From Candidatus Woesearchaeota archaeon (GTDB lineage Archaea; Nanobdellota; Nanobdellia; Woesearchaeales; GW2011-AR4): DNA of 33,437 nt. Numbering within the stretch: position 1 is the stretch's first letter; the number at the start of each line of letters is the position of its first letter. Positions 1 through 33,437 of this stretch are shown here, in pieces. The stretch is taken from positions 1 to 33,437 of the forward strand of contig JAGVYA010000046.1 in the NCBI GenBank assembly GCA_018303505.1. The letters are read 5' to 3'. The position numbers were made by a program, and so were the translations under genes. Under the pieces are notes generated by a model. That model had not been told where the DNA came from and made no database searches. It saw only the letters and a list, made by a program, of their open reading frames with translations.

Positions 1-9
1 TACACGCTC

Positions 10-50
10 CGGACAAAGGCAGCTAAAGCTGCCCGCGTCCGAAAATTTTT
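10..50 (+). terminator. Stem-loop followed by a T run
   Basis: CGGAC (10-14) pairs with GTCCG (37-41), enclosing a perfect GGCAGC/GCTGCC stem (18-23 with 28-33) closed by TAAA. A T run follows at 46-50. It reads as the 3' end of a transcript that starts left of the window. It could also be a processing stem of an upstream rRNA. Confidence 0.4.
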
Positions 51-111
51 GAAGAAGAAGGTTATTTACGTGTTTTGACACTTAACTTGGAATTGCCATT
101 TCACCGCAACC

Positions 112-120
112 TTTTTAAAT
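112..120 (+). promoter_or_regulatory. TATA box of the 5S rRNA gene
   Basis: TTTTTAAAT lies about 27 bases before the predicted first base of 5S rRNA (143), the normal archaeal spacing. The 5S gene therefore seems to have its own promoter rather than depending on a 16S-23S transcript. Confidence 0.6.
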
Positions 121-142
121 CCCTTAAACCTACTTATTCTCT

Positions 143-286
143 TGGACGGTCATAGGGGCTTGGTTCACCCGATCCCATCCCGAACTCGGATTGAGCTTTG
201 GAGCTCGGCTCTCGAGAGAGTTAAGCAAGCCTCCGTTTCCAGCAGTACTGCACTTATGTGTGGGAGCCTGGAAAAGCTGTCCACCT
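143..286 (+). rRNA. 5S ribosomal RNA with an internal insertion
   Basis: The core matches archaeal 5S rRNA. Helix I is TGGACGG (143-149) with CTGTCCA (277-283), including one G-U pair. Loop A reads TCATA. Helix II is GGGGCTTG (155-162) with CAAGCCTC (226-233). Helix III is CCGA (169-172) with TCGG (186-189). Helix IV is TTTCCAG (236-242) with CTGGAAA (268-274). Loop E keeps AGTA opposite GGGAG. The gene is about 143 nt instead of the usual 115-125 because 28 extra bases follow CGGA at 190; the canonical AGTTAAGC resumes at 219. The 3' half from 223 to 290 is repeated at 1137-1204. If the mobile-element reading is right, the present 3' half came with the element. Confidence 0.88.
191..218 (+). 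other. 28-nt insertion inside 5S rRNA
   Basis: In archaeal 5S, CGGA is followed directly by AGTTAAGC. Here 28 bases separate them. They can fold as GAGC (193-196) with GCTC (203-206) and as the palindrome CTCTCGAGAG (209-218). The segment may stay in the ribosome as an expansion hairpin, be spliced out as a small intron, or be a junction scar, since it ends only 4 bases before the start of the 68-nt duplication (223). The sequence alone does not decide this. Confidence 0.7.
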
Positions 287-290
287 TTAT
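223..290 (+). repeat. 68-nt direct repeat, copy 1 (3' half of 5S rRNA)
   Basis: Identical to 1137-1204 except at 243, 244 and 257. It starts at AAGC in helix II and runs past the mature 3' end. The two copies bracket the homing endonuclease gene, as att-like repeats would. This copy keeps the loop E sequence AGTA. Confidence 0.85.
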
Positions 291-292
291 TA

Positions 293-964
293 TTATGGGA
301 TCAAGAGCTCCCTTTTTAATTTCTCAAATTCCCTAATATTCCTAGAATTGGCTATATAGGATTTTATCATTAAATTCAACTTTCTAGCTTTCTCAGGATG
401 CTTAAAGCCTATATTTTCCCTGAATTTAGCTATATTATCTTTGCCTGTTATGCTTAAAACGTAAGACTTGTCTTTAAGGCTATTAGACTTTGTTCTGATA
501 ATGTTGTTTGACTTAATGTCAAAACTAAAAAGCATTAATTTAACGTCTTCCAACAATCTTAAAGAATTAGATGTCAATGTTATGTTTCTCTTCCATTCTT
601 TGCCTTTTACATAGAGCCTTAAAGCAGCGCAACCTTCATCGTCATACAAAGCTCTTAAATATTCTTTTTGAACTGAACTATCCGCCAATTTCACAGATTT
701 TGGAATATATAAATATCCACTTCTATAATCCTTTAAATGTTTCAGAAATTTTCCAATAATAACCTTTCTTTGAATTTGGACAAATTTTGTTCCAGAATTA
801 ACTTTACCTTCAGTAAATCTGATATCCCCAAATTCCTGGATAATATCATCTTTGAATTCTTGAAGAAGCTCTTCACAAGTATTGTTATAGCGAATATACC
901 TGTAATATAAGTAACCATCACCACTTATTTTAGCCAAGCATCTTGCGAAATTCTTTGAAATCAT
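293..964 (-). CDS. LAGLIDADG homing endonuclease
   Basis: A 223-residue protein with two LAGLIDADG-type motifs: one around residues 9-18 (LAKISGDG, acidic D16) and one around 102-111 (LRALYDDEG, acidic E110). This is the layout of single-chain archaeal endonucleases found in rRNA introns. Such proteins cut one long DNA site and so copy their own gene into it. The stop codon lies 3 bases beyond the end of the 5S repeat, and the gene runs towards the 5S gene. ATG at 962-964 is preceded by a TATA box at 1010-1017. With matching 5S 3' halves on both sides, the natural target is the 5S gene itself. Family assignment is firm; target specificity is inference. Confidence 0.85.
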
Positions 965-1009
965 TTAAATCACCATTTTTACTGGTTGAAACTGCGTAAA
1001 TGATTTAGG

Positions 1010-1017
1010 TTTAAATA
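1010..1017 (-). promoter_or_regulatory. TATA box of the homing endonuclease gene
   Basis: On the minus strand this reads TATTTAAA, about 46 bases before the ATG at 964, giving a predicted start near 985 and a short leader. The stretch 965-1136 between the gene and the second 5S fragment holds no ORF, only this promoter and a weak tRNA-like sequence at 1027-1075. Confidence 0.45.
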
Positions 1018-1136
1018 CTATACGTGAAGATGTCCAGTGGTAGAGCCTAAAATCATAATTTGGCAGTTGAAATTCTCTTAAGGTGATTTAAATGTAGAAT
1101 GAGCGAATGCTTTGGCTTTAAGTGGTTTAATATTAT

Positions 1137-1204
1137 AAGCAAGCCTCCGTTTCCAGTCGTACTGCACTTACGTGTGGGAGCCTGGAAAAGCTGTCCACCT
1201 TTAT
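1137..1204 (+). pseudogene. 5S rRNA 3'-half fragment (repeat copy 2)
   Basis: Sixty-five of 68 bases match 223-290. No 5' half precedes it: the upstream bases are unrelated AT-rich sequence. Two of the three differences (1157-1158) change the conserved AGTA of loop E to CGTA, as expected for a copy no longer under selection. It ends in the stop codon of the convergent nucleotidyltransferase gene. That placement suggests this was the original 5S end before the endonuclease element entered. Confidence 0.85.
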
Positions 1205-1998
1205 ATTCTCTCCAAGTCTTTTCTGGAATGAATATGCACTTCTTTTTCTGAGCTTAAATGCCCGTTTAAAAGCCCTTTGTCAGCAAGCTCGGGGAAAACA
1301 TTGAATTCCAAGCTGGCTCCGGAGTACTCAAAAATCTGGGGATCTGCAACAAAAATCGGGGAAAACACAAGGTAAATATCGGATTTTTTCGGCTTTTGGG
1401 TGAATGTAAGCACTTTATTGCCTTCCACCCTTACAGTCCCTTTCTCGCTCGGCTTTGAGGAAGTTGTAAGCATTATAGTTGCAATAGCATTTTGCTTTAT
1501 GTGGTCATTCCACAATTCCTCAATATTTATCTTGTTAAGGATTATATCACCATAAACAACCAAAAAATTTGTATTAATCCTGCCTTTTAATAGCCTCAAG
1601 GAATCTGCAGTGCCGTTAGAGGATTTTTCTTCTATATAATTTATCTTTACGCCATAGTCTGTGCCATCCTTCAGCATTTCAAACAATTTTGTCAATAAGT
1701 TATGCCTGGCAATAATAAAGATAGTCTTGAAATTATTTTCCCTCAGTTTTTTTAGCGCCAATTCTATTACGCTATTATTTTTTATTTTTGCAGTCGGCCT
1801 GTAACCTTCCTTTGAAATCCTTAAATGCTCTTCATTGCCGCCTAGAAGAATTACAGCAGCCTTGTTTTCGCCCAAAGCATTCTTGGCAAGATGCTCTATT
1901 GCCTGGCTTCTATTTCTGATGTAAATATTATCTATAATAGAATCTATATCTTGCAATGTTTTTTCATTTATTGTTATTGAAATTTTTGTTTTTGACAT
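1201..1998 (-). CDS. Ribbon-helix-helix domain fused to a sugar-1-phosphate nucleotidyltransferase-like domain
   Basis: 265 residues. Residues 1-45 look like a CopG/MetJ-type DNA-binding ribbon-helix-helix (ISITINEKTL strand, two helices, RNRSQAIEHL). Residues 47-265 follow the nucleotidyltransferase fold: AAVILLGG at the start, VVYGD at the metal-binding position, and FTQKPKKSD resembling the FxEKP segment. The usual GxGTRLxPLT loop is replaced by GGNEEHLRISKEGYRPTAKI, so activity is uncertain. Such a protein could bind a sugar nucleotide or sugar phosphate and control glycan genes. It lies next to the UDP-sugar operon but on the other strand, with the GC-rich palindromic repeat between. The stop codon overlaps the 5S fragment. 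Domains are clear; the regulatory role is inferred. Confidence 0.75.
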   Translation of the reverse strand: MSKTKISITINEKTLQDIDSIIDNIYIRNRSQAIEHLAKNALGENKAAVILLGGNEEHLRISKEGYRPTAKIKNNSVIELALKKLRENNFKTIFIIARHNLLTKLFEMLKDGTDYGVKINYIEEKSSNGTADSLRLLKGRINTNFLVVYGDIILNKINIEELWNDHIKQNAIATIMLTTSSKPSEKGTVRVEGNKVLTFTQKPKKSDIYLVFSPIFVADPQIFEYSGASLEFNVFPELADKGLLNGHLSSEKEVHIHSRKDLERI

Positions 1999-2009
1999 TG
2001 TAATGTATT

Positions 2010-2141
2010 GGCGAAGCCGAGCGTGTGAGTTGAACGCGAGCGTGAGATGTTTGCGAGCATGCTAGCAAACTCGCATGCAACTGAGCGTTCTCGCACGCAT
2101 CTCAGACAGCGAGGCTGAGCACTAAAGTTTGCCGAAGGCGG
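2010..2141. repeat. GC-rich nested palindromic repeat, long copy
   Basis: A GC-rich island in AT-rich intergenic DNA. TGAGTTGAACGCGAGCGTG (2026-2044) and GCGTTCTCGCACGCATCTCA (2085-2104) recur at 29952-29970 and 29974-29993. Here about 40 extra bases separate them, holding a further hairpin built on GTTTGC/GCAAAC and GCGAG/CTCGC. Outer pieces CGAAGCCGAGC (2012-2022) and GCGAGGCTGAG recur inverted around the second copy. It is probably a small non-coding mobile or REP-like element. Nothing in it looks coding. Confidence 0.7.
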
Positions 2142-2197
2142 ATTTAATTATTGTATTTATAAATAAACTCTTGTTGGTAGTATAAAGTAGGATAATG

Positions 2198-2212
2198 GTA
2201 AGATATTTAAAT
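2198..2212 (+). promoter_or_regulatory. TATA box of the UDP-sugar operon
   Basis: GATATTTAAATAAC ends about 22 bases before the ATG at 2234. Transcription would start at or a few bases before the start codon, so the mRNA is nearly leaderless. Confidence 0.55.
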
Positions 2213-2233
2213 AACTTTCTTTTCTAAAGGGCT

Positions 2234-4894
2234 ATGAAGATTGCAATTGTTGGTACAGGCTATGTAGGCTTAACTACAGGAACTTGCCTTGCAGAACTAG
2301 GTAATAATCTTATTTGCGTTGACATAGATGAAAGCAAGATAAACAAACTTAATAATAATATCATACCAATTTACGAGCCTGATTTGGAAGATTTAGTAAT
2401 AAAAAACAGGAAAAATGGCAGACTGAAATTTACAACAGACTTAAAGCAAGCAATAAAAGAATCAGAGATAATCTTCATTTGCGTTGGAACACCTCCAAAA
2501 AAGAGTGGGGATGCGGATTTAAGCTATGTTGAGGATGTAGCAAGGACAATTGCAGAAGTAATGGATTCTTATAAAGTAATTGTTGAGAAAAGCACTGTCC
2601 CAGTTGAAACAGGAGAAAAAGTTGCAAAATCAATAAGAGCGTATAATCTCCACAAGGTTGACTTTGATGTTGTAAGCAATCCGGAATTCCTAAGGGAGGG
2701 AAGTGCTGTAAATGATTTCATGCATCCTGACAGGATAGTGATTGGATGCGAAAGTGAAAAGGCAAAAGCAATAATGGAAAAATTATACATTCCATTAAAA
2801 GCGCCAATAATTTTCACCGATATAAAAAGCGCTGAAATAATTAAGCACACATCCAACTCATTTCTTGCAACAAAGATTTCTTTCATAAACACCATAGCAA
2901 ATATCTGCGAGCTTGCAGGAGCTGATGTTGAGAAAGTTGCAGAAGGTATGGGTTATGATAAAAGAATTGGAAGAGCTTTTTTAAATGCAGGAATCGGGTA
3001 TGGGGGCTTTTGCCTTTCAGGAGAAGAATTTGTTTTCTTAGGCAACCCAAACCCAAAACTCACAAATTTTAGAGAGGCATTTGAATCAAATACCAATTCA
3101 AAAAGTATAATTGCATTGGCTTTTGATGGGAAAAAAGCAAAGCTTTCTGATGTAGGGATTATTTCTAAAAGACAGTACAATGGAGAAATTATAAAAATCA
3201 ATACCTCCATGGGAAGAAGTATAGAAGTTACAGCAGATCATCCTATGCTGGTGGAAAAAAATGGCAAGTTAGAAGTTAAAGAAGCAAAAGACATGACTTC
3301 GGATGATAAAATACCAATAATTATGTATTTGCCAGAGAGAGTTTTAAAGACAATTGACATACTTAAATTATTGCCAGAAGAGCTAAAGAAAAAACTTAAA
3401 CTCAGACCAAAAAACAAAAAGTTATTAGATTATAAAGCTGAATTATGGTCACTTATTAAATGTGAATCATGGCGAAAATTTGATTTTTTCAGAAAGAATT
3501 ACATAACTTATCAATATTACGCAGAGATTAAATCTATATTAAAGAATTTTAATATGTTACTATTCACAAGCAAAGGAAACACTACTTATTTTCCTGCAAA
3601 AATAGAGCTAAATGAAGCTTTTTGGAGATTAGTTGGCTACTATTTGTCTGAAGGGCACATCCATCATGAAAAAAGTAAAAGAGGCATAAGGTCTAGAATA
3701 GTATTCACTTTTAATGAGCACGAAACAGAATATATAAGTGATATTTGTAACATTTTGAATAAGTTAAGTATAAAATATGAAAAGGGCAATTATTCACATA
3801 CAACAAGAATAGTAGTATCTTCTAGAATTTTTGCTTATTTACTTGAGAAAGTGCTAGGATGTGGTACAAACTCCTATAATGCAAAAATACCTAATATAGC
3901 ATTTTTGCAAGATGAAAAATCAAAAAAAGCACTGCTTTGCGGTTTATTTAGGGGAGATGGTTATGCCTATTTTCATAAAAATGCACAAGCTGTAACTATT
4001 GAATATGGTACATGCAGCAGAATTCTTGCAGAAGGAATTATATTACTCCTTCAATCATTGGGGATAGTACCAAGCTATAAGAAACAATTCATGAAAAAAT
4101 CTAAAGTAGATGCGCATATCATAAGGGTGCATGGAAAGAATCAATTGAAAAAACTTACATTTTTTGACAAAAAGACTAATATAAAAATAAAAGCATGCTT
4201 ACAGAAATGCAAAACGATTACCCCAATGGGTTACACAATACAAAACAATATTGGTTTTTTAAAGGTAAATAAAATAGAAAAGTTTGTTGACGATAAATAT
4301 GTCTATTCAATGGAACTTAATGACGAGCCTCATATGTTTGTGACATCAGGAGGGGTAATAGTTCATAATTGTTTTCCAAAAGACGCAGAAGCCTTCATAA
4401 AAATAGCTGAAAAGCTGGGCTATGATTTCAGGCTGCTCAAAGCCACCCAAGAAATAAATAATTTACAGAAGAAAAATTTTGTAAAAAAGATAGAAAAAGC
4501 ATTGTGGATAGTAAAGGGAAAAACAATAGGAATTTTGGGCTTAGCTTTCAAGCCAAACACAGACGACATGAGATTTGCGCCGTCAATCGACATAATAAAT
4601 GAACTGCAAAAAGAAGGAGCAAAAATAAAAGCATATGATCCAAAAGCAATGGAAAAAGCAAAAGGCATACTCAAAAATGTTGAATATTGCAATAACCCAT
4701 ATGATGTTGCCAAAGATGCAGATGCTTTAGTAATAATCACAGAATGGAATGAGTTCAAAGAATTGGACTTGAAAAAGCTAAAATCCCTAATGAAACACCC
4801 TTTGATTATTGACGGAAGAAACATCTATCAGCCTGAAGATGTTAAAAAAGAAGGCTTTACATACATTAGTATAGGAAGAAAGGACGTGATTTAG
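2234..4894 (+). CDS. ugd: UDP-glucose 6-dehydrogenase carrying an intein
   Basis: An 886-residue precursor. After splicing, exteins 1-259 and 713-886 form a 433-residue enzyme, a normal length. It oxidises UDP-glucose to UDP-glucuronate with two NAD+. Visible marks are the N-terminal Rossmann loop GTGYVGLTTG, GTPPKKSGDADLSYV, FLREGSAVNDFMHPDR, the hinge helix FLATKISFINTIANICE, active-site GYGGF/CFPKD interrupted by the intein, and C-terminal LAFKPNTDDMRFAPS. The GGxCFPKD pattern favours the UDP-glucose type over the UDP-GlcNAc type, whose motif is GGHCIxVDP. Its stop codon directly precedes the GTG of the next gene, and the three-gene set makes UDP-xylose from glucose-1-phosphate. Substrate is inferred from motifs and neighbours; a related UDP-sugar cannot be excluded. 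Confidence 0.9.
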   Translation: MKIAIVGTGYVGLTTGTCLAELGNNLICVDIDESKINKLNNNIIPIYEPDLEDLVIKNRKNGRLKFTTDLKQAIKESEIIFICVGTPPKKSGDADLSYVEDVARTIAEVMDSYKVIVEKSTVPVETGEKVAKSIRAYNLHKVDFDVVSNPEFLREGSAVNDFMHPDRIVIGCESEKAKAIMEKLYIPLKAPIIFTDIKSAEIIKHTSNSFLATKISFINTIANICELAGADVEKVAEGMGYDKRIGRAFLNAGIGYGGFCLSGEEFVFLGNPNPKLTNFREAFESNTNSKSIIALAFDGKKAKLSDVGIISKRQYNGEIIKINTSMGRSIEVTADHPMLVEKNGKLEVKEAKDMTSDDKIPIIMYLPERVLKTIDILKLLPEELKKKLKLRPKNKKLLDYKAELWSLIKCESWRKFDFFRKNYITYQYYAEIKSILKNFNMLLFTSKGNTTYFPAKIELNEAFWRLVGYYLSEGHIHHEKSKRGIRSRIVFTFNEHETEYISDICNILNKLSIKYEKGNYSHTTRIVVSSRIFAYLLEKVLGCGTNSYNAKIPNIAFLQDEKSKKALLCGLFRGDGYAYFHKNAQAVTIEYGTCSRILAEGIILLLQSLGIVPSYKKQFMKKSKVDAHIIRVHGKNQLKKLTFFDKKTNIKIKACLQKCKTITPMGYTIQNNIGFLKVNKIEKFVDDKYVYSMELNDEPHMFVTSGGVIVHNCFPKDAEAFIKIAEKLGYDFRLLKATQEINNLQKKNFVKKIEKALWIVKGKTIGILGLAFKPNTDDMRFAPSIDIINELQKEGAKIKAYDPKAMEKAKGILKNVEYCNNPYDVAKDADALVIITEWNEFKELDLKKLKSLMKHPLIIDGRNIYQPEDVKKEGFTYISIGRKDVI
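3011..4369 (+). other. Intein with LAGLIDADG endonuclease domain, in frame inside ugd
   Basis: 453 residues (260-712 of the precursor). It starts at Cys (CLSGEEFVFL), has the block B pattern VTADHPM, two endonuclease motifs (LVGYYLSEGH and LLCGLFRGDG), and ends with VHN before the extein Cys of CFPKD. All splicing residues are present: Cys1, block B Thr/His, penultimate His, terminal Asn, and Cys+1. The +1 Cys is the catalytic Cys of the dehydrogenase, so enzyme activity requires exact splicing. From memory, Methanocaldococcus jannaschii has an intein in a UDP-sugar dehydrogenase; whether the site is the same needs an alignment. Both endonuclease motifs keep an acidic residue, so it may still home. 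Confidence 0.92.
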
Positions 4895-5629
4895 GTGGAT
4901 GCGATAATATTAGCGGCTGGATATGCCACCCGTCTATACCCTTTAACAGAAAATACTCCAAAACCGCTGTTAAACGTAGCTGGAAAGCCCATAATAGAGC
5001 ATATAATAAAAAAATTAAATCGAATAGACTTAATTAACAAAATCTACATTGTTACAAATGACAAATTTGAGCATTACTTCAAGAAATGGCTTGACAATTT
5101 CGATGCAGAAAAACCAATTGAAATAATAAATGACGGCACTAAAAGCAATCAAGACCGTTTAGGCGCCATAGGAGACATAAATCATGCAATAAATTTAAAA
5201 AATCTAGATAACGACATTATAGTCATTGCTGGTGATAATCTTTTTGAATTGTCCCTTTTAGATGTGGCTAATTTTTTTAAAAAAAGAAAATCAAATGTCA
5301 TTGTGCTTCATGATGTGAAAGATATTGAACTGGCAAAACATTATGGAATTGTAGAAGTAGATAATGACACTATAATAAATTTTGAGGAAAAGCCGATAAG
5401 CCCAAAATCAACATTGGCGTCAACTGGAATTTATTTATTCCCAAGAAAAACAATATTCTTGATAAAAAAGTATATTGACCAAGGCAACAATCCTGATAAA
5501 ACCGGCAGTTTTATTGAGTGGCTGCATAAGAGGGATGTTGTTTATTCTTATGTATCTGATAAAAAATGGTATGATATAGGGAGTATAGACCAATTAGAAA
5601 AAGCTAACAAATATTACAAGCAAAAATGA
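4895..5629 (+). CDS. Sugar-1-phosphate nucleotidyltransferase (probable UTP-glucose-1-phosphate uridylyltransferase)
   Basis: 244 residues. The N-terminal loop [21 protein letters not shown] is the nucleotide-binding signature of this family. AGDNLFE carries the metal-binding Asp, and FEEKP and STGIYLFPR are typical of RmlA/GalU-like enzymes. It would join a nucleotide to a hexose-1-phosphate. Between a UDP-glucose dehydrogenase and a UDP-glucuronate decarboxylase, UTP plus glucose-1-phosphate giving UDP-glucose is the simplest role; a dTTP-using enzyme is possible. It starts with GTG directly after the ugd stop, with GGACGTGA upstream as a ribosome site. Its end overlaps the next start by four bases (ATGA). 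It is shorter than bacterial RmlA (about 290). Confidence 0.82.
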
Positions 5630-6555
5630 AAACAGTTCTTATAACAGGCGGTGCTGGATTTATTGGCAGCCATTTATGCGAATTTCTTTTGGGTAAAGGA
5701 TTCAAAGTAATTGCTATGGACAATCTCGCAACAGGAGACATTAAAAATATAGGGCATCTGAGAGGCAGCAGGAATTTTAGCTATATACATCATGATGTCA
5801 GCAAGCACATTGCAATTAATGAGAAGCTTGACTTTGTGCTGCATTTTGCATCACCTGCAAGTCCTGTCGATTACCAAAAAATACCTATACAAACATTAAA
5901 AGCAGGAAGCTTAGGCACGCATAATACACTTGGCTTAGCTCTTGCAAAGAAAGCAAAATACGTGCTTGCCTCAACATCAGAAGTCTATGGAGACCCTCTT
6001 GTAAATCCGCAGCCTGAAAGCTACTGGGGGAATGTAAATCCTATAGGGGTAAGAGGTTGCTACGATGAAAGCAAGCGTTTTGCAGAAGCACTTACAATGG
6101 CGTATCACAGAATACACAAGCTTGATACCAAAATCGTTAGGATTTTCAACACATTTGGCCCAAGAATGAGAAAAGATGACGGCAGAGTTGTGCCAAATTT
6201 TATTACACAAGCCTTAAAAAACAAACCTATTACTGTTTATGGAGATGGCAAGCAGACAAGAAGTTTTTGCTATGTAAGTGATTTGATCGATGGAATTTAC
6301 AAACTTATGTTATCAAATTTGAACGAACCAGTTAATCTTGGAAATCCAGATGAGCATACAATTTTGGAGTTTGCTGAGATAGTAAAGGAACGGACAAAAA
6401 GCAAAAGCAAAATTGCGTTCAAGCAATTGCCTGTTGATGACCCTCATGTAAGATGCCCGGATATCTCAAAAGCAAGGAAAGAGCTTAAATGGCAGCCAAA
6501 AGTTGAAATAGAAGAAGGGCTATCAAAGACAATTGAGTGGTTTAAGAAGAATTAA
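5626..6555 (+). CDS. uxs: UDP-glucuronate decarboxylase (UDP-xylose synthase)
   Basis: 309 residues of an extended short-chain dehydrogenase. The NAD loop [11 protein letters not shown] is near the start. [13 protein letters not shown], the catalytic pair in [21 protein letters not shown] with [10 protein letters not shown], and [18 protein letters not shown] are close to the signatures of UDP-xylose synthases. It converts UDP-glucuronate to UDP-xylose with release of CO2. It is the last gene of the ugd operon, so the operon reads as glucose-1-phosphate to UDP-glucose to UDP-glucuronate to UDP-xylose. Bacterial Uxs enzymes are similar in length. Alternative functions (4-epimerase, dTDP-glucose dehydratase) fit the motifs less well. 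Confidence 0.88.
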
Positions 6556-6613
6556 ACTCTTTTTTTAGCTTGAGAATCGTTCACAGATTGATGAACTATT
6601 CATCTATTTCTCA

Positions 6614-6757
6614 TATAGTAAAGGACACAAGTTTTTATACATAAATATGTCCTTCACTTGTCAAAAATCAAAGATTTTTGAACACTCGAAAACCATAAGG
6701 TTTTCTTTGTATTACGAACAGACAACTATTGTATAAATATTTTTGTCTGTGAGTATA
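6614..6757 (+). ncRNA. Two-hairpin repeat, copy 1 (structured RNA or palindromic element)
   Basis: This copy shares two hairpins with 25513-25606. Hairpin 1 is AAGGACA (6621-6627) with TGTCCTT (6648-6654), after a shared TATAGTAAAGG. Hairpin 2 is a 48-nt unit (6710-6757) with stem CAGACAA/TTGTCTG, extended outward by two potential G-A pairs and TAC/GTA. Between them lie two local palindromes, TCAAAAATC/GATTTTTGA (6661-6681) and GAAAACC/GGTTTTC (6688-6705), absent from the other copy. The stems differ between copies by paired changes, so structure is conserved. The 6556-6833 gap holds nothing coding, only this element and a promoter. Confidence 0.6.
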
Positions 6758-6800
6758 GTTAATTATATACAAGAGAATAATCACTAAGATTTTAGGAAGA

Positions 6801-6808
6801 TTTAAATA
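6801..6808 (+). promoter_or_regulatory. TATA box of the first radical SAM gene
   Basis: TTTAAATA about 26 bases before the ATG at 6834; the transcript would be almost leaderless. If so, the two-hairpin element upstream lies outside this mRNA. Confidence 0.55.
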
Positions 6809-6833
6809 AGCAATAACAAATCATACTACCAAT

Positions 6834-8435
6834 ATGGAAAGTCCTGAAATTGTATTGATTTTCCCTAATGGCGGAGAAACAATAAAAGTAGCACATTTCC
6901 CACCGCATGCGCTTCTAGCTGTGGCTGCAGGGCTTCTTGATGAATACAATGTAAAGCTTATAGATGAAAGAATAGACCAAGATGCTAGGGCAAAATTAAA
7001 ATCATATATAAAATCAAAACCAATCTGCATAGCCTTATCTTTGATGACGGGCCAGCATATAACTTATGCACTAGATACTGCAAGATTTATAAGGTCCTTG
7101 GCAGGCAAAGATATTCCACTTGTGTGGGGCGGCGTTCACGCAACCATGCTTGCTGACCAAACTTTGGACAATGAGTGCGTGGATATTATTGTAAGGGGAG
7201 ATGGTGAAGTAACATTTAACAACTTAGTCAGGGCATTAAAAAACTGTGAAGATTTAAGAAAAATTAATGGCATCTCATTCAAGGACAAAGACGGCAACAA
7301 AATTCATAATCCTGACGAGAAAGATTTTAAACTGGCAGAAGCAAAACCAGTACCTTGGCATCTTGTGGATGTGGAAGATTACATAAATGATGGCTCTATG
7401 TTTTTTGGGCCGGGCCATAAAAGAATGCTTGATATAGGAGTAACAAGCAAAGGCTGCCCCCACAAGTGTGGTTTTTGCTATAATCTGAATTTCAACAAAA
7501 TGTATTGGCGCCCAATGCCATCAAGGAAAACTTTTGATTTCATAAAACAATGTGTTGATGATTTCAAACTAGACGCTTATATGGTTCATGATGACAACTA
7601 TTTTGTCGACCAGAAAAGAGTTGGAGAGATAGCAGACTGGATGATAGCAGATAACATGGATGTCAAATGGACATCAACTGGAATTACAGTTTTTTCATAT
7701 GTACGAATGCAAGACGACTTAAAAAAGAAAATTGTAAACTCCGGATGCACATCTTTCAGGTTTGGAATAGAATCAGGCAATCCTAGAATAATAAAGCTGA
7801 TGGACAAGCCAAATACACTTGAGCAGGTTTATGAGGTAAATAAAGACACAAAAAGGTTGGGAATCAACCCAGTCTATTCTTGGATGATAGGCTTTCCAAC
7901 TGAAACAAGGGATGAAATAATGGATACATGCAGGCTAATGGTTAATTTGAAAAAGGAAAACAAAGATGCCCAATTTCATGGAATTTCGGTCTACACACCT
8001 TATCCAGGAACCCCAATGTACGAGCTTGCTAAACAAAATGGTTTTGTCCCTCCTGATAAATTAGAGGGGTGGGCAAATATTTATTGGGGAAGCAAATCAT
8101 TGGAGAAAAGCCTGGCTCAGGTTCCAAGAGTCTTTTTGGATGATGTGCAGGATTTGTCATATTTGACAAGCGACTGGTTTAAGTATACTGCACCTAAATG
8201 GCTTAAAGTTGGTTTTTGGCCTGTTTTGGCATGGCTTGGGTTTAGATGGAGACATCAAATGTTTTCTTATTCTCCAGAAATAAAATTATACAGGAAGGTA
8301 AGGCGAAGGTTTTTAGAGAATGCTTTTGTTCCTGAGCTAAGGGCTTACAGGAAACTACAGCAAATCATTAAGTCAATCAAGATAGCTTTAAGTGTGAATA
8401 TGCCTAAGTCAGTTTCAACATCACCCAAAAAATGA
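6834..8435 (+). CDS. B12-binding radical SAM protein
   Basis: 533 residues. Residues 1-150 resemble a cobalamin-binding Rossmann domain (FPNGGETIKVAHFPPHALLAVA, VWGGVHATML, IIVRGDGE). The radical SAM core begins at SKGCPHKCGFC, whose three Cys bind the 4Fe-4S cluster, and continues with FGIESGN and a YPGTPMYELAK segment. The C-terminal 130 residues are rich in Lys, Arg and aromatic residues and may touch the membrane. Relatives (class B methylases, BchE-like enzymes) methylate or rearrange unreactive carbons. Two further radical SAM/B12 proteins flank the glycan genes here, so modification of a sugar or lipid carrier is plausible but unproven. It converges on the next gene, overlapping by 15 bases. 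Confidence 0.85.
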   Translation: MESPEIVLIFPNGGETIKVAHFPPHALLAVAAGLLDEYNVKLIDERIDQDARAKLKSYIKSKPICIALSLMTGQHITYALDTARFIRSLAGKDIPLVWGGVHATMLADQTLDNECVDIIVRGDGEVTFNNLVRALKNCEDLRKINGISFKDKDGNKIHNPDEKDFKLAEAKPVPWHLVDVEDYINDGSMFFGPGHKRMLDIGVTSKGCPHKCGFCYNLNFNKMYWRPMPSRKTFDFIKQCVDDFKLDAYMVHDDNYFVDQKRVGEIADWMIADNMDVKWTSTGITVFSYVRMQDDLKKKIVNSGCTSFRFGIESGNPRIIKLMDKPNTLEQVYEVNKDTKRLGINPVYSWMIGFPTETRDEIMDTCRLMVNLKKENKDAQFHGISVYTPYPGTPMYELAKQNGFVPPDKLEGWANIYWGSKSLEKSLAQVPRVFLDDVQDLSYLTSDWFKYTAPKWLKVGFWPVLAWLGFRWRHQMFSYSPEIKLYRKVRRRFLENAFVPELRAYRKLQQIIKSIKIALSVNMPKSVSTSPKK

Positions 8436-9191
8436 TTTTTTTGAAATTATTAATATATCCGAACATTTCTTATTATTATAACACGACACTTCTTTCTTAT
8501 AAATATAATTGAAAACTACATTCATAAACCATTTTATTTTTAATATTTCTGCTAAATAACTTACCAACCTTAAATATTCAAATTTTATGGGCTTTATATC
8601 TATAATATTAAAACCTAACGCAGTTAATTCGTTAACTAATAAATTGATAGGAATTTTGCTTTCATAAATTTCATTCTTATTCTTCTTTTTGGTTTCTAAT
8701 AATTTATTTAAATATCTACAATTATAATCACTATTTGGCATATCAAATATAAGTAAACCTCCTTTTTTTAAGACGTTGTGGATTTGCTTAAGAGCTTTCC
8801 TTATACTTCCATTATCAAAATGTCTTATAACTCTTAAGGTTATAACTACATCAAAAGAACTCTTAGGAAAATTTAAATTGAATATATTTTGTTTTATGAA
8901 TGACCATTTTTTATTGTATATTTTTTTTCTTATATTATTTAACATATTTTCTGAAGAATCTACACCAATACCCTTACCTGTAAAAATAAGATTTCTTGTT
9001 ACCCTCCCCGTGCCCACGCCAATTTCTAAAAGTTTTATATTAGAATATTCTTTTAAGTAAGCATTTATTATTGATATTTCCACTTCATGATTGGCTTTTT
9101 TAAATGGCGTATTAAATCTAACTTGTTCATAACTATCAACTACTTCTTTTCTGTTATAATAATCCATTAACTTTTCTTCCTCTTCTATCAT
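8421..9191 (-). CDS. Class I SAM-dependent methyltransferase
   Basis: 256 residues. The SAM-binding motif LLEIGVGTGRVTRNL is at about 54-68, followed by the acidic end of strand 2 (GVDSSENML), FDVVITLRVIRHF as motif IV, and LKKGGLLIFDMPN after it. This is the methyltransferase type 11/25 pattern. The ATG overlaps the stop of the upstream membrane-protein gene by four bases, so the two are co-transcribed. Codons are extremely AT-rich compared with the flippase and the operon at 17264-21417, suggesting separate acquisition. The substrate cannot be told; a sugar or lipid-linked glycan is likely from the neighbours. Confidence 0.8.
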   Translation of the reverse strand: MIEEEEKLMDYYNRKEVVDSYEQVRFNTPFKKANHEVEISIINAYLKEYSNIKLLEIGVGTGRVTRNLIFTGKGIGVDSSENMLNNIRKKIYNKKWSFIKQNIFNLNFPKSSFDVVITLRVIRHFDNGSIRKALKQIHNVLKKGGLLIFDMPNSDYNCRYLNKLLETKKKNKNEIYESKIPINLLVNELTALGFNIIDIKPIKFEYLRLVSYLAEILKIKWFMNVVFNYIYKKEVSCYNNKKCSDILIISKKSFFG

Positions 9192-9502
9192 TTTCCAACC
9201 ATTTTATCTTCAAGTAAATGTAGCAAATAACTAATAAAGCCAGCTAGAAAATTTACAAATCCAAAAATAATTAAAGGAAAACTTAGTAAAACAGCGTATA
9301 ATAAATTATGAAATATTCTCTTTTTCTTAAAAAACCAACTTAGTTTAATTTTGTCTTTAATTTTACTAAACCTTGAATCTAAATCTGGAATAACACTGTA
9401 TAATATAACAATAAAAAAAGTTAAATAGCTAAATGATATATATATATACACTATTAAAAGGTAAATTACAACATTTACTGCTATATGAGTTAATTCTTTC
9501 AT
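9188..9502 (-). CDS. Small membrane protein resembling the YdjM/DUF457 metal-dependent hydrolase family
   Basis: 104 residues with about three to four hydrophobic segments. The polar landmarks are TH at 5-6, PDLD near 40, KRIFHNLL near 61 and HLLED near the C terminus. They follow the His/Asp pattern (TH, PDxD, HRxxTHS, HxxxD) of YdjM-type membrane hydrolases, but the protein is shorter and the second His motif is relaxed. It starts a two-gene unit with the methyltransferase. A minus-strand TATA box (9525-9533) overlaps the end of the flippase gene. Function is unknown; the family link is tentative. Confidence 0.55.
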   Translation of the reverse strand: MKELTHIAVNVVIYLLIVYIYISFSYLTFFIVILYSVIPDLDSRFSKIKDKIKLSWFFKKKRIFHNLLYAVLLSFPLIIFGFVNFLAGFISYLLHLLEDKMVGK

Positions 9503-9523
9503 TCTTCCAATAATATTTTGAAT

Positions 9524-10939
9524 CTATTTATAAGTTTTTTTATAAGAGGTTAGAATTCTTTTGAGAATATCCCAGTCTTCTGATTTGAACACTTTGAGCA
9601 ATAGTAGTAGTGCTATGTAAGCAGATAAGGCAAGTGCTATTTTTAAGAGTGTACCTACGTTGACAAAGAATAATCCTGATGCATTAGCTAATATATTAAT
9701 ATCCGTCCAATTTTGGAAGTGTTCAATTACCACGTAAAAATATGAGCAGAATAAGAAAAGTTCTGTTACAACAGTTGCAATAGCTGCGCCTATATACCCA
9801 TAAAAAGGTATAAGGATTAAATTTAGCACTATGTTGATTAAGGCAGTTAGACCTTGAAAATACAGTCTTTGCTTTTGCTTATCAACAGAAATTATTGTAA
9901 TACCATTTACAAAACTTACAAATCTGAAAAATATGGTTATTGCGATTATCTGCAGGACCAGCACTGACTTATCATATCCTGTTCCATATAAAAAATGGAT
10001 TATGTTGCTTCCTGAAAAAAACAGGACAATTGTTATTGGCAGTGCGGCTATTGAAATATATTTCAGGGACTTTTTGTATGCAAATTTAAGTGACTCCAGA
10101 GAGCTCACGTAAAATTTTGAAAGGCTTGGGAATATTGAAGTGATATATATGGATGGTATAAAAATCAAGGCTGTAGTTACATTATATGCTGCGCTGTATA
10201 TCCCGACTTCATAAACGCCCCTCATTTTTGAAAGCATTATGGAATCTATGTAGAAGTATACGCTGTAGAATAAGACGGTAACGGCAAAAGGCACGGCTTC
10301 AAAAACAAGCTTTTTTGCAAGATCCTTTTCCAATTTTGCAGCAAATTTTATGAATTTTGTGAACAGCAAAGCCAAGCACAATGCAAGCACAATCAATTCT
10401 GTTATCACATACATCCATGTTATGGCCTTCAACCCATAGTTGTTCAGCAGGGCATAGAACACCAACAATGTCAACAGCACTGCCCTCAATATCTTGAGAA
10501 GCCCGTCCCATTGCATCTGCTCAAATGCAAGAAATACAGAGCTGAATGCGTCTGTGAATGATTTTAAGATTGTGAATGCAAACATTATGTACACTATGAT
10601 CCTTATGTCTGCAGGATATGACATGATGTTCATGACTAATATGACGACTAAGAATGCCACTATGGACAGCGCTGATTTTATTAATATGCCGTGGAATATG
10701 TACTTGTCTGCAAGCTCGCGCTTCCTGCTTATGTCTCTCACGAACAAAGGCTGCAGCCCAATGTCAATGAATATAAGAGCTAGTGTTGTGAATGCTATGG
10801 CAAAATTGAATTTTCCGAATTCTGTTTCCCTTAAGAACCTAGCAATATAAACTAATATAAGTATCTGCAATCCTTTTACAATTAATTCCGATACCCCCTG
10901 AAAGAGTATATTTCTTGATATCTTTTTTACAGTATCCAT
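9524..10939 (-). CDS. Polysaccharide flippase, Wzx/MATE type
   Basis: 471 residues with about 12-14 hydrophobic segments. The N-terminal pattern KKISRNILFQGVSELIVKGLQILILVYIARFL and the following FGKFNFAIAF are typical of Wzx flippases of the MOP superfamily. These carry lipid-linked glycans from the cytoplasmic to the outer face of the membrane. I chose ATG at 10939, just after the TAA of the upstream methyltransferase gene (TAAAATG); a TTG six codons earlier is less likely. It is the only obvious glycan exporter in the window, so it probably serves the sugars made on both sides. It is co-transcribed with the methyltransferase at 10941-11708. Confidence 0.88.
   Translation of the reverse strand: MDTVKKISRNILFQGVSELIVKGLQILILVYIARFLRETEFGKFNFAIAFTTLALIFIDIGLQPLFVRDISRKRELADKYIFHGILIKSALSIVAFLVVILVMNIMSYPADIRIIVYIMFAFTILKSFTDAFSSVFLAFEQMQWDGLLKILRAVLLTLLVFYALLNNYGLKAITWMYVITELIVLALCLALLFTKFIKFAAKLEKDLAKKLVFEAVPFAVTVLFYSVYFYIDSIMLSKMRGVYEVGIYSAAYNVTTALIFIPSIYITSIFPSLSKFYVSSLESLKFAYKKSLKYISIAALPITIVLFFSGSNIIHFLYGTGYDKSVLVLQIIAITIFFRFVSFVNGITIISVDKQKQRLYFQGLTALINIVLNLILIPFYGYIGAAIATVVTELFLFCSYFYVVIEHFQNWTDINILANASGLFFVNVGTLLKIALALSAYIALLLLLKVFKSEDWDILKRILTSYKKTYK
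9525..9533 (-). promoter_or_regulatory. TATA box for the membrane protein/methyltransferase pair
   Basis: TTATAAATA on the minus strand, 23 bases before the ATG at 9502, predicting a leaderless transcript. It overlaps the last codons of the flippase gene. Confidence 0.5.
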
Positions 10940-10940
10940 T

Positions 10941-11708
10941 TTAAACTTTTTTGGCAACTACTCCAAGCCACGCAGCCAAAAATGGGATGGAAGAAAAAGC
11001 GAAAGTGTCAGCATTAGTATTGAGCACTTTACAACCCCTTTTTTCAAAGAACTTCTTTAAATCATACTGATTTGCAATATAAACCATATCTATATCATCA
11101 CCTACCAATTCTTCACCAAATATATCAGGGTTCCTAAAACTATAATTTGGATTTATCGGTTTTTGGAAGGTGTAATAAAGGCTTTTAAAGAACCATCCAA
11201 TAATCTGCAGTCGGTTTCTACCTATTGTTTCATGGCCTTTTGGAGTCAAAAAGGCCTTCATAGCTCTAAAAGGGCTGAACCAGCTTGGGGAAACAATAAT
11301 TACATACCCATTTTTCTTTGTAACTCGCAGCATTTCACTTAAAACATTTTCTACTTCATTAATGTGCTCGATAAAGCCGCAAGCCATAACTGCATCAAAT
11401 GTACCATCTCTAAAAGACATTTTCCTAGCGTCTTCAATTTGGAATTTAACATTTTTAAAACGCTTCTTTGCATAATTAAGAACTGGTTTTGATAAATCAG
11501 CACCTACAACTTTATAACACTTGCTTAGCATACTAGATGATAAACCAGCTCCGCAACCTAAATCAAGAATTTTAGAACCTTCCTTTACATATTTCCTCAC
11601 AAAATTTACGTAATTATTTAGGTATTTTGTTTTTAATCCTGATTCTTGTCCCGTAATAATTTTATTTACATATCTTCTAGTTGCGTAATGAAAATTCTCA
11701 TTTGTCAT
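10941..11708 (-). CDS. Class I SAM-dependent methyltransferase
   Basis: 255 residues. ILDLGCGAGLSSSML is a textbook SAM-binding motif I. VVGADLSKPVL ends strand 2, EDARKMSFRDGTFDAVMACGFIEHI spans motifs III-IV, and VTKKNGYVIIVSPS follows. The C-terminal part (about 150-255) is longer than in the minimal fold, with an aromatic-rich region and a hydrophobic end that could dock a lipid-linked substrate. The stop codon abuts the flippase ATG. Methylation of a glycan before export is a reasonable guess from that coupling, but not shown. The TATA box at 11731-11738 places the transcription start at the ATG. Confidence 0.8.
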   Translation of the reverse strand: MTNENFHYATRRYVNKIITGQESGLKTKYLNNYVNFVRKYVKEGSKILDLGCGAGLSSSMLSKCYKVVGADLSKPVLNYAKKRFKNVKFQIEDARKMSFRDGTFDAVMACGFIEHINEVENVLSEMLRVTKKNGYVIIVSPSWFSPFRAMKAFLTPKGHETIGRNRLQIIGWFFKSLYYTFQKPINPNYSFRNPDIFGEELVGDDIDMVYIANQYDLKKFFEKRGCKVLNTNADTFAFSSIPFLAAWLGVVAKKV

Positions 11709-11730
11709 ATTTTTTAAGAATAAATAATGA

Positions 11731-11738
11731 TATATAAA
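11731..11738 (-). promoter_or_regulatory. TATA box of the methyltransferase-flippase operon
   Basis: Minus-strand TTTATATA about 25 bases before the ATG at 11708, again predicting a leaderless mRNA. Confidence 0.5.
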
Positions 11739-11741
11739 TCT

Positions 11742-12530
11742 TTAGTTACCATATCTTGTAGGCCATCTCTTTTTTAGTTCTGTATAAATATACAGAAATT
11801 CATCATAGCTTGTTTGCTTTTCATTTATCTTTTCCATAATCATTGTAAATCTGAAGTTGCCATCTGAATTCCTAAAGTATTCAATAACCTTAAACCCTAT
11901 AAACTGAAAATATGTTTCATACAGGCTGCTTATTACGCTTCCATTAGAGTGTATGCTAAATCCGTTCTTTTTTGTTATATTTGCGTAGATAGTATAAAGC
12001 TCAAAACCCGAAAAAACGGAAGAATGATTTTCATATTTTATTCCTGAATTTTCGTCCATAAGTTCGTTGCTGAACGTGATATCATATTTCTCATTAATGT
12101 ACTCATTCCAGTTCTTTAGCTTTATTGAATTCTCTCCTGATATTGGAATTGAATTATTTTTTACTTTTTCTGGGATTATAGCACCTAACTCTTCCAAGAA
12201 ATCAAGATGTACATTTCCTTTTGGGCTAAGCTCGAAAACTTTTAGTCCTGAAAGTATTTTATCTTTTAATAGGACATCTTTCATCTCTACTACTTTTGAT
12301 CCATCTAGCGTATAATCATTTTTTTTCCCATCAAAAACAATTAAAGGCTCTAAAGTCGTAAAGAAATCGTTTAAACGGTTTTTTGTTATATATGCGCTGT
12401 TTATTATTTCAAATAAAACAGGATCGTAGCTCGTATTTGTAAATCTTGGAAATTCATTCTTGTCAAAAATAAAAAAATTATTTCTCAGTTTTTTTTTTAA
12501 CCAATCTTTTTTATTAAGTTGATACATCAT
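11742..12530 (-). CDS. Unrecognised protein, possibly a diverged methyltransferase
   Basis: 262 residues, soluble, with no signal or membrane segment. I do not recognise a family. GLKVFELSPKGNVHLDFLEELGA could be a decayed strand-1/motif I region, and ELMDENSG, ITKKNGFSIHSNGS and FQFIGFKVIEYFRN echo the later strands of class I methyltransferases. The glycine-rich GxGxG loop is absent, so SAM binding is doubtful. The gene stands alone: a 33-base gap separates it from the methyltransferase downstream, and it has its own TATA box (12551-12560). Codon use is very AT-rich. It diverges from the radical SAM gene at 12672. Confidence 0.6.
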   Translation of the reverse strand: MMYQLNKKDWLKKKLRNNFFIFDKNEFPRFTNTSYDPVLFEIINSAYITKNRLNDFFTTLEPLIVFDGKKNDYTLDGSKVVEMKDVLLKDKILSGLKVFELSPKGNVHLDFLEELGAIIPEKVKNNSIPISGENSIKLKNWNEYINEKYDITFSNELMDENSGIKYENHSSVFSGFELYTIYANITKKNGFSIHSNGSVISSLYETYFQFIGFKVIEYFRNSDGNFRFTMIMEKINEKQTSYDEFLYIYTELKKRWPTRYGN

Positions 12531-12550
12531 TTTAAATTAAGAGAAAGGTC

Positions 12551-12560
12551 TTTTTATAAA
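12551..12560 (-). promoter_or_regulatory. TATA box of the 11742-12530 gene
   Basis: Minus-strand TTTATAAAAA about 22-25 bases before the double ATG at 12527-12530. Confidence 0.45.
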
Positions 12561-12630
12561 TAAGTTTTGTTTATTTGCTTATTTATATTCAATATTGAAA
12601 ACAACTCTCTTAAGCGCTAAACTTTCAAAA

Positions 12631-12643
12631 AATTTATATATAA
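12631..12643 (+). promoter_or_regulatory. TATA box of the second radical SAM gene
   Basis: AATTTATATATAA, about 30-35 bases before ATG 12672; it is back to back with the promoter at 12551-12560 in a 141-base divergent region. Confidence 0.5.
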
Positions 12644-12671
12644 ACAGACTAACTTAACTATTGTGAAGTAA

Positions 12672-14078
12672 ATGAAAGTCTTGCTGGTAATCCCTCCGAA
12701 TATTGGAAGATATGTAGCTGCAACTATACCTCATGCTGGAATTGCCTATTTATCAGCTATGCTAAAAAAGGACGGCCACCAGGTCGATTTAGTTGACATG
12801 AGGATACATGATTCTAATGACTACTTGTTTAATAAAATTGAAAAATTCAAGCCTGATATGATAGGAATGACCACTGCTTCTATTGGATACAAGATGGCTT
12901 ATGAGATTATTGACACAATAAAAGCTAAGTATCCAAAAATACCAGTTGCTATTGGTGGCTCATATGCATCTACTGTTCATTCAAAGATACTTGAAGACAC
13001 AAAAATTGATTATGTCATTTATGGCGAAGGAGAGCGTACATTTTTGGAGCTAGCAAATCACAAAGAAATTGAGCAGATAAATGGCCTTATCTATAGAAAT
13101 GATGGAGAAATAATAATGAACCCACCTTATCCATTGGAGCAGGATCTTGACAATCTGCCTTTTCCTGACTATGATATATTTGAAATGGACAAGATGGTTT
13201 CAAAAAGAATACCAATTGTTACAAGCAGAGGATGTCCAAACAGGTGCACTTTCTGCTCAATCCAATTGGTTATGGGGCATCCATTTAGGACAAGGAGCCC
13301 AGAAAATGTTTTGCAAGAACTTGAATATTGGTATAAAAGGGGCTATGACACTTTTGAGTTTAGCGATGATAACTTCACATTTAACATGCCAAGGGCTGAA
13401 AAAATATGTGACTTAATAATTAATAGTGGAATGAAATTAAAAATTATTTTTGGTAATGGGTTAAGAGCTGATAGGGTAAATGAAAACTTGCTCAAGAAAC
13501 TGAAGAAAGCAGGCACATCATGGATCGCCTATAGTCTAGAGAGTTCTGATCCTCATTCCTTGGAGTTGTTAAAAAAAGATTTAACATTGGAGCAGCTAAA
13601 AAAATCAGTAGAACAGACAAAAGCGCTGAGGATAAAAACCCAGGTTAACTTTATTATTGGATGTCCTGGTGAAACTTGGGACACTTTCTTACAGGACCTA
13701 AAGTGCTCTGAAGAGTTAAATGTCCACCAATTAAGATTTTATAATATGATTCCTTATCCTGGTACAGAAATGTTTGAATGGGTAAAACAAAATGGAAGAT
13801 TTTTGTACACGCCAGAGCAATATCTTAATGACTTTAATTATTGGGGAGAAGAACCGGTTTTTGAAACTGATGAATTCACAAGAGAAGAAAGAATCAAAGC
13901 TTATAGAATTGGTCAGGAAAGAGTAATGAAACTATTCTTAAGAAAGCATTTTGGTAGATTTATAGGGAACCTTGGATTTCAACTATGGAGAAGACCATTT
14001 GTTCAGAAATACGGAATTAATATGGCAATTAAAGGATGGGTTGCATTGAGAAGATTTGGGGTAATAAGACAGGCTTAA
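12672..14078 (+). CDS. B12-binding radical SAM protein
   Basis: 468 residues. The N-terminal B12-like domain reads LLVIPPNIGRYVAATIPHAGIAYLSAMLKKDGH, then MTTASIGYKMA, AIGGSYAST and YVIYGEGERTF. Cluster Cys lie in TSRGCPNRCTFCS near residue 182, with YSLESSD and YPGTEMFEWVK later. It is clearly a paralogue of the protein at 31758-33290: they share FRTRSPE, EYWYK/EHWYK, KICDLI, the FTxEER segment and a C-terminal AxxxWxxxR region. The protein at 6834-8435 is more distant. The reaction is unknown; a methyl transfer or C-C change on a sugar or isoprenoid is typical for the class. It has its own TATA box. Confidence 0.85.
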   Translation: MKVLLVIPPNIGRYVAATIPHAGIAYLSAMLKKDGHQVDLVDMRIHDSNDYLFNKIEKFKPDMIGMTTASIGYKMAYEIIDTIKAKYPKIPVAIGGSYASTVHSKILEDTKIDYVIYGEGERTFLELANHKEIEQINGLIYRNDGEIIMNPPYPLEQDLDNLPFPDYDIFEMDKMVSKRIPIVTSRGCPNRCTFCSIQLVMGHPFRTRSPENVLQELEYWYKRGYDTFEFSDDNFTFNMPRAEKICDLIINSGMKLKIIFGNGLRADRVNENLLKKLKKAGTSWIAYSLESSDPHSLELLKKDLTLEQLKKSVEQTKALRIKTQVNFIIGCPGETWDTFLQDLKCSEELNVHQLRFYNMIPYPGTEMFEWVKQNGRFLYTPEQYLNDFNYWGEEPVFETDEFTREERIKAYRIGQERVMKLFLRKHFGRFIGNLGFQLWRRPFVQKYGINMAIKGWVALRRFGVIRQA

Positions 14079-14102
14079 TTACTATAAATACATTAAATCT
14101 AA

Positions 14103-14939
14103 TTATTTTCTTTCAAACAAAGCAAGATAATAATGGTAAACAGTTTTGCCTTTATAATGCACTATGAAAGATGTTATTTGAATGATAACAGATATACTTC
14201 CATAAACCACTAGGTACCAGTAAAGCATAAAGTACATTGATAAAAAGTTATAATAAGAATTAATAATCTCAAAAATTATAATAATATTTATATGAACTAT
14301 ATTAAATGGGTGACCCCACACTTCTTTTATCAGATTATAAGTTTTATATAGTTTTTTACCTATTTCAGTCTCGCCACCTTCCACATTAGCCTTTCCTATA
14401 AGAGAAATATATTTTTTTACTTTTTCTTTTCTTTTATGAATGTCATCCCTTAGCGCATTTTTTAAAGCAGCCAGTTGTATTATTGATAATACTACAGATT
14501 TTGAGAAAAATGAAGCCAAAAATCCAAATATCAAAATGGATTTATAACCAGTTTGCAAAAATATACCATATGATAATGAAAAAAATATCAAAGTTGCTGT
14601 TATTTCATGATAAAGGAATTCTAAGAAAGACCCCGTCATACTACCTTCTTTTCTATACCTTGCTATCTCTCCGTTCACATTATCTAACACAATTGTGAGA
14701 TGAATTAGTAAAATACCCACTAGCATCAATTTTAATGTTCCAAATGCGAGAAGAATAGACCCAAAAATAGCTAAAAGCATCATTAGAATTGTAACTTGAT
14801 CTGCATGTATCGGAGTATAAAGTAATAATTTTGTCACATAGATTGAAAATTTCATTGTAACTAATTCCATATACAAAGGTCTTTTGCTTTTGGAATTAGC
14901 ATAGCAAATCTTTCTTAGTTCTTTTATTGACTCTACCAT
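14103..14939 (-). CDS. CDP-alcohol phosphotransferase family membrane protein with altered active site
   Basis: 278 residues with about six hydrophobic segments. The family signature is D-x2-D-G-x2-A-R-x8-G-x3-D-x3-D. Here the spacing is exact but residues differ: D86, N89 (usually D), G90, A93, R94, G103, E107 (usually D), H111 (usually D). Normal members bind two metal ions with the four Asp and move a phospho-alcohol from a CDP-alcohol to an acceptor such as a lipid. With one Asp left, chemistry or metal use must differ, or activity is lost. It is the last gene of the eight-gene operon, 31 bases after the APS-kinase-like gene. Gene composition is AT-rich. Confidence 0.75.
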   Translation of the reverse strand: MVESIKELRKICYANSKSKRPLYMELVTMKFSIYVTKLLLYTPIHADQVTILMMLLAIFGSILLAFGTLKLMLVGILLIHLTIVLDNVNGEIARYRKEGSMTGSFLEFLYHEITATLIFFSLSYGIFLQTGYKSILIFGFLASFFSKSVVLSIIQLAALKNALRDDIHKRKEKVKKYISLIGKANVEGGETEIGKKLYKTYNLIKEVWGHPFNIVHINIIIIFEIINSYYNFLSMYFMLYWYLVVYGSISVIIQITSFIVHYKGKTVYHYYLALFERK

Positions 14940-14970
14940 TTTATATTTGTTTTTTATAATGGTTTTATAT

Positions 14971-15525
14971 TTAAATGTATCTTACCTTTATTACTCCACT
15001 TTTTTTAAGTTTAGCTAACAACTTATTCACAGATTCTTCAACAGATTCCTTATCTGTATTTAGGATGATATCTGGATTTTTTGGTTCTTCGTAACTCGAT
15101 GAAACATACATAAAATTCTCAAATCCCTTTTCCTTTTCTTTAGCTTTCTTGTAATGTCCTTTTATATCCCTTTTTTCACATACTTCTAAAGGGCATTTTA
15201 CGTATACCAAGAACATCTTTTTTAGGGTTTTTTTCGCATATTCTCTAGACCTTTCTGTTGGAGAAGCAACTGATGCTATGGTAAGAACGCCATTCTCAGA
15301 AATTATCTTGCAGATGTTAGCTACCCTTTTCATGTGCTCGTTTCTTTCTTCTAAAGAGTAACCTAAATCTGAGGAAATAGTCTTTCTTAACTTATCCCCA
15401 TCAAGCAGAGCAACAGGCATATCTCTATTTCTTAATATCTTAACTAGTTTTGCAGCTATAGTAGATTTTCCTGCACCGTGCAGTCCAGTAAACCATATTG
15501 TCCATGCCTTTTTCATCATTTTCAA
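14971..15525 (-). CDS. Adenylylsulfate kinase-like protein (CysC family)
   Basis: 184 residues. The Walker A loop GLHGAGKST is at 14-22. DGDKLRKTISSDLGYS, SVASPTERSREYAK (in place of FISPYRxDRxxVR), VKCPLEVCEKRDIKGHYKKA and the closing YEEPKNPDIILNTDKESVEES follow the APS kinase family in order. Such kinases phosphorylate the 3'-hydroxyl of adenylylsulfate to give PAPS; relatives phosphorylate other small molecules. No ATP sulfurylase or sulfotransferase is visible here. The neighbour PHP protein belongs to a family that includes 3',5'-bisphosphonucleotide phosphatases, which would fit PAP removal. ATGs also occur at residues 3 and 4. Family sure, substrate uncertain. Confidence 0.82.
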   Translation of the reverse strand: MKMMKKAWTIWFTGLHGAGKSTIAAKLVKILRNRDMPVALLDGDKLRKTISSDLGYSLEERNEHMKRVANICKIISENGVLTIASVASPTERSREYAKKTLKKMFLVYVKCPLEVCEKRDIKGHYKKAKEKEKGFENFMYVSSSYEEPKNPDIILNTDKESVEESVNKLLAKLKKSGVIKVRYI

Positions 15526-15575
15526 AAACCATTTTTATTATTAAAACTTTCTAAATAAACAATAACAATATTTTA

Positions 15576-16445
15576 CTAGGAAATAGGTATTCTGTTCCTA
15601 AGATTTTCCAAAACTTTGTCAGGTATATTTACCTCGCCCAAGGTAAACCTATAGTTTCCATGATAATCACTACCACCGCTTTCAAGGATTTTTTTCGATT
15701 TTGCAATTTTTTTATAAAAATTTATTAATTTTTTATTTTCATTCTTATCAATATTCAACTCAGGACATATAATGTGATACGGGTAATAAGTTTCTATTCC
15801 GTCTCCTCCATTATCAATAAAATAGTTAATAATCTTAACTGAGGCTTTTCTCGGATAAATTCCTGGATGAGCTAGTATTGATACCCCGTCAGCATGTCTA
15901 ATTATTTTTATAGCATCCTTAATTGAAACCCTGTCATGCGTCTCTACGAAGGCTTTTTTACCTACCCCTATTAATTTGTCAAAAACATCTTTAACTGAGC
16001 TAAATTCGTTAGGATACCTTTTTAGCAAATATTTTGCAATATGAGGTCTCCCAAAAGTTCCTTTAACAGTTTTTTTAACATCCTCGTACTCTATTTCATA
16101 ATCAAAACCTTTTAATTTCTCAATTATTAGCTTTTTATTTTCCTCCCTCTTATTATTTATATGCTCTATCAAATTAATCAATTTTTTATTATTAAAATCA
16201 ATAAAAAGCCCAAGAATATCTATCTTATCATAATTAAAAAGTGGGTCATCACAACTTAATTCCACTCCAGATATTACCTCTATATTTTTATCCTTAGAAT
16301 ATTCAATTGCCCTTTTTATTGAAGCTAAAGAGTCATGATCAGTTATTGCAATAGCGCTTAATTTTTTTTTAATAGCAAGATCAACTAATTCCTCTGGAGT
16401 CAATTCCCCGTCAGAAGCAATGGTATGGTTTTGCAAGTCTATCAT
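15576..16445 (-). CDS. PHP-family phosphoesterase
   Basis: 289 residues from ATG 16445. The ORF opens 18 codons earlier, but MIDLQNHTIASDG at 16445 is the normal PHP start and follows the upstream TAA by one base. Motifs: ITDHDS (motif II), SGVELSC, GRPHIA, LAHPG (motif III) and SGGSDYHG (motif IV). This resembles the TrpH/RNase AM branch, which removes the 3'-phosphate from 3',5'-bisphosphonucleotides. The first metal ligand of the usual HxH is Gln here (codon CAA, residue 5), while H7 is kept. Activity may be altered or lost. It lies between HAD and APS-kinase-like genes in the operon. Confidence 0.8.
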   Translation of the reverse strand: MIDLQNHTIASDGELTPEELVDLAIKKKLSAIAITDHDSLASIKRAIEYSKDKNIEVISGVELSCDDPLFNYDKIDILGLFIDFNNKKLINLIEHINNKREENKKLIIEKLKGFDYEIEYEDVKKTVKGTFGRPHIAKYLLKRYPNEFSSVKDVFDKLIGVGKKAFVETHDRVSIKDAIKIIRHADGVSILAHPGIYPRKASVKIINYFIDNGGDGIETYYPYHIICPELNIDKNENKKLINFYKKIAKSKKILESGGSDYHGNYRFTLGEVNIPDKVLENLRNRIPIS

Positions 16446-16446
16446 T

Positions 16447-17262
16447 TTAGATATATGGAATAATATTTTGCAAATCTGCCTCTTCAGATTTTTTATCAAT
16501 AAAAATAATCTTTCCTTTTATGCTCTCATTTTCTAGTTTCCTTTTCAGGAAATTTTCCAACTCCTTATTATAATTAAATGCAATTCCCAATCCTCCTGCT
16601 TTGGCAATGTTAAATATACCCCAAGAGTCCCCCATTGTGTCTCCAATATGTGCAACTTGATTTATAGAAATATTTTTGAAATGCTCTCTAATATATCTAA
16701 GAACTAAACTGGCTTTGACTTCCTCATTTCTTATTAAAAGATCAACTTTGCCAGTAGCTTTTATTTTATCATAATCTTTATTTTTTGAGCTATTTTTTCC
16801 AGAAAAGTAAGCTTTAATTTTTTTTCTTAATTCTTTTTCACTTATTTTTTTTTCTGTCTCACCATCGTAGCCAAATAGCAAACTATTTCCAATAAACCCA
16901 TGTATCTTTTCAGCACCAAACTTTTCTTGAATACAATAAAATGTTACGGAGTAACCTGTTGAATTTATAATAAATGGAATTTTCTTTTTAGAAAGGAATT
17001 CTAATAACTCTTTTAATCCTTTTAGGTACTCCATATTTTTTTGAGCATATTCTATTGCCTGCCTTAAAGTAATGCCTTTACTCAATGGGCCAGCAATCTT
17101 AAATGCTTCCTTAATAGTTACCATTCCCTTCGTTTGTTTTTTGAAAATATAATCTGCCTTTTTAAAATCCTCTTCGCTTTTATAAACTCTAATCATATCG
17201 CTCATAGTATGCTGATGCACAAGTGTTCCATTCAAATCAGCAGAAATTAATTTTATAGTCAT
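16447..17262 (-). CDS. HAD-superfamily hydrolase-like protein
   Basis: 271 residues. Motif I is SADLNGTLV: the nucleophile Asp9 is kept, but the second Asp, the acid/base in phosphatases, is Asn11. Motif II is NSTGYS near 96, and motif IV is HIGDTMGDSWG near 211-220, so metal-binding Asp are present. A helical cap lies between motifs I and II. Loss of the second Asp usually lowers phosphatase turnover, as in phosphonatase-type or phosphomutase-type variants or dead members. The gene starts one base after the HIT-like stop. From here to 14103 the operon is AT-richer than its first four genes. Confidence 0.75.
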   Translation of the reverse strand: MTIKLISADLNGTLVHQHTMSDMIRVYKSEEDFKKADYIFKKQTKGMVTIKEAFKIAGPLSKGITLRQAIEYAQKNMEYLKGLKELLEFLSKKKIPFIINSTGYSVTFYCIQEKFGAEKIHGFIGNSLLFGYDGETEKKISEKELRKKIKAYFSGKNSSKNKDYDKIKATGKVDLLIRNEEVKASLVLRYIREHFKNISINQVAHIGDTMGDSWGIFNIAKAGGLGIAFNYNKELENFLKRKLENESIKGKIIFIDKKSEEADLQNIIPYI

Positions 17263-17263
17263 C

Positions 17264-17896
17264 TTAATCTTTTAATAACATTATTAGCTCTCTTGCCAAT
17301 TTATTAAACCTCTTTGTATCAATCATTACTTTTCTGACATGGATCATTTTTACGAATTCCTTGCCCGTACCTTTCTCTTTGAATACCTCTTTTCTTTCAA
17401 AGGAGCTGTCAACTGTATATGGTTGCCCAATATTACCTCTAAAGGGAAAGATTTTAATGTGCAGATGCTCTTTTTTTTCTTTCCATGTCGTGCACTTTCC
17501 ATATGCTGCCAAAGGCATAGAAAGTCTTTTTTCTTCAGTGCTTGCCATTAATCCTTCTTCTTGCATCAAGACAGATGATATGGCTTTGCATATTTTCGAA
17601 AAAGCTATCCCAAAATTTTCTGCCAGCTTGGGATAAGAATGAATTTGTGAAAAATGGGTTAAGTGGCGCAAAGGCATTAATTGGATTGTAAAGTCTGCTT
17701 TTGGATTTCCACCTGTTCTAGGTGATAAAGTTGCAAACCATCCTGTTTTTATGTCGCCTATTTTATACACTATGGCACCGTATCCTGCTTTACTCCCTAC
17801 TTTGGATTTGGCTTCTTTGCACAGGTTGCAGCTGCTCTTTGGTTCCGTATTTTTCGCACCCAACTTATCGAATTCCTTATAGTCCATTTTAATCAT
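17264..17896 (-). CDS. HIT/galactose-1-phosphate uridylyltransferase-like protein
   Basis: 210 residues. A CNLC pair near 23-26 resembles a zinc-binding CxxC. PLRHLTHFSQI and, near 143, EHLHIKIFPFRGNIGQPYTVDSSF give an HxHxK motif in place of the HxHxH or HPHxQ of HIT and GalT enzymes. The central His, the nucleotidyl-linked residue in that family, is kept. Members move or hydrolyse nucleoside monophosphates. Lying directly after two nucleotidyltransferase-like genes, it may act on the nucleotide product they make. The start overlaps the upstream stop by 8 bases; ATG 17887 (MDYKEF), which gives TAAAATG as elsewhere here, is an alternative. Function open. Confidence 0.65.
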   Translation of the reverse strand: MIKMDYKEFDKLGAKNTEPKSSCNLCKEAKSKVGSKAGYGAIVYKIGDIKTGWFATLSPRTGGNPKADFTIQLMPLRHLTHFSQIHSYPKLAENFGIAFSKICKAISSVLMQEEGLMASTEEKRLSMPLAAYGKCTTWKEKKEHLHIKIFPFRGNIGQPYTVDSSFERKEVFKEKGTGKEFVKMIHVRKVMIDTKRFNKLARELIMLLKD

Positions 17897-18977
17897 CTAA
17901 AATTTTTATGTATTCGTTGTCCCTTCTCCCATTGAGGTAAGAGTCAAAATACCCGATGACTATCCTGTGATATATTTTCCCGGACTTTGGGGTGACTTCC
18001 TCCACAATGCCGCTTGCCTTAATCTTTTCTCCTGGATAAGCAAGCATGCAATAGTCTCTTGAATAAAAAACAATTTTGCTTATTTGCAATCCTTTGCATG
18101 CTGTATCACCATCAATAAATTTTGAGCCTGAGATTTTGTAGCAGCCAGGCCTTACAATGGAATCTTTATTGTCATCAACAACTGCTTTAAATCTTGCCAC
18201 TCCCAGCCTTTTGTATTTTTCCTCGCCCCACTTGAACCATGCTTCATCCTCATTTTCGACTGCAAATATGATGAACAAGGTTTTCCTGAAAAAGCCTTCA
18301 GACTTCTTTCTGTGCATGTTTCTTATGTATATCTCCTTTTTGTGTATTACATACCTGTTTCTTTTCTTGTAGAATTCCCCCCATTCCTCATAGCTTTTCC
18401 ATCTCAAGTCCTTATGTCCATTTTTATCCAGAAATTCCATCAAGTCCCAAAATTTCCTTTTTCCGTAAACAACAATGTTGATGTCCGACATATTTGGTGA
18501 GTAATGCCCCATCAAAGTCGAGTATGTCACTCCAAAATCCTTAAGCTTGAGGTTGCTTTTAAGAAGAAATAAAATCAGCTCAACCACGGTCCTTAGGTGC
18601 TCATCCAGGTCTTTGCCCGGCATGCTCATGAGATCTGACAATCCTTCCCTTGGAGAATAAACCCTCTCAATGTTTTTTCTGGGCACTGCAAAAAATAAAG
18701 GGCTTTTTTCATGCAAGCGGCTTTTGAAGATATATTCAGAGTATGATTTGGAAAATGCATCAATATAACTCTTAAGCTTGTCTTTGTCTATCCAAAGGTC
18801 CAGCCTGTTCATCTTTCTCCCGGAAATAAACCTATATGGCAAAGAATCGCTCGATATCTTGTTGGTTGGTATGTATTTTGGCTTGACTAGTATTTTTCCA
18901 TCAGGATGCTGATTACCGTAAACTTGGCAATGCAAGCCGTCAATTGTCGTGATTATCGAAGACTCATGGAAGTGCAT
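17889..18977 (-). CDS. COG1665-like nucleotidyltransferase paralogue with altered catalytic motif
   Basis: 362 residues, a paralogue of the next protein (18979-20049) along its whole length. The polymerase-beta-type site reads YSTLMGHYSPNMSDINIVVYG: the second Asp of the metal-binding DxD is Asn. The shared C-terminal half includes RWKSxxxW, YIRNMHRKK, FAVENEDEAWFKW and SIVRPGCYKI, which looks like a beta-rich domain. With D-to-N at the site it may be a non-catalytic partner of its neighbour. The start is 1 base after the stop of that gene, so they are made together and could form a heterodimer. I match the pair to archaeal COG1665 from memory. Confidence 0.65.
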   Translation of the reverse strand: MHFHESSIITTIDGLHCQVYGNQHPDGKILVKPKYIPTNKISSDSLPYRFISGRKMNRLDLWIDKDKLKSYIDAFSKSYSEYIFKSRLHEKSPLFFAVPRKNIERVYSPREGLSDLMSMPGKDLDEHLRTVVELILFLLKSNLKLKDFGVTYSTLMGHYSPNMSDINIVVYGKRKFWDLMEFLDKNGHKDLRWKSYEEWGEFYKKRNRYVIHKKEIYIRNMHRKKSEGFFRKTLFIIFAVENEDEAWFKWGEEKYKRLGVARFKAVVDDNKDSIVRPGCYKISGSKFIDGDTACKGLQISKIVFYSRDYCMLAYPGEKIKASGIVEEVTPKSGKIYHRIVIGYFDSYLNGRRDNEYIKILDD

Positions 18978-18978
18978 T

Positions 18979-20049
18979 TTAGCTTATAAGGGCTTTTAGG
19001 TATTCCTTTTCACCCCTGTCAGTTGTGTACGTATCGAAATAACCCATAACCACCTGATAAAACTCCACATCTTCAGACTTAAATTTTTCAAGAAGTCCGC
19101 AGGCTTCTATGTGCTCCCCTTCTTTAGCCTGCAGATTAAATGGCCTTGCCCACGTAATAATGCGCCTTATTGGCACGTTCTTGTAGCCTTCAAGAACAGC
19201 AGAATCTTCAAGCTCATAATATCCTGGCCTTACAATGGAATAATATGCATCTTTTACTTTAGCCTTTATATTTACCGTTCCAAGCGGCTCATGCTCAGCC
19301 TCCCAATCATACCATGATTCATTCTCATTTTCAATGCAGAACAGTGAAAAAACATTCCCGTCAATAAAGCCATCGTCTTTTTTCCTGACCATGTTTGCAA
19401 CATATTCTTCTTCGCTATAGGCTTTTGACACAACACGGTCTCTGTAATATTTGGCCCAATCCTGCCCGGATTTCCACTTTAAGCTTGGATTTTCGGATTT
19501 TTCCAGATGCCTTATTGCTTTCCAGCCATTGCCGATTCCAAAAATAAGTATATCAATGTCAGATTTTCCAGGTGTATAATTTCCCAGCAAAGTAGAATGG
19601 CTTATCCCCAGGTTTTCCATTGGAATTCCAGCTTTACCAAGTATCTCAATCATCTTTCTTGTGGCTTTCAAGTAGCTGTCAAGGTCCTCTATTGGCACCT
19701 TCAGCAGTTCCTGCAGGCCATTCTTTGCGTCATAGAATTTTTTCACTTTTTTTTCCGGCAGCCCCAGGAACCAGTTCCTGTGCTTTTCGCATTTGTATAT
19801 ATATTCTGGGAATTTCTCCCTGATTGCATCCAAATTCCTTTTAACTATCTCCTTGTTGTTGAATAAATTAAATCTGAATACGGACTTGCTGAACAAAAAT
19901 CTTTTCTTTAACCCAGTGAGATTGATCAAGTCACTCGGCACATATTTTGGCTTTGCTATGATAAATCCTTTAGGATGGGTGTTGCTGTAGATTTTGAATT
20001 GCACATCATCTATGCTGTCTACCAATGCCGCCTCGTGGAAATATGCCAT
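18979..20049 (-). CDS. COG1665-like predicted nucleotidyltransferase
   Basis: 356 residues. HSTLLGNYTPGKSDIDILIFG near 168-188 fits the minimal nucleotidyltransferase motif, with DID as the metal ligands. Residues 1-60 (FHEAALVDSIDDVQFKIYSNTHPKG) and the C-terminal half are shared with the paralogue at 17889. Conserved landmarks are LKWKSGQDWAKYYRD, YVANMVRKKDDGF, FCIENENESWYDW and SIVRPGYYEL. The substrate is unknown; members could load a nucleotide on a small molecule, protein or RNA. It follows the winged-helix/pyruvate-kinase-like gene with no gap (stop 20050, start 20049). The paralogue has lost one catalytic Asp, so this one is presumably the active subunit. Confidence 0.68.
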   Translation of the reverse strand: MAYFHEAALVDSIDDVQFKIYSNTHPKGFIIAKPKYVPSDLINLTGLKKRFLFSKSVFRFNLFNNKEIVKRNLDAIREKFPEYIYKCEKHRNWFLGLPEKKVKKFYDAKNGLQELLKVPIEDLDSYLKATRKMIEILGKAGIPMENLGISHSTLLGNYTPGKSDIDILIFGIGNGWKAIRHLEKSENPSLKWKSGQDWAKYYRDRVVSKAYSEEEYVANMVRKKDDGFIDGNVFSLFCIENENESWYDWEAEHEPLGTVNIKAKVKDAYYSIVRPGYYELEDSAVLEGYKNVPIRRIITWARPFNLQAKEGEHIEACGLLEKFKSEDVEFYQVVMGYFDTYTTDRGEKEYLKALIS

Positions 20050-21417
20050 TTAGTGTGCCTCCTTCATTTTGTTCAAATATTCTAAAAACTCGCTTACATT
20101 GTGGATTTCAAGCAGATTTGTCCTTTTGGTTTTGCTGTGAAATATGGATGCAATTATTGCTATCTGGTCTCTTTTCCCGATAAATCCCTTTTTCAGCGCT
20201 TTCGATATGACTTCCTTCTTGTCCTTGTTTGATATGTCCTCTGAATCAATCTCAGCATGCAAAGGTTCTATTCCCCATAACAGATTGAGCTGCCTCAATA
20301 TTTTTTTTCTTGATGTGGCTGCTATGGTCCTGCATTTCAGCCTTCTGCTCGAAATCATTCTTGCAGAATACCCACCTGATGTTATTATGAGCAATGCGTC
20401 TATGTGAAATGTTTTTTCAAGCTCTGACACTGTTTTGCCTATGAAATGTGTCAAGTCATATGAGTTGTTATAATCAATTCCTGTCCAGCCCATCTCCGCG
20501 CTTTTGATAATTTTGGACAACGTTTCCACTGCTTTTGCCGGATTATTTTGAATAGCAGCGCCTGAAAGCATCAAGGCAGAAGCCCCTTCCAGAACAGCAT
20601 TGGAGATGTCATAGATTTCTGCCTGCAAAAGCCTGCCTTCTGCCATGGAGTCAAGCACGCTGCCCGCTATTATTGCAGGCTTGCCATGCTTGTTGCACTC
20701 ATCAATGATTTCTTTCTGCAATTTAGGCAGCATTTCAAGATTGGTTGTCAGCTTGCTCCTGTCAATTATTATTCCATACGCCTCTTCCACTATCTCTTTG
20801 TAATTTCTTAAGGAATCCTTGTTGATAGTTGCTATTACCTTGATTTTTTCCCCTATGATTTGTTTTATATCACTATATCCTAGGCTCTTGTTGACTTCCA
20901 CCACGTCATAGGCATTTGCTGCAGCGATTGCTACAAAATCCACATCATTTTTTAGGGCCAACTTAATCCATTGCTTGTCCTTCAAATCAACATTAAGCAA
21001 TATTGGTATCTCATCTGATGCCTGCCTTACGCTTTGAACCAATTCCAGTGCAGTTTTATGATTCAGGGATGAGGCATCAATGCTTGCAACATTCATTCCA
21101 TTTTCTATCAATTTCTTAATCAGAGTTTTGCATGTGGGAGTTATGCTGCATACAATCTTAGTTTTTTTCCTGCTTTTTGTGTTCTCATCTTCCTCTATTT
21201 TTTCATAGAATTCTTTTGAACTCTCAGATAAGTTTATCTTATGCAGCAAAGCATTATTTTTCCTGCCAACAGTAATGTAGCCAAGATTCTCAAGCTCTTT
21301 TAGTATCTTGAATGCGCTTCCAACGCTTATTCCCACAATTCTGGAAATCTGGTTAATATTGTATTCATTTTCATGGTTCTTGTACAGGAATTCAAAGACT
21401 CTGTTTTTGTTGTTCAT
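20050..21417 (-). CDS. Winged-helix regulator fused to a catalytically dead, B-domain-less pyruvate kinase core
   Basis: 455 residues. Residues 1-62 form a winged helix (NRVFEFLYKNHENEYNINQI, SRIVGISVGSAFKILKEL, LGYITVGRKN). Residues 85-310 follow pyruvate kinase domain A: KTKIVCSITPTC, NGMNVASIDASSLNH, VDFVAIAAANAYDVVEV, LQKEIIDECNKHGKPAII, SNAVLEGASALMLSG. Residues 330-455 match the allosteric C domain (IITSGGYSARMISSRR, ATSRKKILRQLNLLWGIEPL). The lid (B domain) is absent. Active-site residues are replaced: Arg and Asn of ARLNFSHG are Ser and Asp, the KIE lysine is Thr (ATIN), and Asp of RGDLG is Lys (RSKL). Most likely a transcription factor sensing PEP, a sugar phosphate or a nucleotide. 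It heads the eight-gene operon, with repeated operator-like sites in its promoter. Confidence 0.85.
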   Translation of the reverse strand: MNNKNRVFEFLYKNHENEYNINQISRIVGISVGSAFKILKELENLGYITVGRKNNALLHKINLSESSKEFYEKIEEDENTKSRKKTKIVCSITPTCKTLIKKLIENGMNVASIDASSLNHKTALELVQSVRQASDEIPILLNVDLKDKQWIKLALKNDVDFVAIAAANAYDVVEVNKSLGYSDIKQIIGEKIKVIATINKDSLRNYKEIVEEAYGIIIDRSKLTTNLEMLPKLQKEIIDECNKHGKPAIIAGSVLDSMAEGRLLQAEIYDISNAVLEGASALMLSGAAIQNNPAKAVETLSKIIKSAEMGWTGIDYNNSYDLTHFIGKTVSELEKTFHIDALLIITSGGYSARMISSRRLKCRTIAATSRKKILRQLNLLWGIEPLHAEIDSEDISNKDKKEVISKALKKGFIGKRDQIAIIASIFHSKTKRTNLLEIHNVSEFLEYLNKMKEAH

Positions 21418-21421
21418 CTTT

Positions 21422-21457
21422 CTAAAAGTGAATAATATAATACTAAAAGTGAATAAT
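21422..21457 (-). promoter_or_regulatory. Tandem operator-like direct repeats
   Basis: CTAAAAGTGAATAAT occurs at 21422-21436 and again at 21443-21457, 21 bases apart, which is two DNA turns. They sit between the TATA box and the ATG at 21417, covering the expected transcription start. They are natural binding sites for the winged-helix protein encoded just downstream, giving negative autoregulation of the operon. Identity of the binder is inference. Confidence 0.7.
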
Positions 21458-21458
21458 A

Positions 21459-21470
21459 CTTATATATAAA
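21459..21470 (-). promoter_or_regulatory. TATA box of the eight-gene operon
   Basis: Minus-strand CTTTATATATAA, about 45-50 bases before the ATG at 21417. The predicted start (about 21438) lies within the repeated operator sites. The 92-base space to the upstream glycosyltransferase stop holds only this control region. Confidence 0.55.
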
Positions 21471-21509
21471 GCTTTCTATTTTAGCTTATCATCATTCAAT
21501 TTAGTAGAA

Positions 21510-22598
21510 TTAAGCTGCCAAAATCTTGTTCAATTTCCTGGCTAAGACTTCCCAATCAAATCGCTTCATGTCTTTGCTGTAATCCACTCTCTTGTCGCTT
21601 TCTAATTTCTCTATTATTTTTTTGCCCATATCCTCTGCATTTGGCCCGCACAAGCTTCCTTTATATTTTTTCAATAATATAGCAACATCCCCGACATTTG
21701 TTGCAACAATCGGAACATTGCATGCCATGTACTCAACAATCTTATATGGAAAGCTGTATTCTGTAAAAGCGTTTTTTGGATTTGGCAGTATTGCAACATC
21801 TGCTGCGTTAATGCCGAGCACAACATCCTCTCTTTTTGGGAATTTCCTGAATATTATGTTTTTCTGCTTAAAGTTGATTGATTTATCATACTTATAAACC
21901 TCTCCGCTAATAAGAAGGTAAGTGTCAGGATACCTTTCCCTTACTTTCTTGAAGGAGTCAATCATTATATCGTATCCTTTTATCCTTGCCAAAAGCCCTA
22001 TGTGGACAATTATTTTTGCTTTTTTTGGAAGATGCAGTTTTTCTCTTGCAATTTTCCTTTTTATAGGTTTGAATAAATCCCTTTCAATCCCATTTTCTAT
22101 CACATAAATTGTTTTTTTTCTAAATTTTTTAATTCTGTTCATCAGTGCGTGGCTGACGCAAATGACAACATCAGAATTTTTCGTGATGTAATTATCAAGT
22201 TTTTTTATGAATGGAATCTTGTACTCATCATATACGTCAAAACTGTCCTGCAACTCATACACAATCTTAGTCTTGTATTTTCTGGCATAAAAATATCCAA
22301 TGATGCCCAATAGAGGACTTGTGGAAGCTATTATAGCATCGTATTTATTTTGTTTTAGGAGTGAATCTAATTTTTTTAAAAAAGAATTAAATTTTGAAAA
22401 GCTGAACGGCTCAATATAATAGTCAATATTGTTCTTTCTTACTTTTTTTGATTCAAACTTTTTGAAATCCATGCAATAAAAATCTACATCGTGGCCAAAT
22501 TTTTTAATGTTCTCAAACAATCTCACTTGTCTTCCAAAGTTCTGTATAACTAAATCCTTGTTTGTGCTGAACCTTTTCATCAAAACTAGAAATTTCAT
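21510..22598 (-). CDS. Glycosyltransferase family 4
   Basis: 362 residues with the GT-B fold. N-terminal domain: LVLMKRFSTNKD, then IIASTSPLLGIIGYF. C-terminal nucleotide-sugar domain: IVHIGLLARIKGYDIMIDSF, followed by NAADVAILPNPKNAFTEYSFPYKIVEYMACNVPIVAT, which holds the E-x7-E motif (E of TEY and E of VEY). GT4 enzymes retain the anomeric configuration while adding a sugar from a nucleotide donor. It is the last gene after CDP-glucose pathway genes (stop-start gap of 1 base), so a CDP-derived deoxysugar is one candidate donor; UDP-xylose and UDP-uronates are others. Confidence 0.85.
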   Translation of the reverse strand: MKFLVLMKRFSTNKDLVIQNFGRQVRLFENIKKFGHDVDFYCMDFKKFESKKVRKNNIDYYIEPFSFSKFNSFLKKLDSLLKQNKYDAIIASTSPLLGIIGYFYARKYKTKIVYELQDSFDVYDEYKIPFIKKLDNYITKNSDVVICVSHALMNRIKKFRKKTIYVIENGIERDLFKPIKRKIAREKLHLPKKAKIIVHIGLLARIKGYDIMIDSFKKVRERYPDTYLLISGEVYKYDKSINFKQKNIIFRKFPKREDVVLGINAADVAILPNPKNAFTEYSFPYKIVEYMACNVPIVATNVGDVAILLKKYKGSLCGPNAEDMGKKIIEKLESDKRVDYSKDMKRFDWEVLARKLNKILAA

Positions 22599-22599
22599 G

Positions 22600-23568
22600 T
22601 TAATTCTTTTTAAAAAATTGCCTATACCAAGCTATTGTTTCTCTCAAACCTTGCTCTATGCTGTATTTGGGTTGCCATTTCAGAACTCTTTTTGCTTTTT
22701 CTATTGATAAATATTGCTTGTCAATCTCATTTTTAGCATTTCCTAGAATTTTGGGCTTTATTTTTTTGCCCATCAAGTTTATAATCTTGTTGTATAATTC
22801 CAAAACACTAATTGGTTTAGAAGTGCCGAAATTAAACGCTTCTCCTTGAACATCCTTTCTGTTTATGTTCGATGCCAATTTCAAATAAGCATTAACAGCA
22901 TCTTTTATGTACATGTAATCTCTTTCCGGAGTTCCGTCGCTTCTTATTATAGGATTCTGGTTGTTAATAACAGATTTTATCGTATCTGGAATCAGCCTGC
23001 TGAAATTTAAATCAGCCCCGCCATAAGTGTTAGCATTTCTTGTGACAGCCACAGCTAACCCATACGTTTTAAAATAAGACCTTGACAAAATATCAGCGCA
23101 TGCCTTCGAAGCATCGTAAGGATACAACCCAAGCAACGGGCTTTCTTCTGTATAAGGCAGTCTTTTTTGCACTCCATATGCCTTGTCGCTTGAGGCAACA
23201 ATAACCCCTTTGATAAATTTGCTAAGCCTTGCAGCTTCCAGAATATTCCAAGTGCCCTTGATATTGGATTCGAATGTTGACAAAGGCGAGTCATTTGCAA
23301 TCCCTACAATTGCCTGTGCAGCAATGTGGAAGCAAATTACAATTTTATACTCTTTCAAAACCCTGTTGCAAACATCAAAGTTTGCCAAGTCGCCATGGAC
23401 AATGTTAATTTTATTTCTTAAATTCAAAACGTCAAGGTTGCTCTGCTTTTTGATATCCCTTACAATTGTATATACCTCAGCTCCTTGCTCAATAAGCTCC
23501 TTTGCAATCCAGCTTCCAATGAATCCGTCAGCGCCAGTAACCAGCACAGGCAAATTTTTCCAGTTCAT
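22600..23568 (-). CDS. rfbG: Probable CDP-glucose 4,6-dehydratase
   Basis: 322 residues, extended short-chain dehydrogenase. NAD loop TGADGFIGSWIAKEL; IAAQAIVGIANDSPLSTFESNIKGTWN; catalytic YDASKACADILSRSY; VTRNANTYGGADLNFSRLIPDTI; GTPERDYMYIKDAV. The ANxYGGGDLNFSR pattern is typical of RfbG. The enzyme converts CDP-glucose to CDP-4-keto-6-deoxyglucose. The gene just upstream is a glucose-1-phosphate cytidylyltransferase-like gene, which strongly supports the call. It is shorter than bacterial RfbG (about 355). GDP-mannose dehydratase is the main alternative. No RfbH-type dehydrase is in the window, so the later fate of the product is unknown. Confidence 0.8.
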   Translation of the reverse strand: MNWKNLPVLVTGADGFIGSWIAKELIEQGAEVYTIVRDIKKQSNLDVLNLRNKINIVHGDLANFDVCNRVLKEYKIVICFHIAAQAIVGIANDSPLSTFESNIKGTWNILEAARLSKFIKGVIVASSDKAYGVQKRLPYTEESPLLGLYPYDASKACADILSRSYFKTYGLAVAVTRNANTYGGADLNFSRLIPDTIKSVINNQNPIIRSDGTPERDYMYIKDAVNAYLKLASNINRKDVQGEAFNFGTSKPISVLELYNKIINLMGKKIKPKILGNAKNEIDKQYLSIEKAKRVLKWQPKYSIEQGLRETIAWYRQFFKKN

Positions 23569-23572
23569 TTTC

Positions 23573-24277
23573 TTATTTCCTTATCCAAGGCGTTTTGCCA
23601 TTAGCAAACATCTCATTCAATTCAATAACATCTTTTAACATGTTCATTGACTTCCAGAACCCTTTGTGGTGTAATGCGCATATCATCCTTTTCTTTGCCA
23701 GTTCCCCAAAAGTTTCCCTTTCCAAGTCATAGCCATTTTTAATATAATCAAATATTTTTTTGTTGAAAACGTAAAAACCACCATTCATCAGATGATTAAG
23801 CTTTGGCTTTTCTTTGAAATCCATCACCTCGAATTTTTTATTTATTTCCAGTATGCCAAATGGCGACACTAAATCAACAGCTGTTAAAGTCACTACTTTT
23901 CTATTTTTCTTATGAAATCGTAAAAGGAGATTGATGTTAACGTCGCTTAAATCATCACCATAAGTAACAAAGAAATCTTCATCTTTTATATACTTCTTGA
24001 CTTTCATAATCCTTTCTGCCTTATTAGAGTCTATTCCAGTATCTATGAACTTTATATTGAATTCATGAAATTTTTTAAAATATTCTTTGATATCATTGCC
24101 TTTATAACCTAAGCACAATATAAATTCCTTGTGGCCATAGTGGCTATACATTTCCATTATATGTAACAAAATCGGCTTACCACCTACCTCTATCAAAGGC
24201 TTTGGTATTTTCTCTGTATATTCGCTCAGCCTTGTACCTTTACCCCCACATAAAACAACAACCTGCATTAATTCCAT
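23573..24277 (-). CDS. rfbF: Probable glucose-1-phosphate cytidylyltransferase
   Basis: 234 residues. VVLCGGKGTRLSEYTEKIPKPLIEVGGKPILLHIMEMYSHYGHKEFILCLGYKG is close to RfbF in sequence order. YGDDLSDVNINLL carries the metal Asp, and VSPFGILEI and NGGFYVFNKKIFDYI follow. It makes CDP-glucose from CTP and glucose-1-phosphate. Bacterial RfbF has about 257 residues. It opens a three-gene operon with the dehydratase and glycosyltransferase. Two ATGs are possible (24277 and 24268, MQVVVL); the TATA box at 24290-24300 would put the transcript start near the second. It diverges from the glycosyltransferase at 24353. Confidence 0.83.
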   Translation of the reverse strand: MELMQVVVLCGGKGTRLSEYTEKIPKPLIEVGGKPILLHIMEMYSHYGHKEFILCLGYKGNDIKEYFKKFHEFNIKFIDTGIDSNKAERIMKVKKYIKDEDFFVTYGDDLSDVNINLLLRFHKKNRKVVTLTAVDLVSPFGILEINKKFEVMDFKEKPKLNHLMNGGFYVFNKKIFDYIKNGYDLERETFGELAKKRMICALHHKGFWKSMNMLKDVIELNEMFANGKTPWIRK

Positions 24278-24289
24278 GAAATTTTGATT

Positions 24290-24300
24290 ATTTAAAAATG
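24290..24300 (-). promoter_or_regulatory. TATA box of the CDP-sugar operon
   Basis: Minus-strand TTTTTAAATAA; a leaderless start at 24268 or 24277 is expected. The divergent gene uses CTTTTTATT at about 24321-24329. Confidence 0.5.
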
Positions 24301-24352
24301 TTTAGGTTAACATAAGCAAACCTTTTTATTGTGTTTTAGTTTTACTTGATTC

Positions 24353-25537
24353 ATGAAAATATGTATATTATGCACCTCTTATCCAAGGACAAAAAATGAC
24401 TATTGGGTGCCTTTCATGCACTCGTGGGCAAGGGAACTGGCAAAAACTGAAGATGTTACAGTAGTCACATCAGGAGGAGCAAATACAAAAGATTATGAAG
24501 TAAGAGACAATGTAAAGATACATCGCTTTAATTACTTCTATCCAAAAAATCTGCAAGTTCTAACCTACACAGGCGGCATGGGAGAAAGCTTCAAGAAAAG
24601 TTTTCTGGCAAAGCTGCAAGCGCCTTTCTTCATGCTTTCTTTCATGCTAAAATCATTGAAAATAGCGAAAAATTGTGATGTAATAAACGCGCATTGGGTT
24701 TTGTCAGGATTGGCTGCTTTGCCTCTGAAATTCTTTTATAAAAAGCCAGTTGTTTTGACAGAGCACGGAGGCAGCATAAGGGCATTGCCAAAATCTCTTA
24801 ACAGATTTGTCCTTAAAAGAATGAATATTGTTACATCAGCGCACGACGACATTATAGGGGCAGTTAAAGGAATGGAAGTAAAAAATGTTGTCAATATCAG
24901 GAATTTCCTCAATGAAGACAGATTCCTGAAAAAGCATGACAAAAATACAATCAAAAAAAAGCTGAAAATCAAAAATGAACTTATTGTAACATTCATAGGC
25001 AGATTTGAGCCGTTGAAAGACCCCTTGACTATTGTCAATTCCATTCCTTATGTCATTAAATCAATGAAAAATGTGAAATTCATAATGATTGGAGATGGCC
25101 ACTTGAAAGAAGACATTGAAAACCGGATAGAAAAATTAAATATCAGGAAATACATGATTATGCCGGGCCCGACAGCAGATGTTGACAATTTCCTTGCAAT
25201 ATCAGATGTTTTTATAGCATGCAGCGCAACAGAAAACTGCTTCAGCACAACAATATTGGAAGCAATGCTTTCCAAAGTGCCCTGCATCATAACAAAAGCA
25301 GGCATGACAGAAAAGTTTTTTTCCCACAAGCAATATGCTTATCTTGTCGACAAGAAAAACCCAAAATTATTGGGAGAATCTATCGTTGAATTACTCAATG
25401 ATAAAAATCTAAGGCAAAAACTCTCCAAAAATGGGCTTGAGTTTCTTGACAAATACGAATTCAGAAACCAAGCAATAATAAATAAAATAATAAAAATCCT
25501 TAAAAATTCCATTATAGTAAAGGCAACAAATAATTGA
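24353..25537 (+). CDS. Glycosyltransferase family 4
   Basis: 394 residues, GT-B fold. MKICILCTSYPRTKNDYWVPFMHSWARELAK opens the acceptor domain, and VINAHWVLSGLAALPL and VLTEHGGSIRALPK follow. The donor domain shows VTFIGRFEPLKDPLTIVNSI, MIGDGHLKEDIE, and ATENCFSTTILEAMLSKVPCIIT with the E-x7-E motif. It transcribes away from the CDP-sugar operon. The last codons (IIVKATNN) overlap hairpin 1 of the two-hairpin repeat at 25513, so this repeat may have modified the C terminus. Donor and acceptor cannot be told from sequence. Confidence 0.86.
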   Translation: MKICILCTSYPRTKNDYWVPFMHSWARELAKTEDVTVVTSGGANTKDYEVRDNVKIHRFNYFYPKNLQVLTYTGGMGESFKKSFLAKLQAPFFMLSFMLKSLKIAKNCDVINAHWVLSGLAALPLKFFYKKPVVLTEHGGSIRALPKSLNRFVLKRMNIVTSAHDDIIGAVKGMEVKNVVNIRNFLNEDRFLKKHDKNTIKKKLKIKNELIVTFIGRFEPLKDPLTIVNSIPYVIKSMKNVKFIMIGDGHLKEDIENRIEKLNIRKYMIMPGPTADVDNFLAISDVFIACSATENCFSTTILEAMLSKVPCIITKAGMTEKFFSHKQYAYLVDKKNPKLLGESIVELLNDKNLRQKLSKNGLEFLDKYEFRNQAIINKIIKILKNSIIVKATNN

Positions 25538-25606
25538 GCATAAATTATTGCCTTTATTTATTACGAACGGGCAACAATTGCTCAATTATATTTGCCCGTG
25601 AGTATA
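25513..25606 (+). ncRNA. Two-hairpin repeat, copy 2 (structured RNA or palindromic element)
   Basis: Hairpin 1 is AAGGCAA (25520-25526) with TTGCCTT (25548-25554), after TATAGTAAAGG shared with 6614. Hairpin 2 is the 48-nt unit 25559-25606, the same length as at 6710-6757, with stem CGGGCAA/TTGCCCG. Compared with copy 1, two pairs change together from A-T to G-C in hairpin 2, and two pairs change together in hairpin 1. TATTACGAAC and GTGAGTATA flanks are identical. It ends 15 bases before the next ATG, so it could act as a 5' leader or a terminator of the glycosyltransferase gene. Confidence 0.6.
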
Positions 25607-25620
25607 AGTCTAGGTGAAAA

Positions 25621-26184
25621 ATGCTTTTCGAAGCGCACAACAAGAGCAGGGCATTGAAGATTGCATTGCAGCTAAAGGATTTCATAAAAAAAAGAGATAG
25701 GGTGCTGGACATCGGGCTTGGCAACGGCTATGTAGCAAAGCAAATCAAGGAGCATTACAAGATTTATATGGAAGGCGTTGATGTAGTTGATTACAATGAA
25801 ACTGATATAAAAAATACAATCTATGATGGTACCCATCTCCCCTTTAAAGATAAATCTTTTGACTGCACACTTATACTTCAAACCCTGCATCATTGTACTG
25901 ACCAGATTAGAGTGCTGAAAGAAGCAAAAAGAGTCTCAAGAAAAAGAATCATTATTATGGAAGATATTTACAATAATTTCTTTGAAAAAATGACAACGTT
26001 TCTTCATGATTACATATCCAATAAGAGAAAAGGAATTAATTGCCCATATTATTTTCACAATAAAGAAGAATGGAAATCAATATTCAATAAGCTCGGCTTG
26101 AAAATAGTTAAAGAAAAAGATACAATGTCAAAGTTCTGGTTTGTAAAGTTCAATCATGTTACTTATGTTTTGGATGTGAAATAA
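25621..26184 (+). CDS. Class I SAM-dependent methyltransferase
   Basis: 187 residues. VLDIGLGNGYVAKQI is motif I, MEGVDVVDY the end of strand 2, and DGTHLPFKDKSFDCTLILQTLHHC motifs III-IV. VSRKRIIIMED follows, as in the methyltransferase type 11 family. The ribosome site AGGTGA lies 5-6 bases before the ATG. It directly follows the two-hairpin repeat. It has a short C-terminal tail without membrane segments. The substrate is unknown; glycan methylation is suggested only by position. Confidence 0.78.
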   Translation: MLFEAHNKSRALKIALQLKDFIKKRDRVLDIGLGNGYVAKQIKEHYKIYMEGVDVVDYNETDIKNTIYDGTHLPFKDKSFDCTLILQTLHHCTDQIRVLKEAKRVSRKRIIIMEDIYNNFFEKMTTFLHDYISNKRKGINCPYYFHNKEEWKSIFNKLGLKIVKEKDTMSKFWFVKFNHVTYVLDVK

Positions 26185-26218
26185 TAGCTAAATTAAAAAA
26201 TCAATAGAAAGATTTAAT

Positions 26219-26272
26219 GGTACGTAAAGTTCTTTTTTCCAAATAGCATACTCTTCGTCAGAAAAGCTTTAA
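26219..26272 (+). repeat. Direct repeat left of vapBC
   Basis: GGTACGTAAAGTTCTTTTT starts both this copy and one at 27072-27122. The similarity continues loosely (CCAAA, then CGTCAGAAA and CTTTA). AAAG...CTTT ends can pair. The copies lie in the same direction on the two sides of the toxin-antitoxin pair. In the gap 26185-26386 there is also a 10-codon ORF with a good ribosome site (GGGGTGATTTT then ATG 26300, stop 26330-26332) and an ATCCC/GGGAT hairpin at 26348-26363, probably remnants of a lost gene or insertion element. Confidence 0.55.
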
Positions 26273-26386
26273 TAACTTCTAAAATTTTGGGGTGATTTTA
26301 TGGAATGGATTAACATTAATTCAACACCATAGAGAAGTGTGTCCTGAATCCCCGTATCGGGATATGCCAAGCGGTAAGAAACATAA

Positions 26387-26797
26387 TTAAATATATTTCA
26401 AGAGATTCTTCGCCAGCCACTGCTTTACTTTCTTTTGCTTTTCAAAATGCCTGTCATGTGACCATATTCCATCATTTGGTATTGCCAAAGCAGCTGCAAT
26501 AAATGGGGCATCTTTTGTGTCAATATTTTTCATAATGGCAAGGGCTTCTTTCATCTTGGATTTGACATCTTCTTCTGGGATAATGTTGATATTCTCCATT
26601 ATTAAACTGAACAAAGTACTTACTTCTTCTGCAGACATGCCTGATTTTTCAAGAATAGTTGCTTTGTATTTGTTGATCTCTTTCATCACATAATCAACAG
26701 TAAAGAATTCTATGTTTTTGGAACTTAATATTTTCCTGCTTACGCCTTCTTTAATGAGTGCAGATATGATTCTGTTTGAATCTACAATCACTCTCAT
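26387..26797 (-). CDS. VapC-like PIN-domain toxin (RNase)
   Basis: 136 residues with the PIN fold. Acidic residues in the expected places are D6 (VIVDSN), E40 (VMKEI), D96 (TKDAPFIAAAL) and D115 (IWSHDRHF); they would hold Mg2+ for RNA cleavage. VapC toxins cut tRNA or rRNA and are neutralised by a VapB partner. The gene starts on the last base of the antitoxin stop, the usual coupled order (antitoxin first). Target RNA unknown. Confidence 0.83.
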   Translation of the reverse strand: MRVIVDSNRIISALIKEGVSRKILSSKNIEFFTVDYVMKEINKYKATILEKSGMSAEEVSTLFSLIMENINIIPEEDVKSKMKEALAIMKNIDTKDAPFIAAALAIPNDGIWSHDRHFEKQKKVKQWLAKNLLKYI

Positions 26798-27015
26798 TAG
26801 GCGAACCTCTTTAATATGCCTGCCTTAATCTTATGGTCAAGCTCCTCCACATCCTTTTCAGTAAATGTGCTTTTGCTGACCAACGAGTCCATGAGTTGAA
26901 GCTTCTTAGCTTGGGTCCACATTGCTCTTCTGGCTATCTCACTCCACTTGATTTCAGTATGTTTCTTTACTATATTATGCAATTCTTCAGGAATTGATAA
27001 CGTTATGTTTGGCAT
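26797..27015 (-). CDS. VapB-like ribbon-helix-helix antitoxin
   Basis: 72 residues from ATG 27015. A GTG three codons earlier is in frame, but it is part of the ribosome site GGTGAT, which sits four bases before this ATG. MPNITLSIPEELHNIVKKHTEIKWSEIARRAMWTQAKKLQ is a ribbon-helix-helix; the acidic stretch FTEKDVEELDHKIK would wrap the toxin. It should bind and repress its own promoter, where an 11-bp perfect palindrome is present (27026-27050). Translation is coupled to the toxin. Confidence 0.82.
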   Translation of the reverse strand: MPNITLSIPEELHNIVKKHTEIKWSEIARRAMWTQAKKLQLMDSLVSKSTFTEKDVEELDHKIKAGILKRFA

Positions 27016-27025
27016 TTTTATCACC

Positions 27026-27050
27026 TATGTGTATTCTGTGAATACACATA
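27026..27050 (-). promoter_or_regulatory. Palindromic operator of vapBC
   Basis: TATGTGTATTC, spacer TGT, then GAATACACATA: a perfect inverted repeat with 11-bp arms. It overlaps the minus-strand TATA box (27049-27056, TTTAAATA) and the expected start site and ends next to the ribosome site. Repressor binding here would block promoter access. Confidence 0.82.
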
Positions 27051-27071
27051 TTTAAACCTTTCGCTTTTTGT

Positions 27072-27122
27072 GGTACGTAAAGTTCTTTTTGCCAAAAAAT
27101 ACATTCTACGTCAGAAACTTTA
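27072..27122 (+). repeat. Direct repeat right of vapBC
   Basis: Matches 26219-26272. AAAGTTCT near its start can pair with AGAAACTTT near its end. The gap 27057-27305 holds nothing else firm: a 12-codon ORF (ATG 27177, stop 27213-27215) may be the stub of a lost gene. Confidence 0.5.
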
Positions 27123-27305
27123 TAAACTCTTTAATTCAGCACATCCCTCCAGAGCAATTCAAAATTATAAGGTATTATGGAATTTACAGTAGGAATCAAA
27201 GAAATAAATAATTGATCATAACTTTTTAAGGAATTCTTCTCTTGTAATACCTGAATTTTTTTAAAAATTTTATTTAATAATACGTATAATAAAAAAGCGG
27301 CTTAA

Positions 27306-27734
27306 TTAACACTTCTCATCATTCCCGCCAGCTTCCTTGAGTTTTTTGCATAATTCATTAGTTCTTGCTATCAACTTGCTTATTTGTTCATTATCTGCCA
27401 TCAAGCTGTTTTGGACTTGCTGAAAATGTGCCTGTAATGTGTCAAACCTTGATTTCTGGTTTTCTAGTTCACCCTTTAAAGAATTTAATTCTGATTGTAA
27501 CCTTTCCTTCTCTCTTTTTAGTTCTTCATTTTCTGTATTCAAGTCATAATATTTTTGTTCAAAAAACTCCTTGTCTTTCTGGTAAGTTTCTTTTAACTGG
27601 ATTGTTTCGTTAACCTTTTCAACAACTACATTCCCTGTAGATTCTTGAAGTTTTTCTAAGTTTTTATTATACTGCATTGAAACATTTTTTAGGGTGTTTT
27701 CGTAATAAGTAGTAGACCAAGCAAATATTAGCAC
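27306..27734 (-). CDS. Membrane-anchored coiled-coil protein; true start probably upstream at a non-standard codon
   Basis: 142 residues from GTG 27734. Residues from about 18 to 135 are rich in Glu, Lys, Leu and Gln with heptad spacing (LNTENEELKREKERLQSELNSLKGELENQ), a long coiled coil. There is no enzymatic motif. The GTG start falls inside a hydrophobic run: reading on upstream in frame gives AYIKKDVNRFLLLLIIVLVLIFAW, a full membrane anchor with a basic inner side. No ATG, GTG or TTG lies there, but ATC at 27789-27791 is preceded, 6 bases away, by GAGGGTG, and a TATA-like TAAATATAAATA is further up. It stands alone. Likely a cell-envelope or scaffold protein; function unknown. Confidence 0.65.
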   Translation of the reverse strand: MLIFAWSTTYYENTLKNVSMQYNKNLEKLQESTGNVVVEKVNETIQLKETYQKDKEFFEQKYYDLNTENEELKREKERLQSELNSLKGELENQKSRFDTLQAHFQQVQNSLMADNEQISKLIARTNELCKKLKEAGGNDEKC

Positions 27735-27822
27735 TAGAACTATAATGAGTAATAATAAGAACCTGTTTACATCTTTTTTGATATATGCGATAAATTACAC
27801 CCTCATTGGCAATTATAAAGAG

Positions 27823-27836
27823 TAAATATAAATATT
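27823..27836 (-). promoter_or_regulatory. TATA-like box of the coiled-coil gene
   Basis: Minus-strand AATATTTATATTTA lies about 25 bases before a start that would place GAGGGTG (27798-27804) in the leader. This supports translation from 27791 rather than from 27734. Confidence 0.4.
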
Positions 27837-27887
27837 TAACTAAGAATAATTAAAATATTACAATCAAATAAGGAAATGTTAAAATAA

Positions 27888-27992
27888 GTTTATATAGACT
27901 ATAATTTCACAACTACTGGAACTTTTAATGTTAATGCCACTGCAATAAATGGAAGTTTAACAGATTCTAGGAATTTGACGATAAATACATAA
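27888..27992 (+). pseudogene. C-terminal remnant of a surface glycoprotein-like gene
   Basis: An open stretch without a start codon reads DYNFTTTGTFNVNATAING followed by SLTDSRNLTINT and a stop. Thr/Asn-rich beta-strand text like this is typical of the last Ig-like or PKD-like repeat of archaeal surface proteins. It has four N-x-S/T sequons (NFT, NAT, NGS, NLT) in about 30 residues. The upstream DNA is AT-rich and closed in all frames, so the rest of the gene is gone. Confidence 0.5.
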
Positions 27993-27997
27993 AATTT

Positions 27998-28762
27998 CTA
28001 CAAAAACCTAGGCTGATACTTTATCTTGTACTTTCTTCTTATCTCATCCATAATCTCATACATAGTTTTTATTTTAAATCCATCCTGTATCATAAAGAAT
28101 TCCTGTATTTGCCTGCCCCATTTCTTAAAGGAAGTAGGATGCGTAAGAACAATAATCAATCCATTTGTTTTTCTAGAAACATCAACAATATCTTTGTAAA
28201 GAAGTTTTATGTTTTCTCCCTTTCCTTTGTACAGATTGATAAATTCTATCTCTGGCAAATGCGGAAACTCAATCAAGCCCAAAGTAGTTAAAAATGGCTT
28301 AAACAAAGTTAGCTTTGTCCAATTATCATAGCTGGAATCAGCCTTGAAGTAATCCTTCACAAGCTTTAAGTCAGGCAAATGATATTGATGCGCCCTCATT
28401 ATCTCTGTTTTTTTCCCTATCAAATCGTCAATAATCTTTTTTTCCTCAACAACCTTTTTTACGCTGTTGCCGATAAAATTGGCATGATACTGGAAATCCC
28501 ATTTGGAATTCCCGCTTATCCATTTTTTTGAAGGATGCGACATTGCAAGCAGAAACATTGTTGACTTAATTCCATATTTCTTCTCCATGTCAATAATTTC
28601 ATCAATATTTGGCTCATACCCTTCATCAATGTCATGGGTAAAAACCATTGTTGGCCCATCAAACTCCAAGGTTTTTTTATAGTAATCCAGGTATTTTGTC
28701 TTTGCATACCTCTTCCTTAATCTTCTTATTGATGCTGCCAAAAGGTAATGGAGATATTTCAT
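27998..28762 (-). CDS. Polysaccharide deacetylase-like protein
   Basis: 254 residues. FTHDIDEGYEPNIDEIIDMEKKYGIKSTMFLL matches the NodB-type start (Asp-Asp plus the strand leading to ATFF). MRAHQYHLPDL and IVLTHPTSFKKWGR carry later His positions. The classic H-x3-H metal pair after motif 1 is not evident; QYHANFIGNSV may be its equivalent. Enzymes of this type remove N-acetyl groups from sugars. It is coupled to the aminotransferase gene by a four-base overlap (28759-28762), which suits action on a GlcNAc- or diacetamido-type sugar. No signal peptide is obvious, so it would act in the cytoplasm. Confidence 0.75.
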   Translation of the reverse strand: MKYLHYLLAASIRRLRKRYAKTKYLDYYKKTLEFDGPTMVFTHDIDEGYEPNIDEIIDMEKKYGIKSTMFLLAMSHPSKKWISGNSKWDFQYHANFIGNSVKKVVEEKKIIDDLIGKKTEIMRAHQYHLPDLKLVKDYFKADSSYDNWTKLTLFKPFLTTLGLIEFPHLPEIEFINLYKGKGENIKLLYKDIVDVSRKTNGLIIVLTHPTSFKKWGRQIQEFFMIQDGFKIKTMYEIMDEIRRKYKIKYQPRFL

Positions 28763-29853
28763 TTTAAGAACTCTTTAACAGATTTTACAACAAAAACTAT
28801 TTCCTCTTGCTTCAGCTCAGGATACATAGGCAATGACAGTATTCCATCAACATATTGCTCGGCAATTGGAAAGCTTCCTTTTTTATAGCCTAAAAAGGAA
28901 TAAGCTTCCTGCAAATGTATCGGAGTTGGATAATGAATAGCTGTTTGTACCCCTTTTGAATTCAAATGCTCAATTAATTTCTGCCTTTGCTTTACCCTTA
29001 TCACATATAAATGATAAACATGTTTGTTATATTCTTTTTCAACAGGAATTACTGCATCACAATCTTCTAGAAGTTCATTGTAAATTTTTGTATTTTTTCT
29101 TCTCAGTTCAATCCACTTATTAAGATGTCTTAATTTAACTCTTAGAATAGCAGCTTGTATTTCATCAAACCTGTAATTGTAGCCAATAAACTTATGCACA
29201 TGTCTTTTTATTTGTCCATGGTCGCGATATGCTCTAATAATATTATCAATTTCCTTGTCATTTGTTACAACAGCGCCTCCTTCTCCATATGCCCCAAGAT
29301 TCTTTGCAGGATAAAAGCTGAAGCATCCAATATCAGCAATCGGAACTCTTTTCTTGTGATGCTCTGCTCCATGCGCTTGGCAGGCATCTTCTATAACAAT
29401 CAAATTATGTCTTTCAGCAATCTCCATAATCTCTTTCATATCAGCTGGCTGTCCGTAAAGATGCACAGGAATAATTGCTTTTGTCTTGGAGGTAATTGAC
29501 TTTTCTAATTTTTCAATGTCCATATTATAAGTTTCTTTGTCAATATCAACAAACTGTGGAATTGCTCCTGTATAAGATATAGCTTCGCAAGTTGCAAAAA
29601 ACGTGTTTGGAGTTGTTATCACTTCATCGCCTTTGCCGATTCCTTTAGCCAGCAGCGCAAGATGTAAAGCAGATGTGCCTGTATTCAATCCACTGCAATA
29701 CTTTGCATTGCAAAAGCCAGCAAACTCCTTCTCAAAATTCGTTAATTGCTGCCCAAGAATGAAAGTTGTGGACTCAAGCACTTCATTAATGGCATTGTTT
29801 ATTTCATGCTTTATTGAGTCATACTGCGCATTCAAATCAACAAATTTTATCAT
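28759..29853 (-). CDS. wbpE: DegT/DnrJ/EryC1-family sugar aminotransferase (WbpE-like)
   Basis: 364 residues, PLP-dependent. TGTSALHLALLA binds the cofactor phosphate, EDACQAHGAEHH includes D156, and SFYPAKNLGAYGEGG carries the Schiff-base Lys184. Next to WbpB- and WbpD-like genes, it should aminate the 3-keto group of UDP-2-acetamido-3-oxo-glucuronate. It could instead act on the CDP-4-keto sugar made elsewhere in the window, but the neighbours favour the first. It is separated from wbpD by 335 bases of repeat-rich DNA, which probably makes it a separate unit. Confidence 0.83.
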   Translation of the reverse strand: MIKFVDLNAQYDSIKHEINNAINEVLESTTFILGQQLTNFEKEFAGFCNAKYCSGLNTGTSALHLALLAKGIGKGDEVITTPNTFFATCEAISYTGAIPQFVDIDKETYNMDIEKLEKSITSKTKAIIPVHLYGQPADMKEIMEIAERHNLIVIEDACQAHGAEHHKKRVPIADIGCFSFYPAKNLGAYGEGGAVVTNDKEIDNIIRAYRDHGQIKRHVHKFIGYNYRFDEIQAAILRVKLRHLNKWIELRRKNTKIYNELLEDCDAVIPVEKEYNKHVYHLYVIRVKQRQKLIEHLNSKGVQTAIHYPTPIHLQEAYSFLGYKKGSFPIAEQYVDGILSLPMYPELKQEEIVFVVKSVKEFLK

Positions 29854-29904
29854 TTGATTTTAGTGTTGTTTAATTTAATTAATTTTTATTTAATTTTTCA
29901 ATCC

Positions 29905-30073
29905 GTTGCTTCGCAACACTATTTTGTGCTCGGCTTCGGTTTTTCTACCATTGAGTTGAACGCGAGCGTGCGAGCGTTCTCGCACGCAACTCACTCAGCC
30001 TCGCCTATACATTCAATTCGTTGGGCTTTATGCCCAACTTAATTAAAGTGTCAACGAATTTTGTCGTTGAATG
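29905..30073. repeat. GC-rich palindromic repeat, short copy, with nested hairpins
   Basis: TGAGTTGAACGCGAGCGTG (29952-29970) and GCGTTCTCGCACGCAACTCA (29974-29993) repeat the element at 2026-2104 without its inner hairpin. Here GCGTGCGAG pairs with CTCGCACGC, and TGAGTT with AACTCA. Next to it are GTTGC/GCAAC (29905-29917), GTTGGGC/GCCCAAC (30020-30038), and around that CATTCAA (30010-30016) with TTGAATG (30067-30073). The whole 29854-30188 gap has no gene; the rest is AT-rich. Confidence 0.65.
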
Positions 30074-30188
30074 GATTACTTTCTTCTTGTAGTGAATCTA
30101 AAAGTCGTTCTAGGTTTTTTGATTTATTTTTTCAATAAATTTTTGATTTTATTTTTGAATTGTTTTTATTGGCGTATTCTAAATAAAT

Positions 30189-30674
30189 CTATTTTCTTGA
30201 TATCAAATCCTTTACTTTCCCAATAACTTTTGCAGGATTACCCACAACAATGGAGTTGTCAGGGACATCTTTTGTCACGACAGAGCCTGCTCCAACAAGG
30301 GCATTCTTTCCAATTACTACTCCGCATAATATTGTTGCATTGGCACCAATGCTGGCCCTTCTCTTCACCAAAGTTTTAGTGACTTCCCAGTCTTGTCCTG
30401 TTTTAAGCTTTCCATCCTTGTTTGTGGCTCTTGGCAATTTATCGTTTGTAAAGCATGCATGAGGTCCAACAAAAACCTCGTCTTCAATTGTAACGCCTTC
30501 TGGAATAAAGGCAAAAGCCTCTATCTTGCAGTTCTTTCCTATCTTTGCATTTTTTTGTATCTCGACAAAAATTGCTATCTTTGTATTATCTCCAATTTCG
30601 CAGCCATAAAGATTAACGATCTCTTTATGATAGATTTTCACATTCTTCCCAAGCTTTGCGTCTTTGCTAATCAT
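30189..30674 (-). CDS. wbpD: WbpD-like UDP-sugar N-acetyltransferase (left-handed beta-helix)
   Basis: 161 residues from ATG 30674, whose ATGATTAG overlaps the upstream stop; TTG 30686 and ATG 30683 also open the frame. Hexapeptide repeats run through the chain ([58 protein letters not shown]), ending NPAKVIG. This fits the acetyltransferases that use acetyl-CoA to acetylate the 3-amino group of UDP-2-acetamido-3-amino-glucuronate. [11 protein letters not shown] and [12 protein letters not shown] are typical of that subgroup. It is coupled to the dehydrogenase upstream. About 20 residues shorter than bacterial WbpD. Confidence 0.83.
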
Positions 30675-31704
30675 TTTCCACATCAACCTTTATGCCGTCA
30701 TTCTTCAATGATTTCTGAGCAGCCTCAATAACCTTCACAACCCTTAAACCAGAATAGCCGTCTGTCAAAGGCTTTTTGCTATTTTTAATGCAGTCAATAA
30801 AATGCGCTGCCATAACGCTTAAAGGCTCCTTGTTCTCAATTTTTGGCGCATAAACATCTCCAGTCCTATAAGTTAAAACCCACTGCTCGTAAGTGTCATA
30901 ATAAGGCTGTTTTGGAATATTGTTTTTTTGTATTGTAACCCCTTTATCATAAATCTTTATCTTTTCATCTTGCGCAACATCATCAAACACAAGCATTTTT
31001 TTGTTGCCCACAATTGTAGTTCTTCTGGTCTTGCAGGGGTCAAGCCATGAAACATGCATGTTAGCCACTATTTTATCTTTGAATTCAAGAGTTATTCGTG
31101 CATCATCCTCAATGCCATCTCTTATGTAAGATTGCCCGATTGCTCTTGCAGTTAAAGGCGTCTCCTCAAGATAGTAAAGCAGCATTGATACGTCATGCGG
31201 AGCCAAATCCCAAATCACATTGATTTTTTCTTGGAACAATCCAAGATTCACCCTTATCATGTCAATTGTCAGTATCTTGCCCAATTCATTGCTTTTCAAG
31301 ATTTCTTTTATTTTTCTCACAGGAGCGCTGTACTCGAAAGTATGGTCTACCATCAAAATTTCTTTGTTTTTTTCAGCCAGTCTGATAAGCTCAATTGCGT
31401 CCTTTGAATTGTTGGTTATTGGCTTCTCTATCAAAACATGTTTGTTCGCTTTCAAGGCATCTGATGCAATTTTATAATGCGTTTCAACAGGCGTTGCAAT
31501 TACAACAGCTTCCACTTCTTCATCTTCCAGAATACTATTATAATCTCTTGTAATCTCTATTTTTTGGTACAAGCTTTTTACATGGCTTAGCCTATTTTCA
31601 TCCAGATCAGCGCAATAAGCTATCTCCACTCCATTAATGCTGTTAAAATTCCTTACTAAGTTTGGTCCCCAGTAACCGCACCCTATAATGCCTAGTTTTA
31701 TCAT
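30667..31704 (-). CDS. wbpB: WbpB-like UDP-N-acetyl-glucuronate 3-dehydrogenase (Gfo/Idh/MocA family)
   Basis: 345 residues. The Rossmann loop [16 protein letters not shown] starts the protein, VLIEKPIT carries the family EKP Lys, and [15 protein letters not shown] carries a conserved His. With WbpD- and WbpE-like genes next to it, the expected role is oxidising C3 of UDP-GlcNAcA, the step before amination and acetylation to UDP-2,3-diacetamido-uronate. The enzyme that makes UDP-GlcNAcA (WbpA) is not in the window. A TATA box (31724-31735) predicts a leaderless mRNA. Confidence 0.82.
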
Positions 31705-31723
31705 ATTTCACGGTAGAATTATA

Positions 31724-31735
31724 GTATTTAAAAAG
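31724..31735 (-). promoter_or_regulatory. TATA box of wbpB-wbpD
   Basis: Minus-strand CTTTTTAAATAC, about 25 bases before ATG 31704. Confidence 0.5.
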
Positions 31736-31757
31736 ATATAGTATTATAATTAATTTG

Positions 31758-33290
31758 TTAATTTGCTGAAGAAGTATGTTTTGTGACTTTGCCAACAACT
31801 GCGTCTTTGTAAATAATGCTGTTCTTAATCTTTCTTAAAACTGCCCATGTTTTTATGCCAACCTTTTTCATTATGCCTCTTGTTGGCTTTGGCAACCATA
31901 CCCAATAAGCTATTGTGCCAATCACAGGCCCGAATTCTTTCTTTGAGATGTATTTCATTACAAATTTCTCTCCAATTTCAAGAGCTTTTTTTCTCTCTTC
32001 TTTTGTGAAATCTTGCGTTTCGATTACAGGTTGCCCGTCCCAAACTCCTATGTTGTTTTGGTAATCTTCCTCTGACATTGTAAACCATCCGTTCTTTTTG
32101 GCAATCTCATAAAACTCAGTTCCAATGTAAGGCAATGCAGAATAAAACCTAACTTCCTCAAGAGGGAGTTCCAGAGCAAGCTTAAGCGTTTGCTTGAAAT
32201 TCTCCATATTGTCGCCTGGCAGCCCAATTATGAAAAATCCGCCTGCAGGCAACCCAGCCTCTTTTGTAAGCTGCGCAGCTCTTTTAATCTGCTCAACTGT
32301 AGCGCCTTTCTTCATCTTGTTTAATACATCTTGTACTCCAGATTCAATGCCAAAGGCAATGTATATGCATCCGGCTTTTTTCATCTTCTGGAACATCTCC
32401 AAATCAACCTTATCAACTCTTATACCGTTTCTAAGCTCCCATTGGATTTTCAAGCCCCTTTCAACAATCAAGTCGCATATTTTCTTTACTCTTTCCTTGT
32501 CAAAATTGAAAACATCATCATTGAAGGCAAACCTTCTGTAGCCGTATTTTTTGTACCAGTGCTCTATCTCGTTAACAACATGCTCAGGGCTTCTTGTCCT
32601 GAATGTTCTTCCCATTGTTAAGAAAATTGAGCAGAAAATACATCTGTGTGGGCATCCTCTTGAAGTAACCATCGGCAATTTCTTGTCCATGTAATTGGCT
32701 AATTCAAAGAGATCATAGGCTGGAACAGGCAGCTCATCAAGATTTTCCAAAAAAGGCCTTTCAGGATTGACAATGTAATCATTTCCTCTTTTGAATGCAA
32801 TGCCTAAAACATTCTCAAGAGGAGCACCGTTCAAAATCTCTTTCAGTTGCATTTCCCCTTCTCTTATGACAGCAATGTCAGCTCCTGATTCATTAAGAAC
32901 TTCCTTCACAGTTGCAGATGTATGGGGCCCACCAATAATGACTTTGATATTGCTGTCAATTGCCTTGGCTTTTCTGATTAAATTGTACACCTCTCCATGC
33001 CCTTGAGTTACTGTTGTTGTTGCATAATAATCAGGCTTGAATTCTTTGACAGCGTTAATTACATAATCATCATTATAGCCAAGGCGCATGTCAATTATCC
33101 TCACATCATAGCCGCACAAGTCTCTTGCCACTCCAGCCAATGAAGCAATCCCAAAATGAGGCGATGTAGGCTTGCCCATAATTCCAACTAATCCAGGAAT
33201 CACAAAAAGAATCTTGCCTTTATGGCTTAAGCTATTTTGAGATTTTTCCAATAAAACAGCCTCGCTTTTCATCTCAAGTTTAGCTTCCAT
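31758..33290 (-). CDS. B12-binding radical SAM protein
   Basis: 510 residues, closest in the window to 12672-14078. An N-terminal extension of about 25 residues (Lys/Glu/Ser-rich) precedes KILFVIPGLVGIMGKPTSPHFGIASLAGVA, the B12-like domain, with IIGGPHTSAT and IAVIREGE. The cluster Cys are in TSRGCPHRCIFCS near 212. FGIESGV, IIGLPGDN and YIGTEFYEIAKKNGW follow, and the basic C terminus (WLPKPTRGIMKKVGIKTW) may touch the membrane. Start ATG 33290 has AGGA 7 bases upstream and a TATA box at 33317-33324. Substrate unknown. Confidence 0.85.
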   Translation of the reverse strand: MEAKLEMKSEAVLLEKSQNSLSHKGKILFVIPGLVGIMGKPTSPHFGIASLAGVARDLCGYDVRIIDMRLGYNDDYVINAVKEFKPDYYATTTVTQGHGEVYNLIRKAKAIDSNIKVIIGGPHTSATVKEVLNESGADIAVIREGEMQLKEILNGAPLENVLGIAFKRGNDYIVNPERPFLENLDELPVPAYDLFELANYMDKKLPMVTSRGCPHRCIFCSIFLTMGRTFRTRSPEHVVNEIEHWYKKYGYRRFAFNDDVFNFDKERVKKICDLIVERGLKIQWELRNGIRVDKVDLEMFQKMKKAGCIYIAFGIESGVQDVLNKMKKGATVEQIKRAAQLTKEAGLPAGGFFIIGLPGDNMENFKQTLKLALELPLEEVRFYSALPYIGTEFYEIAKKNGWFTMSEEDYQNNIGVWDGQPVIETQDFTKEERKKALEIGEKFVMKYISKKEFGPVIGTIAYWVWLPKPTRGIMKKVGIKTWAVLRKIKNSIIYKDAVVGKVTKHTSSAN

Positions 33291-33316
33291 TTATATTCCT
33301 ATAGAGGAAGTATCTC

Positions 33317-33324
33317 TATTTAAA
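33317..33324 (-). promoter_or_regulatory. TATA box of the third radical SAM gene
   Basis: Minus-strand TTTAAATA, 27 bases before ATG 33290; the expected start is a few bases before the ATG. Confidence 0.5.
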
Positions 33325-33334
33325 TGTTTTTATG

Positions 33335-33411
33335 GGTAGGTAAAGTCAAGTTATGTGCGCTGACTTTCTTTTGTTAAAATTATAAAACCACATGCCAAAG
33401 AATGCTTTGGC
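33335..33411 (+). promoter_or_regulatory. Two hairpins upstream of a gene that begins beyond the window
   Basis: GGTAGGTAAAGTCA resembles the start of the vapBC-flanking repeats (GGTACGTAAAGTTC). AAAGTCA (33342-33348) pairs with TGACTTT (33361-33367). A second perfect hairpin, GCCAAAG/CTTTGGC, spans 33394-33411. At 33431-33435 AGGTG is a likely ribosome site for a plus-strand gene starting just past 33437. Confidence 0.4.
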
Positions 33412-33437
33412 TCCGTTAATACTTTGAAAGGTGCTAA

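Follow-up and report, generated by a model that had tools for sequence, protein, structure and literature searches.

The question raised by this locus is what a pyruvate kinase (PK) core fused to a winged helix-turn-helix (wHTH) domain does at the head of an operon. The fusion gene lies at 20050-21417 on the minus strand of the window, by which we mean the whole 33,437-nucleotide stretch of DNA analysed; it starts with ATG and encodes 455 amino acids, with the wHTH at residues 1-62, a linker at 63-83, the A domain at 84-312 and the C domain at about 318-447. In Pfam, HTH_24 scored 26.3 bits (curated cut-off 21.9), the PK barrel PF00224 scored 106.9 and PK_C (PF02887) 69.3; PADLOC returned nothing beyond weak HTH matches. 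The wHTH contains an invariant recognition segment, ISVGS. Since the PF00224 model aligned to the protein only at model positions 2-61 and 176-327, the B domain, which forms the lid over the active site (PF00224 62-175), is gone. It is likewise missing from the fusions of genomes G002, G005 and G010 and is present in those of G016, G026, G073, G095 and G237.

An AlphaFold model of the window fusion, built from eight orthologues (pLDDT 83.8), was searched against the PDB with Foldseek, and all 50 of the 50 listed matches were pyruvate kinases (E 6.5e-26, TM 0.71), which rules out another TIM-barrel family for the core. The sequence-only reading had described an N-terminal winged helix followed by a PK core of A and C domains without the B domain, and on this Pfam, AlphaFold and Foldseek agree: the A-domain TIM barrel and the C domain of pyruvate kinase are both found. 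With pyruvate kinases (PF00224 + PF02887; E. coli PykF, human PKM2) the window fusion thus shares the A and C domains, the fold and the phosphate loop of the effector pocket; it differs from them by the extra wHTH, the missing B domain and the loss of E222, D246, T278 and N34, plus R32 and K220 (catalytic residues are numbered as in E. coli PykF).

When the N-terminal 143 residues of the window fusion were used as query against 353 genomes of the order Woesearchaeales, the fusion was found in nine, and a phylum sample of 351 genomes yielded none outside the order. The genomes compared are metagenome-assembled and 62-100% complete. Four fusions are B-less (window, G002, G005, G010), all from one genus, and five are full-length, with the B domain kept. 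An assembly artefact is ruled out, the same B-less form being present in four species and five more fusions having the B domain. A scan of contigs with the single fusion protein as query gave no match; with the fusion alignment it recovered only two fusions, together with canonical PKs and some phosphofructokinases, and in nine of its bacterial matches, inspected by hand, the fused HTH was absent. A B-less PK barrel without a wHTH, in which KIET and ARGDLG are kept, was seen in locus L032 (G093:C44:60701-61432) and apparently lost its B domain independently.

In a tree of the nine fusions, 30 canonical PKs of the order and E. coli PykF, all nine fusions formed a single clade (support 100/100), within which the four B-less fusions formed a nested clade (100/99) sister to G016 and G026. 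The fusion thus predates the loss of the B domain, which happened a single time; the PK that was fused was still complete. As far as gene sequences record it, this history establishes one origin of the winged helix-PK fusion, in Woesearchaeales, heading an operon of ATP sulfurylase (Sat) and APS kinase; subsequently Sat disappeared from one sub-lineage together with the B domain and the residues for Mg binding and proton transfer, while the wHTH and C domain stayed constrained there.

Alignment of the regions upstream of the fusion genes revealed an archaeal BRE/TATA-like promoter (ATAGAAAGCTTTATATATA, 21461-21479, minus strand) that is conserved in six relatives. Six genomes (window, G002, G005, G010, G016 and G026) have a direct repeat of TTATTCACTTT between TATA box and start codon, its period being exactly 21 bp. 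In the window its two copies are the candidate operator half-sites: half-site 1 (TTATTCACTTTT, 21445-21456, minus strand) is 21 bp upstream of half-site 2 (TTATTCACTTTT, 21424-21435, minus strand), which adjoins the start codon. An inverted half-site (TGAATGAT, 21491-21498, minus strand, in the window; TGAATGAT or GTGAATAA generally) is located 43-44 bp upstream of half-site 1, above the TATA box, in all six. The cognate of G073 is AAAGCATTCAT, present twice with a period of 20, and in G095 and G237 only related half-sites are seen, not the 21-bp repeat. Counted over the nine 120-bp upstream regions, half-sites TYATTCA occur 23 times, against a mean of 1.26 and a maximum of 4 in 200 shuffles. 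Kinship of the genomes inflates the conservation of the operator, part of which could be inherited; outside the promoter the flanking sequence is not conserved among them.

Thirty-five genomes were searched for the pattern ATTCAYTTT-N(10-13)-ATTCAYTTT. Each of the six family genomes with the fusion has its N12 form once, immediately 5′ of the fusion gene, and beyond these there were just two matches, in G012 (N12) and G016 (N10). A wider regulon was considered and rejected: the second match in G016, which has spacer 10 and a radical-SAM gene close by, looks fortuitous. Members of the genus without the fusion did not contain the repeat, nor was a half-site found upstream of NT1 (a nucleotidyltransferase-like gene, see below) in G028 and G029, which have NT1-NT2-HIT-PHP genes without the fusion. 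The repeat, found at all family fusion genes and not upstream of NT1 in G028 and G029, therefore follows the fusion gene. With essentially one locus per genome, it is best read as the site of a dedicated autoregulator. Family members have half-sites with the core ATTCAC and a recognition segment ISVGSAFK or ISVGSSFK; in G073 and G095 the core is ATTCAT, with ISVGSAHK and ISVGSTHQ; from these few data points it is possible that recognition helix and half-site co-vary.

We therefore consider it likely that the window fusion is a dedicated transcriptional regulator of its own operon, made from a pyruvate kinase. The promoter-proximal repeats could, however, be an element for another factor: they would then serve another regulator or act as a 5′-UTR element, with the wHTH-PK acting elsewhere or by protein contacts. 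That the repeats lie in the likely transcript leader, adjoining the start codon, and that most genomes of the genus encode generic wHTH proteins would fit such a role. It is nevertheless unlikely, because the repeat follows the fusion gene rather than the genus, being absent from the fusion-free members and from G028 and G029, and because a direct repeat spaced by two helix turns fits a DNA-bound oligomer.

The active site separates the two forms of the fusion. R32, N34, D66, K220, E222, G245, D246 and T278 are kept in all five full-length fusions. E222 (deleted), D246 (replaced by K, R or S), G245, N34 and T278 are lost in all four B-less ones, so that both Mg ligands (E222 and D246) are gone throughout the B-less clade. 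The changes R32 to S, K220 to T and D246 to K that the sequence-only reading had listed for the window are all present, and D66 is lost too; the Lys and Arg losses are nevertheless private to the window and do not define the clade, since G005 and G010 keep R and K (and with them D66) and G002 has K and R.

In G016, G026 and G073 the full-length fusion is the sole PK gene found, and in G237 it is accompanied by one further weak PK fragment. Because no other PK was found in the first three and enolase is present in all nine fusion genomes, the full-length fusions, judged by their residues, may serve as the PK of the cell. A canonical PK was not found in the genomes of the window, G005 and G010 either (78-91% complete).

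The B-less cores, dead by their residues, are still under purifying selection, strongest in the C domain. Whole-gene dN/dS was 0.198 for G005-G010, 0.161 for window-G005 and 0.112 for window-G002 (dS saturated), and in the window comparisons the C domain had 0.08-0.10 versus 0.20-0.21 for the A domain. Among the B-less fusions, identity is 75% in the C domain, 67% in the wHTH and 57% in the A domain; for the active-looking pair G016-G026 the values are 76% for the A domain and 70% for the C domain. These figures suggest that the barrel was relaxed after catalysis was lost and that the DNA-binding and C domains were not. In pyruvate kinases, allosteric effectors are bound through their phosphate by a loop in the effector pocket. 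This phosphate loop reads TSGGYSAR in all four B-less fusions, is near-identical in the five full-length ones and reads TQGGKSAR in PykF; being common to active PKs, it may be conserved for structural reasons.

A core that still evolves under constraint might instead have been repurposed to another reaction (e.g., phosphate, sulfate or nucleotidyl transfer), with the wHTH merely feeding back. Constraint persists in the A domain (dN/dS about 0.2), and G005 and G010 retain R32, D66 and K220, a phosphate-binding set. We regard this as quite improbable, for none of the four B-less fusions has E222, D246 or T278, the window also lacks R32, K220 and D66, and change is faster in the A domain than in the C domain, contrary to what is expected of an enzyme. 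That the full-length proteins are ordinary PKs with an incidental N-terminal extension (they keep the catalytic residues, are the only clear PK in G016, G026, G073 and G237, and all nine genomes have enolase) and the B-less ones functionless, decaying remnants is very improbable, given a wHTH above the curated cut-off with an invariant ISVGS segment, dN/dS values of 0.11-0.20, which exclude decay, and a conserved operator. The earlier proposal of a dead PK core turned regulator is well supported by the clade-wide loss of catalytic residues, purifying selection, one origin and the operator-like repeat.

The operon that the fusion heads had been read as a tight run of eight genes, which holds with gaps of -8 to +50 nt once the start of the PHP gene is moved to an internal start codon (methionine) near 16448, probably the true one. 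All genes are on the minus strand. NT1 (18979-20049) is nucleotidyltransferase-like with an OB-fold domain and the SDID motif kept; NT2 (17889-18977) is its paralogue (35% identity) with SDIN; the nucleotidyltransferase motif STLLGNYTPGKSDIDI is visible in the NT protein. Then follow a small HIT-like protein of a putative family with CxxC and an EHLHIK motif (17264-17896), a SerB-like HAD-superfamily protein (weak; 16447-17262), a PHP phosphoesterase (15576-16499; closest to the RNase RNM and 3′,5′-nucleoside bisphosphate phosphatase models, below the equivalog cut-offs), an APS kinase (14971-15525; TIGR00455, 180 bits, curated cut-off 138.7) and a CDP-alcohol phosphotransferase-like membrane protein resembling archaetidylinositol-phosphate synthase (weak; 14103-14939). 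Of the labels given to these genes earlier, APS kinase and PHP were borne out (by TIGR00455 and Pfam, respectively), HAD and CDP-alcohol transferase scored below cut-offs, and COG1665 and HIT had no profile support: NT1 and NT2 matched nothing in Pfam, NCBIfam or PDB sequence profiles, and the HIT-like protein, whose EHLHIK lacks the third His of HxHxH, had no HIT profile or PDB match. A structure model of NT1 (pLDDT 92.6) retrieved no PDB entry at E<0.001, the best, weak fold matches being OB-fold and CCA-enzyme/ANT-like fragments.

What the operon is for is clearer in the relatives. In all five full-length loci Sat is directly 3′ of the fusion (PF01747, E 1e-75 to 1e-91, in four; BLAST to Sat and PF01747 in G237), and APS kinase is no more than one or two genes away; three of the loci (G016, G095, G237) also have a PHP phosphoesterase, and four a CDP-alcohol phosphotransferase. 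From this gene content the full-length operons are assigned to PAPS-forming sulfate activation, inside a glycan gene cluster whose neighbours include GT4, nucleotide-sugar dehydratase, polysaccharide flippase and UDP/GDP-sugar dehydrogenase. The sequence-only reading of a nucleotide/phosphate-handling pathway was accordingly too vague; the ancestral operon is one of sulfate activation, with Sat, APS kinase and usually a PAP-phosphatase-like PHP. In these components it resembles known PAPS-forming operons, in which Sat and APS kinase are likewise adjacent, but it is led by the wHTH-PK. In the eight fusion genomes searched for sulfotransferases (PF00685) there was one weak match only, in G073. 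In G073 an NT5C-type 5′-nucleotidase lies between Sat and APS kinase (L038:6972-7520), other loci having a PHP phosphatase nearby, a placement consistent with disposal of PAP or AMP.

In the window lineage, unlike the known PAPS operons, Sat is absent from the genome (PF01747 was found nowhere in the window, G002, G005 and G010 genomes) and NT1-NT2-HIT-like occupies its slot. The B-less loci have the order fusion, NT1(-NT2), HIT-like or ProRS-like, PHP, so that nucleotidyltransferase-like genes stand where Sat stood, and among them only the window and G002 have APS kinase. Across the 353 genomes of the order, 21 have NT genes and 18 have Sat, with no overlap; chance overlap would be about one, so this mutual exclusion alone is not significant. 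APS kinase is missing from 13 of the 21 NT genomes and lies less than 5 kb from the NT pair in seven of the eight having both. We treat the replacement of Sat by the NT pair as a hypothesis because of the small chance overlap and the 13 NT genomes without APS kinase. NT genes occur mostly in APS-kinase-free genomes, so the pathway can be assigned with less confidence for the window operon than for the relatives that have Sat.

Order-wide, NT genes are nearly always in tandem, NT1-NT2-(HIT or ProRS-like)-PHP, usually after or fused to a PF01663 phosphodiesterase. With this module the window operon shares NT1, NT2, HIT-like and PHP in the same order; the module is led by the nucleotide pyrophosphatase/phosphodiesterase (NPP, PF01663), not by a wHTH-PK, and is mostly without APS kinase. 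It is widespread in Woesearchaeales (L077-L093; e.g., L089:7754-12767, L082:6479-11545). Fusions of NPP-NT1, NT2-HIT and PHP-APSK were seen, and a prolyl-tRNA-synthetase-like protein fills the HIT-like slot between NT and PHP at L033:2410-3789, L091:10443-11753, L092:6222-7721 and L093:10098-11441.

For the window fusion as regulator of its own operon we propose the following mechanism. The protein would oligomerise via its PK core, as a PK-type oligomer, and its winged helices would bind half-sites two helix turns apart on the same face of the DNA. The bound fusion would repress its own operon; we infer repression rather than activation because the half-sites lie just downstream of the TATA box. 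A phosphorylated metabolite in the effector pocket of the C domain (loop TSGGYSAR) would alter the geometry of the oligomer and free the DNA. The C domain probably senses a phosphorylated ligand, the best candidates being phosphorylated nucleotides of the pathway (PAP, PAPS, APS or AMP) and, as for true PKs, sugar bisphosphates. More tentatively, the full-length wHTH-PKs could be bifunctional trigger enzymes, i.e., active PKs (in some genomes the sole PK) through which sulfate activation is controlled by PEP/ADP flux, and the B-less ones regulators only, in which the operator outlasted the catalytic machinery and the sulfurylase. If so, the living relatives preserve successive steps by which a functional glycolytic enzyme became a transcription factor.

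Prokaryotic regulators derived from enzymes are a known kind: CggR/SorC (sugar-phosphate isomerase fold), ROK repressors (sugar kinases), PurR of B. subtilis (PRTase) and MocR (aminotransferases), with BirA as an active bifunctional case. They likewise combine an HTH with a metabolic-enzyme fold, dead or live, as ligand sensor and control an adjacent pathway; to our knowledge none of them has a pyruvate kinase core. No description of a PK-derived transcription regulator was found in the open-access literature searched, and to that extent the fusion is, as the first reading had it, undescribed. Ultrasmall archaea would thereby possess a dedicated metabolic regulator, one that links glycolysis to sulfate activation and probably to surface-glycan or lipid synthesis. 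Since active-looking and dead forms survive together with the operator, the route from enzyme to regulator is directly testable, and the 21-bp operator makes the regulator claim cheap to test.

Elsewhere in the window, a UDP-glucose/GDP-mannose dehydrogenase gene (2234-4894, plus strand) is split by an intein with a LAGLIDADG endonuclease domain; its relatives in G028, G029 and G026, of about 430 amino acids, seem to be without the intein, and a free LAGLIDADG protein is encoded at 293-964 on the minus strand.
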